Shown in pieces: positions 1 to 64,000 of a DNA stretch of 64,000 nt. The position numbers and the translations under genes were made by a program. Source of the stretch: Lactobacillus gasseri ATCC 33323 = JCM 1131. GTDB taxonomy: Bacteria; Bacillota; Bacilli; Lactobacillales; Lactobacillaceae. Under the pieces are notes generated by a model. The model had not been told where the DNA came from. It saw only the letters and a program-made list of their open reading frames with translations, and ran no database searches. How positions within the stretch are numbered: the first letter of the stretch is position 1; every line of letters begins with the position of its first letter. The DNA lies in contig NC_008530.1 in the NCBI RefSeq assembly GCF_000014425.1, positions 1,488,001 to 1,552,000 of the forward strand, in the 5' to 3' direction.

Positions 1-91
1 CAATTTAAATTTATACTTTTTTCTGTACCTATCTATTTTACCGCTCAGAGTGCATAATTCGAAATTCTAATCATTTTTATTAATAAATTCA

Positions 92-120
92 TTGACATCT
101 TTTTTTAAGCTTGTTATCAT
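92..120 (+). promoter_or_regulatory. Sigma-A promoter of the T-box leader
   Basis: A perfect -35 box (TTGACA, 92-97) and a near-consensus -10 box (TATCAT, 115-120) are separated by 17 bp. Transcription would start near 127 and run into the T-box leader of the NhaC-type transporter gene. Confidence 0.8.
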
Positions 121-126
121 AATTGC

Positions 127-340
127 AACAATTATCGTCACAGTAGTGCTTATGTTAAGCGTCAGAGAGCTGGTGGTAAAGTGCGAACCAGTCAGGCATA
201 AGTTACGAATTACAGCGATCAATCTTTTATTCGGCCACAATCAGTGCCGTTATCACCTGATGAGAGTGCTGCAAATATGCAGTAAATAGGTGGTACCACG
301 GTAATGCGTCCTGTTGATTAATTTCAACAGGATTTTTTTT
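127..340 (+). ncRNA. T-box leader, apparent tyrosine specifier
   Basis: The T-box sequence AGGTGGTACCACG lies at 288-300, immediately followed by a rho-independent terminator (stem 310-317 with 324-331, T-run 333-340). Upstream, 167-190 carries the conserved distal stem I pattern (AGAGAGCTGGTGGT, then GTGCGAACCAG). On the 3' side of stem I the triplet TAC at 211-213, preceded by GAAT and followed by A, sits where the specifier codon is expected, so uncharged tRNA-Tyr should cause antitermination. The T-box identity is clear; the specifier assignment is by alignment to the general fold and is less certain. Confidence 0.85.
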
Positions 341-354
341 ATGGAGGATTTTTT

Positions 355-1731
355 ATGAAAAAGAAAGTATCTTTTTTAGAAGCAATTATTATTTTACTCT
401 TGCTTTTAATTATTCTAGGTATTTCAGTAATTAAATTTGGTTTAATGCCAGAGGTTCCGGTTCTATTCACAGTCTGTTTATTAGTTTTCTGGCTTAGACT
501 CCGGGGAAATGACTGGGCTTCTATTCAAGATGGAATTAAAGAAGGAATTGGCGTTGCCATTATTCCGATCTTTATTTTTATTCTAATTGGGGCCTTGATT
601 GGCTTGTGGATCAAGGGCAGCATCATCCCTTCAATTATGGTCCTTGGTTTCCATTTAATTAGTGGACAATTCTTCGTCCCTTCTGTTTTTATCGTTTGCT
701 CAATCGTAGGTCTAGCTATTGGGAGCGGCTTTACTACAATTTCAACGGTTGGAATTGCCCTTTTTGGAATTGGTGCCAGCATGAATGCTAATCCAGCTCT
801 TGTTGCTGGAGCAATCATTTCTGGAGCAGTATTTGGCGATAAAATGTCTCCTTTATCTGATTCCACCAATCTTTCTTCCGCTGTGGCAGAAAGTGAACTA
901 TTTGCCCATATCAAAAATATGATGTGGTCAACAATTCCTGCTTTTATTGTTTCTTTAATTCTTTTTTGGATTCTAGGAAACAGCGGCTCAATTGATGCTT
1001 CAAAGATCAATCATACTGTCGCAGTTTTACAGCATAACTTTATCATTACTTGGTGGGCAATCATTCCAATTATCTTAATGTTAATTTGTGCCTGGAGAAA
1101 AATCCCTGCTATTCCTACCCTATTTTTGAATATTGCTGTCACTGTCATTATGATTTTTATTCAAAATCCTCATCAATCTCTTACCGACTTAACTAACCTT
1201 ATTATGAAAGGTTTCGTTGCCAAAACTAGTGACTCATCAGTGAATGCTTTATTAACTCGTGGTGGTATTTCTAGCATGATGGATACGGTTGGCTTAATTA
1301 TTGCTACCTTATCTCTTGGTGGGTTATTAATGAAATTTAACATTGTTCAAACCGCCATGGAACCTCTAGTTGAACACCTTAAAAAGCCTGGTCGGTTAGT
1401 AATTACTACTATTCTTTCAGGTATCTGCATTAATTTATTTGTCGGTGAACAATACCTCTCTGTCATCTTGCCAGGACGCGCCTTCAAGCAAGCATACGAC
1501 AGAATTGGTCTGGCACCACTTGCCTTAAGTCGTGTTCTTGAAGATGGAGGTAGTGTAATTAACTACCTAATTCCTTGGGGAGTAGCTGGTTCTTTTGCAG
1601 CTTCTACTCTTGGAGTTCCGGTTTTAGCCTTTATTCCATTCACCTTCTTCAGCCTCCTTTCTCCTGTCTTTTCAATTCTTTCTGGGGTCAGCGGAATTGG
1701 CCTAAAGTGGCAAAATAAGGCAGAAAAATAA
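355..1731 (+). CDS. NhaC-family transporter, candidate tyrosine permease
   Basis: A 458-residue polytopic membrane protein of the NhaC Na+/H+ antiporter family, with about 11-12 hydrophobic segments. The family core is visible at roughly residues 120-180 (GSGFTTISTVG, then GAVFGDKMSPLSDSTNLSS), and a later conserved block covers about 355-405 (GEQYLSVILPGR and RVLEDGGS). The start is supported by GGAGG at 343-347. NhaC members exchange ions or carry amino acids across the membrane. Because the gene sits alone behind an apparent Tyr-specific T-box, tyrosine uptake is more likely here than pure Na+/H+ exchange. Membership is read from the sequence; the substrate is inferred from the leader. Confidence 0.85.
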   Translation: MKKKVSFLEAIIILLLLLIILGISVIKFGLMPEVPVLFTVCLLVFWLRLRGNDWASIQDGIKEGIGVAIIPIFIFILIGALIGLWIKGSIIPSIMVLGFHLISGQFFVPSVFIVCSIVGLAIGSGFTTISTVGIALFGIGASMNANPALVAGAIISGAVFGDKMSPLSDSTNLSSAVAESELFAHIKNMMWSTIPAFIVSLILFWILGNSGSIDASKINHTVAVLQHNFIITWWAIIPIILMLICAWRKIPAIPTLFLNIAVTVIMIFIQNPHQSLTDLTNLIMKGFVAKTSDSSVNALLTRGGISSMMDTVGLIIATLSLGGLLMKFNIVQTAMEPLVEHLKKPGRLVITTILSGICINLFVGEQYLSVILPGRAFKQAYDRIGLAPLALSRVLEDGGSVINYLIPWGVAGSFAASTLGVPVLAFIPFTFFSLLSPVFSILSGVSGIGLKWQNKAEK

Positions 1732-1743
1732 TTTATCATCAAT

Positions 1744-1790
1744 AAAATCCGTACTATATGCGCTTACATAGCAAAATAGTACGGATTTTT
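1744..1790 (+). terminator. Rho-independent terminator after the NhaC-type gene
   Basis: A 14-bp stem (1744-1757 with 1776-1789, sequence AATCCGTACTAT and its complement) ends in a run of T. It separates the transporter gene from the SAM-hydrolase/ECF operon. Confidence 0.85.
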
Positions 1791-1792
1791 CA

Positions 1793-1821
1793 TTGACGAA
1801 ACTTTTAATACATTGTAAATT
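1793..1821 (+). promoter_or_regulatory. Putative promoter of the SAM-hydrolase/ECF operon
   Basis: TTGACG (1793-1798) and TAAATT (1816-1821) are 17 bp apart, just after the preceding terminator and 35 bp before the first start codon. The -10 box is weak. Confidence 0.5.
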
Positions 1822-1856
1822 ATTAGTAATTAAAAACATATTAAAGGGGGAATTTG

Positions 1857-2702
1857 ATGGAAACAAATCATTTTCTAGTATTACAAACCGACTTCGGTTT
1901 AAAAGATGGTGCTGTTAGCGCCATGCACGGCGTAGCTCATTTGGTTGCTCCGCACGTTGCTGTTTCAGATTTAACTCATGAGATTCCGCCTTATGATATT
2001 TGGGCTGCATCTTACCGCCTCTACCAGACAATCAAATATTGGCCCAAAGGCACAACTTTTGTTTCAGTAGTTGACCCAGGTGTTGGCTCAGATCGAAAGA
2101 GTATCGCAGTTAAAACAAAAAGCGGACATTTTATTATTACACCTGATAACGGTTCATTAACACATGTTGCAACTTATATGGGACTTGAGGAAGTAAGAGA
2201 AATTGATGAACAAAAGAACCGTCTTCCTTATTCTTCAGAAAGTAATACTTTCCATGGCCGTGATATTTACGCTTATAACGGCGCCCTTTTAGCTGATGGC
2301 GAAAAATCATTTGAAGATCTAGGAGAGCCATTAGATCCAACTTCAGTTGTGAAATTGCCACTTACCGAAGCCAAATTAGAAAATGATCATCTAACGGGAT
2401 CAATTGATGTATTAGATATTCGCTTTGGTTCTTTATGGACAAATATTCCTTATGACTTAGTTAAAAAAGCCGATATCAAACGCGGCGACAAACTTACTGT
2501 CACAATTACTTATCAAGGTCAAACCTATTATCATGATACAATACCTTTTGTTACATCCTTTGCCGATGTAGCAATCAAAGATCCATTGATGTATATCAAT
2601 TCATTAGTCAATGTCGGTATTGCACTAAATCAAGCTTCATTTGCCGATACCTACAAAATTGGTACTGGAAATGATTGGAAAATTGATTTAACTAGAGAAT
2701 AA
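1857..2702 (+). CDS. SAM hydrolase / SAM hydroxide adenosyltransferase (DUF62)
   Basis: About 281 residues of the DUF62 (SAM_adeno_trans) family. Members split S-adenosyl-methionine to adenosine and methionine using an activated water or hydroxide. Recognisable family blocks are LQTDFGLKDGAVSAMHG near the N-terminus, VVDPGVGSDR around residue 70, TPDNGSLT around 97 and FHGRDIYA around 133. A TTG in frame sits at 1854, but ATG at 1857 is preferred because GGGGG (1846-1850) then lies 6 bases upstream. The gene starts an operon with an ECF transporter (gap of 21 bases), so the imported compound may be related to the adenosyl or nucleoside product. The enzyme class is well supported; the link to the transporter substrate is inference. 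Confidence 0.85.
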   Translation: METNHFLVLQTDFGLKDGAVSAMHGVAHLVAPHVAVSDLTHEIPPYDIWAASYRLYQTIKYWPKGTTFVSVVDPGVGSDRKSIAVKTKSGHFIITPDNGSLTHVATYMGLEEVREIDEQKNRLPYSSESNTFHGRDIYAYNGALLADGEKSFEDLGEPLDPTSVVKLPLTEAKLENDHLTGSIDVLDIRFGSLWTNIPYDLVKKADIKRGDKLTVTITYQGQTYYHDTIPFVTSFADVAIKDPLMYINSLVNVGIALNQASFADTYKIGTGNDWKIDLTRE

Positions 2703-2723
2703 TTTATTTACGGGGGAAAAATT

Positions 2724-3281
2724 ATGAACAAGCAAAAAGGTTTATCAGTAAAAAGCGTTGTTGCAATTGGTATTGGAGCAGCAATCTATGTTATTTTGGC
2801 ACGTTTCACATCAATTCCAACTGGCATTCCAAACACTAATATTGAAATTGTCTACCCATTCTTAGCTTTACTTGCCACTATTTATGGTCCTGTTGTTGGA
2901 TTTTCTGTTGGTTTCATCGGCCATGCACTAGGTGACTTCTTAATGTATGGTCAAACTTGGTGGAGCTGGGTTTTGGCTACAGCTGTTTTAGGTTTAATCA
3001 TCGGTCTTTATGGTATGCGCCTTGACTTAGATAATGGCGTCTTCACTGTTAAACAAATGGTTGGCTTTAACGTTGTCCAAATCATTGCTAACGTTATTTC
3101 TTGGTTATTAATTGCACCAGTTGGCGATATCTTAATCTACAGCGAACCTCAAAACAAGGTCTTCTTACAAGGAGCTACTGCAACCATTACTAACTCACTT
3201 TCTATTCTTATTTTAGGAACCATCTTGCTTAAAGCTTATGCAGCAACTAAAGTTAAGAAAGGTAGTTTACGTAAAGACTAA
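2724..3281 (+). CDS. ECF transporter S component, UPF0397 family
   Basis: A 185-residue, five- to six-helix membrane protein of the UPF0397 / ECF-type S-component family, which some databases label riboflavin-like. The N-terminal helix contains the Ala-rich GIGAAIYVILARF motif expected for docking on EcfT. The block covering about residues 40-75 (FLALLATIYGPVVGFSVGF, then GHALGDFL) is typical of the family. It supplies substrate specificity; the ATPase and EcfT are encoded directly downstream, so this is a dedicated (group I-like) ECF set. Substrate is not established. The neighbouring SAM hydrolase hints at a nucleoside- or methionine-related ligand. Confidence 0.85.
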   Translation: MNKQKGLSVKSVVAIGIGAAIYVILARFTSIPTGIPNTNIEIVYPFLALLATIYGPVVGFSVGFIGHALGDFLMYGQTWWSWVLATAVLGLIIGLYGMRLDLDNGVFTVKQMVGFNVVQIIANVISWLLIAPVGDILIYSEPQNKVFLQGATATITNSLSILILGTILLKAYAATKVKKGSLRKD

Positions 3282-3302
3282 TTACGAAAGGTTACTCAAT
3301 TA

Positions 3303-5024
3303 ATGACAGAACCGATTATTGAATTTAAAGATTTTTCATTTAAATACAATAGCCAAGCAGAACCCACTCTTAAAAAGATTAATCTTAAAATTAATAAGGG
3401 TGAAAAAATTCTCTTGGCCGGACCTTCAGGCAGCGGCAAATCTACAATTGGTCGCTGCCTTAATGGTCTTATTCCAAATATTGATCAAGGCAACATCACG
3501 GGCGAATGCTTAGTAAATGGAAAAGATATTACTAAAACTAGTCTTTTTGACTTCTCATTTACTACTTCTACAATTTTACAAGATGCAGACAGTCAATTTA
3601 TTGGTCTAACAGTTGGTGAAGATATTGCTTTTGCACTTGAAAATGATTGCCAGCCTAAGGACAAAATGCATCACACTGTAAATCAATGGGCAGAAGAACT
3701 TCAAATTAAAGAACTACTTAAACAGTCGCCGCAAAGTCTTTCTGGCGGACAGAAACAAATCGTTGCCCTAGCCGGCGTCTTAGTTGATGAATCACCAATT
3801 TTGCTTTTCGATGAACCACTCGCTAACCTTGATCCTGCTTCCGGGCTCAAGACAATGGCTATTATCGATAAAATCCAAAAGGAACTTAATGCCACAGTTA
3901 TTATTATTGAGCACCGTGTCGAAGAAGTTTTGAGTCAACCAATCGATAGAATTGTTTTAGTTAATGATGGCCAAATTGTCGCAGATGAGCCTACTAATCA
4001 GCTTCTCCATGAGAATAGTTTAGAAAAAATTGGCGTTCGTCAACCACTTTACTTAAAGGCGATGACTGCTGCAAATATCGACTTAAGTTCAATTAAAAAG
4101 CTAGACAAAATCACAGACCTGCCTACTTCTGACTCAATCAGCAAGCAACTAGAAAATTGGGTTGATCAAGCTCCAGTTAAAGAAAACACAGCTACTCATC
4201 AACCTTTATTAACACTAGACCATGTCGGTCACCAATATAATAAGAATCAGCCTTATCCTTTAAAGGACGTTTCTGCTACTATCAATCAAGGTGATTTCAT
4301 CTCAATTGTTGGTCAAAATGGTGCCGGTAAAACCACCTTATGTCGCATTATTTGTGGTTTTATTTCTAATGAAGGTAAGATTACACTTAAAGATCAAGAT
4401 CTAGCTAATTTATCAATTAAAGAAAGAGCTGAAAAAATTGGCTATGTCATGCAAGATCCTAATCAAATGATCTCGCAGAAAATGATTTTTGACGAAATAG
4501 CTTTAGGATTACGTCTGCGTAACGTAGATGAAGAAACGATCAAACAAAAAGTAAATCAAACTTTAAAAATTTGTGGTCTTTATCCTTTCAGACACTGGCC
4601 AATTTCTGCCCTCAGTTTTGGGCAGAAAAAACGTGTCACAATCGCTTCAATTTTAGTTCTAGAACCAGAAATCATTATTTTAGATGAACCAACTGCTGGT
4701 CAAGACTGGAAGACATATACCGAAATTATGGGCTTTTTAAAGCACTTAAACAAGCTAGGCAAGACAATCATTATTATTACGCACGATATGCACTTAATGC
4801 TTGAATATACTACACGCTCTCTTGCCTTCACTAAAGGAAAATTAATTGCTGATACAAGCCCTATTGAATTACTAACCAATCCTAAGCTAATTAAAGAAGC
4901 GTCTTTAAAGAGAACAAGTTTATTTGAACTTGCACAGCATTACCACTTGCCTGATCCAAATAAATTTGTCCAAGCTTACATTAACTCTGAACAAAAGAAC
5001 TGGAAGGATGAAGATTATGAATGA
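3303..5024 (+). CDS. ECF transporter fused double ATPase (EcfA-EcfA')
   Basis: A 573-residue cytoplasmic ATPase made of two ABC domains in one chain. Domain 1 (about 1-245) has Walker A GPSGSGKST near residue 40, signature SLSGGQKQ and Walker B LLFDEP. Domain 2 (about 300-530) has Walker A GQNGAGKTT, a degenerate signature ALSFGQKKR and Walker B IILDEP. It drives the ECF transporter with the S component upstream and EcfT downstream. The altered second signature suggests that the two ATP sites are unequal, which is common in fused EcfAA' proteins. The 3' end overlaps ecfT by 8 bases, pointing to translational coupling. Confidence 0.93.
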   Translation: MTEPIIEFKDFSFKYNSQAEPTLKKINLKINKGEKILLAGPSGSGKSTIGRCLNGLIPNIDQGNITGECLVNGKDITKTSLFDFSFTTSTILQDADSQFIGLTVGEDIAFALENDCQPKDKMHHTVNQWAEELQIKELLKQSPQSLSGGQKQIVALAGVLVDESPILLFDEPLANLDPASGLKTMAIIDKIQKELNATVIIIEHRVEEVLSQPIDRIVLVNDGQIVADEPTNQLLHENSLEKIGVRQPLYLKAMTAANIDLSSIKKLDKITDLPTSDSISKQLENWVDQAPVKENTATHQPLLTLDHVGHQYNKNQPYPLKDVSATINQGDFISIVGQNGAGKTTLCRIICGFISNEGKITLKDQDLANLSIKERAEKIGYVMQDPNQMISQKMIFDEIALGLRLRNVDEETIKQKVNQTLKICGLYPFRHWPISALSFGQKKRVTIASILVLEPEIIILDEPTAGQDWKTYTEIMGFLKHLNKLGKTIIIITHDMHLMLEYTTRSLAFTKGKLIADTSPIELLTNPKLIKEASLKRTSLFELAQHYHLPDPNKFVQAYINSEQKNWKDEDYE

Positions 5025-5847
5025 TAGTAAAATTTTAGGCTACCAGCCAGGAAATAGTTTTATTCATGCCTTGAATGCTACTACAAAGATGATCTTTTTA
5101 ATTCTGGTTTCAATTGCGTGCATGGTTACTTACGATACCCGCTTTTTAATTGCAATCTGTATCTTATCCTTGATCTTACTAAAAATAGCTGGTATTAAAT
5201 GGAAACAGGTTTCTTTTATTGTTAAGTTCATCATTGTTTTTGCTGTAATTAATATTTTGGCAGTTTTCATTTTTCAACCGACTTATGGCGAAAGTTTATA
5301 CCACTCAAAAACAGTTTTAATCAATGCTGGATACTTTACCTTAACTGCCCAAGAATTATTTTATTTGCTTAACGTTAGTTTAAAATATATCTGCTCTATT
5401 CCTTTAGTTCTGCTCTTTTTATTAACAACCAATCCCAGTCAATTTGCTGCTAGCTTAAATAAAATTGGTGTGAGCTATAAGGTGTCTTACGCTGTTTCTT
5501 TAGCCTTGCGCTATATTCCTAACATTCAAGAAAGCTATTGGTCTATCTCTGCTGCTCAACAAGCACGAGGAAATGAACTTTCTAAAAAGGCATCTCTTGG
5601 AAAACGAATCCACGGAACATTAAATATCGTGACCCCACTTATCTTTTCAAGCCTTGACCGTATCGATACAATCAGTACTGCCATGCAACTTAGACGTTTC
5701 GGTTCAAAGAAAAAGCGAACTTGGTATGTAGCTGAAAAATTCAGCTTAGCTGACTATTTAGTTACCAGTCTAGCCTTCATTCTTGTTTTAATTGTTATTT
5801 TGCTCTTCAAAGTTAACTCGGGACGCTTTTACAATCCATTTGTGTAA
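5017..5847 (+). CDS. ecfT: ECF transporter transmembrane protein EcfT
   Basis: About 276 residues with several hydrophobic helices. It contains the two cytoplasmic coupling motifs of EcfT: AQQARGNEL and a second copy, AMQLRRFG, about 50 residues later. These contact the two ATPase domains. The frame is open further upstream to 4924, but ATG at 5017 has GGAAGG (5002-5007) 9 bases before it and gives the usual family N-terminus. It completes the SAM hydrolase-S-A-T operon. The second motif lacks the usual ARG triplet (LRR instead), which may tune ATPase coupling. Confidence 0.9.
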   Translation: MNDSKILGYQPGNSFIHALNATTKMIFLILVSIACMVTYDTRFLIAICILSLILLKIAGIKWKQVSFIVKFIIVFAVINILAVFIFQPTYGESLYHSKTVLINAGYFTLTAQELFYLLNVSLKYICSIPLVLLFLLTTNPSQFAASLNKIGVSYKVSYAVSLALRYIPNIQESYWSISAAQQARGNELSKKASLGKRIHGTLNIVTPLIFSSLDRIDTISTAMQLRRFGSKKKRTWYVAEKFSLADYLVTSLAFILVLIVILLFKVNSGRFYNPFV

Positions 5848-5909
5848 AAGTTTCTTTTACTGTTAAGATACGTTAAAATATATTAATAATAATGAAAGAG
5901 GGAGAGCTT

Positions 5910-6623
5910 ATGAATAACTTTTCACAAGAACCAGAACGTCGCACAATCGTTGACGTAACTGGCTTAAATAGATTCTTAAGCAGAATGTACGGCATGATGA
6001 CAATCGCCGTTTTAGTTTCTGCTTTAAGTGCTTACTTAACGATGACTGTCTTTAGAACTCAAGTAATGACCTTATTTGCTAGCAACCCAGCAATGACTTG
6101 GATTTTATTGTTAGTTCCACTTGCATTAACTTTTGGAATTAGCTTTAGAGCAACAAGAAATCCGGTAGCTAGTTTCGTCATGTTAATGATTATGGCAATT
6201 GTTTACGGAGTTGAATTTTCCTTAATTGCTGGTGCCTATACTGGCCGCAGCATTGCTTCTGCATTCGTTGCTTCATCTACTGTTTTCATTACTATGGCAG
6301 TAATTGGTACAACTACTAAGAAGAACTTAAATAATCTTGGCTCTTATGCTTCTGCTGCCTTGATTGGTTTAATTGTTGCAATGCTTATCAACATGTTCTT
6401 AAGAAATCCAATGGTTTCTTACATCTTTTCATTTATCGCAGTTATTATCTTTACTATTTTAACTGCTTGGGATGCACAAAGAATGAAACAAATTTACGAA
6501 AACTATGGTGGTCAAGTTTCAGTTGATGGTTTGGCTGTTGCAGGTGCTTTAGCACTTTACCTAGACTTCGTTAACTTGTTCTTACAGTTCTTACAAATCT
6601 TTGGATTTAGCGACAGAAATTAA
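5910..6623 (+). CDS. Bax inhibitor-1 family membrane protein
   Basis: A 237-residue protein with seven predicted membrane helices, of the BI-1/YetJ/YccA family. Bacterial members act as pH-sensitive calcium leak channels or interact with FtsH. The family hallmark near the C-terminus is present (ILTAWDAQRMKQIYENYGG, followed by ALALYLDFVNLF). A longer frame from 5892 exists, but ATG at 5910 follows GGGAGAG at a normal distance. It is a single-gene transcription unit ending in a strong terminator. Confidence 0.88.
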   Translation: MNNFSQEPERRTIVDVTGLNRFLSRMYGMMTIAVLVSALSAYLTMTVFRTQVMTLFASNPAMTWILLLVPLALTFGISFRATRNPVASFVMLMIMAIVYGVEFSLIAGAYTGRSIASAFVASSTVFITMAVIGTTTKKNLNNLGSYASAALIGLIVAMLINMFLRNPMVSYIFSFIAVIIFTILTAWDAQRMKQIYENYGGQVSVDGLAVAGALALYLDFVNLFLQFLQIFGFSDRN

Positions 6624-6634
6624 TAATATTTATG

Positions 6635-6675
6635 AAAAATGCGAGGTGCTTTTGAAAGTTACCTCGCATTTTTAT
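6635..6675 (+). terminator. Rho-independent terminator
   Basis: AAAAATGCGAGGT pairs with ACCTCGCATTTTT around a short loop and is followed by further T residues. Confidence 0.85.
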
Positions 6676-6758
6676 TTTGTGTTCAAATTTTCAAAAAATT
6701 TCAAAATTTTTTTGTCCCTCTTCTCCTCCCATTCTCATGCAATTTTTCCCAATACAAA

Positions 6759-6836
6759 TAACAATCTATAGTGCTTTTATCCAGGAAAAATACTAGATAT
6801 TGTGTTATCCTCTTAAGTGTCGACAAGATATTGTAC
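6759..6836 (+). promoter_or_regulatory. Three NrdR-like boxes upstream of rtpR
   Basis: Three 16-bp elements fit the NrdR consensus (ACACWAYATATWGTGT): 6759-6774 (about 12 of 16), 6790-6805 (14 of 16) and 6821-6836 (11 of 16). Their starts are 31 bp apart in both intervals, close to three helical turns, which is the phasing typical of paired NrdR sites. NrdR is the nucleotide-sensing repressor of ribonucleotide reductase genes. Position directly before the reductase start supports the assignment. The flanking 6676-6758 is AT- and pyrimidine-rich and shows nothing else clear. Confidence 0.75.
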
Positions 6837-6855
6837 TTTAGGGAGAGATAAAAAT

Positions 6856-9090
6856 ATGTCTGATTTGAGAATCACACTTGATCCAGATTTCATTGCACAA
6901 ACTAAAAAAGAAGTTACTCCTCACTGGGGTGAGTTAGGCTGGGTTACTTATAAACGTACCTATGCTCGCTGGCTTGATGATAAAAATCGCTCTGAAAATT
7001 GGGACGAAACTGTTAAACGCGTGATCGAAGGTAATATTAATCTTGACCCTCGTTTAAAAAATAATCCTAGTAAAAAAACCATTCACGAGTTAACAGCTGA
7101 AGCTAAGCAATTATTCCGCCTAGTCTACGGCCTAGCTGCTACTCCATCTGGTCGTAACTTATGGATTTCAGGGACTGACTACCAAAAGAGAAATGGTGAT
7201 TCACTGAACAACTGCTGGTTTATTTCCATTCGTCCACAAAAATACGGTAATAGCCATATCGTTCCTGCTTATCTTACACAAGATCAAGTCGCACCATCGA
7301 TGCCTTTTTCATTTTTATTCGACCAATTAATGAAAGGCGGCGGCGTAGGCTTTTCTGTAGTTGACGAAAACATCAACCAAATTCCAAAGCTTGATCAAAA
7401 AGTAGACTTAACTATCGTCATTGACAAGCAAAGTAAGTCCTATGATGCATCCCTCAAGTTAGGTGCTACTGATCTTGATGAATGGAAAAAAACTAATCAA
7501 GAAAAAGAAGATTACATTTACTACAAGCTCCCTGATACTCGCGAAGGTTGGGTCTTAGCAAATGCTCGTTTAATCGACATGCATTTCAATTCAACTAATC
7601 CTGAGAACAAGAAAAAACTAGTACTTGATATCAGCGATATCCGCCCTTATGGAGCTAAGATTCATGGATTCGGTGGTACAGCTTCCGGCCCAATGCCACT
7701 AATTGAAATGCTTTTTGATATTAATCAAATTCTTAATGAGCGTGCTGGTCAAAAATTAACTGCAGTTGACGCAACTGATATTTGCAACTTAATTGGTAAA
7801 ACCGTCGTTGCTGGTAACGTTAGAAGAAGTGCAGAACTAGCACTTGGTTCAAGCAATAACCAAGACTTCATTACTATGAAGCAAGATAAAAAGAAACTTT
7901 ACCACCACCGCTGGGCATCAAATAATAGTGTTGCAATTAATTCTGAGTTTGATAACTACCAACCAATTGCTGACAGTATTTTACATAACGGTGAACCTGG
8001 TGTTGTTAACCTGGAATTATCCCGTAACTACGGACGCATCAAAGATGGCTATCAAGCTGGAATTGATGGTGAAGTTGAAGGAACTAACCCTTGTGGAGAA
8101 ATTTCCTTAGCTAACGGTGAACCATGTAACTTGTTTGAAGTCTTTCCTTTTATTGCTCAAAAACAAGGTTGGGATCTGAAAGAGGCATTTAAACTCGCTG
8201 CTCGCTACACCAAGCGTGTCACCTTTAGTCCATATGACTGGGAAGTTTCTCGTAAGATCATCAACAAAAATCGCCGGATTGGTGTTTCAATGTCTGGTAT
8301 TCAAGATTGGATTTTATCTACTTTTGGCCATCGCGTAGTGACTGGATTTAAGACTGCTACTGATTCAGAAACTGGTAAAGAAATTAAAGATCCAGTTTAC
8401 GACCCTGAAATTATTAAAACAGTCGATGGTCTCTACCAAGCTGTTGTTGACGCTGACAAAGATTACAGCCAAGAACTAAACTGCAATACTTCAATTAAGC
8501 ACACTACAGTTAAGCCATCTGGTACTGTTGCTAAACTTGCTGGAGTTTCTGAAGGGATGCATTTCCACTATTCTGGCTACTTAATTCAACGCATTCGCTT
8601 CCAAGAAACCGATCCCCTTCTTCCAGCATTAAAAGATTGCGGCTATAGAACTGAGCCTGATATTTACACCCCACATACAATCTGCGTTGAATTTCCAATT
8701 AAAGCAGCCAATGCTGACAGCGATAACTTCGCTTCTGCTGGAACTGTTTCAATTGCGGAACAATTTGCTACTCAAGCTTTCTTACAAACTTACTGGTCAG
8801 ATAATGCGGTAAGCTGTACTATTACTTTTCAAAATGATGAAAGCGACCAAATAGCTCCATTACTACATCAATATCGTTATGCAATTAAATCTACTTCACT
8901 TCTGCCTTACTATGGTGGCTCCTTAAAACAAGCTCCAAAAGAGCCAATTAGTAAGGAAAAATATGAGAAAGCAGATAACCACATTACTGGTAATGTTGAA
9001 ATAGTTTTTGAACAAACTAACGAAGATCAAAAGGGGCTTGAATTAGTGGATCAAAGCGATTGTGATAACGGTGCTTGCCCAATCAAGTAA
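6856..9090 (+). CDS. rtpR: Adenosylcobalamin-dependent ribonucleoside-triphosphate reductase (class II)
   Basis: A 744-residue monomeric class II reductase, close in length to the Lactobacillus leichmannii enzyme. It converts NTPs to dNTPs with adenosylcobalamin. The active-site cysteine pair is visible at about residue 120 (NNCWF) and in NPCGEISLANGEPCNL around 415-430; the latter also holds the radical cysteine. The C-terminal reducing pair is present as CDNGAC followed by PIK. The frame is open from 6817, but ATG at 6856 follows AGGGAGAG and excludes the third NrdR box from the coding region. It leads an operon with cobalamin-uptake and cofactor-maturation genes. Confidence 0.96.
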   Translation: MSDLRITLDPDFIAQTKKEVTPHWGELGWVTYKRTYARWLDDKNRSENWDETVKRVIEGNINLDPRLKNNPSKKTIHELTAEAKQLFRLVYGLAATPSGRNLWISGTDYQKRNGDSLNNCWFISIRPQKYGNSHIVPAYLTQDQVAPSMPFSFLFDQLMKGGGVGFSVVDENINQIPKLDQKVDLTIVIDKQSKSYDASLKLGATDLDEWKKTNQEKEDYIYYKLPDTREGWVLANARLIDMHFNSTNPENKKKLVLDISDIRPYGAKIHGFGGTASGPMPLIEMLFDINQILNERAGQKLTAVDATDICNLIGKTVVAGNVRRSAELALGSSNNQDFITMKQDKKKLYHHRWASNNSVAINSEFDNYQPIADSILHNGEPGVVNLELSRNYGRIKDGYQAGIDGEVEGTNPCGEISLANGEPCNLFEVFPFIAQKQGWDLKEAFKLAARYTKRVTFSPYDWEVSRKIINKNRRIGVSMSGIQDWILSTFGHRVVTGFKTATDSETGKEIKDPVYDPEIIKTVDGLYQAVVDADKDYSQELNCNTSIKHTTVKPSGTVAKLAGVSEGMHFHYSGYLIQRIRFQETDPLLPALKDCGYRTEPDIYTPHTICVEFPIKAANADSDNFASAGTVSIAEQFATQAFLQTYWSDNAVSCTITFQNDESDQIAPLLHQYRYAIKSTSLLPYYGGSLKQAPKEPISKEKYEKADNHITGNVEIVFEQTNEDQKGLELVDQSDCDNGACPIK

Positions 9091-9108
9091 TAAGAGGAGT
9101 TTCTAGAA

Positions 9109-9495
9109 ATGAAAAACACTAAAAAGTTAAGTATTTTTGCTACAATTATTTTATTTTTCACTTTCAGTCTAGCTGGCTGTCAAAATAATCAAGAAAAAGC
9201 TAAGCCAAAAACTGACCAAATTACGGTTACTTACACACTAAAAGATAATAAAAAGGCTTTTGCTAATAAAAAGGTTCATCTTAAAAAGAATTCTACTGTA
9301 GCTACTGGTCTTAAAAAGACCTGGAAAATAAAGAGTCAAAAAGAATTTATCACTGCTATTGATGGTAAAAGTCAAAATCCCCAAAAGAAGATCTACTGGA
9401 CTTATACGGTAAATGGCAAAATGGTAAACAAAAGTGCCTACCAACAAAAGCTTAAGAACAAGGATAAGGTAGTCTTCACTCGGAGTAAGTATTAA
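9109..9495 (+). CDS. DUF4430 lipoprotein, probable cobalamin-uptake accessory
   Basis: A 128-residue lipoprotein: Lys-rich start, hydrophobic segment and lipobox LAGC with the lipidated Cys at about residue 24. The mature part resembles DUF4430, the fold shared with the C-terminal domain of transcobalamin-type binders (the stretch YWTYTVNGK is typical). It lies 18 bases after rtpR and overlaps the next gene by one base. The likely role is surface capture of cobalamin for the adjacent CbrT-like transporter. The domain call is from motif similarity; ligand binding is inferred from context. Confidence 0.75.
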   Translation: MKNTKKLSIFATIILFFTFSLAGCQNNQEKAKPKTDQITVTYTLKDNKKAFANKKVHLKKNSTVATGLKKTWKIKSQKEFITAIDGKSQNPQKKIYWTYTVNGKMVNKSAYQQKLKNKDKVVFTRSKY

Positions 9496-10016
9496 TGGCT
9501 ACCGAAGAACTAGCTGGAACTAAGAGGCTCGCGCTCTTAGGCGTTCTGACCGCCTTATGCGTTGTTTTGAGAATTTTCAAAATTATTCCGGTTCCTAATG
9601 TTCAACCTGTTACGACGATTATTATGCTTACTACTCTTTTTGTAAGTGGAGGGATGGGATTTGCCCTAGCTATCTTAACCATGATTATTTCTAATATTTT
9701 TCTTGGCTTTGGCATTTGGACAATTCCGCAAATTCTTGCTTACGGTGGTTGCGTTTTAACAATTCTGCTATTTAAAAAGCTAACTCCCCTAACGAAATGG
9801 TTCTGGCTGCAATTAGCTCTGGTCGCATTTTTAGGAATTGAATATGGTATTTTAGTAGATTTAGGAATGACGATTTTCGGTGGTTTACCAGCCTTTATTG
9901 CATACTGGGCAGGTAGTATTTTATTTGATACCTATCATGCAATCGGCAATGTTGTTTTTTACTTACTTCTATATAAACCTATCTCCTTAGCACTGCAGCA
10001 CTTCTTTGAGGATTAA
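9495..10016 (+). CDS. ECF transporter S component, CbrT-like (cobalamin)
   Basis: A 173-residue, roughly six-helix S component. The N-terminal helix carries the Ala/Leu-rich EcfT-docking motif (LALLGVLTALCVVLRIF). It lies between a DUF4430 lipoprotein and a corrinoid adenosyltransferase in the operon of a B12-dependent reductase, the same neighbourhood as the cobalamin/cobinamide transporter CbrT of L. delbrueckii. It has no A or T gene beside it, so it would borrow a shared ECF module. The family is clear; the substrate is assigned from context. Confidence 0.8.
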   Translation: MATEELAGTKRLALLGVLTALCVVLRIFKIIPVPNVQPVTTIIMLTTLFVSGGMGFALAILTMIISNIFLGFGIWTIPQILAYGGCVLTILLFKKLTPLTKWFWLQLALVAFLGIEYGILVDLGMTIFGGLPAFIAYWAGSILFDTYHAIGNVVFYLLLYKPISLALQHFFED

Positions 10017-10018
10017 AT

Positions 10019-10555
10019 ATGACACTTAAAATTTATACTAAAGTTGGCGACCAAGGTAAAACTAAACAAGTTAGTGGCAAGATGGTGCCAAAATATGATT
10101 TACAAATTGAAACTCTGGGCAATCTTGATGAACTTCAATCTTACTTAGGCGTAGTAATCGCTAACTTATCAGATAATTGCCAGGTTCTAAAAGATGAATT
10201 ACAAAAAAGGCAAAAAGAACTCTATCAGTTCCAAGCTGATATTGTCGTTAGACGACACCAAGAAATTACTCCAGATAAGGTCAAAGAATTAGAAAATAGA
10301 ATTGATAAGATTACACGGCAATATCCTAGGATTCCAGCTTTTATCCTTCCTGGTGGCTCAACCACCGCTGCCAATTTGCAGTATAGCCGCACATTGGCAC
10401 GGCGCGCTGAACGTTCACTAGTTGAACTAAATGATAAAAAGCAGCCAATTTCGCCTTTTAATCTGGAATATATTAATCGTCTATCTGACTATCTCTTCAC
10501 GCTAGCTCGCTACGCTAATGTCTTAGATGGATATCAAGAAGTCAAAAGCAAATAA
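10019..10555 (+). CDS. Corrinoid adenosyltransferase, PduO type
   Basis: A 178-residue ATP:co(I)rrinoid adenosyltransferase that makes the adenosylcobalamin required by RtpR. Family motifs are visible: IYTKVGDQGKT at the N-terminus (ATP binding), and FILPGGSTTAANLQYSRTLARRAER at about 110-135, including the Arg residues of the active site. The start is 2 bases after the preceding stop. It closes the rtpR operon and is followed by a strong hairpin that merges with the left end of an insertion element. Confidence 0.92.
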   Translation: MTLKIYTKVGDQGKTKQVSGKMVPKYDLQIETLGNLDELQSYLGVVIANLSDNCQVLKDELQKRQKELYQFQADIVVRRHQEITPDKVKELENRIDKITRQYPRIPAFILPGGSTTAANLQYSRTLARRAERSLVELNDKKQPISPFNLEYINRLSDYLFTLARYANVLDGYQEVKSK

Positions 10556-10583
10556 AAATGAACTCCGTTAGAATAATGATATA

Positions 10584-10647
10584 GTCCTACTTTAGTAGAC
10601 AGTACAAATATATAAAGTTGTACTATCTATGAAAGTAGGACTTTTTT
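10584..10647 (+). terminator. Long hairpin terminator straddling the IS left end
   Basis: GTCCTACTTT (10584-10593) pairs with AAAGTAGGAC (10632-10641). The adjoining AGTAGACAGTACAA (10594-10607) pairs imperfectly with 10619-10630. T residues follow at 10642-10647. It probably terminates the rtpR operon and shields the element from read-through. The inner arm is the IS terminal repeat. Confidence 0.7.
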
Positions 10648-10649
10648 GT

Positions 10650-11357
10650 ATGTCTAGAAAAAGTAAATTTAGTTATGAAATCAAACTTAAAGCAATTAAA
10701 AAATATTTAAATGGTGAAGCATCCGTGCTTTCAATTGCGAAACTTATAGGAGCTGATGAATCTACACTTCGACATTGGATACATGCATTCAAAGCTCAAG
10801 GTCCAGAAGCTTTAAAACCACATAACAATAATCAGAGATATAGTAAAGAGTTCAAATTAAAGTGTGTGGCTGCCTATTTAACTGGTAAAGGATCATATAA
10901 TTCACTTACACATAAATTTTGTCTACGAAGTTCTAATCAATTAAAGCAATGGGTTATCAAGTATAATAGTCATCAAGAACTTAAGGATTACAATCCTGCT
11001 CCGGAGGCTTACATGACTAAGATAAAAAAGACAACTCTAGAAGAACGTAAACAAATAGTTGAATACTGTAAGGATCATGAATGGAATTATAAAGAAGCTG
11101 CACTTAAATTTGGCTGTAGTTATGCTCAAGTATATAACTGGTCTAAGAAATATAGAGAGCAAGGGTTTAAGAGCTTAGAAGACAGACGTGGCCGTCATTT
11201 AAAAGTCACTAAACTATCTGAAACTCAAAGACTAAAGCGTGAAGTCGAGCAGCTTAAAAGAGAAAATAAGCTCAAAGACCAACAGATAGCCTTCTTAAAA
11301 AAAGTGAAGGAATTAGAAAGGATGTGTTTATTGGACAACCAAAGCAAAGACAAATAG
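10650..11357 (+). CDS. IS3-family transposase OrfA (HTH protein)
   Basis: About 235 residues with three successive helix-turn-helix modules of the InsE/HTH_28 kind, each ending in a Trp-containing recognition helix (roughly residues 10-50, 60-105 and 130-180). A Lys/Glu-rich coiled coil follows (about 190-225), as expected of OrfA in the IS150 group. The frame is open from 10629; ATG at 10650 is favoured because it begins with the family-like MSRKSKFSYE, but the ribosome-binding site is weak in either case. It appears intact, while the partner orfB is not. Confidence 0.75.
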   Translation: MSRKSKFSYEIKLKAIKKYLNGEASVLSIAKLIGADESTLRHWIHAFKAQGPEALKPHNNNQRYSKEFKLKCVAAYLTGKGSYNSLTHKFCLRSSNQLKQWVIKYNSHQELKDYNPAPEAYMTKIKKTTLEERKQIVEYCKDHEWNYKEAALKFGCSYAQVYNWSKKYREQGFKSLEDRRGRHLKVTKLSETQRLKREVEQLKRENKLKDQQIAFLKKVKELERMCLLDNQSKDK

Positions 11358-12209
11358 CACTTAAACAAAAGCAGCGATACTCTCTTTATAGCTTGATTAA
11401 AGAATGTCATCAGGAATATTTGAATGGATGTGTAAACAAGCTCATGTTGCCCGTTCAGCCTACTACAAATGGCTTAATCATAAGCCAAGTAAGCGTGAAG
11501 AGCGAGATCAAAAGATTCTTAAACGCATTAAAGAAATAGCTAAGAGTAACAACAGCCTTTTTGGATCCCCTAAGATGACTATGGCCTTAAATAAGGAACT
11601 AGCGGATTGTGAAGGTAAAATATATCGAAGAACTGTAGCTCGTTATGTGTGTTAACGGCATCTATACTAGTAAGCCAAGATTTCATAAAACATATCACTA
11701 TAAAGCATCTAGACCTGAAGAAACTTCCGCAAATATATTACATAGAGACTTTAATGCCAATAAGCCTAATGAAAAATGGTGTACTGATATTACTGAAGAA
11801 AAGATTCCTGGAACAAGTCAAAAGATTTATCTCTGCACTATATTTGATCTTTATGACAGATTTCCTGCAAGAGCTAAAAGAACATGGTATGTCACAATCA
11901 ATGTCGAGAGTAAGCCGCTGTATTAATAATGGACCAATGGAAGGTTGGCAAGGTTTAATCAAAGAAATGAGAGTTGTTCTTTATCCTAATGTAAATAGTT
12001 ATGAAGATATGGAAGAAGCTTTTAAAGCAACTATTGAATACTATATTAATTATGACCCTCAAGAACGTTTCAATGGTAAAACTACAGGCCAAGTAAGACG
12101 AGAAGCTAAGGACAATCCAGAAAATATAATTTCATATCCAATAAAGCAAGATAAGAGATATAAAAACTTTTGGAAGAAGATCGATGAAAAGAAAAATCAG
12201 CTCGCATAA
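11324..12209 (+). pseudogene. IS3-family transposase OrfB, broken
   Basis: OrfB-like sequence is spread over three frames. Residues typical of its start run from 11324, then the reading moves to the frame of 11404 (CKQAHVARSAYYKW). A second shift near 11640 leads to NEKWCTDITEE with the first catalytic Asp. A third change near 11865 jumps from DLYDRF directly to HGMSQSMSRVSRC, so about 60-70 residues of the DDE core, including the second Asp, are missing. The C-terminal part (GPMEG to the stop at 12209) remains open. At least two frameshifts and one internal deletion are needed to explain this. Confidence 0.85.
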
Positions 12210-12223
12210 TAGCGAGCTGATTA
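12195..12223. repeat. Hairpin at the 3' end of the transposase remnant
   Basis: AATCAGCTCGC and GCGAGCTGATT form an 11-bp inverted repeat with a 6-base loop that contains the stop codon region. There is no T-run, so it is a weak terminator at best. Confidence 0.5.
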
Positions 12224-12295
12224 AGCTAATTAATTTATATATTTTAACTGTCTACTTGACACGGTACGGATCATACTGAGCCAGGGGCTTTTGAA

Positions 12296-13111
12296 TTAAA
12301 TTACAAATTTCTTAAGTGCTTTTGCAATACCATTATGATCATTATCATCTGTAACAAAATCAGCTTTTTCTTTAATATCTTCAATTGCATTACCCATCGC
12401 AATTTTCTTAAAGCTGGGATTTTCAAACATCGAGACATCATTACCTTGATCACCAAAGACCATGACGTCTTCTGGACTAATCTTTAACCGCTCTGCTAGG
12501 TTCATCAAGGCATTGCCCTTTGAAGCTCCAATGCCATTTAATTCAATACAATTATCTAAGCTGCGAACAATATCGTAAGATTCAAAGGCCCAGTAAGGAA
12601 TAGAATTCCAAAGTTTTTCAATTTGATCGCTACCTTTTGGACAAGTAAAGCCTACTTTATTGAAGGTAAAATCTTGCGGAATCTCTTTTCGTTCACGAAC
12701 TCTAATTTCATTATCAGTCAAAGCTGCATTAATTTGCATTTGCACTGACAGATCGCGGTCTAAGGTCCAGAAACGTTCAGTCGTTTCAAAGTGCAAGTTC
12801 ACATGGGCAAGACGTTGCAGACGAAGCATTACTTCAAAATCACGATAGTCCATCTCCTGACTCATTAAAACTTTTCCAGACAAGTCTTGAACAACAGCAC
12901 CGTTAAAAACGACTGCGTATTCTTTTGATCCTTCAAGTCCCAACTGCGTTTCAAATGGCATCACGCCAGAAAGAGGACGTCCTGAAGCAAGAACCACTTT
13001 AATCCCCATACCATGCGCTACTTGCAAAGTTCTTAAAGTCTCAGGTGAAATTGCGTTACCACTATTGAGCAAAGTTCCGTCTAAGTCTACTGCAACTAAT
13101 TTAATCGCCAT
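12296..13111 (-). CDS. Cof-type HAD-superfamily phosphatase
   Basis: A 271-residue cytosolic haloacid dehalogenase-type hydrolase of the Cof/YidA subfamily (type IIB cap). Motif I is DLDGTLL at residues 9-15, motif II ASGRP is near 43, Lys of motif III lies in the IGASKG region, and motif IV is FGDQGNDVSMF near 220. Such enzymes dephosphorylate sugar phosphates or flavin precursors; the substrate cannot be read from sequence. It is the last gene of a short minus-strand pair with the small membrane protein upstream. Confidence 0.9.
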   Translation of the reverse strand: MAIKLVAVDLDGTLLNSGNAISPETLRTLQVAHGMGIKVVLASGRPLSGVMPFETQLGLEGSKEYAVVFNGAVVQDLSGKVLMSQEMDYRDFEVMLRLQRLAHVNLHFETTERFWTLDRDLSVQMQINAALTDNEIRVRERKEIPQDFTFNKVGFTCPKGSDQIEKLWNSIPYWAFESYDIVRSLDNCIELNGIGASKGNALMNLAERLKISPEDVMVFGDQGNDVSMFENPSFKKIAMGNAIEDIKEKADFVTDDNDHNGIAKALKKFVI

Positions 13112-13119
13112 ACATACTC

Positions 13120-13329
13120 CTATCTACCAAATATTAAATAGAAAATTACATTTAACAACAATCCTAGCAGGGCGTAGCAAGCAGCCGCTTCCACTTTGAT
13201 TTTCTCTTTCTTTACTAAATATACCAAACTAGCAATAAACCCTATTAAAGGAAAAACAACATAAAAAATCATTGCCCATTCAGTAATTCCATTAATATCT
13301 GTATTTAAATGATGAACAAGATTCTTCAT
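13120..13329 (-). CDS. Small two-helix membrane protein, unknown function
   Basis: A 69-residue protein with two hydrophobic segments (about 18-40 and 47-68) joined by a Lys/Glu-rich loop. The frame is open to 13362, but ATG at 13329 is preceded by GGAGGAG and starts after the terminator of the upstream operon. I do not recognise a family. It lies 8 bases before the HAD gene and is probably co-transcribed with it. Confidence 0.65.
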   Translation of the reverse strand: MKNLVHHLNTDINGITEWAMIFYVVFPLIGFIASLVYLVKKEKIKVEAAACYALLGLLLNVIFYLIFGR

Positions 13330-13342
13330 TTTTCTCCTCCTA

Positions 13343-13380
13343 CAAAAAATAGAGACTAACAAATTATTAGTCTCTATTTT
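13343..13380 (-). terminator. Terminator of the pcrA-dagK operon
   Basis: On the minus strand AATAGAGACTAA pairs with TTAGTCTCTATT and is followed by six T. It lies 4 bases past the dagK stop codon. Confidence 0.85.
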
Positions 13381-13383
13381 ATA

Positions 13384-14292
13384 TTAACCAACATAAAATT
13401 CAATATGCTGCTTCAGATTTTCAAAATCAATTGGTAGATGACCACCAATTTCACCATCTAAATTAACGGGAATTGGTTCTTTGTCTTTACTGTCATCTAG
13501 TAATTCTACTTTTAAGTATCTAGTCTTAGTATAGATAATTTGCGGATCATTAACATGATTTCCATTTAAGGCCATCGCCATTAACCGTAAAACATCTACT
13601 GGATTTGCAGTTTTAACCACGATTAATTGGAACAAACCATCGGATAATTGTGCATCAGGCATAATACGCTCAAAACCACCGATTGAATTAGTCATTCCCA
13701 AAAGAAACATTGATAAGTTTCCTTCATAGACACCATCATCATAGGTTAAACGCATCTTGTTACTGCTTATTTTTGGTAACATTTCTGCTCCCTTTAAGAG
13801 GTATGCACTATAGCCTAATACCGACTTCACTTCTGAAGGGACGCCATAAGTTAATTCAGTCAATGAACCACTAGCCGCAATGTTCATAAAATATTGCTTA
13901 CCAGCACGTCCAATGTCCATCTTTTGCGTTTTACCTGTCAAAATCACTTTAGCGGCATCGACTAAATTATCTCTTGGAATTTTTAAAGCTCGAGCAAAAT
14001 CATTCGTTGTTCCTGCTGGAATAACAGCTAGTCTAGGTCTTTTTTCTAGGGGAGCCACACCATTAACTACTTCGTTAATCGTTCCGTCTCCACCAGCACC
14101 TACTATCAAATCAAAACCAGCTAGGGCGCATCTTTTTGCTTCATTTTGAGCAGACAAAGGTTCTGGCGTAGTTCTAAAGGCACTAGCTTCAAACCCAGCC
14201 TGTTCTAATACGTTTAAAATATCTGCAACATTTTGAAGCATTTGCTCGTGACCTGATACAGGATTATAAATTAATCTTGCTTTTTTCGTCAT
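13384..14292 (-). CDS. dagK: Diacylglycerol kinase, DagK/YegS type
   Basis: A 302-residue soluble lipid kinase that phosphorylates diacylglycerol, recycling lipid left over from lipoteichoic acid synthesis. The N-terminal catalytic domain (about 1-130) has the NPVSG motif at residues 10-14 and the nucleotide-binding GGDGTINEVVNG at about 67-78. The C-terminal beta-sandwich domain follows with VNLDGE near 277. It is the last gene of the pcrA-ligA-camS-gatCAB-dagK cluster, an order conserved in Lactobacillales, 23 bases after gatB. Confidence 0.93.
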   Translation of the reverse strand: MTKKARLIYNPVSGHEQMLQNVADILNVLEQAGFEASAFRTTPEPLSAQNEAKRCALAGFDLIVGAGGDGTINEVVNGVAPLEKRPRLAVIPAGTTNDFARALKIPRDNLVDAAKVILTGKTQKMDIGRAGKQYFMNIAASGSLTELTYGVPSEVKSVLGYSAYLLKGAEMLPKISSNKMRLTYDDGVYEGNLSMFLLGMTNSIGGFERIMPDAQLSDGLFQLIVVKTANPVDVLRLMAMALNGNHVNDPQIIYTKTRYLKVELLDDSKDKEPIPVNLDGEIGGHLPIDFENLKQHIEFYVG

Positions 14293-14315
14293 CGCCTTTC
14301 GCCTCCCTAAAATGA

Positions 14316-15746
14316 TTAACGGCTTTGAAGTTCCTTATTAAGCAATTGATTAACAACCTTAGGGTTAGCCTTACCACGAGTTTGCTTCATGATTTGACCA
14401 ACTAAGAATCCAATTGCACGATCCTTACCATTCTTGAAGTCTTCAACAGATTGTGGGTTATCATCAACAACCTTAGTTACCATTGGCCCAAGAACAGAAA
14501 CATCTGATAATTGAACCATACCCTTATCTTCAACATATTTCTTAGGATCAGTTCCATTTTCAATAGATTCCTTGAAGACTTTCTTAGCAATCTTGGATGA
14601 AATAGTTCCATCTTTGATCATCTTGATCATTTCAGCTAAGTGCTCTGGAGTTAATTTAATATCTGCAATACCAACTTGGTTTTCATTCAAGTAACCATTA
14701 ACTTGAGTATTCAACCAGTTAGCAGCTAAAGTTGGATCAGCACCAGCAGCTACTGCAGCATCGTAGAAATCACTTGATTCCTTAGTTTGCAAAATAACGT
14801 CAGCATCGTATTCCTTAATGCCATATTCTTTAACGTAGCGCTTGCGACGTTCAAATGGTGATTCAGGTAAACTTTCTGCAATTTCATCGATCCAGCTTTG
14901 CTTAATGTGGTAAGGTGCAATATCTGGTTCTGGGAAGTAACGGTAATCTGCATCGCCTTCCTTAACACGCTCTAAGACAGTCTTACCAGTAGCTTCATCA
15001 AAACGACGAGTGGAAAGTTGAACTCTACCACCAGAAAGAAGTACTTGTTGTTGACGCTTCTCTTCATAAGCAAGAGAACGACGAACGTGGTCAAATGAGT
15101 TCAAGTTCTTCATTTCAACCTTAGTACCAAGCTTTTCTTGACCAGCAGGACGGATAGAAATGTTGGTATCAACACGCATTGAACCTTCTTCCATCTTAAC
15201 GTCAGATGCACCAGTAAATTGAACGATCTGACGTAATTTAGTCAAGTATGCGTAAGCTTCTTCTGGATCTTCCATATCAGGTTCAGAAACAACTTCAAGA
15301 AGTGGAACACCCTGACGGTTTAAGTCAACGTATGAATAACCATTAGCTCCGTGAGTGTTCTTACCAGCATCTTCTTCGATGTGCATTTCGTGAATACCAA
15401 TGCGCTTCTTCTTGCCGCGAACTTCAACTTCAATGTAACCATCGCGAGCAAGTGGTTGGAAGAACTGAGTAATTTGGTAAGCCTTAGGGTTATCTGGGTA
15501 GAAGTAGTTCTTACGGTCAAAATGAGTTACAGGCAAAATATGTGAATGAGTTGCCAAGGCAACCATGATACCAAGACGATAAACATCTTTATTCAAACGA
15601 GGTAAGACACCAGGCATTGCCCAGTCAATAACATTAGTTTCAGTGTTTGCTTCAGCACCATAAGTAACTGGTGATGGAGAAAAAATCTTACTCTTTGTTT
15701 TTAATTCGAAGTGGACTTCTAGACCAATAGTCGATTTAAAATTCAT
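14316..15746 (-). CDS. gatB: Asp-tRNA(Asn)/Glu-tRNA(Gln) amidotransferase subunit B
   Basis: A 476-residue GatB. It binds and phosphorylates mischarged Glu-tRNA(Gln) or Asp-tRNA(Asn) for amidation by GatA. It begins with the family signature [19 protein letters not shown], has the cradle-domain block [11 protein letters not shown]-like ([18 protein letters not shown]) near residue 145, and ends with the helical YqeY-like tail domain (about 330-476). It is 3 bases downstream of gatA in the gatCAB operon. Confidence 0.97.
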
Positions 15747-15749
15747 TAA

Positions 15750-17189
15750 TTAATCCTCCATTCCTGTAGGTGTTTTTTCGTAGAATTTGTTATTACGTTC
15801 AATGAAATCAGCAACCTTAAATACAGTACCTTCATCAAAACGTTTAGCCATAATTTGAAGACCAGCAGGCATTCCATCAACTAAACCTGCAGGTACGCTA
15901 GCTGCTGGGATACCAGCTAAGTTAGCTGAAATGGTTAAGATATCGTTGTTGTACATCTTAATTGGGTCTGAAATTTCTTCACCAATACCAAATGCTGGTT
16001 CAGTAGTAGTTGGTCCAACAATAACATCATTTTCTTCAAAAATTTTCTCAAAGTCACGGCAAATTAATGTTCTAACTTGAGCAGCCTTCTTGAAGAATTC
16101 GTCATATGCACCTGCTGATAAAGCAAATGAACCTAGCATAATACGACGCTTAACTTCGTCGCCAAAACCTTCACTTCTAGATTTAACGTAAACGTCTAAT
16201 AAGTTCTTCGTATCCTTTGCACGGTAGCCATAACGAATACCATCGTATCTTTGAAGGTTTGAAGAAGCTTCACTAGAGGCAACAATGTAGTAAGTAGGAA
16301 CAACATACTTAGTATGTGGCAAAGAAACTTCGTTAATAACTGCACCAGCGTCCTTCAAAACATCAATTTGCTTTTGGATAGCATCACGCATTTCGCCGTC
16401 AACAGCATCCATGTATTCCTTAGGAACAGCTACGCGTAAACCTTTAACGTCTTGACCTAGGAAGCTAGTAAAATCAGGTACTTCTTTTTCTGAAACAGTT
16501 GCGTCATGTTCATCAGGACCAGCAATTACGTTTAATACCTCTGCTGAATCCTTAACACGTTTACTCATAACACCGATTTGGTCTAATGAAGAACCAAAGG
16601 CGATCAAGCCCCAACGTGATACGCGACCATAAGTTGGTTTAATACCAAAAATACCGTTAAAAGCAGCTGGTTGACGAATAGAACCACCAGTATCAGAACC
16701 AAGAGCTGCTACAACTTCACCACTAGCAACTGCAGCTGCAGAACCACCAGATGAACCACCAGGAACTTTTTCTAAGTCCCATGGATTACGAGTTGCACCG
16801 TAGTAAGAATGTTCAGTAGATGAACCCATTGCAAATTCATCCATGTTAGTCTTACCAACAAAAGTTGCTTGAGCCTTCTTTAACTTGCTAATTACAGTTG
16901 CATCATAAACTGGCATGTAATTGCAAAGAATATGACTAGCTGCAGTAGTCTTCATACCATTAGTAATGATATTGTCCTTGATTGCAATTGGGATACCAGC
17001 CAATTTATTTTTAGCAAAATCTAAATTTTCTGCTGGCTTTGCATCATCGTCAACAGTAATCCAGGCATTAATCTTTTTGTCTGTTTCTTTAATATTTTTA
17101 ACTGTTTCCTTAGCTAAGTCTTCAGCTGTTATTTCGCCATCTTGTAATTTTTTATTTAATGAGTCAATGTTTTCATTTAAGTAATTCAT
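15750..17189 (-). CDS. gatA: Asp-tRNA(Asn)/Glu-tRNA(Gln) amidotransferase subunit A
   Basis: A 479-residue amidase-signature enzyme that releases ammonia from glutamine for GatB. The Ser-cisSer-Lys triad is visible: Lys in PIAIKDN near residue 70, and the Gly/Ser-rich block [15 protein letters not shown] at about 143-157, with the nucleophile in [10 protein letters not shown] at about 167-176. The start codon overlaps the gatC stop by one base. Together with gatC and gatB it encodes the indirect pathway for Gln-tRNA (and possibly Asn-tRNA) formation. Confidence 0.97.
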
Positions 17190-17491
17190 TATTCATTATC
17201 ATCCTTATCAATAATTACTGGCACCTTAATGAAGCCATCAGCTTTTTCAGGAACATTCTTCATTAATTCTGCGCGACTTTTCCAATGTTCAGGCTTGTCT
17301 TCTCTAAAATCAGTCTCTCGATCAACAACTTGAACAGTTTCAGGAACTCCTTCAGTATCAACTTCAGCTAATTGATGTGCCATATTGATAATGTCACCCA
17401 TTTGTTCAGTAAACTTATCAATTTCGTCTTCACCAAACTCAAGTCGAGATAGTGTTGCAACGTGATTGATTTCATCTTTTGTAATTTTCAC
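17189..17491 (-). CDS. gatC: Asp-tRNA(Asn)/Glu-tRNA(Gln) amidotransferase subunit C
   Basis: A 100-residue GatC, the small belt subunit that stabilises GatA-GatB. It shows the family start [17 protein letters not shown] and the DTEGVPET block near residue 56. The frame is open to 17527, but the GTG at 17491 is preferred: AGGAGG lies 5 bases upstream and the family starts here. A longer version would run into the end of camS. Confidence 0.92.
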
Positions 17492-17501
17492 CGTTTGCCT
17501 C

Positions 17502-18641
17502 CTATTCACCGCCAAAGACGTGGACATAATAACTATCGTCTGCGGAATTCTTAGCGATTAATGCCTGTGTATCATTAACAGAATTAATCTTAATTTCTAT
17601 TGGTGCATCTTTAGGTAAGTACTTCTTAGCAGCTGAGAGCACAAGTCGTGAGAAACTCTCGATCTGTGCATAGCCAAAGAATTGCGTAGTTACAGTAATG
17701 TTCATCTGCGTCAAGGTCTTATTTTGATAACGAACAGTTGCTGTTACCCCACTAATATTAGGGAAATATCCTTGAATAGCAGCCTTAAAATCACTAAATG
17801 AAGCTGCATCAGTAGAATTAATTGCTTTTTCACTTCCAACAGTCGGTAGCACTTGACTACGATTATTGACTGTTTTCCAATCATTTATTTTACTACTATT
17901 TGCATTAGCAATTCCATATGCAAAGTAATTTCCACCTACAAGGGAATCTTTACTGGTCTTACTAAATAGTCCAACTAGAATTGGGATATCCTTCAATCCC
18001 TTCTTTTTACGTAAGTAAGAAACTAGCTTGTTAGCTGCTTCCTTACCAAAAGTTTCCTGTTCTGCACGAGAAATATCCTTATGATATTGTGGACCATCTT
18101 TAACTTTTTGATAGTAATCAACTGAGTTAAGGGCTAAACCTACACTCATACCACCCATTTTGTAACTAGAATTAGATTTAGTCAAAAAATCTTGTTCCAA
18201 AATTTGGTCTAAAATGATCGGATTATACGAATCTTTTTTGGTACTCTTTTCTGCATTTAAACCATCTGCATTGCTCTTAGACTTTCTTCCTAGCCAATCG
18301 GTCGCATCTGCCACAGAAATTTTTTGCCCTTCTTGGAAGACATACTTACTACTTGAAAAAGTATTTTGAGATAAGTTTATTAATCCAGATTCTAAAGCAC
18401 GACCATCAACATTATTATCGCTAGTATTTTCAGTTGTACCTTCGATAGGACTAGTTACATATTCACCATCTTTTAAAAGAACATTATAACCATTCTTATT
18501 TGTACTAGTCGTTTGATAGCTCTTCTTCTTAGTTGTTGAAGTTGTGGGATTATTGGCAAGATCAGAATTTTTTAAATTGCCACATGCACTTAAACTCAAA
18601 CCAGTTGCTACTAGCAGTGCTATTTGCAAAAATCTTTTCAA
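17502..18641 (-). CDS. camS: CamS-family sex pheromone lipoprotein
   Basis: About 379 residues, a membrane-anchored lipoprotein of the CamS/YerH family. The signal peptide ends in the lipobox LSAC. In enterococci and staphylococci processing of the CamS signal peptide releases a pheromone heptapeptide; in lactobacilli the role is unknown. The frame is open to 18683, but TTG at 18641 is the likely start: AGAAGG lies 9 bases before it and the signal peptide then begins MKRFLQ. Position between ligA and gatC is the conserved location of this gene. A two-repeat extracellular domain fills the rest. Confidence 0.88.
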
Positions 18642-18663
18642 TTTATTTTTCCTTCTTAATTCT

Positions 18664-20685
<2,022 letters not shown>

Positions 20686-20709
20686 CTAAATCAAACTACT
20701 TTAATCTCA

Positions 20710-22953
20710 TTATATCTTTTTAATTGGTGCAAAGGCAGCTAAAAGGCGCTTTACTCCTTGACTAGCAAAAGCAATATCTAATTCCATATCTTCTCCGCTG
20801 CCGTTAACTTTGACGACAACGCCTTTTCCCCAGGCCTTATGAGAAACTTGATCGCCAACATTCCAAGACTTCTTGTCCGCACCAACTGCACCGCTAGCCT
20901 TCTTAGCAGTTTCAATTCTAGTTTTTGGACGGTAAACTTGAGAAGTTGCACGTTCACTACTTTTAGCAAAAGGAATCGACATTGCAGAATTAGACTGAAC
21001 TTGGTTAACAAATTCTAGATCTTTATCTTCAATTTCATCAATAAAGCGAGATGGCTGGTTATTTTGCGGACGGCCGTACATCGTTCTAGAAAAGGCATTC
21101 GTGATGTAAAGTTTCTTTTCAGCACGGGTAATACCTACATAGGCTAAACGACGTTCTTCTTCAAGTTCACTTGGATCGCCTGTCGCTCTTGAAAGCGGGA
21201 AAAGTCCTTCTTCCATGCCAACCAAAAAGACAACTGGAAACTCTAATCCTTTAGCTGCATGAAGCGTCATTAAAGCTACCTGATTATCTTGATTTTCTAA
21301 ATCATCTTGATCGCTTAAAAGTGAAATTTCTGAAAGAAAATCGCCTAAGGCAGTCGAATCTTCATCTTCTGGCTCATAATTATCATCAAAACGCTTAGTA
21401 ACGGTTAAGAATTCGTTCAAGTTTTCTAATCTAGTATCGGCTTCAATTGTATGTTCATTCTCTAAAGCTTCTTTATAGCCAAAGTCAGCTAGTAATTTTT
21501 CAGTTAAACCAGTTACGCTATGCGTCTTACTGTATTCAATTGCATCCTTTAAAGCAGTCCCAAAAGTTGCTAAAGTCTTAGCCGGACGACCTGTAATTGG
21601 TGCTAAACTTAAATTCTTAAATGTTTCTTCAACTGTGAAGTCATTATCATTAGCAAAGCCGTTAAATTTAGCCATCGTTGTTGGCCCTAATCCACGCTTA
21701 GGCACATTAATAATTCGATTAAAGCTCATCGAATCAGCAGGGTTTGCTACAACCTTTAAATAGGCCAAGATATCTTTAATTTCTTTTCGATCATAGAATT
21801 TATGACCGCCAACAATTCGGTAAGGAATGTTTGATTTAACTAAAGCTTCTTCGACGTTACGAGATTGAGCATTTGTGCGGTAAAGAACCGCAAAATCCTT
21901 GTAGTCTCTGTGATGCTCTTTTATTTCTTCGTTGATCTTTGAAACAATAAAGAGTGCTTCATCGTTACCACTTTGAGCACGATAATAGTTGATCTTATCA
22001 CCATCGCCCTTATCAGTCCAAAGCTTTTTAGGCTTACGATTTTGATTATTCTTAATAACTGAATTAGCAGCATCTAAGATATGACCAGTCGAACGATAAT
22101 TTTGTTCAAGTTTAATCGTATTAACTTCATCATCTTGATAGTCATGCTCAAAATTAAGAATATTTTCCATATTAGCTCCGCGCCAACCATAGATTGACTG
22201 GTCCGCATCCCCAACAACACAAATATTCTTATACTGAGCAGCTAGTGCCACACAAAGTTGATATTGAGCTTCATTTGTATCCTGATACTCATCAACTAAA
22301 ATATAGCGGAACTTATTTTGGTAATAATGAAGCGTTTCTTTATCTTTCTTAAACAAGACTAGCGTTTGCATAATCAAGTCATCAAAATCCATAATTTGAT
22401 CACGCTTTAAGCGGTGCTGATATTCCGCATAAACTTGCGCTGTTACCTTTTCAAAGGGACTAGTTGCTTGCGCTTTGAAATCTTTGGGTGTAAGCAAGTC
22501 ATTTTTACCATTAGAAATAGCACCTAAAATTGCTTTGGGATCATACATTTTAGGATTAATATTAAGATCTTTTTCAATTCGCTTAATTAAAGTTAACTGT
22601 TCCGCCGAATCAGCAATTGAAAAGTTATTAGAATAACCGATCTTTTCTGCATCACGGCGTAAAATTCTCACGCATAAGGCGTGAAAAGTTGACATCCAAA
22701 CACTATCAGCAGCTGGCCCTAAAAGTTTTTGGACACGTTCTTTCATTTCAGTTGCAGCCTTATTGGTAAAAGTAATGGCTAAGACATTCCATGGCGCAAC
22801 GCCTTTTTCTTCAATTAAATAGGCAATTCGACGTGTTAAAACTGATGTTTTTCCACTACCAGCTCCAGCAACTACTAAAAGTGGACCCTCAGTACACTGC
22901 ACAGCTTTTTTTTGCTGCGGATTTAATTCTGCAAGAATTGTTTCTTCGCTCAT
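20710..22953 (-). CDS. pcrA: ATP-dependent DNA helicase PcrA
   Basis: A 747-residue superfamily 1A 3'-5' helicase of the UvrD/PcrA/Rep group, acting in repair and rolling-circle replication. Visible motifs are Walker A GAGSGKTSVLTRR near residue 35, motif II VDEYQDTN near 220, motif III GDADQSIYGWRGA near 250, motif V LMTLHAAKGLEF near 560 and motif VI VGITRAEK near 605. The C-terminal tail contains the Tudor-like KAWGKGVVVKV segment. The frame is open to 22983; the start at 22953 follows a GGAAAGAGAG ribosome-binding region. It heads the ligA-camS-gat operon. Confidence 0.96.
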   Translation of the reverse strand: MSEETILAELNPQQKKAVQCTEGPLLVVAGAGSGKTSVLTRRIAYLIEEKGVAPWNVLAITFTNKAATEMKERVQKLLGPAADSVWMSTFHALCVRILRRDAEKIGYSNNFSIADSAEQLTLIKRIEKDLNINPKMYDPKAILGAISNGKNDLLTPKDFKAQATSPFEKVTAQVYAEYQHRLKRDQIMDFDDLIMQTLVLFKKDKETLHYYQNKFRYILVDEYQDTNEAQYQLCVALAAQYKNICVVGDADQSIYGWRGANMENILNFEHDYQDDEVNTIKLEQNYRSTGHILDAANSVIKNNQNRKPKKLWTDKGDGDKINYYRAQSGNDEALFIVSKINEEIKEHHRDYKDFAVLYRTNAQSRNVEEALVKSNIPYRIVGGHKFYDRKEIKDILAYLKVVANPADSMSFNRIINVPKRGLGPTTMAKFNGFANDNDFTVEETFKNLSLAPITGRPAKTLATFGTALKDAIEYSKTHSVTGLTEKLLADFGYKEALENEHTIEADTRLENLNEFLTVTKRFDDNYEPEDEDSTALGDFLSEISLLSDQDDLENQDNQVALMTLHAAKGLEFPVVFLVGMEEGLFPLSRATGDPSELEEERRLAYVGITRAEKKLYITNAFSRTMYGRPQNNQPSRFIDEIEDKDLEFVNQVQSNSAMSIPFAKSSERATSQVYRPKTRIETAKKASGAVGADKKSWNVGDQVSHKAWGKGVVVKVNGSGEDMELDIAFASQGVKRLLAAFAPIKKI

Positions 22954-23008
22954 TGCTTCTCTCTTTCCTGATAACCTAAACACTAAAATAGACTTGTCTA
23001 TTATAACA

Positions 23009-23047
23009 AAAAACGACGATAGCTTTTACCTTAACTATCATCGTTTT
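23009..23047 (-). terminator. Terminator after the glucosaminidase gene
   Basis: AAACGACGATAG pairs with CTATCATCGTTT; on the minus strand the hairpin is followed by T residues. It separates this pair of genes from pcrA. Confidence 0.75.
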
Positions 23048-23051
23048 AGAA

Positions 23052-23678
23052 TTAATCATATTGCGTTAAATTGAACTCTTTAATTAAATCAATTAGCTTT
23101 TTGGCATAACCTGGATCAGTCGCATAACCATCTGTTTCTAAAGCTTGCGCTTGACTTATATAATCCTTAGCAGCTAAAACATGCTGATATTGATTTTTAT
23201 TCCAGCTAGTTCCATTCACAAATAGCCGCGTATGTGCCTGAATAGATTCTTCATAAGAATTATAAACTTGAAAACGGCCAGTTACAGTTTCCCAGTGATC
23301 ATTAACAAACTCTGAAGTCGTCAACTCCCGACTAGTATTAGGATCAGTTCCCTTGACGCCAAACAAATTATAATATTTTTTTGAAAGTTCGCTTTGACCA
23401 AAATTACTTTCTAAGCATGCTTGCGCAATGGTAACACTTGGAAATAAACCATAAGGCTTATCTGCTCTTTGAGCAATCGGAGCTACTATTTTAATAAACC
23501 TTTCTTTACTTTGAAGAGCACGTTCCTTTTCTAATCGCGCTTGCCTTAATTGTTCATTAACTGCGACCTCGTGACGCCAGTACAAAAAGCCTGATAAAAT
23601 TACTACCAAAGTAAAGCAAATAGCAAAAGCTCTTGCAATTACATATTGAATATTTTTTTGACGGCGTCTACGTGGCAT
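23052..23678 (-). CDS. Membrane-anchored endo-beta-N-acetylglucosaminidase (GH73)
   Basis: A 208-residue cell-wall hydrolase. A basic start (RRRRQK) and one hydrophobic helix (about 13-32) form an N-terminal anchor. The glucosaminidase domain covers about 55-205: the block SVTIAQACLESNFGQSELS around residues 82-100 contains the catalytic Glu, and YNLFGVKG follows about 7 residues later. It is expected to cleave peptidoglycan between GlcNAc and MurNAc during growth. Its start lies 1 base past the ECF S component stop, so the two are probably co-transcribed. Confidence 0.88.
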   Translation of the reverse strand: MPRRRRQKNIQYVIARAFAICFTLVVILSGFLYWRHEVAVNEQLRQARLEKERALQSKERFIKIVAPIAQRADKPYGLFPSVTIAQACLESNFGQSELSKKYYNLFGVKGTDPNTSRELTTSEFVNDHWETVTGRFQVYNSYEESIQAHTRLFVNGTSWNKNQYQHVLAAKDYISQAQALETDGYATDPGYAKKLIDLIKEFNLTQYD

Positions 23679-23679
23679 T

Positions 23680-24297
23680 TTAACTCATCTTCCTTTTCAT
23701 TACTTGCTTCAAAGGCATTGTAATTGCTGGAGTAAGGATAGCAGTAAAGATTGCTTCTACAACGCCATTAACACCTAAAACACTTAATAATATTGCAATT
23801 AAAGGAGCTGAATTTTGAGTTTGACCTAAGCTTTGAAGTAAAGCAGCTGGATTATTCATAAACCATAAACTAGTAATACTAATCACCAATAAAGTATTAG
23901 CAAGTGACGTACATAAGCCAGCAATTGTATAAACAATTGTCTTTTGAAGTTTTGATTCATCTCTTGCAGCTTGACCGATCATCCCAGCAATAAAGCCAGC
24001 TGCTGCACGTGGAATTAAAGCAATAAAGATATTTCGGAACAGCAACATGCTGACAATATCGCCAGGTTGCGTATAAGCGACAAATAAACTTAATAAACCC
24101 CAAAATAAACCAATCGACGTACCAAAACCAGGTCCCATTAAGCAACCAGCTAAAGCAACGGTTAGGGGAATAGTTGTAATTGAAGGTAATCCCGGTAAGA
24201 TTCTAATGTAGCCAATGTAAGGAACAAAAGTTTGAACCAAAATAATTGCAACAAAAATAGCACTAATGGCGATTCTAAAAGTCTTTTTATTAATCAT
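23680..24297 (-). CDS. ECF transporter S component, substrate unknown
   Basis: About 205 residues with six hydrophobic helices, of the ECF_trnsprt S-component type. The first helix has the Ala-rich docking motif (FRIAISAIFVAIILVQ), and helices 2-3 carry the Gly/Pro-rich LTVALAGCLMGPGFG stretch. The start at 24297 follows CTAGGAAAG; the upstream-open frame would enter the tRNA terminator. It has no ATPase or EcfT gene beside it and would use a shared module. The ligand cannot be told; vitamin precursors are usual for this group. Confidence 0.78.
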   Translation of the reverse strand: MINKKTFRIAISAIFVAIILVQTFVPYIGYIRILPGLPSITTIPLTVALAGCLMGPGFGTSIGLFWGLLSLFVAYTQPGDIVSMLLFRNIFIALIPRAAAGFIAGMIGQAARDESKLQKTIVYTIAGLCTSLANTLLVISITSLWFMNNPAALLQSLGQTQNSAPLIAILLSVLGVNGVVEAIFTAILTPAITMPLKQVMKRKMS

Positions 24298-24332
24298 AGT
24301 CTTTCCTAGCTTTATCAAGTATAACTTTAACA

Positions 24333-24366
24333 AAAAAGGAAGCCGCATTTGCGACTTCCTTTTCTT
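24333..24366 (-). terminator. Terminator after tRNA-Leu
   Basis: GGAAGTCGC and GCGGCTTCC form a near-perfect stem followed by six T on the minus strand, right after the tRNA 3' end. Confidence 0.8.
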
Positions 24367-24368
24367 AG

Positions 24369-24457
24369 TGGTGCGGGCGAGAAGACTCGAACTTCCACGA
24401 TCTAAAAGCGATCACAAGATCCTTAGTCTTGCGCGTCTGCCATTCCGCCACGCCCGC
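24369..24457 (-). tRNA. tRNA-Leu (anticodon AAG)
   Basis: The minus strand folds into a class II tRNA: acceptor GCGGGCG / CGCCCGC, anticodon stem CAAGA / TCTTG with loop CTAAGGA (anticodon AAG, reading CUU), a long variable arm, T-loop TTCGAGT, discriminator A and an encoded CCA. Confidence 0.95.
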
Positions 24458-24513
24458 GGTACTTAACTAATATACCAAATAATTTTTCTTTTAGCAAATG
24501 GAAATTTTATTTT

Positions 24514-24972
24514 TTACTTATTTCTTCTAACTAATTTCAGTCTTCCACCGCATTTGCCGCAGCGATATCTTCTTGTGTTTACTTTACGAACACGAGGATA
24601 TCGAAAATGGCAGTCTTCGCATTCATAAAGATAGTTTTTAACTTGTTTGCGTCTTAAACCAATATCAGGCGTATAACGACTACCACCAACCTGAGCTAAT
24701 AAATTCTTAAAATCACGATTGCGATGCTGATAGCCAAGCCCTGCCAAGTGTAAATGATAATGCGTCAACTCATGCTTAATTATTCCCACTAAGTCTGAAC
24801 GATATTTTTCATCTAAAAAATGACCATTAATATCAATGTGATGGTCATTGAGGAAATATCTACCTCCAGTTGTTGTCATGCGATTATTAATCTTAACTTC
24901 ATGCCTGAAAGGAAGGTGAAAATATTTTAATGAAATTTCTTCTACTAATTTTTGTAAGTCTGCTTGATTCAT
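24514..24972 (-). CDS. SprT-like zinc metalloprotein
   Basis: About 152 residues of the bacterial SprT/YdcK family. The zinc motif HELTHYHLHLAG (HExxH) is at about residues 67-78, and a C-terminal zinc ribbon has two Cys pairs (CEDC near 117 and CGKC near 137). The biochemical role in Firmicutes is unproven; protease activity is inferred from the HExxH core. The frame is open to 25080, but ATG at 24972 overlaps the preceding stop by one base and matches the family start. Confidence 0.88.
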   Translation of the reverse strand: MNQADLQKLVEEISLKYFHLPFRHEVKINNRMTTTGGRYFLNDHHIDINGHFLDEKYRSDLVGIIKHELTHYHLHLAGLGYQHRNRDFKNLLAQVGGSRYTPDIGLRRKQVKNYLYECEDCHFRYPRVRKVNTRRYRCGKCGGRLKLVRRNK

Positions 24973-25673
24973 TATTTTCGAATTAATTTTTGATATAAAC
25001 TTGCCTGTCTTGGAGAGGATATCCTTCTCTTTAGACCGATCACAATTTTTTGCTTTACTGATTGCTGCCCATCTATCCAAGTACCAGTGAACAAGTGAAT
25101 TGAATACGAGTCTTTACTTGGATTGCATAAAAAGCCATCTGGGTAAACATGAATCCCGTCCTTTAAAAGCTGTTCGCTATTACCTATTTTTAAGCCGTAT
25201 TTTTCTTTTAAAATATCAGTTACAGACAAACTATTCACACCAGCCATTTGATTATTTTCATCAAAAGTAAACTCTTTGTCTTGATAATAATCAAGAATGT
25301 CTTTTATAAATGGGTGATGCGCTTCTGCGCCAAAAATAGCAGCTGACAAGTAGTCATTATTTTCAAAGCCAATAAACGCCTGATTCTTTAAAAGTGGATC
25401 TAACTTCTTAAGAACTCTAACATCCGTATCTAAATAAATTCCGCCTTGTTCATAAATCGCACGAGCACGAATATAATCAGACACAAAGGCCCATTTTTTA
25501 GCTTGATAAGCTTCTTCAAGATAACGATTTTCATGCATATCAAAATTATCTTCATTCCACTCAATAATTTCATAGTCCGGCAACTTCTTTTTCCAAGTCG
25601 CAAGACACTCTTTAATTAATGGCGACTTAGGGTTGCCTCCTACCCAGACGTAATGAATTTTTTTAGGAATCAT
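24972..25673 (-). CDS. Glycosyltransferase with DXD motif (GT32-like)
   Basis: A 233-residue cytoplasmic sugar transferase of the Gly_transf_sug (OCH1/capsular) family. It begins with PKKIHYVWVGG and has AFVSDYIRARAIYEQGGIYLDTDV at about 64-87, which contains the Arg and the metal-binding DTD. Such enzymes add a hexose during capsular or wall polysaccharide synthesis. It overlaps the flippase gene upstream by 4 bases and the SprT gene downstream by 1, forming a compact unit. Confidence 0.88.
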   Translation of the reverse strand: MIPKKIHYVWVGGNPKSPLIKECLATWKKKLPDYEIIEWNEDNFDMHENRYLEEAYQAKKWAFVSDYIRARAIYEQGGIYLDTDVRVLKKLDPLLKNQAFIGFENNDYLSAAIFGAEAHHPFIKDILDYYQDKEFTFDENNQMAGVNSLSVTDILKEKYGLKIGNSEQLLKDGIHVYPDGFLCNPSKDSYSIHLFTGTWIDGQQSVKQKIVIGLKRRISSPRQASLYQKLIRK

Positions 25674-27106
25674 CTTTTTACCTTTCTAAGAAAGCGGGTT
25701 ATAAAATCCATGATATCTTGATTAAAATCAAGTTTCATCATAAACATAATTCCAGCATAAATAATTAACATTAAAATTGACTTAACAGCCATATTTACAA
25801 AGCTCGACCTAATTAAATTAGGCATGAGCATCCCTGCAATTAACGTAATTATTCCAATCAAGAAGTACTTTGGCACGTCGCTAAACGCATTTTTAAAACT
25901 GTAATCATCTCTCACGATCCAAAGCCGCAAAATTAGCACTACAAACTCCGTAATTAAAATTGCCACTGTTGCTCCGCTGGCTCCATATGGTCGATCAAGT
26001 AGCGCTGCTAAGACAACTTCGATAATTGCTCCAATCACAACTGGAATCGCATATTCTTTGTCTCTCCTGTTAGCTAGTGCAAACTGATTAGCAAATACTC
26101 CACCCATCGGGATCATAATGATTGTTAATGCAAAGAAGAACATCAAAGGCGTCATTGGGATAAACTTTTGACCGAAGAAAAATGGCACAAATTGCTTGGT
26201 ATTAGCCATAATAATGACTGCAAATAAGGTTCCAAGCATCGTTGTTGCTTCCAGTGACTTCTTTAAGACAACTTTCTGCGTTTCTTTTTCTTCACTAGCC
26301 ATCTTCGGCATGATAACTAAAGAAATACTAGTAATTACCCCCAAGATCATATTAGAAATTCGCTGCGAATTATCATAAAAGGCCACCTGCGTTGAATTAC
26401 TAAAAAAGCCCAAAATTGGTTTATCAAGCGACGTATAAATTTGCGTCGCTATCTGCGGAATCATCAAGGTAATGATTGAAACAATAGTGGTCTTATATTT
26501 ATAAAAATGGTCAACTGGTTTGCCTACATAGCGATGAATATCAAGCCAAAAGACAAAAGATCCCAGCATTGTCGAAACTGACATGATTAAAAAGTATTTC
26601 CAAAGATCAGCTGGTGACTTAATTAATAATAAAATCAAAACTACACTAGCCAACTTAACAGCAGTATTTTTTAGCACTACTCGACCAAAATCAGCTAGTC
26701 CCTGGAAAAACCAAGAAATATCGACTTGAGCCGAGATCAAATATGGAACCATTAAGATTAAGTAGTTCCAGTATTGAATATGAAAAATGTTGGTAATTAG
26801 TAAAGTAATTAAAATAGTCACTAAACCAGCAATTGCTTGAAAATACCATAAACCCCAGAAAGCTTCTGTTAACTCTTGGGGCGTACCATAAGTTCTAGTT
26901 CGAGAAACAGTTCGAATTCCAATGTAAGAAACTGACAAAGTACAAAATACCATCAGAAATTGTACTGTATTATTTACACTGCCATAAATACCATAAGTCT
27001 TAGGTCCTAAAACCCGAGATAAATATGGAACTGTAATTAACGGTACTAAAACTAAAAAGATCTGATAGACCGCATTATATAAAATATTAAGAAAAGTTCG
27101 CTTCAC
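25670..27106 (-). CDS. Polysaccharide flippase (Wzx/MATE-like)
   Basis: A 478-residue integral membrane protein with about 12-14 helices of the polysaccharide biosynthesis (RfbX/Wzx) family. The N-terminus contains the typical FLNILYNAVYQIF and PLITVPYLSRVLGPKTYGIYG blocks. It is expected to translocate lipid-linked oligosaccharide units across the membrane. It lies 11 bases after the CDP-glycerol transferase and overlaps the glycosyltransferase, which suggests a shared surface polymer. No polymerase gene is present nearby. Confidence 0.9.
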   Translation of the reverse strand: MKRTFLNILYNAVYQIFLVLVPLITVPYLSRVLGPKTYGIYGSVNNTVQFLMVFCTLSVSYIGIRTVSRTRTYGTPQELTEAFWGLWYFQAIAGLVTILITLLITNIFHIQYWNYLILMVPYLISAQVDISWFFQGLADFGRVVLKNTAVKLASVVLILLLIKSPADLWKYFLIMSVSTMLGSFVFWLDIHRYVGKPVDHFYKYKTTIVSIITLMIPQIATQIYTSLDKPILGFFSNSTQVAFYDNSQRISNMILGVITSISLVIMPKMASEEKETQKVVLKKSLEATTMLGTLFAVIIMANTKQFVPFFFGQKFIPMTPLMFFFALTIIMIPMGGVFANQFALANRRDKEYAIPVVIGAIIEVVLAALLDRPYGASGATVAILITEFVVLILRLWIVRDDYSFKNAFSDVPKYFLIGIITLIAGMLMPNLIRSSFVNMAVKSILMLIIYAGIMFMMKLDFNQDIMDFITRFLRKVKR

Positions 27107-27117
27107 TACTTTTTCCT

Positions 27118-28266
27118 CTAAAACTTCTTTGTCATGTAATTAAAGATAGGTTCGCAAGAATTAAGATTGTCAACCTCATCAATTAACTCACGCCAATAAA
27201 AACGTTGCTCTTTATATTGATGATCGTCAGGATGCCTTAAAACTTGCAGAAGTTCTTTTTGTGAATTAACACATGGACCGGGTGTAACATCCTCGTATGG
27301 ACTCAATAGTAAACCACGTACTTTTTCGTACTGCTTTAAATAATTAGTAATAAAAATAATTGGCTTATCTAAGTACAAGTAATCAAAATAAATTGATGAA
27401 AAGTCTGTAATTAGGAAATCTGTATTTCCGAGTAGTTCATATAAGTCGAGATCGTTTTTAAATAAATAATCATTATTTAAGAAGGCGATGTTTGAAAACT
27501 GACTGTTAAAATCCTCGAACATCCGCATTTCATAAGGATGAAGCTTCACAATTAAATACTGATGCTTTGCTTTTAAAGCATCATTTAATTCATAAGGATC
27601 AAAATCTTGAAAAGCAAAATAATTATATTTTCTTATCTGCTCCATAACAAACGGATCTTCTAACTCATAACGAAAAGTTGGCATGTAAATTCCGATATGT
27701 GCTTGATCATCCCTAGTCTTAAATAAATCTGCTAGTAATTCTTCTTTAGAGATTGCTGGATGATTAATGTAATCAATTCTAGGAAAGCCCAGTTTTTGAT
27801 ATTTTTTACCTTCAATTGCCATGCAAGCGCTCATTAAGCTTTCGTAGAGGTCAGAGCTTGAAGTTACCATATCTGCATTTTTATGCCATAGCTTTTGATT
27901 ACGCTTATTATCTCGATAGCGCGTATTATGCGCCATAAAGCCCATTCGCTTCAATGGCACGCCATGCCAGAATTGAATATTAACTTGATCTCGTCGTGCT
28001 TTAAAAGGCTGATGTGTAGTAATTACATATTTAGCTGCACCAATTTTCTTCCAAGTTTCCCATGATAAGTGAGAAGATGGCCAAGGTTCAACTAAGGTAA
28101 TGTTGTAATCAGGATGATTGGTCTTAATATTTTTATAAAATAAATAGCCGTTTGAGCCAGATCTACCTGAGCCATTTAAAACTACAATATTCTTTTCTTT
28201 AATTGGTCGAAGACTTGCAAGGAAGTTCATTCCCCATAAGTACAAGCGAAAAAATAAACTTTTCAT
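27118..28266 (-). CDS. CDP-glycerol glycerophosphotransferase (TagF/TagB-like)
   Basis: A 382-residue peripheral membrane transferase of the CDP-glycerol:poly(glycerophosphate) family. Signatures are visible: WHGVPLKRMG near residue 105 (first catalytic His), LKLHPYE-like (VKLHPYE) near 240, and FLITDFSSIYFDYLYLDKPIIF at about 285-306. It transfers glycerol-phosphate from CDP-glycerol to a wall polymer. CDP-glycerol would come from TagD encoded at about 40.3 kb. It is the first gene of the minus-strand surface cluster. Confidence 0.9.
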   Translation of the reverse strand: MKSLFFRLYLWGMNFLASLRPIKEKNIVVLNGSGRSGSNGYLFYKNIKTNHPDYNITLVEPWPSSHLSWETWKKIGAAKYVITTHQPFKARRDQVNIQFWHGVPLKRMGFMAHNTRYRDNKRNQKLWHKNADMVTSSSDLYESLMSACMAIEGKKYQKLGFPRIDYINHPAISKEELLADLFKTRDDQAHIGIYMPTFRYELEDPFVMEQIRKYNYFAFQDFDPYELNDALKAKHQYLIVKLHPYEMRMFEDFNSQFSNIAFLNNDYLFKNDLDLYELLGNTDFLITDFSSIYFDYLYLDKPIIFITNYLKQYEKVRGLLLSPYEDVTPGPCVNSQKELLQVLRHPDDHQYKEQRFYWRELIDEVDNLNSCEPIFNYMTKKF

Positions 28267-28332
28267 TTAGATGTTCCTCAGTAAATGGATAAACATTTGT
28301 ATATACGTCTTATTGTTCATTATTAAGGGTAT

Positions 28333-28364
28333 AAAAAAAGCTTGAGTAAACTCAAGCTTTTTTT
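28333..28364. terminator. Bidirectional-type terminator between divergent genes
   Basis: AAAAAGCTTGAGT and CTCAAGCTTTTT form a strong stem with A/T runs on both sides. It lies between the divergent CDP-glycerol transferase and rgg genes rather than after a known gene. Promoter sequence for either gene is not clear around it. Confidence 0.75.
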
Positions 28365-28489
28365 GATTATTTGACAAAACTTTATTTTCTTTTCTTCTAC
28401 TATTCCATTTCATTTTATTTCTATATTTTCCATTTAAAGTTTCATATAATTCATAACTAGATAGACCTTTATAGATTGGAGATTACAAT

Positions 28490-29296
28490 ATGAACATTGG
28501 CGAAGCATTAAAACAATATCGTACTAGCGCAGGACTGACTCAAAAAGAATTCACTCAAAATATCCTTTCTCCAGCGCATTACTCGAAAATAGAACGTAAT
28601 CTACATGAAATTTCAGCAAATGACCTGCTAAAACTGTTGAGTCAAAATAAAATACGTTATTCAGATTTTTTCTCATCCCTCGATCAAAACAACGTAAACG
28701 ACCAAGATGAAAAACTTAGTGAGCAATTATTATCTGCTTACTATGATCGAAATCTCGATAAAGCAAAGGAAATCTATACTCAAATTAATACATCTAATGA
28801 TGATTTACTTAAATTACAAGCTCAACTTATTCTCAATACTCTACAATCAGGTCGTCATAAATTTCCTAAAAACAAAGATAAAATTATACAAAAAGTCTTT
28901 TCAGGTACTCATTGGCTCAATGATTCTCACAAAATTCTGATATTAGCTACCTTTATTGAAGTTCTTGATCCCTTTGACTTACCTTTCTTTTTAAATCAAA
29001 TTTATCAGAAATATCAAAACAATCTTGGTAAACAAACTCTAAAAATTCAAGAAAGCGTTGCATCTTTCTGTATCAACTATTTATATTCAGCATCCCAAAA
29101 CAGAAATATTGGTTCAACTAATAAAGCTATTCAACTATTAACTCAATTAACAGAATATCCCGAATTAGGTATTGAGAAAATTATAGGTTATTACTATCAT
29201 TGTTACTTTACAAATCAAAAAGAACAATTAAAGACCATTATTACTATTTTAAAGAAAAGTAACTTAAGTAAAACAATAAATATCTTGCCACAATAA
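28490..29296 (+). CDS. Rgg/XRE-type transcriptional regulator, C-terminally truncated
   Basis: 268 residues: an N-terminal XRE helix-turn-helix (about 5-60, with GLTQKEFTQNILSPAHYSKIE) and a helical TPR-like C-terminal domain as in Rgg/MutR/GadR regulators, which bind short peptides. The reading frame stops at TAA 29294-29296 but continues open in the same frame for 27 more codons to TAA at 29378-29380; the extension (TAYTQLADQLCKKN, then more) looks like the expected last helices. A full protein would have about 295 residues, normal for Rgg. A nonsense mutation is therefore likely. An ABC exporter follows 18 bases after the second stop. Confidence 0.78.
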   Translation: MNIGEALKQYRTSAGLTQKEFTQNILSPAHYSKIERNLHEISANDLLKLLSQNKIRYSDFFSSLDQNNVNDQDEKLSEQLLSAYYDRNLDKAKEIYTQINTSNDDLLKLQAQLILNTLQSGRHKFPKNKDKIIQKVFSGTHWLNDSHKILILATFIEVLDPFDLPFFLNQIYQKYQNNLGKQTLKIQESVASFCINYLYSASQNRNIGSTNKAIQLLTQLTEYPELGIEKIIGYYYHCYFTNQKEQLKTIITILKKSNLSKTINILPQ

Positions 29297-29398
29297 ACTG
29301 CATATACGCAACTCGCTGATCAATTATGCAAAAAAAATCCTCTTCATTACGCAAATACCTTATCATTTATCTCATCTTAAATGAAAAGAGGAGTAACA

Positions 29399-30967
29399 AT
29401 GAAAAAGTTTATCAACAAAAAATTTTTTGCCTTAAGCATCTTGCTTTCATGCTTGAGTGGCTTAGAATTGCCTTTTGGAACTTGGTCATATTCAGAAATA
29501 TTCTCTTTAATTACTGAAAAAAATATTCCTAATACTATCAGGATGGTAGCAGTTATTACTATTGCCCAAATTCTTTTGGTCATTATTAAGTATTTGAATA
29601 CACGGATACTTAACAGAAATATCGCTTGTTTTAATCAAAACGTGCGTGAATTTCTAATGAAAAGCAACTTTATTGAAATCAGTGAAAACAATGTATCAAA
29701 GCAAATTTCTTTTCTTTCAAATGATCTTAACTTAATAGAAGAGAACTATTTGAAGCAACTTTTTCAATTAATTTCAATGATTGTAACAATTGTCGGTACT
29801 TCAATAGTTGCAGTTGGCAATAGTTTTTTATTAACTTTAGTTTTTATTTCATTCGCTATTTTTTCAAGTATTATCCCTAAGTTTTTTAGCAAAAAAACAG
29901 CTCAACAATCAAATAATTGGAGTACTTCTACTGGAACTTACATAACATTTATGTCCGATTTTTTAAAGAATATTAGGACAGTTTTAAATTACAATGCATT
30001 AGATACCTTTATTAAAAAAGGGCAAAAAATTATTACTCAATCTACTGAAAATAAGAGATTACGTGATAATACAATTGCTAAAAGCAATTTTTGGGTTAAT
30101 ATATTCGTTTATTCTTTTGACTTTTTACCTATTGGAATAGGAATAATTATGGTCATCAAAGGGATGCTTACTCTAGCCTCATTTGTAGCTGTCCAATACT
30201 CCAGTACTTGGATTATTAACAGTTTTTACAGTATTAATAGCTGCCGTAATCAAATGTCATCAGCCAAACCTATGATAGATAAGCTACTTTCTTTTAAACC
30301 AGAAGAATTTGACAAAAATATTCCTAATTCTAACCTAAATACCTTAACCCTTAACAATATTAGCTTTGGATATAAGCCAGGAGAATTAGTACTAGACAAA
30401 ATCAACTTAAAAATTAAAAGAGGTGATAAATTATTACTTACTGGTAAGTCTGGTCAAGGAAAGTCTACTCTTCTTAATCTTTTAACTGGTCAACTAAAAC
30501 CTACTAAAGGAAACGTGCTCGTCAATGGGATGACCAATCAAAATTATACATTTAGTGAGGTACAACAGACTTCTCAAATATTTAATGATACTTTACTTTT
30601 CAACCTAACATTAGGTAAAAAGTTTGATGATTTCAAAATTACAGAAGCTATCAAAAAGGCTGGACTATTGCCATATGTTAATCGGTATGGCTTAAATACG
30701 ATTATAGAAGAAAATGGAAATAACTTATCTGGCGGTGAAAAGAAACGAATAGAATTGGCACGAGCTTTTCTATATGAAAGAGATTTTTTAATTGTTGACG
30801 AAGGGACAGCTTCGCTTGATCCCATCACAGCTAATCAGATTCATGAAGTGTTCTTAGATTCTCCATTAACAGTAATTGAAATAGATCATCATATTCCACC
30901 TAAAATTATGCAAATGTTTAATCATCATTATGATCTGCACAATAAACGATTAGAACGTATATTTTAA
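29399..30967 (+). CDS. ABC exporter, fused membrane and ATPase domains
   Basis: About 522 residues. The N-terminal part has six hydrophobic helices (type IV exporter fold, about 1-290) and the C-terminal part an ABC ATPase: Walker A GKSGQGKST, signature NLSGGEKKR and Walker B FLIVDEG followed by TASLDP. It resembles peptide, bacteriocin or lipid exporters and probably works as a homodimer. ATG at 29399 follows AGAGGAG; the frame from 29381 is less likely. It is downstream of an Rgg-type regulator, so peptide export or immunity is plausible, but no cargo gene is visible nearby. Confidence 0.88.
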   Translation: MKKFINKKFFALSILLSCLSGLELPFGTWSYSEIFSLITEKNIPNTIRMVAVITIAQILLVIIKYLNTRILNRNIACFNQNVREFLMKSNFIEISENNVSKQISFLSNDLNLIEENYLKQLFQLISMIVTIVGTSIVAVGNSFLLTLVFISFAIFSSIIPKFFSKKTAQQSNNWSTSTGTYITFMSDFLKNIRTVLNYNALDTFIKKGQKIITQSTENKRLRDNTIAKSNFWVNIFVYSFDFLPIGIGIIMVIKGMLTLASFVAVQYSSTWIINSFYSINSCRNQMSSAKPMIDKLLSFKPEEFDKNIPNSNLNTLTLNNISFGYKPGELVLDKINLKIKRGDKLLLTGKSGQGKSTLLNLLTGQLKPTKGNVLVNGMTNQNYTFSEVQQTSQIFNDTLLFNLTLGKKFDDFKITEAIKKAGLLPYVNRYGLNTIIEENGNNLSGGEKKRIELARAFLYERDFLIVDEGTASLDPITANQIHEVFLDSPLTVIEIDHHIPPKIMQMFNHHYDLHNKRLERIF

Positions 30968-30972
30968 TTTAT

Positions 30973-31011
30973 AAAAAATGTAGCTAGAAAATTTAAACTA
31001 GCTACATTTTT
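30973..31011. terminator. Bidirectional terminator between convergent genes
   Basis: AAAAATGTAGCTAG pairs with CTAGCTACATTTTT around an AT loop, serving the plus-strand ABC exporter and the minus-strand P-type ATPase. Confidence 0.85.
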
Positions 31012-31051
31012 ACATACATATTTTTTATTTACACTTAGAAGATAATATTTA

Positions 31052-33727
31052 TTATTTTCTAGCAGTACGTCTTTCAAAGAACTTAACAATTTCAACAATG
31101 ATAATCATCAAAAGTCCTGCAATAATTACAACCAACCATTGCATCCCATCTAATTCAGTCACATCAAAAATCTTAGTTAAAAACGGAATTTCCACTGCAG
31201 CCATAACTAAAGCAGAAATAATAATTGCTCCGTTGAACCACTTATTTTCAAATGTTTGTCCTCTAAAGATTGACTTGTGAATAAATTTAGAGTTAAAGGC
31301 ATGGAACAATTGAATTAAGCCTAAAGTAAGGAAGGCCATAGTTAAAGCATCTGCATGTTGCATAGCTGCGTTTCCAACGTGAGGTCCGACATGTAAACCA
31401 AACTGATATGCACCTAAAACTAAAATACCTTCTAAAATACCTTGATAAATAATCGAACTTGCAACACCGCCGCTAAAGAAGTTTGATTTTCTACCACGCG
31501 GCTTCTTCTTCATAATTCCTGGCTCTACTGGTTCAACACCCAAGGCAATTGCTGGTAAGGTATCAGTAACCAAGTTAATCCACAACAATTGCACTGGCAT
31601 TAGAATATCCCAACCAAGCATTGTCATCATGAAGACTGTTAAAACTTCACCAACGTTACAACTCATTAGGTAAAGAATTGCCTTTTGAATATTCGCAAAT
31701 ACTTTACGGCCTTGCTTAATTGCTTCAACAATTGTTGCAAAGTTATCATCAGCTAATACCATATCAGCTGCACCTTTTGATACTTCAGTACCTGTAATTC
31801 CCATGCCAATACCAATGTCAGCTTGCTTTAAACTAGGTGCATCATTTACACCATCCCCAGTCATTGCAACGATCTTATTATTTGCCTGCCAAGCTTTAAC
31901 AATTCTAACCTTGTTTTCAGGAGATACACGAGCATAAACGCTGTAGTCTTGAACGTGCTTGTTAAAATAATCATCTGACAACTTATCAAGTTCAGCACCT
32001 GTAATTACGGACTTATCTTTGTCTGAACCTGCTTCTAATATACCTAAACGAGAAGCAATTGCAGCAGCAGTGATTTGGTGGTCACCAGTAATCATAACTG
32101 TTCTAATACCAGCGCTCTTGGCTTCTGCGACAGCGGCTTTAGCCTCTGGTCTTTCTGGATCAATCATTCCGACTAAACCAGCAAAAATTAAATCTTGCTC
32201 AACGTTATTAGTAGTTGGATCGTCATAAGCCTTATCCACAACCTTGTAAGCCAGTCCCAAAACACGCAAGGCTTGTTCAGCCATATTCTTGTTAGAAGCT
32301 AAGATGTTTTCCTTTTCACTGTCAGAAATTGGTGTTACTTGACCCTTTTTTTCGATCTTAGTTACACGTTTTAATAATTCGTCAGGGGCACCCTTTACAG
32401 CAACAAAGAATTTATCACCATAATGGTTAACCGTCGACATTAATTTTCTCTCTGAATCAAAAGGAACTTCTTGAACACGGCTATCTTTCTTAAGTAAATC
32501 TTCAACTTTGACATTTTGATCAAAGGCATATTGAATCAAAGCTGTTTCAGTTGGATCTCCTAAAAGCCGTCCACCATCTTCAATTTTAGTGTCGTTAGCC
32601 AAAATCATGGCCATCATAGCTGGATTATCTACCTTAACTGCCTCTTCATCATTATGAAGTTCACCATCATAGTAAACTTTTTCAACAGTCATTTGATTTT
32701 GCGTTAAAGTACCGGTTTTATCAGAACAAATAATATCTGTTGCACCTAAAGTTTCAACAGCAGGTAGCTTTCTAACAATCGCCCTATGCTTAGCCATCGT
32801 TTGCGTACCAAGAGCTAAAATAATCGTTACAATTGCCGGTAAACCTTCTGGAATTGCAGCAACAGCTAAGGAAACAGCAACTAAGAACATGTCAATAATT
32901 AACTTATTAGTTGGCTCGCTTCCTTGCTTGGTAAACATCCCCACAACAAAGACAATTACACAAATTGCTAAAATCATGATGGTTAATGTCTTACCAAGTT
33001 GATTTAAGTTTTCCTTTAATGGAGTAGCTGTTTCATCGGCATTGTTTAACATTGTCGCAATTTTACCGACTTCAGTCTTCATTCCAGTTCCAACTACAAT
33101 ACCTTCTGCTCGACCATAAGTTACATTAGTATTGGCATAAGCCATATTAACGCGGTCACCTAAAGCTACATCATCAGCTTTTAAGATGTCGCTATCTTTT
33201 TCAACCGGAACTGATTCACCAGTCAAAGCAGACTCTTCAACCTTTAAACTAGCTGTCTTAGCTAAACGCATATCAGCAGGAACAACGTCTCCTGCTTCAA
33301 GTAGCACAACATCACCCGGCACAATGTCCGTACTTGGAATTTCTAAAATTGCGCCTCCGCGCCTTACATGAGCATTCGGCGTCGACATTTCTTTCAAAGC
33401 ATCAATTGCCGCTTCTGATCTAGCTTCTTGAATCACGCCTAAAATTGCATTTAACAAAACAACAATCATAATAATTGCTGCATCAGTCCACTCATTAGCT
33501 ACAACTCCTGACAAGACTGCAGCTACAATCAAGACAATGATCATGAAATCCTTAAATTGATCGATAAAGCGCATGAACATACTGCGCTTTTTCTTTGATG
33601 CTAAAGAATTAGGACCTTCAGTTGCTAATCGCTTCTTAGCCTCATCATCAGTCAAACCATTATCTAATGATGTGTTCAATTCTTTCTCTATTTGAGAAAT
33701 ATCTTGAGCATAGTACTTTTCTTTCAA
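31052..33727 (-). CDS. Calcium-type P-ATPase (P2A)
   Basis: About 891 residues with ten predicted membrane helices, a cation pump of the SERCA/PMR1 group. Motifs in order are TGES near residue 175 (actuator), PEGLPA near 295 in helix M4 (ion site), the phosphorylation loop DKTGTLTQ near 335, MITGDH near 560 and TGDGVNDAPSLKQAD near 635. Substrates in this group are Ca2+ or Mn2+. TTG at 33727 is the probable start because GGGGGG (33735-33740) lies 7 bases before it; the in-frame TTG at 33733 would sit on top of that site. A structured leader with its own terminator precedes the gene. Confidence 0.9.
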   Translation of the reverse strand: MKEKYYAQDISQIEKELNTSLDNGLTDDEAKKRLATEGPNSLASKKKRSMFMRFIDQFKDFMIIVLIVAAVLSGVVANEWTDAAIIMIVVLLNAILGVIQEARSEAAIDALKEMSTPNAHVRRGGAILEIPSTDIVPGDVVLLEAGDVVPADMRLAKTASLKVEESALTGESVPVEKDSDILKADDVALGDRVNMAYANTNVTYGRAEGIVVGTGMKTEVGKIATMLNNADETATPLKENLNQLGKTLTIMILAICVIVFVVGMFTKQGSEPTNKLIIDMFLVAVSLAVAAIPEGLPAIVTIILALGTQTMAKHRAIVRKLPAVETLGATDIICSDKTGTLTQNQMTVEKVYYDGELHNDEEAVKVDNPAMMAMILANDTKIEDGGRLLGDPTETALIQYAFDQNVKVEDLLKKDSRVQEVPFDSERKLMSTVNHYGDKFFVAVKGAPDELLKRVTKIEKKGQVTPISDSEKENILASNKNMAEQALRVLGLAYKVVDKAYDDPTTNNVEQDLIFAGLVGMIDPERPEAKAAVAEAKSAGIRTVMITGDHQITAAAIASRLGILEAGSDKDKSVITGAELDKLSDDYFNKHVQDYSVYARVSPENKVRIVKAWQANNKIVAMTGDGVNDAPSLKQADIGIGMGITGTEVSKGAADMVLADDNFATIVEAIKQGRKVFANIQKAILYLMSCNVGEVLTVFMMTMLGWDILMPVQLLWINLVTDTLPAIALGVEPVEPGIMKKKPRGRKSNFFSGGVASSIIYQGILEGILVLGAYQFGLHVGPHVGNAAMQHADALTMAFLTLGLIQLFHAFNSKFIHKSIFRGQTFENKWFNGAIIISALVMAAVEIPFLTKIFDVTELDGMQWLVVIIAGLLMIIIVEIVKFFERRTARK

Positions 33728-33733
33728 AGCCAA

Positions 33734-33862
33734 TCCCCCCCAATAACTAAAAAAGACTTATGACCAGTTATCAGTCATAAGTCTCACTAATTAAGATAAG
33801 TCCAGAGATATCCATCTCGGTTGTTGAACTTATCGCAATAACTTGCCGTTACTCTCTTATGC
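33734..33862 (-). ncRNA. Riboswitch-like leader of the P-type ATPase gene
   Basis: From a promoter at 33869-33897 the minus-strand transcript would start near 33862. It folds into nested stems (GATAAGTTC with GGACTTATC, and inside it GAGAT with ATCTC) and then a strong terminator (stem 33755-33764 with 33774-33783, U-run 33749-33754). The terminator's 5' arm repeats the ACTTAT sequence used in the first stem, so the two structures can compete for GATAAGT. The opening (ATAAG, then AGAGTAAC) and the closing CTTAT resemble the yybP-ykoY Mn2+ riboswitch, but the match is partial. Regulation by attenuation is well supported; the ligand class is not. Confidence 0.6.
33749..33783 (-). terminator. 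Attenuator terminator in the P-type ATPase leader
   Basis: GACTTATGAC and GTCATAAGTC form a perfect 10-bp stem followed by six T on the minus strand, just 16 bases before the start-codon region of the ATPase gene. Confidence 0.85.
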
Positions 33863-33868
33863 AGTTTT

Positions 33869-33897
33869 ATTATATTAAACTAACGAGTCCGATACAA
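33869..33897 (-). promoter_or_regulatory. Promoter of the P-type ATPase leader
   Basis: On the minus strand TTGTAT (33892-33897) and TATAAT (33869-33874) are separated by 17 bp. It abuts the nadE stop codon. Confidence 0.75.
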
Positions 33898-33899
33898 GT

Positions 33900-34733
33900 T
33901 TAGTTCTTTTTATAAAAATCATCAAAAATAGTTACTGGCAAGTGACGCTTGTGCTCACTCTTCTTCCATAACTTTTCAATTTGCTCAGCAGCTTTTTCAC
34001 TTACTTCTTTACCTTCTAGGTAGTCATCAACTTCCTTGTAAGTTACGCCTAAAGCTACTTCATCTGGTAAATCTGGCTTTTCTTCTTCTAAGTCAGCAGT
34101 AGGTGCCTTTTCATACAAATGCTTTGGACAACCAAGTTCTTTAAGCATTGCCTTTCCTTGGCGCTTGTCTAAACGGAAAAGAGGAGTAAGATCTGCTGCA
34201 CCATCGCCGTACTTAGTGTAAAAACCAGAGAAATTCTCTGCAGCATGGTCAGTTCCTACAACTGCGCCATTATTTGCACCAGCAATTGCATATTGCACAA
34301 CCATTCTTTGACGAGCCTTAATATTTCCCTTATTAAAATCAGTAATCTTTTGACCAGTTGCTTCAACCACTTTTACCATAGCATCAACTGGATCTTTAAT
34401 ATTTACGATTAGATCCTGATCAGGCTTTTGAAAGGCAATTGCATCCGCAGCGTCACTTGCATCAGCTTGAACGCCATAAGGAAGACGAACAGCGATAAAT
34501 TGATAAGAATCATCACCAGTCTCTTCACGCATTTCTTCAATTGCCATTTGGCAAAGCTTACCAGTTAAGGTTGAATCTTGACCACCGGAAATTCCCAAAA
34601 CATAACTCTTTAAAAATGGGTTTTCTTTTAAATAATCTTTTAGAAAATCAATTGATTTACGAATTTCCTTTTGGGGATCAATTTCTGGTAATACATGTTC
34701 ATAAGCAATAATTTTTTCTTGTAATGGACGCAT
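33900..34733 (-). CDS. nadE: NAD synthetase, ammonia-dependent type
   Basis: A 277-residue N-type ATP pyrophosphatase that amidates nicotinate adenine dinucleotide to NAD+. The PP-loop [12 protein letters not shown] is at about residues 48-59; [24 protein letters not shown]-like sequence follows near 170. There is no glutaminase domain, so free ammonia is the donor. It starts one base after pncB and forms a NAD salvage operon with it. Confidence 0.96.
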
Positions 34734-34734
34734 T

Positions 34735-36207
34735 CTAATATCCTCTTTTCACAATTCGGCTACGAATATCATTAATCAAGTTTACCTTGTTGTCATATAA
34801 TTTTTGCGATAAATCGACTGGGTAGTCTTGTGGGTTCAAACTACGCTTGTATTCATCCCATAAGCCATCCAAGTTATTTGCGGCAAATTCTTTCGTTTCT
34901 TTAAGAGTAGGTTCTTGATAAACTAATTTTCCTTCATGGAAAATTTCATGTAACAAAGGACGAGCTGTATAGTCTGTAACAACCTTATTGATGTAAGTGT
35001 ATTGAGGGTGGAACATGAAAAGAGCATCGAATTTTCTTGGGTCTTCATCGTAGCGTGATACCCAGTCACCTTCATTTTTCTTTTCAGAATTAGCTTGGAT
35101 TCTCCAAACTTGCTTTTTACCTGGAGTAGATACCTTTTCAGCATTTGAAGAAATTTTCAAAGTGTCCCGCATATTGCCATCTTTATCTTCAATAGCAACT
35201 AGCTTGTATACACCACCTAGAGCCGGTTGGTCAAAAGCAGTAATTAATTTAGTACCAATTCCCCAAACGTCAATTTTTGCACCTTGCATCTTAAGGTTTT
35301 GGATAGTCTTTTCATCTAGGTCATTTGAAGCATAGATCTTTGCATCAGGGAAGCCAGCATCATCTAATTGCTTGCGCACTTTTTTAGAAATATATGCCAT
35401 ATCCCCTGAGTCAATACGAACACCTTGGAAGTTAATCTTGTCGCCCATTTCTTTAGCAACTTTAATAGCAGTTGGAACCCCGCTTCTTAAGGTATCGTAA
35501 GTATCCACTAAGAATACACAATCTTTGTGTGTTTCCGCATATGCCTTAAAAGCATCGTATTCGTTATTAAAGGCTTCAACTAAAGAGTGAGCGTGAGTAC
35601 CAGCAACAGGAATACCAAATAATTTTCCTGCTCTCACATTACTAGTAGCATCAAAACCACCAATATATGCTGCACGAGTTCCCCAAATGGCTGCATCAGT
35701 TTCTTGAGCACGACGTGAACCAAATTCCATTAAACCATCATTACCGACTGCAACTTTAATTCTAGCTGCCTTAGTCGCAATTAAAGTTTGGAAATTAATA
35801 ATGTTCAAAATTGCAGTTTCAACTAATTGAGCTTGTGCCAATGGTCCTTCAATTTGCATGATTGGTTCATTAGCAAAAACCAATTCACCTTCTCGAGCAC
35901 TACGAATAGTTAGTTTTAATTTTAGATTACGTAGATAGTCAATAAATTCATCATCATAACCACAAGTTTCCTTAAGATATTTTAAGTCGCTTTCTTTAAA
36001 ATGGAGGTTATTTAAGTATTGAATAACATGGCTTAAACCAGCATTAACTGCGTAGCCGTTACCAAAAGGTTCTTTCCTAAAGAATACTTCAAATACTGAA
36101 TTTCTTTCACTTATACCTTTTTTAAAATAGGTGTACATCATATTAATTTCATACAAGTCTGTATGAAGAATTAACGAATCGTCTTGATCAATTTGTGGGT
36201 AAAACAT
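34735..36207 (-). CDS. pncB: Nicotinate phosphoribosyltransferase
   Basis: A 490-residue enzyme converting nicotinate and PRPP to nicotinate mononucleotide, the first step of the salvage route completed by NadE. The N-terminus has [18 protein letters not shown], the family block [12 protein letters not shown] is near residue 168, and [17 protein letters not shown] near 265 binds the substrate phosphate. The RBS GAGGGAG precedes the start. Co-transcribed with nadE. Confidence 0.95.
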
Positions 36208-36255
36208 TTTGTCTCCCTCATCACTACTAAATAAATAATTTTTTTCTTGTACCTT

Positions 36256-36283
36256 ATTATAATCAAAGATACGCAGATATCAA
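36256..36283 (-). promoter_or_regulatory. Promoter of pncB-nadE
   Basis: On the minus strand TTGATA (36278-36283) and TATAAT (36256-36261) are 16 bp apart. The -35 box touches the terminator of the upstream convergent-neighbour operon. Confidence 0.7.
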
Positions 36284-36312
36284 AAAGAGACACCAAAATT
36301 GATGTCTCTATA
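36280..36312 (-). terminator. Terminator of the glycosyltransferase operon
   Basis: GAGACATCAA pairs with a TTGGTGTCTC arm and is followed by five T on the minus strand, 11 bases after the GT2 stop codon. Confidence 0.8.
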
Positions 36313-36323
36313 AACTTCTTGCC

Positions 36324-38306
36324 CTACTTATCCACAATCTTTACATAATCTCTAATCGTAAAAAATTCTAAAATTTCAGCTAGTTTTTCTTGATCTTGCT
36401 TGTTCGCTACGTAAAGGCTGGTTCCCCGACTAATTATTTTCATTAAATTACCATAAAAAGGCGCTAATTTATTTTGCTTGAACTTTTGAGTAAATTCTTC
36501 AATATCTGCGCCATGATACACTTTTAGATCTTTAGGAATTGTGACTTCTATTTTCTTTTCAGAATTATAATTAGTACTAAAATCTACAATTGTTTGTAAG
36601 TAAGGTTGCTTGCTATTCTTAAATCTATTTTCAATAATTAACGGAGTAATTTCTTTCAATGGGGTCTTGCCCTGCTCAAAAATTACTGGACAAAGTGAAG
36701 CAATATGACACTTATTAAATACATAATAAATAGCAGCTTGAAGACGATAAAATGGAATTTTGATTTTACTGGTAATGTGATGCAGAGTGCGTAATTCTGC
36801 TGCTAAACTAATAAGCGGATCTTGATTCAATTGCTTATCTGCTGTCTTTTTCTTTTTAACAACTCGATATTTTAAACCTACAAAATTACCATTGACCATT
36901 CTCAGGCCTAAATTAGTTTGAGCATCATACCAAGATGGCATCCCATTCACTAAATAGTTTTCTCGCACACTAGTTTCAAAAACTTCTCGGCGCCAAAAAG
37001 CATAATTAGTATAAATATTTACACCCATGCCGAGCGCTGTTTTTACCAGGCTAATTTGATTACGATAATACGGTCTAATTAAGTGCAATTTACCATCTTT
37101 TAAGCGTTGATACATTGCTCGAATTCCAACAAACACTCCATCGCATTTTTCACCGTAAAGTGTACTAGCTGCACGATAAAAGACATTCCGATTAAATAAG
37201 ACTTTATCAGCATCTAGAACAAAAATTATTGAACCTTCCACAAATTTTGTTCCATATTTAATCGCATGCAAATAATTATGTTGCTTTTGTTTATGATACT
37301 TAAGCGGTAAAGGTGTATTTTCTAAATACCGTTTAACAATTGTTTCCGTTTCATCACTTGAACCATCATTAATTAAGATTATCTCCCAATCACGGTATGT
37401 CTGATTCCTGATTGATTCTAAAGCCTCAACAATTGTCTTAGCACTATTGTGAGCTGGAATAATAACTGAAATTTTTCGCTTATTTCTATCTAGTTCAATG
37501 TTACCGAATACGTTAACTATACATAAATCTATTATCAAGACTAAAACTAAATAGCTAGTATTAATTACATTTGATTCAGTAATAATCAAACTACCTTCAT
37601 TAATGATTAAAAATAATAAAGTCCCTAAAATTAAATGGCTGTTTACGTTTAAATGACTTTTAATTTTTATGTAGACAATTGCTCCAAGAATTTCTAATAA
37701 TAAAGAAATTGCTTCAATATTCCAGGAAAGATTTTTAAAGACAAAGTCAGTAAACTCAGGTGTGTACCAAACTAGCGAAACGAGCAAAACAATTAAATAA
37801 ACACATAATAAGAAAGGTCTTAATTGCTCGCTAAAAGTAACTATCACTCTAATTACATAGAAAATAAAAGTTAAAACAGCAACAATTAAAATTAAGATTG
37901 TTCCAGACCTAATTGATAATTGAGCTAAAATATTTAAATTTAAAAAAAGTAAGACTAAATTTTTGGTATTAAAATGCCTATCTAAGAAATACAAGGTTCC
38001 CATATAGGCAATTATAGCTAAACGGTATAGCGATCCTACTTCAGTAAAAGATAAAATTTCAATCTTGTTCAAAATCGCTGTCAAAGTTAGAAAAACTGAT
38101 AAATAGCTCAAAGCCTTCTCTGCAAACCACTGATCTAAATCTTCAATTTCAATTGATAAAGTTAACAAAAGCAGGATTAAACCATATGCCGCACTAATTA
38201 TAAAAAAGCCATTATCGCCATGCCAAATATTGCTACTTAGTTCAAAAATTAGCGGTAGAATTCCAATTAAAATTGCTAGCAGACTACTTTTATGATAATT
38301 TTCCAC
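36324..38306 (-). CDS. Membrane glycosyltransferase, GT2, with N-terminal helices
   Basis: A 660-residue protein with an unusual order: eight to ten hydrophobic helices fill about residues 1-265, then a GT-A domain begins at KISVIIPAHNSAKTIVEALESI and covers about 275-500. The nucleotide-sugar site is marked by INDGSSDET and the metal site by FVLDADKVLF. No sugar specificity can be read. It is the last gene of the tagA-GT4-GT2 operon and abuts the GT4 gene (shared base), so it probably extends or modifies the same surface polymer. Confidence 0.85.
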   Translation of the reverse strand: MENYHKSSLLAILIGILPLIFELSSNIWHGDNGFFIISAAYGLILLLLTLSIEIEDLDQWFAEKALSYLSVFLTLTAILNKIEILSFTEVGSLYRLAIIAYMGTLYFLDRHFNTKNLVLLFLNLNILAQLSIRSGTILILIVAVLTFIFYVIRVIVTFSEQLRPFLLCVYLIVLLVSLVWYTPEFTDFVFKNLSWNIEAISLLLEILGAIVYIKIKSHLNVNSHLILGTLLFLIINEGSLIITESNVINTSYLVLVLIIDLCIVNVFGNIELDRNKRKISVIIPAHNSAKTIVEALESIRNQTYRDWEIILINDGSSDETETIVKRYLENTPLPLKYHKQKQHNYLHAIKYGTKFVEGSIIFVLDADKVLFNRNVFYRAASTLYGEKCDGVFVGIRAMYQRLKDGKLHLIRPYYRNQISLVKTALGMGVNIYTNYAFWRREVFETSVRENYLVNGMPSWYDAQTNLGLRMVNGNFVGLKYRVVKKKKTADKQLNQDPLISLAAELRTLHHITSKIKIPFYRLQAAIYYVFNKCHIASLCPVIFEQGKTPLKEITPLIIENRFKNSKQPYLQTIVDFSTNYNSEKKIEVTIPKDLKVYHGADIEEFTQKFKQNKLAPFYGNLMKIISRGTSLYVANKQDQEKLAEILEFFTIRDYVKIVDK

Positions 38307-39406
38307 TATTTTTCACCCAAGATAAATTTGTAATAATTTTCAATTGCCACTAACTGATTCCTCATTGAAAAAGCACGCATCAAATACAGCTTTTCTTTTT
38401 TTGCCATCTCTTCAAGATCTTCTCGACTACTTGAAATTGCTTGCTTTAGCTTTTCACTGATATCATCTAAATTTCCAATTTTAGCAACAAATCCGTATTT
38501 TTCACTAGGAATCATCTTTTCAATGTCGCCTACATCAGTTGACATAATTGGCACTAGATTATCGCTAGCTTCAAGTAGTACCAGAGGGAAACTTTCTGAA
38601 TAAGATGTTAAAACTGCCAGATCCATTTTTTGATATAGTTTGCTAATCTCTTTCTGGTTCAAAAAGCCATGAAAAGTTACCTGCGAACTAATTCCTAAAT
38701 CTCGGGCAAGTGCTCTTAAATTATTAAATTCGCTTCCATCACCAGCAATATGTAAGCGAACATTTTTATCATCAATCTTTTTAATAGCTTTTAAAAGTAA
38801 ATCTTGCCCCTTAACTTTTTCCGTCCTTCCAACATTAATTATATTGAAATAAGGATGAGCATATTTTTTAGGTAATTCTTTATTGTCATGGAAAAAGATC
38901 CCATTATAGATTACACAAATTTTAGTTTTCGGGATGCCTACCTTTTCAACTAAAAGGTCAGAAAAATTCTGCGTAATCGCAAAAATACCATCAGCCTTTT
39001 TTAAGGCCATAATATTTAGCTTAGTAAAAATATTTCCAACCATTCCGCGTCCTTCAAAATCTTTTAAAGGATCAGAGTGAACTGTGATAATCCACTTGGC
39101 CTTAATTTGCTTCTTAATCATCGAAACAAATAAATTAGCTCGCGCACCATGAGTATGAACGATATCAAAGTTGCCATTATTAATGAATTTAGCGAGTCTT
39201 TTTAAAACAGTTAAATCATAACGACTTTGGGCACCTAGAATCGTTGTCTTAATGCCTGCTTTTTTAGCAGCTTTGGCCACCGGACCATCTGCTAAGGTCA
39301 ACAGTTCAAAATCAGCATCTTCTTGATTAGCTTCTGTTAATAAATTAACAATATGAAATAGGCCACCGCCCTTTTCCAGTCCGGCATTAATATGTAAAAC
39401 TTTCAT
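38306..39406 (-). CDS. Glycosyltransferase, GT4 family
   Basis: A 366-residue GT-B enzyme. The N-terminal domain begins LHINAGLEKGGGLFHIVNLL (acceptor side) and the C-terminal nucleotide-sugar domain carries IINVGRTEKVKGQDLLLKA near residue 190 and the EX7E-type segment SYSESFPLVLLEASDNLVP near 275. It lies 19 bases after tagA and is followed by the GT2 gene. Probable role: sugar addition in wall-polymer assembly. Confidence 0.9.
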   Translation of the reverse strand: MKVLHINAGLEKGGGLFHIVNLLTEANQEDADFELLTLADGPVAKAAKKAGIKTTILGAQSRYDLTVLKRLAKFINNGNFDIVHTHGARANLFVSMIKKQIKAKWIITVHSDPLKDFEGRGMVGNIFTKLNIMALKKADGIFAITQNFSDLLVEKVGIPKTKICVIYNGIFFHDNKELPKKYAHPYFNIINVGRTEKVKGQDLLLKAIKKIDDKNVRLHIAGDGSEFNNLRALARDLGISSQVTFHGFLNQKEISKLYQKMDLAVLTSYSESFPLVLLEASDNLVPIMSTDVGDIEKMIPSEKYGFVAKIGNLDDISEKLKQAISSSREDLEEMAKKEKLYLMRAFSMRNQLVAIENYYKFILGEK

Positions 39407-39425
39407 TTAATTTATATTCTTCCTA

Positions 39426-40154
39426 TTATTTTTGCTTTTTAGACTTTTCTACTTCAACTACAAATTCTGGTAAGGCCAGCATCCGTTTAAAACGCGTTGG
39501 ATTGGTAATCAGGCGATAAAACCATTCAAGATGAGTCTTTTGAAATACCTCTGGAGCTCGTTTAACCGCACCAGAAAAGACATCAAAACTTCCGCCTACT
39601 CCCATCATAACTGCTGGCACTTCTGCTTGCCGTAATAAAGAAATTAGCTCCTCTTGTCTAGGAAAACCAATTGCTGCAAAAACCATATCAGGCTTTGCAT
39701 TTTCAATTCTGTTAGCAACGGTTTGGAGATCATCCTTAAAATAGCCATCTTCAGCTCCAACTAATTCGATTCCAGGATAATCTTTAGCAATTTTTTCCTT
39801 AGTAACTTTCATTACCGCAGGCGTTGCACCAATTAAATAGACACGAAGTTTTCTTAAATTTCCCACATGCAAAAGCCAAGTAAACAAATCATAGCCTGTT
39901 ACACGTTCCTTGACTGGGGTTTTAAGCATTTTCCCGCCCAAAACAATTCCAATTCCATCAGCTGTAACTAAATCAGCATCCCTTTTGATAAGTTCCATAA
40001 ATTTAGGATCTTTATTTGCAGCCATTACAATTTCAGGATTAGCTGTTACCACCATAGTCGATACCTTATTATTTAAGCGGTTAATTAATCTATCTTTAAA
40101 TTCTTCTAACGAATAATTATCAAATTCTATTCCTAAAATACTAACTTTATTCAT
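39426..40154 (-). CDS. tagA: WecG/TagA/CpsF-family glycosyltransferase
   Basis: About 242 residues of GT26. In teichoic acid synthesis TagA adds ManNAc to undecaprenyl-PP-GlcNAc, completing the linkage primer. The family blocks are present: VVTANPEIVMAANKD near residue 36 (with the catalytic-region Asp in LVTADGIGIV), VTGYDLF near 87 and the FAAIGFPRQE block near 160. The frame is open to 40202, but a -10-like TAAAAT lies over that start and the family begins at MNKVSILGIEFDNY, so ATG at 40154 is preferred; its ribosome-binding site is weak. Divergent from tagD. Confidence 0.85.
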   Translation of the reverse strand: MNKVSILGIEFDNYSLEEFKDRLINRLNNKVSTMVVTANPEIVMAANKDPKFMELIKRDADLVTADGIGIVLGGKMLKTPVKERVTGYDLFTWLLHVGNLRKLRVYLIGATPAVMKVTKEKIAKDYPGIELVGAEDGYFKDDLQTVANRIENAKPDMVFAAIGFPRQEELISLLRQAEVPAVMMGVGGSFDVFSGAVKRAPEVFQKTHLEWFYRLITNPTRFKRMLALPEFVVEVEKSKKQK

Positions 40155-40242
40155 GCTCTGTTTTTTAACCATTTCTAATCGAAATCTATCTTTACTTACC
40201 ATTTTAACAAAAAAGTACTACAAACTTTTTTAAACATAAAAG

Positions 40243-40270
40243 TTTCACTTTTCTCTACTTCTGCTAGAAT
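40243..40270 (+). promoter_or_regulatory. Promoter of tagD
   Basis: TTTCAC (40243-40248) and TAGAAT (40265-40270) are 16 bp apart, 27 bases before the tagD start. Confidence 0.55.
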
Positions 40271-40297
40271 AGTAACTATTATAAGGGAGTATTGATT

Positions 40298-40684
40298 ATG
40301 AAAAAAATTATTACCTATGGTACCTTTGATCTTTTGCATTACGGTCATATCCGTCTTCTAAAAAGAGCGCGTGCATTAGGAGACTACCTAATAGTTGGAC
40401 TATCAACAGACGAATTTAATGAGTTTAGCAAGCACAAGCAAGCATACAATAATTATGCCGAAAGAAAATATATTCTTGAAGCAATTCGATATGTTGACCA
40501 AGTTATTCCTGAAGAAAATTGGGATCAAAAAATCAGCGATGTCCAAAAGTATGATATTGATACTTTCGTAATGGGGAATGATTGGGAAGGAAAATTTGAC
40601 TTTCTAAAGCCCTACTGTAAAGTAAAATATCTTGAAAGAACACCTGGAATTTCTACTACCCAAATCAAAGAAGACTTAAAGTAA
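40298..40684 (+). CDS. tagD: Glycerol-3-phosphate cytidylyltransferase
   Basis: A 128-residue nucleotidyltransferase that makes CDP-glycerol from CTP and glycerol-3-phosphate. The HxGH motif is in FDLLHYGHIRLLKRA at about 9-23, and the second family signature RTPGISTTQI is near the C-terminus. An in-frame TTG lies at 40292, but ATG at 40298 follows AAGGGAG with good spacing. The product is the donor for the TagF-like transferase at 27.1-28.3 kb. Confidence 0.95.
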   Translation: MKKIITYGTFDLLHYGHIRLLKRARALGDYLIVGLSTDEFNEFSKHKQAYNNYAERKYILEAIRYVDQVIPEENWDQKISDVQKYDIDTFVMGNDWEGKFDFLKPYCKVKYLERTPGISTTQIKEDLK

Positions 40685-40735
40685 AAAATGCATAGTACAG
40701 TCAATAAATCAAATTTAACTGTACTATGCATTTTT
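40684..40735. terminator. Bidirectional terminator between tagD and the GntR gene
   Basis: An 18-bp stem (40684-40701 with 40718-40735; AATGCATAGTACAGT and its complement) with A/T runs at both ends. The GntR stop codon lies at its right edge. Confidence 0.85.
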
Positions 40736-41435
40736 ATTTTTCAAAAGTAAACTCAAATCTTTCAGCTACATAAGATGCACGAACATATTCAAAAGGATAA
40801 TGATCGTTAAGTTCTGTAACTTGCCGTCTCGTTACTAATGGTTCACCCTTTTTCACTGATAATAAGCGTGCTTCATTTTCATTAGCAACAGATGCACCAA
40901 TATTTTCAACTACGCTACCAATCTTATAACCACCGTTTTTTTCAAGAGTTTGGTATAAACTACTTGAAATCTCATCTTTAGAAAAACGTGAAACTAACTT
41001 GTAAGGAATTGTAGCTACTTCATAACAAATTGGCACATTATCCGCAAAACGAACACGTTCCATTCTTAAAACATTATCCGTATCCTTAATCTTTAACTTT
41101 TCTTTTTCAGATAAAGAAGGCTTAGTGACGCGGTAAGATAGTAATTTACTAGAAGGAACTTGACCATTAGCACGAGTTATATCAGTAAAACTCATAATTC
41201 CAGACATTTTTTCTTGCACTTTTTGACTAGACACATAGGTTCCGCTCCCTAAGCGTCTTTCTAAAATACCTTCATCTTCCAAGGTTTTAATTGCTTGACG
41301 TAATGTCATTCTAGAAACGTTAAACTTCAACGCTAATTGCCGTTCAGCAGGGATTCGTTCTCCAACTTTATATTTTTTATTTTCAATATCACGCTTTATT
41401 TGGTTGTGAATCTTAATATACATTGGTTCTTGCAT
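40734..41435 (-). CDS. GntR-family regulator, HutC subfamily
   Basis: A 233-residue repressor or activator. The winged helix-turn-helix covers about 1-70 (GERIPAERQLALKFNVSRMTLRQAIKTLEDEGIL), and the UTRA ligand-binding domain about 90-230, with RMERVRFADNVPICYE and the ending FEYVRASYVAERFEF typical of HutC/YvoA. Ligands of this group are often amino sugars or phosphorylated sugars. It is encoded 54 bases downstream of the beta-helix protein gene and is probably co-transcribed with it. The target genes are unknown. Confidence 0.9.
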   Translation of the reverse strand: MQEPMYIKIHNQIKRDIENKKYKVGERIPAERQLALKFNVSRMTLRQAIKTLEDEGILERRLGSGTYVSSQKVQEKMSGIMSFTDITRANGQVPSSKLLSYRVTKPSLSEKEKLKIKDTDNVLRMERVRFADNVPICYEVATIPYKLVSRFSKDEISSSLYQTLEKNGGYKIGSVVENIGASVANENEARLLSVKKGEPLVTRRQVTELNDHYPFEYVRASYVAERFEFTFEK

Positions 41436-41489
41436 GATAAACCCTCACTTCATTATCCTATCAAGTTTATTTTAGCTTAAAGTAGCAAA

Positions 41490-42611
41490 TTAGTCATTGT
41501 TCTTCTTTGCTTCCCAGCGCATTCCTAAAATATTTACATTAGGGCGACTATTACATTCAACTTCTAAGTCTTTGCTACTACTTGAAACAATATTCAACTT
41601 GATCTTAGCATCATCTTGAACTGCCAGCGTGCTACCATTAGGATTAATAATTAAATCTCGGCCACCTAAACTCGCTTGCCCATTTAAAGCTAAAAAGTAT
41701 TCGAAATCATCTCTCCCAGAAAAAGCAACTCTAGTCGCATCAGCGCTTGCCTTATCCTGAAAATCCGCATGGCTCACAATACTTGAATTATTTAGCGTAA
41801 TTTTAGCATTGTCACAAGCAATTAGACGATCTATTTTACTATTTTGAATTAAAGTTCTGGTATTCTTATCAATAAAAACTCCGCCTTTAAATTCAGATTG
41901 TAATATATTCACCCAAGAATCATCAGAAATGTAAAAGCTAGAATCATCATTTTTTTCAACAGTCGAATTAAGCATATTTACCCAAGTCTGCCCATGAATC
42001 AACCCATAAGAAATCGAAGTATTATTCAAATCAACTTCTGCATTTGAGTCAGGATAAGTACTTAAATTACCGTGAATCACGCTATTAGAAATAATTGCCG
42101 TTCCTTTTCCTTGAATGCCTAAAGCCGCGTAATCTTTAGAATCATAATCAATTAAAGAATCAGTCATGGTCAATCTAAAATCAGCTTGAGCAAATAAAGA
42201 AACGCTAGAATTTAAAATTCTACTTGAAAATAGCTCAAGGGTGCACTTACCATTTACAGCAATTGCAGCCATATCATTTTCATCACCATAAAGATTGGCA
42301 TTACGCAAAGTCAGATAAGTATCTGCATCGTCTTCAATATAAATAGTATTATGGTCAGATTTAGTTTGAAGGCAAATATTTTCTAATGTAAAAAAGCTAC
42401 AATCACTATCAAGTACGAAAAAGCCACTAATTACAGTTTCTTCTGGTGTACTACCTGTTCCCTTGATAGTAATATTGTTTACTGCTAAGCCTTGATTTAG
42501 CTCATAAAAACCCGGTGCAAGCAATAATACATCATCAGGCTGTAAGTCTTTTAATGCGCTTTTCCAATCAGTCCCATCTCCGCGACCACTAACTTTAACA
42601 AGACGTGTCAT
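41490..42611 (-). CDS. Predicted right-handed beta-helix protein, no signal peptide
   Basis: About 373 residues built from short, repetitive beta-rungs: alternating hydrophobic strands with turns rich in Asn, Asp, Ser and Gly throughout (for example LTLRNANLYG and TAIISNSVIHGN). The start has a pectate-lyase-like GDGTDWKSALKDLQPDDVLLLAPGFYEL block. No catalytic residues can be assigned. It has no signal peptide or membrane anchor, so it is probably cytoplasmic, which is unusual for this fold. ATG at 42611 is preferred over TTG 42620, which adjoins the AGAAAGGA ribosome-binding site. It precedes a GntR regulator. Function unknown. Confidence 0.72.
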   Translation of the reverse strand: MTRLVKVSGRGDGTDWKSALKDLQPDDVLLLAPGFYELNQGLAVNNITIKGTGSTPEETVISGFFVLDSDCSFFTLENICLQTKSDHNTIYIEDDADTYLTLRNANLYGDENDMAAIAVNGKCTLELFSSRILNSSVSLFAQADFRLTMTDSLIDYDSKDYAALGIQGKGTAIISNSVIHGNLSTYPDSNAEVDLNNTSISYGLIHGQTWVNMLNSTVEKNDDSSFYISDDSWVNILQSEFKGGVFIDKNTRTLIQNSKIDRLIACDNAKITLNNSSIVSHADFQDKASADATRVAFSGRDDFEYFLALNGQASLGGRDLIINPNGSTLAVQDDAKIKLNIVSSSSKDLEVECNSRPNVNILGMRWEAKKNND

Positions 42612-42703
42612 ATCGGCCAATCCTTTCTACACATAAATTTCACACATTATTCCTTCAAATTTCAATTTTTTTAGCTTAAATATAATTGTTAATGGAGGTA
42701 ACT

Positions 42704-43006
42704 ATGATTAACATTACTACAAATCAATTAGCAGAAATTCTAGCAAAAGATTCTACAATTAATTTATATGATTTACGAACACCAATTGAATTTGCATCAG
42801 GGCATATTCCTGATAGTCATAATCTTCCCTTTGAAGAATTAAAATACTTCAATGATCCCAAAAACGAGACCTACTATTTCATTTGTCGGTCTGGAGACCT
42901 TTCTCATTATGCTTGTCAAACCTTAAAAGCTAAGGGTTATAAAAACCTAATTAATATTAATGGTGGCATCCTTAATTGGAAAGGTAAAGTTCAGAGTTTA
43001 ACTTAA
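42704..43006 (+). CDS. Rhodanese-like domain protein
   Basis: A 100-residue single-domain rhodanese. The core YDLRTPIEFASGHIPDSHNLP is at about 23-43 and the active-site loop is FICRSGDLSHYA with the catalytic Cys near residue 67, so sulfur transfer is possible. GGAGG precedes ATG at 42704. Partner and substrate are unknown; it stands alone with its own terminator. Confidence 0.9.
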   Translation: MINITTNQLAEILAKDSTINLYDLRTPIEFASGHIPDSHNLPFEELKYFNDPKNETYYFICRSGDLSHYACQTLKAKGYKNLININGGILNWKGKVQSLT

Positions 43007-43020
43007 AAAATATAATATAA

Positions 43021-43053
43021 CAAAAAAGGTCATCAAATGATGACCTTTTTTTC
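43021..43053. terminator. Terminator between rhodanese gene and tRNAs
   Basis: AAAAAAGGTCATCA and TGATGACCTTTTTT form a strong stem with A/T runs on both sides; it can serve the rhodanese gene (+) and the tRNA pair (-). Confidence 0.85.
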
Positions 43054-43076
43054 GGGTTGGGTGTTCTTTCGAACGA

Positions 43077-43148
43077 TTGGGTTAGCTGGATTCGAACCAG
43101 CGCATGATGGTACCAAAAACCATTGCCTTACCACTTGGCTATAACCCA
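43077..43148 (-). tRNA. tRNA-Gln (anticodon TTG), copy 1
   Basis: The minus strand folds with acceptor TGGGTTA / TAACCCA, anticodon stem ATGGT / ACCAT, loop TTTTGGT (anticodon TTG) and T-arm GCTGG TTCGAAT CCAGC. CCA is not encoded. An identical copy lies at 47181-47252. Confidence 0.95.
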
Positions 43149-43202
43149 TTTGATTGAACTTTTACTTGTTGTTCAATGCAACCAGCTGGAATAATCCAGC
43201 AA

Positions 43203-43284
43203 TGGAGGCCAGTGGATTCGAACCACCGAACTCAGAGAGAGCGGTTTTACAGACCGCCGCGTTTAGCCACTTCGCTAGGCCTCC
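43203..43284 (-). tRNA. tRNA-Tyr (anticodon GTA)
   Basis: Class II tRNA on the minus strand: acceptor GGAGGCC / GGCCTCC, anticodon stem GCGGT / ACCGC with loop CTGTAAA (anticodon GTA), long variable arm and T-loop TTCGAAT. It is the first gene of a Tyr-Gln tRNA unit. Its aminoacylation level is what the T-box at the left end of the window appears to sense. Confidence 0.95.
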
Positions 43285-43334
43285 GAAACGTTACTTAATT
43301 ATAATAACGAACCACCTAGCAAAAAGCAAGTAAA

Positions 43335-43372
43335 AAAATAAAAAAGTTGGAATTTTTCCAACTTTTTATTTT
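43335..43372 (-). terminator. Terminator of the hydroxyacid dehydrogenase gene
   Basis: AAAAAGTTGGAA and TTCCAACTTTTT form a stem with flanking A/T runs, 9 bases after the stop codon. Confidence 0.85.
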
Positions 43373-43380
43373 CTAATTTT

Positions 43381-44289
43381 CTATTTTAATTGAGCAATAT
43401 GCTTTTTAATAATTCCAGCTGATTCTTTTAGTTTTTCATCTTCTTCACTAGTCAACTCTAAAGGAATAACTTTTTCTACTCCATTTTTACCAATAATTGC
43501 TGGATAACCAATATACGTTCCAACTTCATCTAAGTAAACCGAAGCTGGGGCAAATAAGCGTGCATCGCTAAAGACAGCCTGAATTAAACGCACTCCGCAT
43601 GTAGCGATTGCATAGGAAGTATAACCTTTACCAAAGGCAACTTTCATTGAGTTCTTATTAGGCTGTGCGCTCAATTTTTCTTCTTGTTCCTTTGTAAACA
43701 ATTCTTTAGCGGACTTGCCATTAATTGATACCGTTGACCAAGCAGTAAATTGAGATGCCCCATGTTCACCTAAAACAAAGCCAGCAACATTTCTTGGGTC
43801 TTCGTTTAGTTCTTCACCAACAATTCTTTGCATTCTAGCTGTATCTAAGAAAGTCCCTGTGCCAAACACTTGATTTCTTGATAGGCCAGTCGTTTCTTGC
43901 AAAATAGTTGAAATAGCATCACATGGGTTTGAAATATTAATTAAAACGCCATTGAAGCCTGATTCTTTAATTTTTGCTCCGACTTCTTTAGCATTTTTAG
44001 CATTAATTTCAAATTCACCAAATCTATCCCCAGTTTTAACTGTTGCGGCAATATCACCAAAAGAAGTTATGATAATATCTATATTCTTTAAATCGCTGTA
44101 ATCGCCTAAAAAAACATTAACATGATAATCATTTCTAGCTAAAGTATCACGTAAATCATTGTATTCAGCTTCTGCCTTAGCTTGATTTTTATCTAATAAA
44201 TATAAATTATCAACAATTCCATGAGTAAACAAAGTGAATGCGACTGTTGCACCAACGTGTCCCATTCCAATTACGGCTACATTTCTCAT
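43381..44289 (-). CDS. L-2-hydroxyacid dehydrogenase of the L-LDH family
   Basis: A 302-residue NAD-dependent dehydrogenase. The Rossmann start is VAVIGMGHVGATVAFTL, the substrate Arg is likely in TGTFLDTARMQRIVG near residue 150, and the catalytic His lies in GEHGASQF near 177. The usual GEHGDS of lactate dehydrogenase is changed (Ala for Asp), as in the direction of L-2-hydroxyisocaproate dehydrogenases, which reduce branched 2-oxo acids. So it is probably not the main lactate dehydrogenase. An RpiR-family regulator gene lies 71 bases upstream on the same strand. Confidence 0.85.
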   Translation of the reverse strand: MRNVAVIGMGHVGATVAFTLFTHGIVDNLYLLDKNQAKAEAEYNDLRDTLARNDYHVNVFLGDYSDLKNIDIIITSFGDIAATVKTGDRFGEFEINAKNAKEVGAKIKESGFNGVLINISNPCDAISTILQETTGLSRNQVFGTGTFLDTARMQRIVGEELNEDPRNVAGFVLGEHGASQFTAWSTVSINGKSAKELFTKEQEEKLSAQPNKNSMKVAFGKGYTSYAIATCGVRLIQAVFSDARLFAPASVYLDEVGTYIGYPAIIGKNGVEKVIPLELTSEEDEKLKESAGIIKKHIAQLK

Positions 44290-44360
44290 TATAATTCCCG
44301 CTTTCTATAAAATTCTTACACCTTAAGGATAATCCACTTAAAGCAAGTTTTAAATTGTTT

Positions 44361-45200
44361 TTAGATTTTTTGACTAGAAACAATTTTTTCATGCTGCTTA
44401 ATGTTCTCAATTCGCTTCTCATTTCTTTTTATAAGCAATAAAAATAAAGCTTCAATAATTGTAAAAGCTGCTACACGAGAAAAATAATATTGATTTTGCA
44501 AAATTGTTTGTCTAACACCAGTCTTTAAGTGATAGTCACTTGCTAAAGCAATTGGAGAAGCAGGATTATTAGTGATACTAATGACTTTTAGCTTGTTTTT
44601 ATGGGCTAACTTTATTTCCTTTAATAAAGCTGCTGATTCCCCAGAATTTGAAATAACGATTAGACAATCTTTCCTGCCTAAGTTCATTGTTTGAGCATCA
44701 GCTGTTTCAACATTTCCACCAGAAGCAAATGATAATAAACCGATTTGATTAAATTTGTAGACAGCATCGGCAGCTACTGGATAAGTATCACCTTCTGCAC
44801 TAATCTGGATAACTCTGCTTGCTTCAATAATAGAAAGAATTTTTTCTAATTTTTCGGTTGGAATTTGACTTAAAGTAGCGTGAATTTCACCAACTTTATT
44901 CTTTTCTATCTCTCCTAACGCAGCTTGCATATCATCTTTGGGGAGTTTTTTTAATGATTCACTCTCTTTTTGCCCAATACATTGTGCTAATAAAATCTTT
45001 AGCTCGTGAAAACCAGATAAGGATAAATTACGGCAAAATCTTGTAATAGACGCATCACTTACATTCGCTCTTTTAGCTAATTGAGAAATTGTAATGTTGA
45101 TAACTACTGCTGGATTCTTGAGAATTGTTCTGCCTACCTTTTGATCAGAAGTTGACATACTACTCATTTGTGCATAAATTTTATCAATAATATTTTCCAC
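44361..45200 (-). CDS. RpiR/MurR-family transcriptional regulator
   Basis: A 279-residue regulator. The N-terminal HTH_6 domain (about 1-77) includes TISQLAKRANVSDASITRFCRNLSLSGFHELK-type sequence, and a SIS phosphosugar-binding domain covers about 120-255 (VISNSGESAALLKEIKLAHKNK). It probably senses a phosphorylated sugar. The rpiA-like remnant and the oxidoreductase transcribed away from it, and AT-rich palindromic sites in between, suggest local control. Confidence 0.9.
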   Translation of the reverse strand: MENIIDKIYAQMSSMSTSDQKVGRTILKNPAVVINITISQLAKRANVSDASITRFCRNLSLSGFHELKILLAQCIGQKESESLKKLPKDDMQAALGEIEKNKVGEIHATLSQIPTEKLEKILSIIEASRVIQISAEGDTYPVAADAVYKFNQIGLLSFASGGNVETADAQTMNLGRKDCLIVISNSGESAALLKEIKLAHKNKLKVISITNNPASPIALASDYHLKTGVRQTILQNQYYFSRVAAFTIIEALFLLLIKRNEKRIENIKQHEKIVSSQKI

Positions 45201-45235
45201 AGTTTTACCTCATTTCATAAAAATTATAGCATGAT

Positions 45236-45345
45236 TGTAAAATTATTTTCACACATTATTATTTGACTAAAATTATTTTTAATATTATCATTTGCTATGT
45301 AAATAATTTTCATACAATTTATCAGTTGAAAATAATTAACAAGGG
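45236..45345. promoter_or_regulatory. Repeated TGAAAATWATT motifs, candidate RpiR operators
   Basis: Three related sites occur within about 100 bp: AAATTATTTTCA near 45239, AAATAATTTTCA near 45300 and, in the opposite sense, TGAAAATAATT near 45327. RpiR/MurR-type regulators often bind GAAA-TTTC palindromes, and the region lies directly upstream of rpiR. No binding data exist here; the assignment is by position and symmetry. Confidence 0.45.
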
Positions 45346-45385
45346 TTTTTCATGTCAATAATTAGTAAAGTGGTGTGGAATCTAT

Positions 45386-45765
45386 CTTTTTGAAAAAATA
45401 GCCGCTGAAAATGCAAAAGAATATGTTTTATTATTACCAAAAGAGCGTTTTAAAGAGATGCTTAATCCTACTGTTTCCTTATGTATTGAAATCATTCCAA
45501 ATTGTTTAAATAATTTAATGACTAAAATACCTCAAGAATATACCGCTAAGGTTCGTCTAGACCAGTCAGTAGCATCATTTGCTCATTCGCCATTGGGCAA
45601 CTTTTAATTGATATTTATCCTAGCAATTCTTGGTTAGACATTGAACAATTAAATGATTTTCTTCTAAAACAAAATGGCGTTGTAAGTAGTTCTTATTTTA
45701 AAAACCTTGTTACGAGCATTATCACTGAAAGCAACAATAAAGCAATTGAAATAAAGAAAGGATAA
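45386..45765 (+). pseudogene. rpiA-like (ribose-5-phosphate isomerase A) remnant
   Basis: The plus strand reads KIAAENAKEYVLLLPKERF and IEIIPNCLNNLM, then ASFAHSPLGNF followed by a TAA at 45605-45607. One base later in frame it continues as LIDIYPSNSWLDIEQLNDF and NGVVSSSYFKNLV to TAA at 45763. This pattern fits the C-terminal half of ribose-5-phosphate isomerase A. Loss of one T in the run at 45602-45605 explains the shift. The N-terminal half, including the usual start and DGADE motif, is absent; 45346-45385 carries no joined coding. The match is by eye and moderately secure. Confidence 0.6.
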
Positions 45766-45770
45766 TTAAA

Positions 45771-46766
45771 ATGACAAAATATAATTGGGGAATTATTGGT
45801 ACCGGTTGGATTGCACATGAAATGGCAGATGCTCTTCAAACAGTTAAAGGCGAAGTATATGCAGCTGCTAACCCGAATGAAATTAGTTTAAAAAAGTTTG
45901 CAGCTGAAAAGAACATCAAACATTTATTCACTAATCCAGATGAAATGATTCAAGATCCAAATATCGATATCATTTATATTGCTACACCACATACTTTTCA
46001 TTATGACTATATCAAAAAAGCCTTAAAGGCTGGCAAACATGTTTTCTGTGAAAAGGCTATTACGGTCAATGCAGACCAATTTGATGAAGTTGAAAAATTA
46101 GCCAAAGATAAGCATTTGATTCTATCTGAAGGATTTACGCTTTATCATATGCCTATTTATCAAAAAGTTAAAAAATTGATTAGAGATGGTAAGCTTGGTC
46201 AAATTAAGCTGGTCCAAGTTAACTTTGGTAGTTTAAAAGATTATGATCCTAATAATCGCTTTTTTAATAAAGATTTAGCAGGTGGAGCTTTGCTTGATAT
46301 TGGTGGATACGCTACTGCATTTGCCAGAATGTTTTTATCAAAGCAACCTGAAAGTATTCTTACCACAGTAAAATTTTTTGAAACTGGTGTTGATGAACAA
46401 TCAGGAATCATTCTTAAGAATACTAAAGATGAGATGGCAGTCATGGCTCTTTCAATGCGAGCTAAACAACCAAAGCGTGGTGTAATTTCTGGAACTAAAG
46501 GTTATATTGAGATCTCAAATTATCCGCGTGCAACAGAAGCACAAATTACTTATACAGCTAGTGCCCATGAAGAACGTCATGAAACAATAAATGCTGGAAG
46601 TACTTCTGAAGCTCTTGAATATGAAATCAAAGACATGGAACGTTATATATCCCAAGGACACGATGATGGTGAACTAGCTATTTCACGAGATGTAGCCCAT
46701 ATTTTGACTAGTGTCCGTACTTCATGGGGAATGAAATATCCTTTTGACGAAAATAATCGTATATAA
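45771..46766 (+). CDS. Gfo/Idh/MocA-family oxidoreductase
   Basis: A 331-residue NAD(P)-dependent oxidoreductase. The Rossmann motif is WGIIGTGWIAHEMADAL at the N-terminus and the family EKA motif (catalytic Lys) appears as VFCEKAITVN near residue 92. The C-terminal substrate domain begins near 120 (EGFTLYHMPIYQKVKKLI) with GGALLDIGGYA near 171. Substrates are typically cyclic sugars or sugar-like compounds; none can be named. It starts 5 bases after the rpiA-like remnant, so the two once formed an operon beside the RpiR gene. Confidence 0.9.
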   Translation: MTKYNWGIIGTGWIAHEMADALQTVKGEVYAAANPNEISLKKFAAEKNIKHLFTNPDEMIQDPNIDIIYIATPHTFHYDYIKKALKAGKHVFCEKAITVNADQFDEVEKLAKDKHLILSEGFTLYHMPIYQKVKKLIRDGKLGQIKLVQVNFGSLKDYDPNNRFFNKDLAGGALLDIGGYATAFARMFLSKQPESILTTVKFFETGVDEQSGIILKNTKDEMAVMALSMRAKQPKRGVISGTKGYIEISNYPRATEAQITYTASAHEERHETINAGSTSEALEYEIKDMERYISQGHDDGELAISRDVAHILTSVRTSWGMKYPFDENNRI

Positions 46767-46771
46767 AACAT

Positions 46772-46801
46772 AAAGACTAGGAAAAAATTCCTAGTCTTTT
46801 T
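46772..46801. terminator. Terminator between convergent genes
   Basis: AAAGACTAGGAA pairs with TTCCTAGTCTTT, with T residues following on the plus strand and A residues on the other side. Confidence 0.85.
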
Positions 46802-46802
46802 A

Positions 46803-47123
46803 TTAACTAATGAAAATTGTATTTTTAGCTTTCCAGTCTCTAATCTTTATTCCAACCCAAAAGCCATAAATACCAAGAGTAATAATCGTTAACAGAAGCC
46901 ACTTTATCCAATTGCCAAATAAACCAAATGCACTTCCGATAAATTTCATCCGATGTCCTTCGATTACAGTATGATTGATCTCCCATCCATAAATCATGCA
47001 CACCGCCCAAGGATAACAAATACCGAAAGTACAAACTGTAATAATTGTTCCTAATAGGTGCCAGCCAATGAAAGATAGCAGCCCACCATCAAAAAATGAA
47101 TTACGACCATGTCTTGTTTCCAT
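46803..47123 (-). CDS. Small membrane protein, DUF898/YjgN-like
   Basis: About 106 residues with two hydrophobic regions (about 18-45 and 66-95) separated by a short soluble link. Repeated motifs such as LLSFIGWHLLGTIITVCTFGI and GIYGFWVGIKIRDW resemble the YjgN/DUF898 family of unknown function. The frame is open to 47150, but that region is the terminator of tRNA-Gln; ATG at 47123, preceded by GAGG, is preferred. Confidence 0.65.
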   Translation of the reverse strand: METRHGRNSFFDGGLLSFIGWHLLGTIITVCTFGICYPWAVCMIYGWEINHTVIEGHRMKFIGSAFGLFGNWIKWLLLTIITLGIYGFWVGIKIRDWKAKNTIFIS

Positions 47124-47147
47124 CAGAATAAGCCTCATTTCTAAGTA

Positions 47148-47174
47148 CAAAAAAAGCCAGGTAAAAACCTGGCA
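47148..47174 (-). terminator. Terminator of tRNA-Gln copy 2
   Basis: GCCAGGTTTTTACCTGGC folds into a stem-loop followed by at least six T on the minus strand. Confidence 0.85.
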
Positions 47175-47180
47175 AAACTA

Positions 47181-47252
47181 TTGGGTTAGCTGGATTCGAA
47201 CCAGCGCATGATGGTACCAAAAACCATTGCCTTACCACTTGGCTATAACCCA
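47181..47252 (-). tRNA. tRNA-Gln (anticodon TTG), copy 2
   Basis: Identical in the tRNA body to the copy at 43077-43148: same acceptor, anticodon loop TTTTGGT and T-arm. It stands alone with its own terminator. The following stretch 47253-47385 is AT-rich and shows no gene. Confidence 0.95.
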
Positions 47253-47385
47253 TCCTTCAAGCCTTTTACTTGTTGGCTCTATTTGAATGAACTTAATCAC
47301 TCAACGCTTAATATCATATTATAAATAGTAAAAGCTGTCAACAAAATTATCAAAATAAACATTATTATCTTCAAATAATTTCAAA

Positions 47386-47413
47386 TAAAAAAGACCACCA
47401 AAAAGGTGATCTT
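47386..47413 (-). terminator. Terminator of the first apf gene
   Basis: AAGATCACC and GGTGGTCTT form a stem with one G-T pair, followed by T residues on the minus strand. Confidence 0.7.
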
Positions 47414-47436
47414 CCTAATTATTAATTCAGTTGATA

Positions 47437-48360
47437 TTAGTACCAACCGTTAGTTTGCCAGAACTTTTGAGCACCAGTCCATGAACCGTAACGTGATTTT
47501 ACGTAGTTATCTGCTACACGTTCTTGGTTTGCTGCTGAGTAGTCTCCACCAAGATATGATGCTGATAATTGGTATTTACCAATGTATTGACCATTTCTTG
47601 CTGAGTATGAACCGCCTGATTCACGTCCTGCAATCCAAGCCTTAGCTGCAGCTTCAGAGCCAGATGCGTTTGAAGTGTAGCTAGTAGTTGATTGGGTCTT
47701 TTGTGCTACTTGAGTAGTTTGTTTTTGTGCTGGAGCGTAGCTGTAAGTTCTTCGTTGTACTGGAGCTGAGTAAGTACGTTGTACATTGTAGTTGTAGTTA
47801 GTCTTAGGTGCTTGTGCAACAGTTTGATGTTGTACTGGTGCTTGAGTTTGTACTTGGTGTTGTACAGGAGCTTGCTTAGTTTGAGTTGAAGCTTGTGCTT
47901 GAACATTTTGTGAAGCAGCTGGAGTAACTTGTTTTGCTGGTTGTTGTACTGGTGCACTTTGAGTAGTTTGTGCTTGTTGTACAGCAGTAGCAGTTTGTAC
48001 TGGTGCTTGAGTAGCAACACTAGCAGTAGCAGTATTTCCACCTTCTACAGTGTACTTAGCCATGATCCATTGGTTTGCACCAAGATCGTACCACTTATTA
48101 CCCATAGCATCATAAGCAGTTCTGATAACTTTCCAAGTAGTACCATGTACTAATTCCTTGCCAGTAAAGTGAGCATTTTCAACGCCATCCCAAACGGCAA
48201 CAGTAGAATTTGCATTATTAATAGTTACAACATTAGTATCATTTTGAACAATAGTAGCAGCTTGTGCGTCATTAGTATTTTGTGAATTTAAAGCTACCAA
48301 ACCAGTTGCGGTAAGGGCAGCAGCTGCAAGTGACTTAGTTAAGATAGATTGAAATTTCAA
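47437..48360 (-). CDS. apf: Aggregation-promoting factor, long paralogue
   Basis: A 307-residue secreted surface protein. A signal peptide covers about 1-34 (Ala-rich core, cleavage near AQA). An SH3-like or wall-binding region follows (about 35-110), then a Gln/Ala/Pro/Val-rich linker with repeats of APVQ (about 115-215). The C-terminal 70 residues form the conserved apf domain (AKAWIAGRESGGSYSARNG, then GKYQLSASYLGG), related to lysozyme-like domains. Apf proteins affect cell shape and surface adhesion in L. johnsonii/gasseri. The start is TTG with GAAAGGAAG upstream. Confidence 0.9.
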   Translation of the reverse strand: MKFQSILTKSLAAAALTATGLVALNSQNTNDAQAATIVQNDTNVVTINNANSTVAVWDGVENAHFTGKELVHGTTWKVIRTAYDAMGNKWYDLGANQWIMAKYTVEGGNTATASVATQAPVQTATAVQQAQTTQSAPVQQPAKQVTPAASQNVQAQASTQTKQAPVQHQVQTQAPVQHQTVAQAPKTNYNYNVQRTYSAPVQRRTYSYAPAQKQTTQVAQKTQSTTSYTSNASGSEAAAKAWIAGRESGGSYSARNGQYIGKYQLSASYLGGDYSAANQERVADNYVKSRYGSWTGAQKFWQTNGWY

Positions 48361-48401
48361 GAGAAATTCTTCCTTTCGTATTTGTCAGTCATTTAATTTA
48401 C

Positions 48402-48420
48402 AAGTTATATAATACAGCCC
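48402..48420 (-). promoter_or_regulatory. Conserved promoter element of apf, long paralogue
   Basis: On the minus strand GGGCTGTATTATATA lies about 45 bases before the start; a nearly identical element precedes the other apf gene. TATTAT or TATATA can serve as -10. Confidence 0.5.
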
Positions 48421-48537
48421 TAAAATTTCAAAACTATAACATAAATGCTACTACATTATTAAATAAAACAGCCTTATATTACATACTGTGTAATATTTGT
48501 AATTTAAGGGCGCTTTCTTGTAATATTTCTTCAAAAA

Positions 48538-48567
48538 TAAAAGAGACATCAACTGATGTCTCTTTAT
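48538..48567 (-). terminator. Terminator of the second apf gene
   Basis: AAAGAGACATCA pairs with TGATGTCTCTTT; on the minus strand T residues follow. Confidence 0.8.
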
Positions 48568-48584
48568 TAATTATTTAGCTAATT

Positions 48585-49370
48585 TTAGTACCAGCCATTT
48601 GCTTGCCAGAAGCTTTGAGCATTACTCCATGAACCGTAACGTGATTTTACGTAGTTATCTGCTACACGTTCTTGGTTTGCTGCTGAGTAGTCTCCACCAA
48701 GGTATGATGCTGATAATTGATATTTACCAATGTATTGACCATTTCTTGCTGAGTATGAACCACCTGATTCACGGCCTGCAATCCATGCCTTAGCTGCTGC
48801 TTCAGAACCAGATACGTTTGAAGTGTAGCTTGATTGTGATTGTGCAGGTTGTGCTTTTTGTACTGGAGCTTGTTGAGTTTGAGTATTTTGTGCTGAAGAG
48901 TATGAGCCTACTGAAGTCTTAGGTGCAGAATATGAACCTTGAGTAGTTTGAGTTTGTGCAACAGTATTGTATGAGCTTGCTTGTGAAGTAAACAATTCTG
49001 AAGCAACGTTAGGATCAACAGTATCTTTACCTAGACGAGTATATTTAGCCATTACCCATTGGTTTGCACCAAGATCATACCACTTGTTACCAGCATCATC
49101 ATATGCAGCTTTGATAACTTTCCAAGCAGTTGCATGTGGTAAATATTGTCCAGTCATTTGTTTATTAGGACCATATGAATTCCAAACTGCAATACTCTTA
49201 TGTGGAAGGTAATTAATTGTAACAACCTTTTCTTGTTGACCAACAGTAACTTCTGCAGCCTTTACAGTATTTTGAGTATTATTTACAATCGCAGCACCTG
49301 CTAAAGTAAGAGCAGCAGCTGCAGCAGTTTTAGTTAAAGTAGATTTCAAATTATTGTTAAGCATATTCAA
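48585..49370 (-). CDS. apf: Aggregation-promoting factor, short paralogue
   Basis: A 261-residue secreted protein with the same plan as its neighbour: signal peptide (about 1-38), N-terminal surface domain containing KWYDLGANQWVMAKYT, a shorter Gln/Ser/Thr-rich linker (about 125-185) and an almost identical C-terminal apf domain ending SFWQANGWY. The start is TTG at 49370, with AAGGAGAG 9 bases upstream; an ATG two codons later is too far from that site. The pair arose by tandem duplication with divergence in the linker. Confidence 0.9.
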   Translation of the reverse strand: MNMLNNNLKSTLTKTAAAAALTLAGAAIVNNTQNTVKAAEVTVGQQEKVVTINYLPHKSIAVWNSYGPNKQMTGQYLPHATAWKVIKAAYDDAGNKWYDLGANQWVMAKYTRLGKDTVDPNVASELFTSQASSYNTVAQTQTTQGSYSAPKTSVGSYSSAQNTQTQQAPVQKAQPAQSQSSYTSNVSGSEAAAKAWIAGRESGGSYSARNGQYIGKYQLSASYLGGDYSAANQERVADNYVKSRYGSWSNAQSFWQANGWY

Positions 49371-49427
49371 AATTAAATTCTCTCCTTGATAAATTCGATT
49401 TGAATTATTTGTTTCGTCAATTTCAAT

Positions 49428-49451
49428 TTACAGCATATATAATACATGCCC
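49428..49451 (-). promoter_or_regulatory. Conserved promoter element of apf, short paralogue
   Basis: On the minus strand GGGCATGTATTATATA, then TGTAAATT, matches the element of the other apf gene apart from one inserted base. Confidence 0.5.
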
Positions 49452-49571
49452 AATATTGCAGAATAGTTCCTGTAAAATTAAAGATATATTTCAACTTGTA
49501 ACATTGCTGTAATATTTGCCTCTTAAATTACAACAATGTAACGTTGTAATCGTTCTGTAGCAAAAAAGGGC

Positions 49572-49604
49572 AAAAAAATAGGAGCTAAGAACTCTAGCTC
49601 CTAT
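49572..49604 (-). terminator. Terminator overlapping the 3' end of the membrane protein gene
   Basis: ATAGGAGCTA (49578-49587) pairs with TAGCTCCTAT (49595-49604), and T residues follow on the minus strand. The upstream gene's stop codon (49594-49596) is part of the hairpin. Confidence 0.8.
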
Positions 49605-50316
49605 TTTCTCTTCTGCTTATTAGTCTACGTTTAGCTTCATTAAAGTGCCTTGCATCTGTAAATTTAAGATGAGGAAAGCTAGTTAACAACCTTTTTTGAT
49701 TCCATGAAAATGATTCTAGTAGTTTATCAAAACGATCATTAAGCTTGTTCTCATCTACCTTTAGCTGTGCATTTAACCGTTCATCCCAATGTTTAGTACT
49801 AAGATGAAGTTTCTCTACACTGATAATAGTGAGAATAAAATCAGTTCCCATGACTAAAAGTATCATTAAGGCTAAATAACCATGTGTTTTTGCTTCTTCC
49901 CAATTAATAATTTTCTGAATGAAGGGTTGAACTATTTTTACTAAGAAAACAACCCCTAATCCCCAAAATAAAGAGATGATTGGTGCGACCCTTCCTTGAA
50001 TATTTCCCCATAGGTGCGAATAGTCCCATAACTTCATATGAAACACATACTGTAAGAACACGCTAGCACAATATTCAAAAATAGTAGCTACAATTACTCC
50101 TACTATATATAGAAGAAAAAGGTTATTTTGAATTCGATACGTACAGATTAAAATTGTTGTTACAGCAAAGCCATATACGGGACAGTATGGTCCAAATAGA
50201 AAACCTCGATAATCATAATGATGATCTTTAATTGAACAATATATAGTTTCCCAAATCCAGCCAATTACAGAATATGTAAAAAATAGCACAACAACTTCAG
50301 AAAAAGTAAATGGCAT
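49594..50316 (-). CDS. Putative ABC-transporter type IV membrane protein (PF06541-like)
   Basis: A 240-residue protein with five or six hydrophobic helices in the first 160 residues and a charged C-terminal tail (about 165-240). The N-terminal FFTYSVIGWIWETIYCS, RGFLFGPYCPVYGF and KLWDYSH blocks are typical of the PF06541 (ABC_trans_CmpB) family, whose function is not established. It is a single transcription unit; its last four codons lie inside its terminator. Confidence 0.85.
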   Translation of the reverse strand: MPFTFSEVVVLFFTYSVIGWIWETIYCSIKDHHYDYRGFLFGPYCPVYGFAVTTILICTYRIQNNLFLLYIVGVIVATIFEYCASVFLQYVFHMKLWDYSHLWGNIQGRVAPIISLFWGLGVVFLVKIVQPFIQKIINWEEAKTHGYLALMILLVMGTDFILTIISVEKLHLSTKHWDERLNAQLKVDENKLNDRFDKLLESFSWNQKRLLTSFPHLKFTDARHFNEAKRRLISRRENRS

Positions 50317-50459
50317 TTTTAATACCTCATAAATATTTAAATAATTCCTCTATATTAAAGATATCATGATTTTAGCCAAACTACGGTTTAAAAGACCTCT
50401 GGAAAAACTTATTAAAAAGCGCCAAAATATTCTTAGCTACAATTAGAAAGGTATATATA

Positions 50460-50864
50460 ATGAAGAAACTCAATAAAACAGCTAGTAAATATGCTAACTT
50501 TCTTCGCTTTTTTATCATTCTTGCACTAGGATTTCTAGGTACACTTATTACTATCCTAATGTTCAGTCAATTATTTATAATTGGTCAAATGATGTTTATG
50601 AAAAATTTGACTAACATACCGACCAAAATTTTAGACGAAATCGTTACTTTCTTCTTATTCTTTGAATTTTCTGTAATGGTTGTTGCCGCCTTAAAACATA
50701 TGGGACATACTAGTTTAAATTTTTTAATGAGTTTAGGGATCACTGCTCTATTAAGGAACTTAATTACTGCTCATGGAGAACCAATGCAAATTTTAATTCA
50801 TGCAGTTGCAATTTTATTGTTAATAATTGGAATTGTTATTTTGAATAAACACATAAAATTATAG
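50460..50864 (+). CDS. PsiE-like membrane protein
   Basis: A 134-residue protein with four hydrophobic helices, resembling the phosphate-starvation-inducible PsiE family. Typical family features are the FFLFFEFSVMVVAALKHMGH stretch at about 60-80 and a short final helix. GAAAGG lies upstream of the start. Function is unknown beyond the phosphate link reported for enterobacterial PsiE. Confidence 0.75.
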   Translation: MKKLNKTASKYANFLRFFIILALGFLGTLITILMFSQLFIIGQMMFMKNLTNIPTKILDEIVTFFLFFEFSVMVVAALKHMGHTSLNFLMSLGITALLRNLITAHGEPMQILIHAVAILLLIIGIVILNKHIKL

Positions 50865-50873
50865 CAACAAAGG

Positions 50874-50906
50874 GCATCAATGCGATAAAAACATTGATGC
50901 CCCTTT
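50874..50906 (+). terminator. Terminator after the psiE-like gene
   Basis: GGGCATCAATG and CATTGATGCCC form an 11-bp stem followed by CTTTT. Confidence 0.75.
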
Positions 50907-50916
50907 TCTAACTTTA

Positions 50917-51438
50917 TTAAATATTCAATTCATATGCTAACCGACTTGGATCTTTGGGATCTTCATCAACTTGAATAATTCCACGTTCAATAAAATTATG
51001 TTTTACAGCTAAATGTTGCATAATTTCGTTTTTTCGTGAAGTATCAATTCTAAAATTTCTGATTTTCTGGCTAGCCATAATTGAAATTAAATCTGAAAAC
51101 ATAAAACTAGCCAGGTGCATTCCTCGATATTTACTACTAATCGCTAAGCGATGAAAAGTAGCATAAGGATCAATCTTATTTTTCCAAGCACCATCAATTT
51201 TTTGATATGTTGGCTCTTCACCAACTATGCTTGCTGCATAACCTGCAATTTGATTATTTACTATTAAAACTAACCCATATTTATTCTTTATGTCAGTTTC
51301 AATAGTTTCTTCAGTAGGATAATTTCCTTGCCACTGACTACTTCCACTCTGTTTTAAGAAAGATTTAGCTTCATTAATAATATGCATAATATCAGGTAAA
51401 TCTGTATTAGCAGCAAAGCGAGTATAAATTAAAGACAT
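50917..51438 (-). CDS. GNAT-family N-acetyltransferase
   Basis: A 173-residue acetyltransferase-like protein. It has the GNAT core: an N-terminal helix pair, the VNNQIAGYAASIVGEEP strand region, and the acetyl-CoA loop FHRLAISSKYRGMHLASFMF at about 95-114 (R-x-x-G-x-A variant: KYRGMHLA). The substrate is unknown. It lies 19 bases after the Rpn-type gene and may be co-transcribed. Confidence 0.87.
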   Translation of the reverse strand: MSLIYTRFAANTDLPDIMHIINEAKSFLKQSGSSQWQGNYPTEETIETDIKNKYGLVLIVNNQIAGYAASIVGEEPTYQKIDGAWKNKIDPYATFHRLAISSKYRGMHLASFMFSDLISIMASQKIRNFRIDTSRKNEIMQHLAVKHNFIERGIIQVDEDPKDPSRLAYELNI

Positions 51439-51457
51439 TATTTTTCCTTTTCTATTA

Positions 51458-52372
51458 TTAACCTTCTCTCAGAAACTCCTCCAATTGTTCTTTAGAGAAA
51501 CTATCCCCATAGTCTTGCTCTAGTCGCTCCAAAATTTGTTGATCAGTTCCACCAAAATCTTTTAAAGCTCCGATTAACTTTTTAATTCCTGTAATTCTTT
51601 CTTTTTCCTTGCCTTCTTTTTTACCTTGTAGGATTCCTTGTTCAATACCTTGTTGAATACCTTTTTCAATGCCGCGCTTTAAACCTTTTTCTTCTGCATC
51701 TTGTTCTCGCTCTAGCAATTTAGTTTCATAATCCATAATCATATCCCTCCACTTCTCATCACTATTAATTTCTTTAATTCTATTTTGTGCTATATCAAAA
51801 TATGTATCACCAGAAACAGGTAAATTCTTCATCAATTTCACCAAATTAAGCAAAGTTTTCGTTTCGTCACCATTTGGAATTCCATTTGAATTAATTATAA
51901 TTTTGGTTAATCCATCCTGCAATACATCTGTTTGATCATTGGAATTTATAGTTAAATATTTATTTCTAATTGGTGTTTTTTCAGTTTGTGTAAATGTGCA
52001 AAGAAAAATTATATATACATTCTTCAAGCTTCGATATGTACTGCCCTTCTTCAAAGTATATCTTTGATCTGCTTTTGCAGCATAATAGCGCATTCGTCTA
52101 GCAATATCATCAGTATTAGTAGTCTGAACTCCAATGTTATAAAGATTATGATTATAATCCTCAACTAAAATATCTAAGCGCACATCTTTTTGACTATAGT
52201 GTTCAGGATCATTTATTTCTTCTTGCTTATGTGGAAAATAGATGTCTTCAATAGCTAACTCTGGCAAGATTCCTTGCAAAACATGCTTGCAAAATTCTTT
52301 ATTTGACATTACTTCGCCAAACACCTTGTCTTCTGTAAAACCGAACCATGGTTTTTTGTGCATATTTTTCAT
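51458..52372 (-). CDS. Rpn/PD-(D/E)XK transposase-type nuclease, active site altered
   Basis: A 304-residue protein of the Rpn/PF12784 family, putative recombination-promoting nucleases. The N-terminus begins with the family-typical WFGFTEDKVFGEVMSNKEF, and the nuclease core DVRLDILVEDYNHNLYNIGVQ is at about 60-80. Family members normally have a Glu before the xQ (NIEMQ); here it is Gly (GGA codon, complement of 52130-52132), a single-base change from GAA. The C-terminus is a helical tail with a repeated GI(E/Q)(K/Q)GI pattern (about 235-255). Loss of the metal-binding Glu probably abolishes cleavage. Confidence 0.82.
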   Translation of the reverse strand: MKNMHKKPWFGFTEDKVFGEVMSNKEFCKHVLQGILPELAIEDIYFPHKQEEINDPEHYSQKDVRLDILVEDYNHNLYNIGVQTTNTDDIARRMRYYAAKADQRYTLKKGSTYRSLKNVYIIFLCTFTQTEKTPIRNKYLTINSNDQTDVLQDGLTKIIINSNGIPNGDETKTLLNLVKLMKNLPVSGDTYFDIAQNRIKEINSDEKWRDMIMDYETKLLEREQDAEEKGLKRGIEKGIQQGIEQGILQGKKEGKEKERITGIKKLIGALKDFGGTDQQILERLEQDYGDSFSKEQLEEFLREG

Positions 52373-52455
52373 TCGGCACCTCTTTCATACTTTTGTTCTA
52401 TTAGTTATTACGCGAAAAAATGCCGAATTTTTTCATTATGTTAAAAATGTGTAAA

Positions 52456-52495
52456 AAAAAGCCTTTCAAAGCAAGTTCTACGGAACTCTTTGAAA
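52456..52495 (-). terminator. Terminator of tRNA-Thr
   Basis: AAGCCTTTCAAAG and CTTTGAAAGGCTT form a 13-bp stem around a 14-base loop, followed by at least six T on the minus strand. Confidence 0.8.
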
Positions 52496-52519
52496 GGCTT
52501 CTTTAGTTAATACCCTGAG

Positions 52520-52592
52520 TGCTGAATGCCAGAATCGAACTGGCGACCTCTTCTTTACGAGGGAAGCGCTCTACCAACTGAGCTAATTCAGC
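52520..52592 (-). tRNA. tRNA-Thr (anticodon CGT)
   Basis: The minus strand folds with acceptor GCTGAAT / ATTCAGC, D-arm GCTC / GAGC, anticodon loop CTCGTAA (anticodon CGT, reading ACG) and T-arm GCCAG TTCGATT CTGGC. The pair closing the anticodon loop is C-A, a mismatch. CCA is not encoded. Confidence 0.92.
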
Positions 52593-52655
52593 AATTAACA
52601 TTAGAATTATAACAAAGATTTTCTTTCTCTGTAAAGTATCAACAAATTTTTGCAA

Positions 52656-52690
52656 ATAAAAAATCGAAGTAGTATTCTACTCCGACTTCC
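52656..52690 (-). terminator. Terminator of the aldo/keto reductase gene
   Basis: CGGAGTAG and CTACTTCG form an 8-bp stem with one G-T pair, followed by ATTTTTTA on the minus strand. Confidence 0.75.
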
Positions 52691-52692
52691 AA

Positions 52693-53550
52693 TTAAAAGT
52701 TAGCTGTATCTGGATCAGTAGCTAATCCACTAACTCCATGTAAACTATCTAATTTATTCATCTGTTCAGAATTCAAGTTAAAATCAAACACTTCAACATT
52801 AGCTTGAATATACTTATCATGAACTGATTTAGGCAGTGGTAAAAATCCATGTTCTAAAGACCAGCGAATTAAAACTTGAGCTGGAGATTTTCCTACTTCA
52901 CTAGCTATTTCCTTAACAGTTTCATTACCTAATAATCCACCAGTACCTAAAGGACTATATGCTTCACTAAGTAATCCCAGTTTATTATTAACCTTAACTA
53001 CATCTGATTGTAAATCGCTTGGATTAAGCATGATTTGATTAACCACAGGCTTTATTTCAGCTGTTTTAAGAAGTTCATCCAAATGACGTTTTCTAAAATT
53101 AGAAACTCCAATTGCCCTAATTTTTCCAGCTTGTACGGCTTCTTCCATTGCTCGCCAGCTTTCAGCATTTGCTTCAGCCCAGTGATCGCGCATGGCAACG
53201 GGATTAGGCCAATGAATTAGGTACAAGTCTAAATAATCAACCTTTAAATTTTGCAAACTTCTATCAATTGCCGCTTTAGTTGACTGATAGCCATGATCTG
53301 CATTCCAAAGCTTAGTTGTAATAAATAAGTCATGGCGATTTATTCCGCTCTTTTTTATTGCTTGACCAACGCTTTTTTCATTGCCATAAGCTGCTGCTGT
53401 ATCAATATGCCGATAGCCTGCATTAAGTGCTACTTCAACTGCATGCTTTGCAATATCTCCATCGGGTGTTTGCCAAGTTCCAAATCCAATAATTGGAATT
53501 TCTACACCATTATTTAATGTATATGTATCTTCGATTGAATGAAAATTCAT
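52693..53550 (-). CDS. Aldo/keto reductase
   Basis: A 285-residue NADPH-dependent reductase of the AKR5-like group. The catalytic tetrad is visible: Asp and Tyr in DTAAAYGNE near residue 50, Lys in FITTKLW near 78 and His in LIHWP near 110. The NADPH-binding end includes LIRWSLEHGFLPLPKS near 225. Likely substrates are 2-oxo or aldehyde compounds such as methylglyoxal-type or diketogulonate-like; none can be named. Single gene with its own terminator. Confidence 0.92.
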   Translation of the reverse strand: MNFHSIEDTYTLNNGVEIPIIGFGTWQTPDGDIAKHAVEVALNAGYRHIDTAAAYGNEKSVGQAIKKSGINRHDLFITTKLWNADHGYQSTKAAIDRSLQNLKVDYLDLYLIHWPNPVAMRDHWAEANAESWRAMEEAVQAGKIRAIGVSNFRKRHLDELLKTAEIKPVVNQIMLNPSDLQSDVVKVNNKLGLLSEAYSPLGTGGLLGNETVKEIASEVGKSPAQVLIRWSLEHGFLPLPKSVHDKYIQANVEVFDFNLNSEQMNKLDSLHGVSGLATDPDTANF

Positions 53551-53621
53551 ACATCTACCCCATTTCTGTATCTATCCTTGTTATAAAAGTAAGTTGTGAA
53601 ACCTTATGACGATTTGACTAT

Positions 53622-54953
53622 CTACTTAAATAAATCATTAAAAGCTTCTGACATAGTTGGATGGGTATAAATTTGATCTCTTAAAACAGTATAGGAAAGA
53701 TGAGCCTTCATTGCTAAAGAAATCAGGTTAATTAACTCATAAGATTCAATTCCATATAAAGTTGCACCTAAGATTTCTTCAGTTTCAGGATCAACTAATG
53801 CCTTAAATAAACCTCTACTATCTTTAGCAACTTTTGCCTTTGGAATGGCTGCAACTGGCAACTTAAATAATTTATATTCTTTATTTTGATTGCGTGCTTG
53901 CTTTTCATTTAAACCAACTTGAGACAAAGCAGGTGAAATAAAGACACTATAAGGGACCACTTTACGATCACTGATCATCCGTGCGCCAGTACCAAATAAT
54001 TGATCTTTAATAATTCTAAAATCATCCAAAGAAATATAAGTAAATTGAAGACCACCCTTAACATCTCCAATTGCCCATACATTATCAACTGTTGTTCTTA
54101 AAAAATCATCTACTTTAATTGCACCGCGATCTGTTATTTCAATAGAAGTATTTTCCAAACCGAGATTTTCAATATTCGGCTTTCTTCCCGTTGCAGCTAA
54201 AATCCGATTTGCGCTAATTTCTTTTTCTTGACCGTTTATTTGATAACGAACTTTTGCTTCATTTTCTTCATCAATAATTTCTTCAATATCAGCTCCAAGT
54301 TCAAAATGAACTCCTGCATCTTCTAAGTCCTTTTTAACTAATTGGCTAATATCGTCATCTTCTCTACTTAAAAATTCTCTGCTATGATCAAGCACTGTTA
54401 CTTTACTGCCGTATTTTGCAAACATACTTGCAAATTCTAACCCAATATAACCGGCTCCAATAATTGTTAAATTTTCTGGCATCTTCTTTTCATCCATTGC
54501 TTGAGTAGAGTCAAGAATATACTTACTTTCTTTTAAACCAGGAATTGGTAACATTACTGGAACAGCTCCAGTATTAATAAAAATACGCTCACCCTTAAAT
54601 TGCTCTTTTTTACCATTAGTTAAAACTACTTCAATTTCATGATCTGCAATAAAATGAGCTTCACCATCTAAAACTGTCACCGTTTGTTCATCTGCTAACA
54701 TATGGTAATTTTTATTCCGCAATTGTGCAGTCATTTCATTTTTTCCACTCACTGCATCCACATATGAAACACCATTAGCGGCTTCAATAATTAACCTTTT
54801 TGACGGTAAGCAGGCGATGTTAATGCAAGTCCCACCGTACATCTTATTAGATTTTTCAATTACTAATACTTCTTCACTCTTTTGAGCTAAAAACTTAGCT
54901 AAAGTTTTCCCACCTTTACCAAAACCAATGATAATGTTTTTGATTGTTTTCAT
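53622..54953 (-). CDS. FAD-dependent pyridine nucleotide-disulfide oxidoreductase
   Basis: A 443-residue flavoprotein of the class I disulfide reductase group, similar to mercuric- or glutathione-reductase-like proteins. FAD site: IIIGFGKGGKTLAKFL at the N-terminus. Redox-active disulfide: GGTCINIACLPSK near residue 40. NAD(P) site: IIGAGYIGLEFASMFAKYGSK near 160. The C-terminal dimer interface ends with HPTMSEAF, containing the catalytic His and Glu. The substrate cannot be assigned; thiol or peroxide stress defence is plausible. Confidence 0.9.
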   Translation of the reverse strand: MKTIKNIIIGFGKGGKTLAKFLAQKSEEVLVIEKSNKMYGGTCINIACLPSKRLIIEAANGVSYVDAVSGKNEMTAQLRNKNYHMLADEQTVTVLDGEAHFIADHEIEVVLTNGKKEQFKGERIFINTGAVPVMLPIPGLKESKYILDSTQAMDEKKMPENLTIIGAGYIGLEFASMFAKYGSKVTVLDHSREFLSREDDDISQLVKKDLEDAGVHFELGADIEEIIDEENEAKVRYQINGQEKEISANRILAATGRKPNIENLGLENTSIEITDRGAIKVDDFLRTTVDNVWAIGDVKGGLQFTYISLDDFRIIKDQLFGTGARMISDRKVVPYSVFISPALSQVGLNEKQARNQNKEYKLFKLPVAAIPKAKVAKDSRGLFKALVDPETEEILGATLYGIESYELINLISLAMKAHLSYTVLRDQIYTHPTMSEAFNDLFK

Positions 54954-55186
54954 AATTTTATCCTCTTACTTTTTATAAGCTTACTTCTTTAACTATTATT
55001 TTAAACATATAATATAAAATTGCACTATTTTTGCTTATAATTTTTTGTAATTATCCAACATCAAAGAAAAAATAAAGAATCATAGTGACACCACATAAAT
55101 TTTTAAAACAGAATTTTCAAAATAAGTTATTGTGATAAAATTAACTTGATTCGGTTATTATTTAATAAAAAAGGAGTAACTAGTTA

Positions 55187-56179
55187 ATGCGAGTATTAGT
55201 TATCGGTGGGGCCGGTTATATCGGCTCTCACGCTGTTAGAAAGTTAATTGAAGAAGGTAACGATGTCGTTGTCCTTGATTCTCTCTACACTGGCCACAGA
55301 AAGGCTGTTGACAAGAAAGCTAAGTTTTACCAAGGCGATATTGAAGATACTAATTTAGTAAGCAAGATCTTACGTGATGAAAACATTGATGCTGTAATGC
55401 ACTTCGCCGCTTACTCATTAGTTCCTGAATCAGTTAAGAAACCATTGAAGTACTACGACAATAACGTTTCAGGTATGATTTCTCTTCTGCAAGCAATGGA
55501 CGACGCTAAAGTTAAGTACTTAGTATTCTCATCTTCTGCTGCAACTTATGGCATTCCAAAGACATTGCCAATTACTGAAGATACACCGCTTGATCCAATC
55601 AATCCATACGGTGAAACTAAGATGATGATGGAAAAGATTATGCACTGGGCTGACAAGGCTGACGGCATTAAGTCAATTGCTCTGCGCTACTTTAATGTGG
55701 CTGGCGCTTCAAGCGATGGTTCAATTGGTGAAGACCATGGTCCTGAAACTCACTTAATTCCAAACATCTTAAAGAGTGCTATTTCTGGTGATGGCAATTT
55801 CACTATTTTTGGTGACGACTATGACACTAAAGACGGTACTAATGTCCGCGACTATGTTCAAGTTGAAGACTTAATTGACGCTCACATCTTAGCACTTAAG
55901 CATGTAATGGAAACTAACAAGTCTGATGTCTTTAACTTAGGTACTGCTCAAGGTTACTCAAACTTAGAAATCCTTGAAGCTGCTAAGAAAGTTACTGGCA
56001 TTGACATTCCTTACACTATTGGACCAAGAAGAGGTGGAGATCCTGATTCCTTAGTTGCTGACTCAAGCAAGGCTCGTAAAGTCTTAGGCTGGAAGCCAAA
56101 GCATGAAAATGTTGACGATGTAATCGCAACTGCTTGGAACTGGCACAAGAGCCACCCAAAGGGTTACGAAGATAAGTAA
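55187..56179 (+). CDS. galE: UDP-glucose 4-epimerase
   Basis: A 330-residue short-chain dehydrogenase-type epimerase interconverting UDP-glucose and UDP-galactose, needed for galactose use and cell-surface sugars. The NAD site is VIGGAGYIGSHAVRKL, the catalytic Ser region is FSSSAATYG near residue 120 and Tyr-Lys is in NPYGETK near 145. AAGGAG precedes the start. Codon use looks highly optimised compared with its neighbours, suggesting strong expression. Confidence 0.96.
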   Translation: MRVLVIGGAGYIGSHAVRKLIEEGNDVVVLDSLYTGHRKAVDKKAKFYQGDIEDTNLVSKILRDENIDAVMHFAAYSLVPESVKKPLKYYDNNVSGMISLLQAMDDAKVKYLVFSSSAATYGIPKTLPITEDTPLDPINPYGETKMMMEKIMHWADKADGIKSIALRYFNVAGASSDGSIGEDHGPETHLIPNILKSAISGDGNFTIFGDDYDTKDGTNVRDYVQVEDLIDAHILALKHVMETNKSDVFNLGTAQGYSNLEILEAAKKVTGIDIPYTIGPRRGGDPDSLVADSSKARKVLGWKPKHENVDDVIATAWNWHKSHPKGYEDK

Positions 56180-56187
56180 AGGTAATA

Positions 56188-56232
56188 AAAATAACCATTC
56201 AGTTAACTGATAACTGAATGGTTATTTTTTTA
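56188..56232. terminator. Bidirectional terminator between galE and sngC
   Basis: AATAACCATTCAGTTA pairs with TAACTGAATGGTTATT, with T residues after it; the sngC stop codon is at its right edge. Confidence 0.88.
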
Positions 56233-58452
56233 TCTCAATTTATTGACACACTCTTTCATTTCTTTAATATCCAAAATACTTTGCGCAAATTCTTTTCTTA
56301 CTAATTCATCTGGTAAATACTCATCATATTTATCAAAAACAGGAACTTCTTTCGGATAAACTAATTCCAATGGATCGAAGTCTTTATTTGCTTCTTCTTT
56401 CAGAATTTCTAAAAATTCATCCTTACCTACATCCATCGCAAATTGCATAAAATATGGTCGACTAGAATTAAAACCTCTTAAGCCAAGGCGTTTAGCACAT
56501 TTTATCTTAATTAATCTTTCTAATGCTAAAAACGCATAAGTACCAGTCCAAGGAAAAAGACACCACATTTTTCCACCAAGATTAATTAAATTACTCTCTA
56601 GCATCCTTGAAGTTTGTGCTGTATCCCGCACTTCTTTTAAACGCGCTACAGCATGCTTCATTAAGTATGGATATTGCGTTTTTTCGCCTAAGATTTTCCT
56701 CATTCTCTGTAAAATCTTAGGTTGAATGTCTCCTGCTACATCCCCGAAATAAGCTGGAATTCGTCCTTTAACAGGATAGCAATAAACTTGATGTCGTTTT
56801 CGATCTACATCCTCTACTACCCAAACACGGCCAGCAATTGCAATCTTATCTCCAACTGGAGGTGGCTTAACAATTGTTCCCAATTCTTCAGAATCAGATT
56901 TAACAGAATATTCTTCATTTTCTTGGAAAACAGCATAAAACTTAAAATTGTTTATTACTCGCTCTCCAGTTAATCCAATAATCAAACCACCATTTTCGGT
57001 TTGTTGAATATGATCTTCTTTGATCAAATAACGTAATAGAACTCGATAATCATTTTGACTAACGTTATGGAAATAATGGAGCGTTAATACTCGAGATGCC
57101 AGTTCAGCTGGAGTCATTTCCCCGCTTGATGCTAAAGTTGACATAGTTTGATGATACAGCAAACTATATGGTAGTCTGTTGGGTTCTGGCGGTTCCACCC
57201 ATTTTTCTTCTAAATATAGCTGAACTAAAGCAATTCCTTGGAGTAATGACCAAGGGATAATTTCCGGCAGCATCGCACGAGACTCAGGATGGGACTCCCG
57301 CATCACAAACCACATTTCTGCTGGATTTCCCCTGCGTCCAGTTCTACCCATCCTTTGTAAAAAACCAGAGACTGTAAAAGGAGCATCAACTTGAAAGGCA
57401 CGCTCTAATTTTCCAATATCAATACCTAATTCAAGCGTTGCGGTTGCACAAGTTGTCATTAATGAATCTTCGTTTTTCATTTCAGCTTCTGCAGTTTGGC
57501 GATATGCAGCTGACAAATTACCATGATGAATTAAAAAACGGTCTGGCTCATGATTTATTTCACAATACTGTCTTAAAATTTGACATACTGCTTCGCATTC
57601 TTCTCGACTATTAGTAAAAACCAAACATTTCTTTCCACGCGTATGTTCAAAAATATAAGCCATCGATGGATCAGCCATTTGAGGTGCCTGATCACTTTTC
57701 TCATCTAAAACTGGCTGAGCTGGGTCAAAGCCACTACTATCAGCTTGTGGTCCATTATCATAAAAATGCTCCATCGATAATCGCCAAACTTGACCCCCAC
57801 TTTCTGTCTTAGGAACCGTAGTTCTACGTTTCGACCCTGCTCCTAAAAATCTAGCAGCAGATTCAGTATCACCAATCGTTGCAGAAAGTCCGATTCGCCT
57901 TGGATCAACTCCAGCCATTTTCGATAATCTCTCAATCAAACAAAAAGTTTGTCCTCCTCGATCTGATCGTAAAAAAGAATGAAGTTCGTCAATGACTACA
58001 TATCTTAAATCATGAAACAAATTAGGAATATCCATATGCTTGTTAATCATCAACGATTCTAAAGATTCTGGAGTGATTTGTAGAATTCCCGATGGATGCT
58101 TAAGCAGTTTCCTTTTTTGGGTTTGAGCTACTTCACCATGCCAACGCCAAATTGGGATATCAACATCTTGGCAAAGATCCGTTAATCGTTCATATTGGTC
58201 ATTTATTAGTGCCTTTAGTGGTGAAATATACAGAACACCAACAGAGCTGGAAGGATTTTCATATAGATCCGTCAAAATTGGAAAAAAAGCCGCTTCAGTC
58301 TTACCAGACGCTGTCGAAGCAGCTAGCAAGACATTATCTTGACTATTAAAAATAGTTTCTGCTGCCCCAACTTGAATTGATCGTAAATTTTTCCAATTAT
58401 GTTCATAAATATAGTCCTGAATAAAAGGAGCAAAACGTGTAAAAATATCCAT
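56230..58452 (-). CDS. sngC: Shango-type defence helicase (Lhr-like DEAD/DEAH), SngC
   Basis: A 740-residue superfamily 2 helicase of the Lhr-like group. Motif I ASTASGKTEAAF is at about 45-56, motif II VVIDELHSF at 152-160, motif III LSAT at 189-192, and the second RecA domain contains KCLVFTNSREECEAV and motif VI QRMGRTGRRGNP. A winged-helix and Lhr-core-like region follows (about 400-740). It starts 8 bases after the ATPase gene and is the last gene of a three-gene operon with a TerB-type protein first. That set matches Shango, an anti-phage system in which all three proteins are required. BREX type 2 also has a related BrxHI helicase, but no other BREX gene is present. Confidence 0.85.
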   Translation of the reverse strand: MDIFTRFAPFIQDYIYEHNWKNLRSIQVGAAETIFNSQDNVLLAASTASGKTEAAFFPILTDLYENPSSSVGVLYISPLKALINDQYERLTDLCQDVDIPIWRWHGEVAQTQKRKLLKHPSGILQITPESLESLMINKHMDIPNLFHDLRYVVIDELHSFLRSDRGGQTFCLIERLSKMAGVDPRRIGLSATIGDTESAARFLGAGSKRRTTVPKTESGGQVWRLSMEHFYDNGPQADSSGFDPAQPVLDEKSDQAPQMADPSMAYIFEHTRGKKCLVFTNSREECEAVCQILRQYCEINHEPDRFLIHHGNLSAAYRQTAEAEMKNEDSLMTTCATATLELGIDIGKLERAFQVDAPFTVSGFLQRMGRTGRRGNPAEMWFVMRESHPESRAMLPEIIPWSLLQGIALVQLYLEEKWVEPPEPNRLPYSLLYHQTMSTLASSGEMTPAELASRVLTLHYFHNVSQNDYRVLLRYLIKEDHIQQTENGGLIIGLTGERVINNFKFYAVFQENEEYSVKSDSEELGTIVKPPPVGDKIAIAGRVWVVEDVDRKRHQVYCYPVKGRIPAYFGDVAGDIQPKILQRMRKILGEKTQYPYLMKHAVARLKEVRDTAQTSRMLESNLINLGGKMWCLFPWTGTYAFLALERLIKIKCAKRLGLRGFNSSRPYFMQFAMDVGKDEFLEILKEEANKDFDPLELVYPKEVPVFDKYDEYLPDELVRKEFAQSILDIKEMKECVNKLR

Positions 58453-58460
58453 TTTTTCAC

Positions 58461-59795
58461 TTAAATTCTAAACTCAGCAAAATTATCAGACTTTTCATCA
58501 GAAACAGCCTCTGACTCAGTATAAGAAAACTTATCAGAATTAAGTAGCTGCTCAATATTAGTCTTAGGATTTTGCCAAACAATATCTAATAATTCAATAA
58601 AATCACGAATAATCTCACGTGGCGTAATATTGGAAGAAGCACCCACACGTGAATATTCAATTTTAATAAATTTTTCTAAGTCATCCTCTGTAATTGTTCT
58701 TTCATATCCATATAAATGAGCGTGCATGTCTGCCAATTTTTCAGCTAAAACTAGCATTTCTTCAGGAGTAAGAGGATCAAGTTTGATAACAGGAGCATAC
58801 ATGTCCCTATTACCAGCTTCTGAAAATTTTCCGCTAGCAAGACGTGAACGTAAAGCCTCGTAAGAATATACGCCTCGTCTCTTGTCTTCAACAGCTTGAG
58901 GCGTACCACACATAATAATTCCCAAATACTTTGATTTTCCTTGTAAAGCATCATTATACATTGTTAGTATCTTTTCATAATTGTACTGCCGGCTGATACT
59001 ATTCGGAATTTTATAAATATTAACTAATTCATCAATCATAATCATTAAACCAGCATATCCAGCCTGTCTAAAGAATGAAGCAAATAACTTAAGGTACTCA
59101 TACCAATCATCATCCGAGATTACAATATCTACCCCTAGCTCTTTTTTAGCTTGAGTCTTATTTTCATATTCTCCCCTAAACCATTTAATAACTTTAGCTT
59201 TAGTTTCTTCATCATTATTAATATAGGCTTGATAATACATTTTGAGCAATTTAGCAAAATCAAAACCATGCACTAATTCAGAAAGACTAGAAATTACCGC
59301 ATAGATCTTTTTATTAACTGCTTCTTCAAAAGCTGGGTCATCTGCATTTAAATTAGTGTCTGTGGCAACTTGCATTTGAACTGAATTAATCCAGCGATCA
59401 AGAATTAAAGTTAAGGCTCCACCTTCTGGTCTAGTCTTAGTAGAAAGATTTTGAATCAACTCACGATAGGTAGCTAATCCTTGTCCTTTTCCACCTTGCA
59501 GACGTCTTTCAGGTGATAAATCTCCATCAACTACGACAAAATTCTTATCCATTACATAATTTCTAATTGTTTGAAGCAAAAAACTTTTTCCAGACCCATA
59601 TCGACCAACAATAAACCTAAAAGATGCGCCACCATTTTCAATTAACTCTACATCATGCAGCAAAGCTTCAATCTCAGCTTTTCTTCCAACCGTAATATAG
59701 GGTAAGCCAATTCTTGGAACTACTCCTCCTTTTAAAGAATTTAATATAGTTTGAGCTATTCTCTTAGGTACTTTTCTTTTTTTATTAATAGCCAT
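58461..59795 (-). CDS. sngB: Shango-type P-loop ATPase (BREX DUF2791-like), SngB
   Basis: A 444-residue ATPase of the BrxC/BrxD-type (DUF2791) family. Walker A is GRYGSGKS at residues 64-71 and Walker B MIMIDE at 251-256, followed by a LVNIYK stretch; the N-terminal IGLPYITVGRKAEIEALLHD block is typical. A likely Arg finger region is EALRSRLASGKF near 310. It is separated by 4 bases from sngA and 8 from sngC, so translation is probably coupled. In Shango the ATPase works with the helicase; the molecular target has not been settled. Confidence 0.88.
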   Translation of the reverse strand: MAINKKRKVPKRIAQTILNSLKGGVVPRIGLPYITVGRKAEIEALLHDVELIENGGASFRFIVGRYGSGKSFLLQTIRNYVMDKNFVVVDGDLSPERRLQGGKGQGLATYRELIQNLSTKTRPEGGALTLILDRWINSVQMQVATDTNLNADDPAFEEAVNKKIYAVISSLSELVHGFDFAKLLKMYYQAYINNDEETKAKVIKWFRGEYENKTQAKKELGVDIVISDDDWYEYLKLFASFFRQAGYAGLMIMIDELVNIYKIPNSISRQYNYEKILTMYNDALQGKSKYLGIIMCGTPQAVEDKRRGVYSYEALRSRLASGKFSEAGNRDMYAPVIKLDPLTPEEMLVLAEKLADMHAHLYGYERTITEDDLEKFIKIEYSRVGASSNITPREIIRDFIELLDIVWQNPKTNIEQLLNSDKFSYTESEAVSDEKSDNFAEFRI

Positions 59796-59799
59796 CTTT

Positions 59800-61698
59800 C
59801 TAATTTTTTCCTTTCAAAAACATGTCTTCTATATCTTCTTGATAGTCTTCAATTATTGCTGGTACATCATTGACAAATTCGATTACATTATCACCGATTT
59901 CATCAAAAAGTCTTTCATTTATATTGTCGATCACAACTGCTGTCATTAGATGCTTTTCTTTAAGATATTGAGCAGGATTTTCACCTTTTAAGAGCATCTT
60001 GATAGTATGCAATTCTTCTCGACTTAGACCATAATCTTCAAAATCCTCGTCCCTATCTTTTTCAGTAATTTCTTCAAGTTGCTTTTCTTCCTTTTCAGCT
60101 CGTAATTCTTCCTCAGTTAATAAACTATCCCTTGTACCAGCGGCATCCTCTCTGATGGTAGACAAATGCGCTAAATTAATTTCAATCTTTGGTTGTTTTA
60201 ATTTATATTCTTCAATTTTGTACTTCTTAATTCCATCTTTTATAGCCTGAAGATAATGCTTTTCAATTTTTCTAGGCTTTAAGTTTCGCCCTAAATTAAA
60301 GTTTTTCCTAACTTCACGATCAACTTCGTGCAGTAAATTTCCAACAATACTTTTTTGACCTGCTAATCCCCAATAAGACTCACAATACCACGAAGCTTTT
60401 TCTTTATCATAAAAATACTTTCTAATTTGATCAATTTCAAAATTAACTGTCTTAGGTATTAATTTATGGTTGAACACAGCAGCGGAAAATAACTGCACCG
60501 TCATCTGATTTTTATAAGTAATATAATTAGTCAAAAAATCAAAACCATCTTGACGTAAATCTAAGATTTGCTGCCAAACTAAAACTAATAAATGTTCAAA
60601 TTTTTCTGGATTCTTTTTATATAAAGGACAGTTTTCAATTTTATAATTAGATAAATTTATTAAGCTTTCTGCAACTTCATGATCAGAAAATTGATTTGGA
60701 TACAACAAATGCTCATATTTTTTATCCTTCTCCTGCTCTTTCTGAAAAAATTCATTTCTTTTTTCATTAATATTATAAAAAATAATATAGTCGCGAATCC
60801 ATCTATCAAGATATGCTGCCATTTCTTTGGAAAAAATTTGAGCATAATTTTTATTAAAATTGATTAACTTATCTAACCCGTCTTGAACATTCTCTACGCC
60901 TATTCCATTTAATAACTCATATAAATAAATATAAGCATATGAATTAGATACCTTCTCATAAATATTATTCCTAACCTTAGTGCGCCAAGCAAAATAAGTC
61001 CGTGCTTGTCCAACAGTTAATTCATGGTAAGTCGGATAATAACGCAAAAATGACTGCTTCTTTTGATAATTATCTTCATAAGTAGCCATTAATTTACCTT
61101 GCAAATAAAAATTCTGTTCTTTGCGGACCGAACCTGCCAAATCATAACGATATGACTTAATCATTTTTTGAATTTGTTCGGGAACAGATGCTGTGTTTTC
61201 AAAATTTAAATCAGTTTTTGCTTCATTAGAATCAGCTTTTTGCTTAGGATTATTATTGTCATTAGCTTTTTTCCAATTATTAAAATTTATTTTTTGTTCA
61301 TGATAAACATCTTGTTGATTCGCTTTATCCGTATTCGCATCAGGTATATAGATTAATTTTTCAGGATTAGGTACCTTATTTGACATGAGCACTACTTTGA
61401 AAGCATACTCTAAAGATTGTTTTATCTTTTGTTCGCTTAAAAGCAAACTAACTTCTACCCACTTGTTATCTCTTATCAAAGAAGCAGCTGAGAACCCCGG
61501 TAAATCTCTAATGGTCGTTGCGAAATCGCCACAATTGATATTTAATTTCTTATTTTTAGGATCTAAATCTAAAAGAGCAAACCAATTTTTAGTAATCGGT
61601 GAACTAAAAGCAACTAAATTAGAATTATCATTAAGTTCACTAATACTATTCTTTCCAAAGTGTCTAATAGCATAGCTCAAGAGTTCATCAATATTCAT
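59800..61698 (-). CDS. sngA: Shango-type TerB-domain protein, SngA, with YjbR-like N-terminus
   Basis: 632 residues. Residues about 1-107 resemble the YjbR/MmcQ fold: WFALLDLDPKNKKLNINCGDF, then LPGFSAASLIRDNKWVEVSL. A low-complexity Asn/Lys linker follows (about 120-168). The TerB N-terminal domain is at about 170-315 (ELTVGQARTYFAWRTKVRNN, YLYELLNGIGVEN, DRWIRDY). A charged Glu/Lys segment near 530-555 leads to the TerB C-terminal domain (about 555-632: VVIDNINERLFDEIGDNVIEF and an EDYQ-type end). It is the first gene of the operon. Annotation as tellurite resistance would be misleading; the TerB-ATPase-helicase set indicates phage defence. Domain edges are judged by eye. Confidence 0.85.
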   Translation of the reverse strand: MNIDELLSYAIRHFGKNSISELNDNSNLVAFSSPITKNWFALLDLDPKNKKLNINCGDFATTIRDLPGFSAASLIRDNKWVEVSLLLSEQKIKQSLEYAFKVVLMSNKVPNPEKLIYIPDANTDKANQQDVYHEQKINFNNWKKANDNNNPKQKADSNEAKTDLNFENTASVPEQIQKMIKSYRYDLAGSVRKEQNFYLQGKLMATYEDNYQKKQSFLRYYPTYHELTVGQARTYFAWRTKVRNNIYEKVSNSYAYIYLYELLNGIGVENVQDGLDKLINFNKNYAQIFSKEMAAYLDRWIRDYIIFYNINEKRNEFFQKEQEKDKKYEHLLYPNQFSDHEVAESLINLSNYKIENCPLYKKNPEKFEHLLVLVWQQILDLRQDGFDFLTNYITYKNQMTVQLFSAAVFNHKLIPKTVNFEIDQIRKYFYDKEKASWYCESYWGLAGQKSIVGNLLHEVDREVRKNFNLGRNLKPRKIEKHYLQAIKDGIKKYKIEEYKLKQPKIEINLAHLSTIREDAAGTRDSLLTEEELRAEKEEKQLEEITEKDRDEDFEDYGLSREELHTIKMLLKGENPAQYLKEKHLMTAVVIDNINERLFDEIGDNVIEFVNDVPAIIEDYQEDIEDMFLKGKN

Positions 61699-61762
61699 GG
61701 CCTCAGCTCCTTTCGAACGTATATTCTACTATATTTTACTTGGTCGATCCATAAACTTGCAG

Positions 61763-61803
61763 CAAAAAAGGCACCGAAATCATTCAATTTCAGTGCCAAG
61801 AAA
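61763..61803 (-). terminator. Terminator of the carboxymuconolactone decarboxylase gene
   Basis: GGCACTGAAAT pairs with ATTTCGGTGCC (one G-T pair) and six T follow on the minus strand. It insulates the Shango operon promoter region (61699-61762) from read-through. Confidence 0.85.
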
Positions 61804-61807
61804 GAAA

Positions 61808-62514
61808 TTATTTTACTTGATTAATAACATTAATTGCATTTAGGCTACGTGGATAGCCAATAAATGGTACATTAGCTAAAACTATTTTTGTTAAAAACTG
61901 TTGATCATTTCCTAAGCCAACATTTGTCTTAGCATGAGCTAATAATTGTGGTTCACAAACGCCCTGAACAGCTAAGTAACAGAACGTAATCATTTCGCGT
62001 TCTTTGTCACTAAGACCTTTTCTCGTGTAATAATCACCGAAACAATTATCCACTAACCACTTATTAATAGTCCCCTTTTTAGCAAAGTCTTTCATTTGAG
62101 GACCAAACAATCTCATCTGAGTTTCCTCGCCTTTTTCAAGCCTATCCTCCATCATTGTTGTAGCTTGTTTTGGCAAAGGTAACTTTTCTCCGCGAGCAAG
62201 CAAAATAGTATTAGTTACTTTAAAAAATGGCATTACACGCCCTAAGCCTAAATAATCAACTGCTTGATAAACAACCTCTTTTACTTCAACTGGACTTACA
62301 CCATTATCTAAAGCTACAGGTAACATCAAACGATATTCTTCTAAGCCCTGCATCCCTAATAAATAAGCTAAATTAGAAATTAATTTTGTTTTATTTGATA
62401 AATCTACATCATCTTGAACTTCTTCGAAAGTAAAATGACTAATTCGCTCCCATGCTTCTGGATCATTTTCTTTTAAAACTTTTTCATGAATATTTTTTTA
62501 TCTTCTCTAAACAT
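61808..62514 (-). pseudogene. Carboxymuconolactone decarboxylase-family gene with frameshift
   Basis: The frame ending at 61808 is open upstream to a TAA near 62502 and encodes two CMD/AhpD-like segments (LAYLLGMQGLEEYRLMLP near the start, EREMITFCYLAVQGVCE later). A plausible start, ATG at 62512-62514 with AGAGG upstream, lies in another frame and reads MFREDKKIF. Adding one A to the seven-A run (62493-62499 on the minus strand) joins the two into a protein of about 235 residues. So the gene is either inactivated or switched by slippage. The usual CxxC of AhpD is not present; only one Cys is in the second domain. Confidence 0.7.
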
Positions 62515-62806
62515 TAACTCACGCCTCTTTCTTATGTTTTCTATTATAAAGAGAGCCAGATAGATTGAAAATTACTTTCTTTCTATGTAGAAATATGCTA
62601 TCAAAGTATAGAATAAAAAATAACAAATATAGTAACGTTCAAAATAATATACTAAACTAATTGCTATTAATTTTATGTTGATATTAGGTATTTCAAACAT
62701 ATACGCTTATTCAATAAAATAACATCTTATTCTTGAAGTCACAGTAGTTAGCTTTTATATTAAAGATGATTAAGTTAATAGATTTGATTTTATGAGGTAC
62801 ACTGCT

Positions 62807-63232
62807 ATGACAGATTATGCAAAAAGAGAACTTAAAGCATTAGATAGAATTGCTAAAAAGATTTCAGATGCAGAAAGTCACTTAACAAAGATTGAAGATA
62901 GTATTGATGATAAAAAACATCGCACCGCTCAACACGAAACAATTAAGGATATTAAATCAATTCTTAGGCACGCAAGAAAAGTCGATAAAGATGAAGATAA
63001 GATGGAACAATTCAAAGGTGAAGGTCCTAAAGATTCAACCAAAAATCACTACGTCTACGAACAAGAAGAAGAACCTGTTATCAACGACTTAAAGAAAGAT
63101 TTCAATGAATTAGATGATAAGCTTGCTAAGTTAAACGACTTTAATGGCGGAGATATTGATGCCTTTAGAACTGAACACCACTATCTTGAAAAGGCTCAAG
63201 ACATCTTAAAAAAGGCTGGTAAATTAAACTAA
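62807..63232 (+). CDS. Small charged helical protein, unknown function
   Basis: About 141 residues, rich in Lys, Asp and Glu, almost entirely helical and likely coiled coil, with no membrane segment or signal peptide. I do not recognise a family. ATG at 62807 is preferred over 62792 because ATGAGG lies 9 bases before it. The codons are well adapted, and a clear terminator follows, so it is a real, probably well-expressed gene. The upstream 62515-62806 is AT-rich with no identifiable gene. Confidence 0.7.
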   Translation: MTDYAKRELKALDRIAKKISDAESHLTKIEDSIDDKKHRTAQHETIKDIKSILRHARKVDKDEDKMEQFKGEGPKDSTKNHYVYEQEEEPVINDLKKDFNELDDKLAKLNDFNGGDIDAFRTEHHYLEKAQDILKKAGKLN

Positions 63233-63270
63233 TTAAGTTCTAAACGGTAATCTATTAATTTACATACACA

Positions 63271-63307
63271 TCAAAAAAGGAGAGGCAAAATTGCTTCTCC
63301 TTTTTAT
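63271..63307 (+). terminator. Terminator of the small helical protein gene
   Basis: AAAAAGGAGAGGCAA pairs with TTGCTTCTCCTTTTT (one G-T pair) and continues in T residues. Confidence 0.85.
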
Positions 63308-63355
63308 ATGCGAATTCATATTGACATTTAAATGAGATATTGGAATAGAGATAAA

Positions 63356-64000
63356 CTAGGCTTCAATACCCTTTCCCTTATAAGTTTCTTTCATTAAGTC
63401 TTTAATTTCACTAATCAACAAAGCGGAAGGATTAGTTACGACATTTTGATCTCCATAAGCCTCAACAGCCATAGCGTCAACTTTATTATTGAAATCAGCT
63501 TCGCTAACTCCATTAGCTTTAAGACTAAGGTTCAGTCCTACACCGTGACCTAATTCGACAATTTTCTTAATTAAGGAATCCACTAACTCTTGATCAGTGT
63601 TACCCTTTAAGCCTAAGCTACGAGCAATTGCAGCATAATCCTTATCAGCTCTAAAAGTTGAATAGTGTGGACGCATAGCAAGTTTTCTTGGTTTCTTAGA
63701 ATTAAATCTAATTACGTATGGCATAGCGATTGCATCACTCAAGCCACTTGGAATACCAAATTCAGATGATTCAGTATGAGCAATTGCATGTCCTACTCCT
63801 AAGAAGGCATTAGCATATGCCATTCCAGCTAAAGTAGCTGCATTATGCATTCTACTTCTTGCACTTTGATCACCATTATATGATTTTTCCAAGTTTTCAA
63901 AAATCAACTTAATAGCTTCCATTGACCAGCCACGAGTAAAGTCAGTAGCCATTGTAGAAACATAACTTTCTACTGCGTGAGCCAATGCTTCAAAACCAGA
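63356..64000 (-). CDS. adhE: Iron-dependent alcohol dehydrogenase, C-terminal part (probably adhE), partial
   Basis: The C-terminal 215 residues of a group III (Fe) alcohol dehydrogenase; the frame stays open to the window edge, so the N-terminal part lies beyond 64000. Visible features are SGFEALAHAVESYVS (metal-ligand His), HNAATLAGMAYANAFLGVGHAIAHTE (two further His ligands) and the ending NPSALLISEIKDLMKETY. These match the ADH domain of bifunctional AdhE better than short Fe-ADHs, but the aldehyde dehydrogenase half is not in view. AdhE converts acetyl-CoA to ethanol. Confidence 0.82.
   Translation of the reverse strand, partial: SGFEALAHAVESYVSTMATDFTRGWSMEAIKLIFENLEKSYNGDQSARSRMHNAATLAGMAYANAFLGVGHAIAHTESSEFGIPSGLSDAIAMPYVIRFNSKKPRKLAMRPHYSTFRADKDYAAIARSLGLKGNTDQELVDSLIKKIVELGHGVGLNLSLKANGVSEADFNNKVDAMAVEAYGDQNVVTNPSALLISEIKDLMKETYKGKGIEA

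Follow-up and report, generated by a model that had tools for sequence, protein, structure and literature searches.

Which function should be assigned to the compact three-gene operon that lies on the minus strand between galE and a CMD gene of Lactobacillus gasseri ATCC 33323? The window analysed here is the whole stretch of 64,000 nucleotides (NC_008530.1, positions 1,488,001 to 1,552,000) that holds this locus. A sequence-only reading had proposed that the trio, a TerB-N/TerB-C protein, a DUF2791-like ATPase and an Lhr-like helicase, represents the Shango defence system and not a BREX locus. The operon runs from 61698 to 56230 and comprises three intact ORFs with ATG starts in the order sngA-sngB-sngC, all on one strand and separated by gaps of 4 nt (sngA/sngB) and 8 nt (sngB/sngC), exactly where they had been placed:

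59800..61698, minus strand: sngA, first gene of the operon, 632 aa, TerB_N/TerB_C protein (PADLOC SngA 4.2e-73, matched residues 79-626)
58461..59795, minus strand: sngB, 444 aa, BrxD-like AAA+ ATPase (PF10923 7e-171; PADLOC SngB 1.5e-195)
56230..58452, minus strand: sngC, 740 aa, SF2 helicase, BrxHI/Lhr-like (PADLOC SngC 6.1e-284)

With a probability of roughly 85%, we regard it as a Shango anti-phage operon that is complete and belongs to a variant found mainly in Bacillota, in which SngA would sense, SngB load and SngC translocate.

The best PADLOC profile for each protein is the corresponding Shango profile (SngA, SngB and SngC), with E-values all far past chance level, and this profile check bears out the proposed identity. 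Shango of E. coli and P. aeruginosa likewise consists of genes for a TerB-type protein, an ATPase and a helicase, adjacent and in that order. Across genomes, the A-B-C order on a single strand was found at 76 of 80 loci, these being the best 80 of 589 confirmed loci, so that patterns favour relatives of the query; many are MAGs whose taxonomy is possibly wrong. As to the other four, the contig of L145 starts near sngB, and those of L101, L128 and L154 end shortly after it. A PADLOC scan of 10 further window ORFs revealed no other defence genes. The identity of the operon as Shango, an already known system, is confirmed; its role in defence is what we infer, as profile matches alone are no proof of defence. 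Protection against phages has been demonstrated for the Shango system of P. aeruginosa PA14 and in P. aeruginosa PAO1 (excerpt of PMC10250203).

The catalytic subunits carry the following elements:

59583..59606, minus strand: SngB Walker A, residues 64-71 (motif alignment)
59028..59048, minus strand: SngB Walker B, residues 250-256 (D and E in 66/66)
57868..58380, minus strand: SngC DEAD domain, residues 25-195 (Pfam 6.2e-30)
57328..57654, minus strand: SngC Helicase_C, residues 267-375 (Pfam 3.3e-16)

The three protein types named beforehand were all recovered by Pfam: TerB_N with TerB_C, PF10923 (BrxC_BrxD, which we take to be the former DUF2791), and DEAD with Helicase_C plus a WH_Lhr match below threshold. 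In phmmer searches SngC matched PDB 5v9x and 7lhl, both annotated 'ATP-dependent DNA helicase' and presumably Lhr. Its helicase motifs Q, I, Ia, II, III, IV, V and VI are all present. Of 66 aligned proteins, 65 or 66 conserve Walker A G-K-S, Walker B D-E, motif I GKT, motif II D-E-H and the motif VI arginines; the remaining motif positions vary. SngC has its helicase core in common with Lhr/Ski2-like SF2 helicases and with HamB of Hachiman. Hachiman, however, is a two-gene nuclease-helicase system, whereas the window operon has three genes and Pfam detected no nuclease domain in SngA, SngB or SngC. A potentially distinct defence clade comprising SngC, BrxHI, DruE and DpdJ is described in a passage of PMC12278908.

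The kinship with BREX raises the question of whether the locus is not Shango at all but a BREX type 2 module, rewired or left as a remnant, that retained BrxD and BrxHI and lost the other BREX genes. The ATPase and helicase are homologous to BrxD and BrxHI and likewise adjacent, the latter two being linked to each other in BREX type 2 (PMC12839542, in part); SngB matches the BrxD profile at 6.3e-52, and SngC that of BrxHI at 1.2e-130 over its full length. However, these BREX scores are clearly lower than those for Shango: the SngB profile outscores BrxD by 473 bits, the SngC profile outscores BrxHI by 507 bits, and NCBIfam BREX_BrxD reaches 173 on SngB against a cut-off of 350. The presence of sngA and the A-B-C order shared by so many loci also argue against a remnant. 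At the scale of the genome, a profile search found no PglZ, and PF10923 and BrxD profiles matched sngB alone, hence no BrxC of the PF10923 family; judged on these two components, the core set of BREX type 2 (PglZ, BrxC and PglX with BrxD/BrxHI) is absent. On the profile scores and the absence of PglZ, the remnant is rejected as highly improbable, and for PglZ, PF10923 and BrxD the original exclusion of BREX extends to the whole genome.

The Shango assignment requires a closer look at SngA, whose domains are arranged as follows:

61381..61698, minus strand: residues 1-106, YjbR/MmcQ-like domain (double-wing, DNA-binding type), assigned by family profile and Foldseek
60565..61197, minus strand: residues 168-378, TerB_N (PF13208; Pfam 2.1e-35)
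59827..60228, minus strand: residues 491-624, TerB_C (PF15615; Pfam 1.8e-21)

The protein agrees with the described SngA in its profile match but not in its domains, as the TerB domain PF05099, given for Shango in a review (PMC10952713, in part), is replaced by a YjbR-like N-terminus. PF05099 occurs in none of 68 window-type SngA, the window protein included (Pfam, E <= 0.01). In contrast, it is central in seven of eight Pseudomonadota/Fusobacteriota SngA tested, a set of 736-842 aa proteins to which P. aeruginosa SngA does not belong. In the structure model of the window protein, the middle region contains strands and the TerB_C end is arranged as helix-helix-helix-strand-strand-helix. The PADLOC profile does not require PF05099: a Paenibacillus SngA without it scores 360 bits, a Klebsiella one with it 350 and the window protein 246. 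Given these scores, the domain is treated here as a variable and not a defining part of Shango.

The window SngA by itself has no Pfam YjbR match; its N-terminus was assigned through the profile of its family and the structure model. The profile of alignment A2 (window SngA plus 67 of the best 80 loci, with 13 excluded as short, cut, fused, broken or without sngA) matched PDB 2kfp/3h9x at E 3e-11. Foldseek aligned the model to 3h9x with probability 1.00 and TM 0.69, followed by 2fki (0.66), 2kfp (0.61) and 2a1v (0.58). Ranks 1-4 are all YjbR/DUF419 proteins, of which rank 1 alone has E < 0.001, and no PDB match outside YjbR reached that value. A Pfam YjbR match appears in 9 of the 68 window-type SngA, at best 3.3e-4. 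By sequence profile and by modelled fold, with PF04237 structures as the reference, residues 1-106 are YjbR/MmcQ-like. DNA binding by this region is predicted at the level of the family, for which it is itself a prediction from structure (PMC7641849, in part). The architecture resembles known MmcQ/YjbR fusions (YjbR-EVE, YjbR-TerB), in which YjbR is joined to another defence-associated domain. Bell et al. 2020 had already stated the YjbR-TerB fusion with reference to Anantharaman et al. 2012, in passages that make no mention of Shango, named later (PMC7641849). When nine SngA of plasmid or E. coli origin were searched with an N-terminal HMM, no YjbR domain reached significance. On the window's side of the SngB tree, a YjbR match is lacking in 19 of 73 rows, some SngA with neither YjbR nor TerB being cut by contig ends (e.g., L136). 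The domain therefore appears dispensable in some systems. Two long SngA contain repeated TerB stretches, namely two TerB_N plus TerB_C in L149 (1092 aa) and three TerB_C in L128 (1093 aa); neither carries an enzyme domain that would reveal an effector by fusion.

A helicase, a loader-like ATPase and a TerB-type stress protein might instead compose a host DNA-repair or stress-response operon with no defence role in lactobacilli. TerB-type proteins are tied to stress responses in the title of reference 54 of PMC7641849, a search for a Lactobacillus Shango paper found none (the papers returned look unrelated by title and abstract), and one slot is common to many carriers. Distribution speaks against such a function. 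In a survey of one genome per species, SngB was found in 32 of 75 congeneric genomes and unmatched in 43 (28 of 60 carry it when the 15 below the quality cut are set aside). Conservation in all relatives, which would have counted against the original reading, is thus rejected: the operon is accessory in the genus. The galE-CMD slot is free of Shango in three genomes (G019, G034 and G009), and in the nearest relative by flanking genes (G033) it is eroded, with sngB, sngC and part of sngA lost at a transposase gene; broken copies occur at L035, L037 and L061. Among 31 relatives, galE adjoins sngC in 13 and CMD lies within the fetched stretch in 18. As many carriers share the slot, the operon looks long-resident and often lost more than freshly inserted; the accessory slot that had been proposed is indeed variable. 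SngB relatives are present on 691 plasmid records, with A-B-C annotated as adjacent in all seven records fetched, and the three PADLOC Shango profiles are also the best matches of a Klebsiella plasmid copy. No SngB relatives appeared in phage records at E 1e-5. Together with the rapid evolution of SngA described below, the patchy presence, the empty, eroded or broken copies and the plasmid carriage make a repair or stress operon unlikely.

A genuine Shango operon could nevertheless be silent or non-functional in this strain, and the following signals bear on this point:

61707..61714, minus strand: Shine-Dalgarno-like GAAAGGAG, 8 nt ahead of the sngA ATG, read by eye
61770..61797, minus strand: intrinsic-terminator-like hairpin with T-run 3' of CMD (12-bp stem, 4-nt loop)
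56187..56229, either strand: 19-bp hairpin between the convergent galE and sngC ends, with a T-run on either strand (minus by scan match, plus read from sequence)

As first reported, galE and a frameshifted CMD gene flank the operon, the former beside the sngC end and the latter beside the sngA end. The frameshift is near the 5' end of CMD: the frame that opens at the start codon ends after 13 codons, and in the main frame a stop stands immediately ahead of the point where CMD sequence resumes; the gene is intact (235 aa) in the nearest relative. This damaged neighbour would fit a silent operon, as would the CMD-sngA gap, in which a consensus scan found no promoter match, a scan that is weak either way (18 matches vs 24.2 in shuffles). 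On the other side, all three ORFs retain their full length, their dN/dS in comparisons with near relatives is low, the ribosome-binding site is good, and terminator-like hairpins stand on both sides. The hairpin 3' of CMD suggests that the operon is probably transcribed separately, and the 19-bp hairpin is probably a terminator common to galE and sngC. Silence or loss of function is accordingly quite improbable for this operon.

Of the three subunits, SngA evolves fastest by a wide margin, with about 27% identity where SngB retains 68-72% (65 of the best 80 of 589 loci). The dN/dS values against L032 are 0.12 for SngA, 0.045 for SngB and 0.040 for SngC. Among seven loci of the other deep clade, all 21 of 21 pairs had their lowest identity in SngA, alone or in a tie; fast SngA and slow SngB/SngC are thus common to both deep clades. 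Positive selection on SngA was rejected, the highest dN/dS being 0.33 among 20 chosen pairs, many with dS near saturation, and relaxed constraint can be an alternative cause of its fast evolution. Since SngA evolves far faster than its partners, it is likely the phage-sensing part. Exchange of sngA as a cassette was rejected as a general rule: L048/L053 alone, of 406 locus pairs, had sngA much closer than sngB. Their near-identical tract also spans the neighbouring PEP-carboxykinase gene and stops at the sngA/sngB junction; it is one ordinary recombination tract.

A literature search yielded no paper on the Shango mechanism among the matches listed. For the window operon, we infer sensing, loading, target and outcome as follows. 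SngA would act as sensor or adaptor: its fast-evolving surface, joined in this mainly Bacillota variant by the N-terminal double-wing domain, would recognise either a structure of the invading DNA or a phage factor bound to DNA. SngB, a BrxD-like ATPase of the ORC/Cdc6 type, would be licensed by SngA and load the BrxHI-like SngC, as has been suggested for BrxD and BrxHI (PMC12839542, in part). SngC may then translocate on phage DNA and disrupt it, with replication intermediates as the most likely target. As the operon has no methyltransferase, discrimination of self from non-self would rely on DNA structure or phage proteins instead of a self-made modification mark. More tentatively, Shango may fall into at least two subtypes set by SngA as the specificity subunit. 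In the Bacillota-dominated one, recognition would have been rebuilt, with a YjbR/MmcQ DNA-binding module at the N-terminus, no TerB and a nearly unchanged SngB-SngC motor. SngA would then be the counterpart of HsdS in type I restriction, a sensor that evolves fast and can be exchanged while the motor is conserved.

The contrast in rates, combined with YjbR in place of TerB, yields a concrete, testable assignment of roles in which SngA would sense and SngB/SngC would act. With its shortened SngA and without SngB and SngC, the nearest relative is a case of natural loss and provides a ready pair for comparison.

The sequence-only reading had described three minus-strand genes, separated by gaps of 4 and 8 nt, as a complete Shango-type anti-phage operon, and the genes were found as described:

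61698-59800, minus strand, sngA, ATG start
59795-58461, minus strand, sngB, ATG start, 4 nt gap after sngA
58452-56230, minus strand, sngC, ATG start, 8 nt gap after sngB

The best PADLOC matches of the three proteins are the SngA (4.2e-73), SngB (1.5e-195) and SngC (6.1e-284) profiles, and Pfam assigns TerB_N and TerB_C to SngA, BrxC_BrxD (PF10923) to SngB, and DEAD and Helicase_C to SngC. Walker A and B are present in SngB, and motifs Q to VI in SngC; of 66 aligned proteins, 65 or all 66 keep the catalytic residues, in agreement with the claim that the ATPase and helicase motifs are intact. Both the observation and its Shango interpretation hold. The sngA start is preceded by a good ribosome-binding site. 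Terminator-like hairpins flank the operon, the first following the CMD gene upstream and the second lying where the ends of sngC and galE converge, which gives it the look of an independent unit. A promoter scan returned 18 matches against a mean of 24.2 in shuffles, none of them in the gap before sngA.

The exclusion of a BREX locus was likewise borne out. SngB also matches BrxD and SngC matches BrxHI, but 473 and 507 bits below the SngB and SngC profiles (PADLOC), and NCBIfam BREX_BrxD scores SngB at 173 against a cut-off of 350. With these lower scores, with sngB as the sole PF10923 and sole BrxD-profile match of the genome, and with no PglZ found genome-wide, a BREX locus is very unlikely.

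The system itself is of a known kind; its SngA is a variant. In the available excerpt of a review, TerB (PF05099) is listed as a Shango domain (PMC10952713). It was detected in seven of eight SngA proteins from Pseudomonadota and Fusobacteriota, the exception being Aeromonas, with no match; TerB_N, TerB and TerB_C occur together in SngA of a Klebsiella plasmid, a Salmonella plasmid, two E. coli, Cetobacterium, Pseudoalteromonas and Sagittula. The window SngA and its 67 relatives from the cross-genome scan all have TerB_N and TerB_C; none of these 68 matches PF05099 at E <= 0.01, and nine give a weak Pfam match to YjbR. In Paenibacillus SngA, a Bacillota plasmid copy, Pfam found neither PF05099 nor YjbR.

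The AlphaFold2 model of the window SngA (mean pLDDT 87.7, pTM 0.59) comprises a well-predicted alpha/beta domain at about residues 1-106, a low-confidence linker at about 109-165 and a helical TerB_N. Between TerB_N and TerB_C, it has strands at 394-444, unlike TerB, which is all-helical. Foldseek ranks 1-4 are the YjbR/DUF419 structures 3h9x, 2kfp, 2fki and 2a1v (probability 1.00, target TM 0.58-0.69), of which 3h9x alone passes E 0.001. A profile of the 68 proteins matches PDB 2kfp/3h9x over positions 1-106 (E 3e-11), that is, PSPTO_3016, a YjbR/DUF419 protein (reference in PMC7641849, as excerpted). As a control, an HMM of the N-terminal region was made from 52 of these 68 proteins. Of five YjbR proteins from other Lactobacillales, it finds two with E-values no higher than 2e-9, the remaining three giving 0.07, 0.27 and no match; 88 decoy frames reached 0.13 at best. 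Fusion of YjbR to TerB has been published before (Bell et al. 2020, with reference to Anantharaman et al. 2012; excerpt of PMC7641849). The literature searched, which covers few subscription papers, yielded neither this fusion as the SngA of a Shango branch nor a paper joining Shango to YjbR, MmcQ, PF04237 or DUF419.

Other arrangements of sngA were also observed. In locus L149 (1745-6973), a tandem sngA pair precedes sngB, encoding 1092 aa with two TerB_N stretches and 648 aa with a weak YjbR match. In an Erysipelotrichaceae MAG (L128, 487-3768), sngB is preceded by a gene for an SngA-like protein of 1093 aa, in which three TerB_C stretches but, at E 1e-5, no TerB_N were found.

In the SngB tree, which has some long branches (Cetobacterium 2.79), the eight Pseudomonadota/Fusobacteriota copies (seven with TerB, one with neither domain) split from 73 others, each side at 100/100. 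The larger side is mostly Bacillota, includes MAGs labelled Chloroflexota, Bacteroidota, Planctomycetota, Actinomycetota and, in two cases, Pseudomonadota, and divides into 54 copies with YjbR and 19 without. Since the YjbR label needs eight changes on the tree, six of them forced, the domain was lost or gained several times.

SngA is also the fastest-evolving of the three proteins. Between the window and locus L032, identity is 79% for SngA, 95% for SngB and 94% for SngC, with dN/dS of 0.123, 0.045 and 0.040, respectively; against more distant lactobacilli, identities are 31-41%, 74-85% and 71-78%. Among the 65 of the 80 scan loci with full sngA, sngB and sngC, pairs with SngB at 68-72% average 26.6% for SngA and 66.5% for SngC. 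Over 66 rows, conservation reaches 90% or more in 36/632 columns of SngA, 241/444 of SngB and 370/740 of SngC, and the divergence of SngA is spread over the whole protein, peaking at residues 126-175. Of the 21 pairs formed by seven loci from the other clade, every one has its lowest identity, alone or tied, in SngA (E. coli pair: 53, 85 and 71% identity for SngA, SngB and SngC). As dS is near saturation in many pairs and no dN/dS value suggests positive selection, the pattern is one of fast evolution, adaptive evolution not being proven. Separately, loci L048 and L053, from two species, share a near-identical tract over the PEP-carboxykinase gene and sngA that ends at the sngA/sngB junction, a recombination that exchanged sngA and not sngB or sngC.

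The operon is not a unit conserved in all relatives: an SngB search matches 32 of 75 genus genomes (one genome per species), or 28 of 60 among those of good quality. Named relatives in the scan include L. johnsonii, L. hamsteri, L. kefiranofaciens, L. kitasatonis, L. gallinarum, L. hominis, L. delbrueckii and L. equicursoris. Its place between galE and a frameshifted CMD gene was confirmed, frameshift included. Gene order was compared in all 31 other carriers: galE adjoins sngC in 13, and the CMD gene lies within the fetched stretch of 18. Nine, some on short contigs, lack galE, CMD, the 146-aa gene and adhE alike; in four of these nine there is the PEP-carboxykinase gene (PF01293 in L048) found next to sngA in other slot members. 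The order galE, carboxykinase gene, CMD, a slot without Shango, is seen in three genomes in which SngB has no match (G019, G034, G009), with one extra 137-aa frame in G019. In G033, which of all loci compared comes closest to the window in its galE, dld, CMD and adhE-end proteins (100, 98, 96 and 97%), some 1.5 kb with an rve-type, presumably IS3-like, transposase gene stand in place of the counterpart of 56204-60485, leaving about 400 codons of sngA and neither sngB nor sngC. Among the 32 carriers, window included, 29 have sngA, 31 sngB and 30 sngC as one frame of over 90% length, and Shango genes lie in pieces in L035, L037 and L061. The shared slot, the Shango-free slots, the loss in G033 and the broken copies together indicate that the element is probably old in the galE-CMD slot and often lost.

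Several features of the surroundings may be added. The G033 transposase gene (L063, 8362-9837), in place of most of the Shango operon, has rve and HTH_21 domains and matching inverted ends. The CMD gene of the window (61808-62514) is frameshifted near its 5′ end and is also in pieces in L033, L034, L048 and L054, a case of repeated decay. Two galE copies of one genome, at 55187-56179 in the window and at G000:C1:1319825-1320814 (L072), are 99.9% identical over 1001 bp from the start codon and have unrelated flanks, yet galE of the sister species, with its flanks, is 4.6% different; from these sequences, the two copies look like the result of recent gene conversion between paralogues. Near the Shango slot, on the far side of adhE, a set of four small ORFs (clusters c36, c75, c76, c77) is present twice within 16 kb (L071, G000:C1:1548000-1564000), an arrangement resembling tandem prophage or repeat DNA. 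Plasmid records with an SngB relative number 691 (449 Klebsiella, 144 Salmonella), 542 of them typed conjugative, and the three genes stood side by side in all seven records opened. Between sngB and sngC, a rumen Bacteroidales MAG (L102, 3783-6813) carries genes for two DNA methylases (PF01555) and for an endonuclease of the EcoRI family (PF02963, 5.3e-151).

According to the available excerpts of the respective papers, cloned P. aeruginosa Shango reduces the plating of many phages, though not of all, by 10-100 fold (PMC10250203), BrxD is an AAA+ ATPase of the ORC/Cdc6 type with a possible role in loading or activating BrxHI (PMC12839542), and SngC is grouped with BrxHI, DruE and DpdJ (PMC12278908). 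Pfam revealed no nuclease or methyltransferase domain in the operon's proteins. Combining this literature, SngA would most likely act as the sensor, as its evolutionary rate and YjbR domain suggest, SngB would by analogy load SngC, and SngC would translocate along the invader's DNA. The variant SngA deserves a line in Shango classification, and it makes this division of labour testable.
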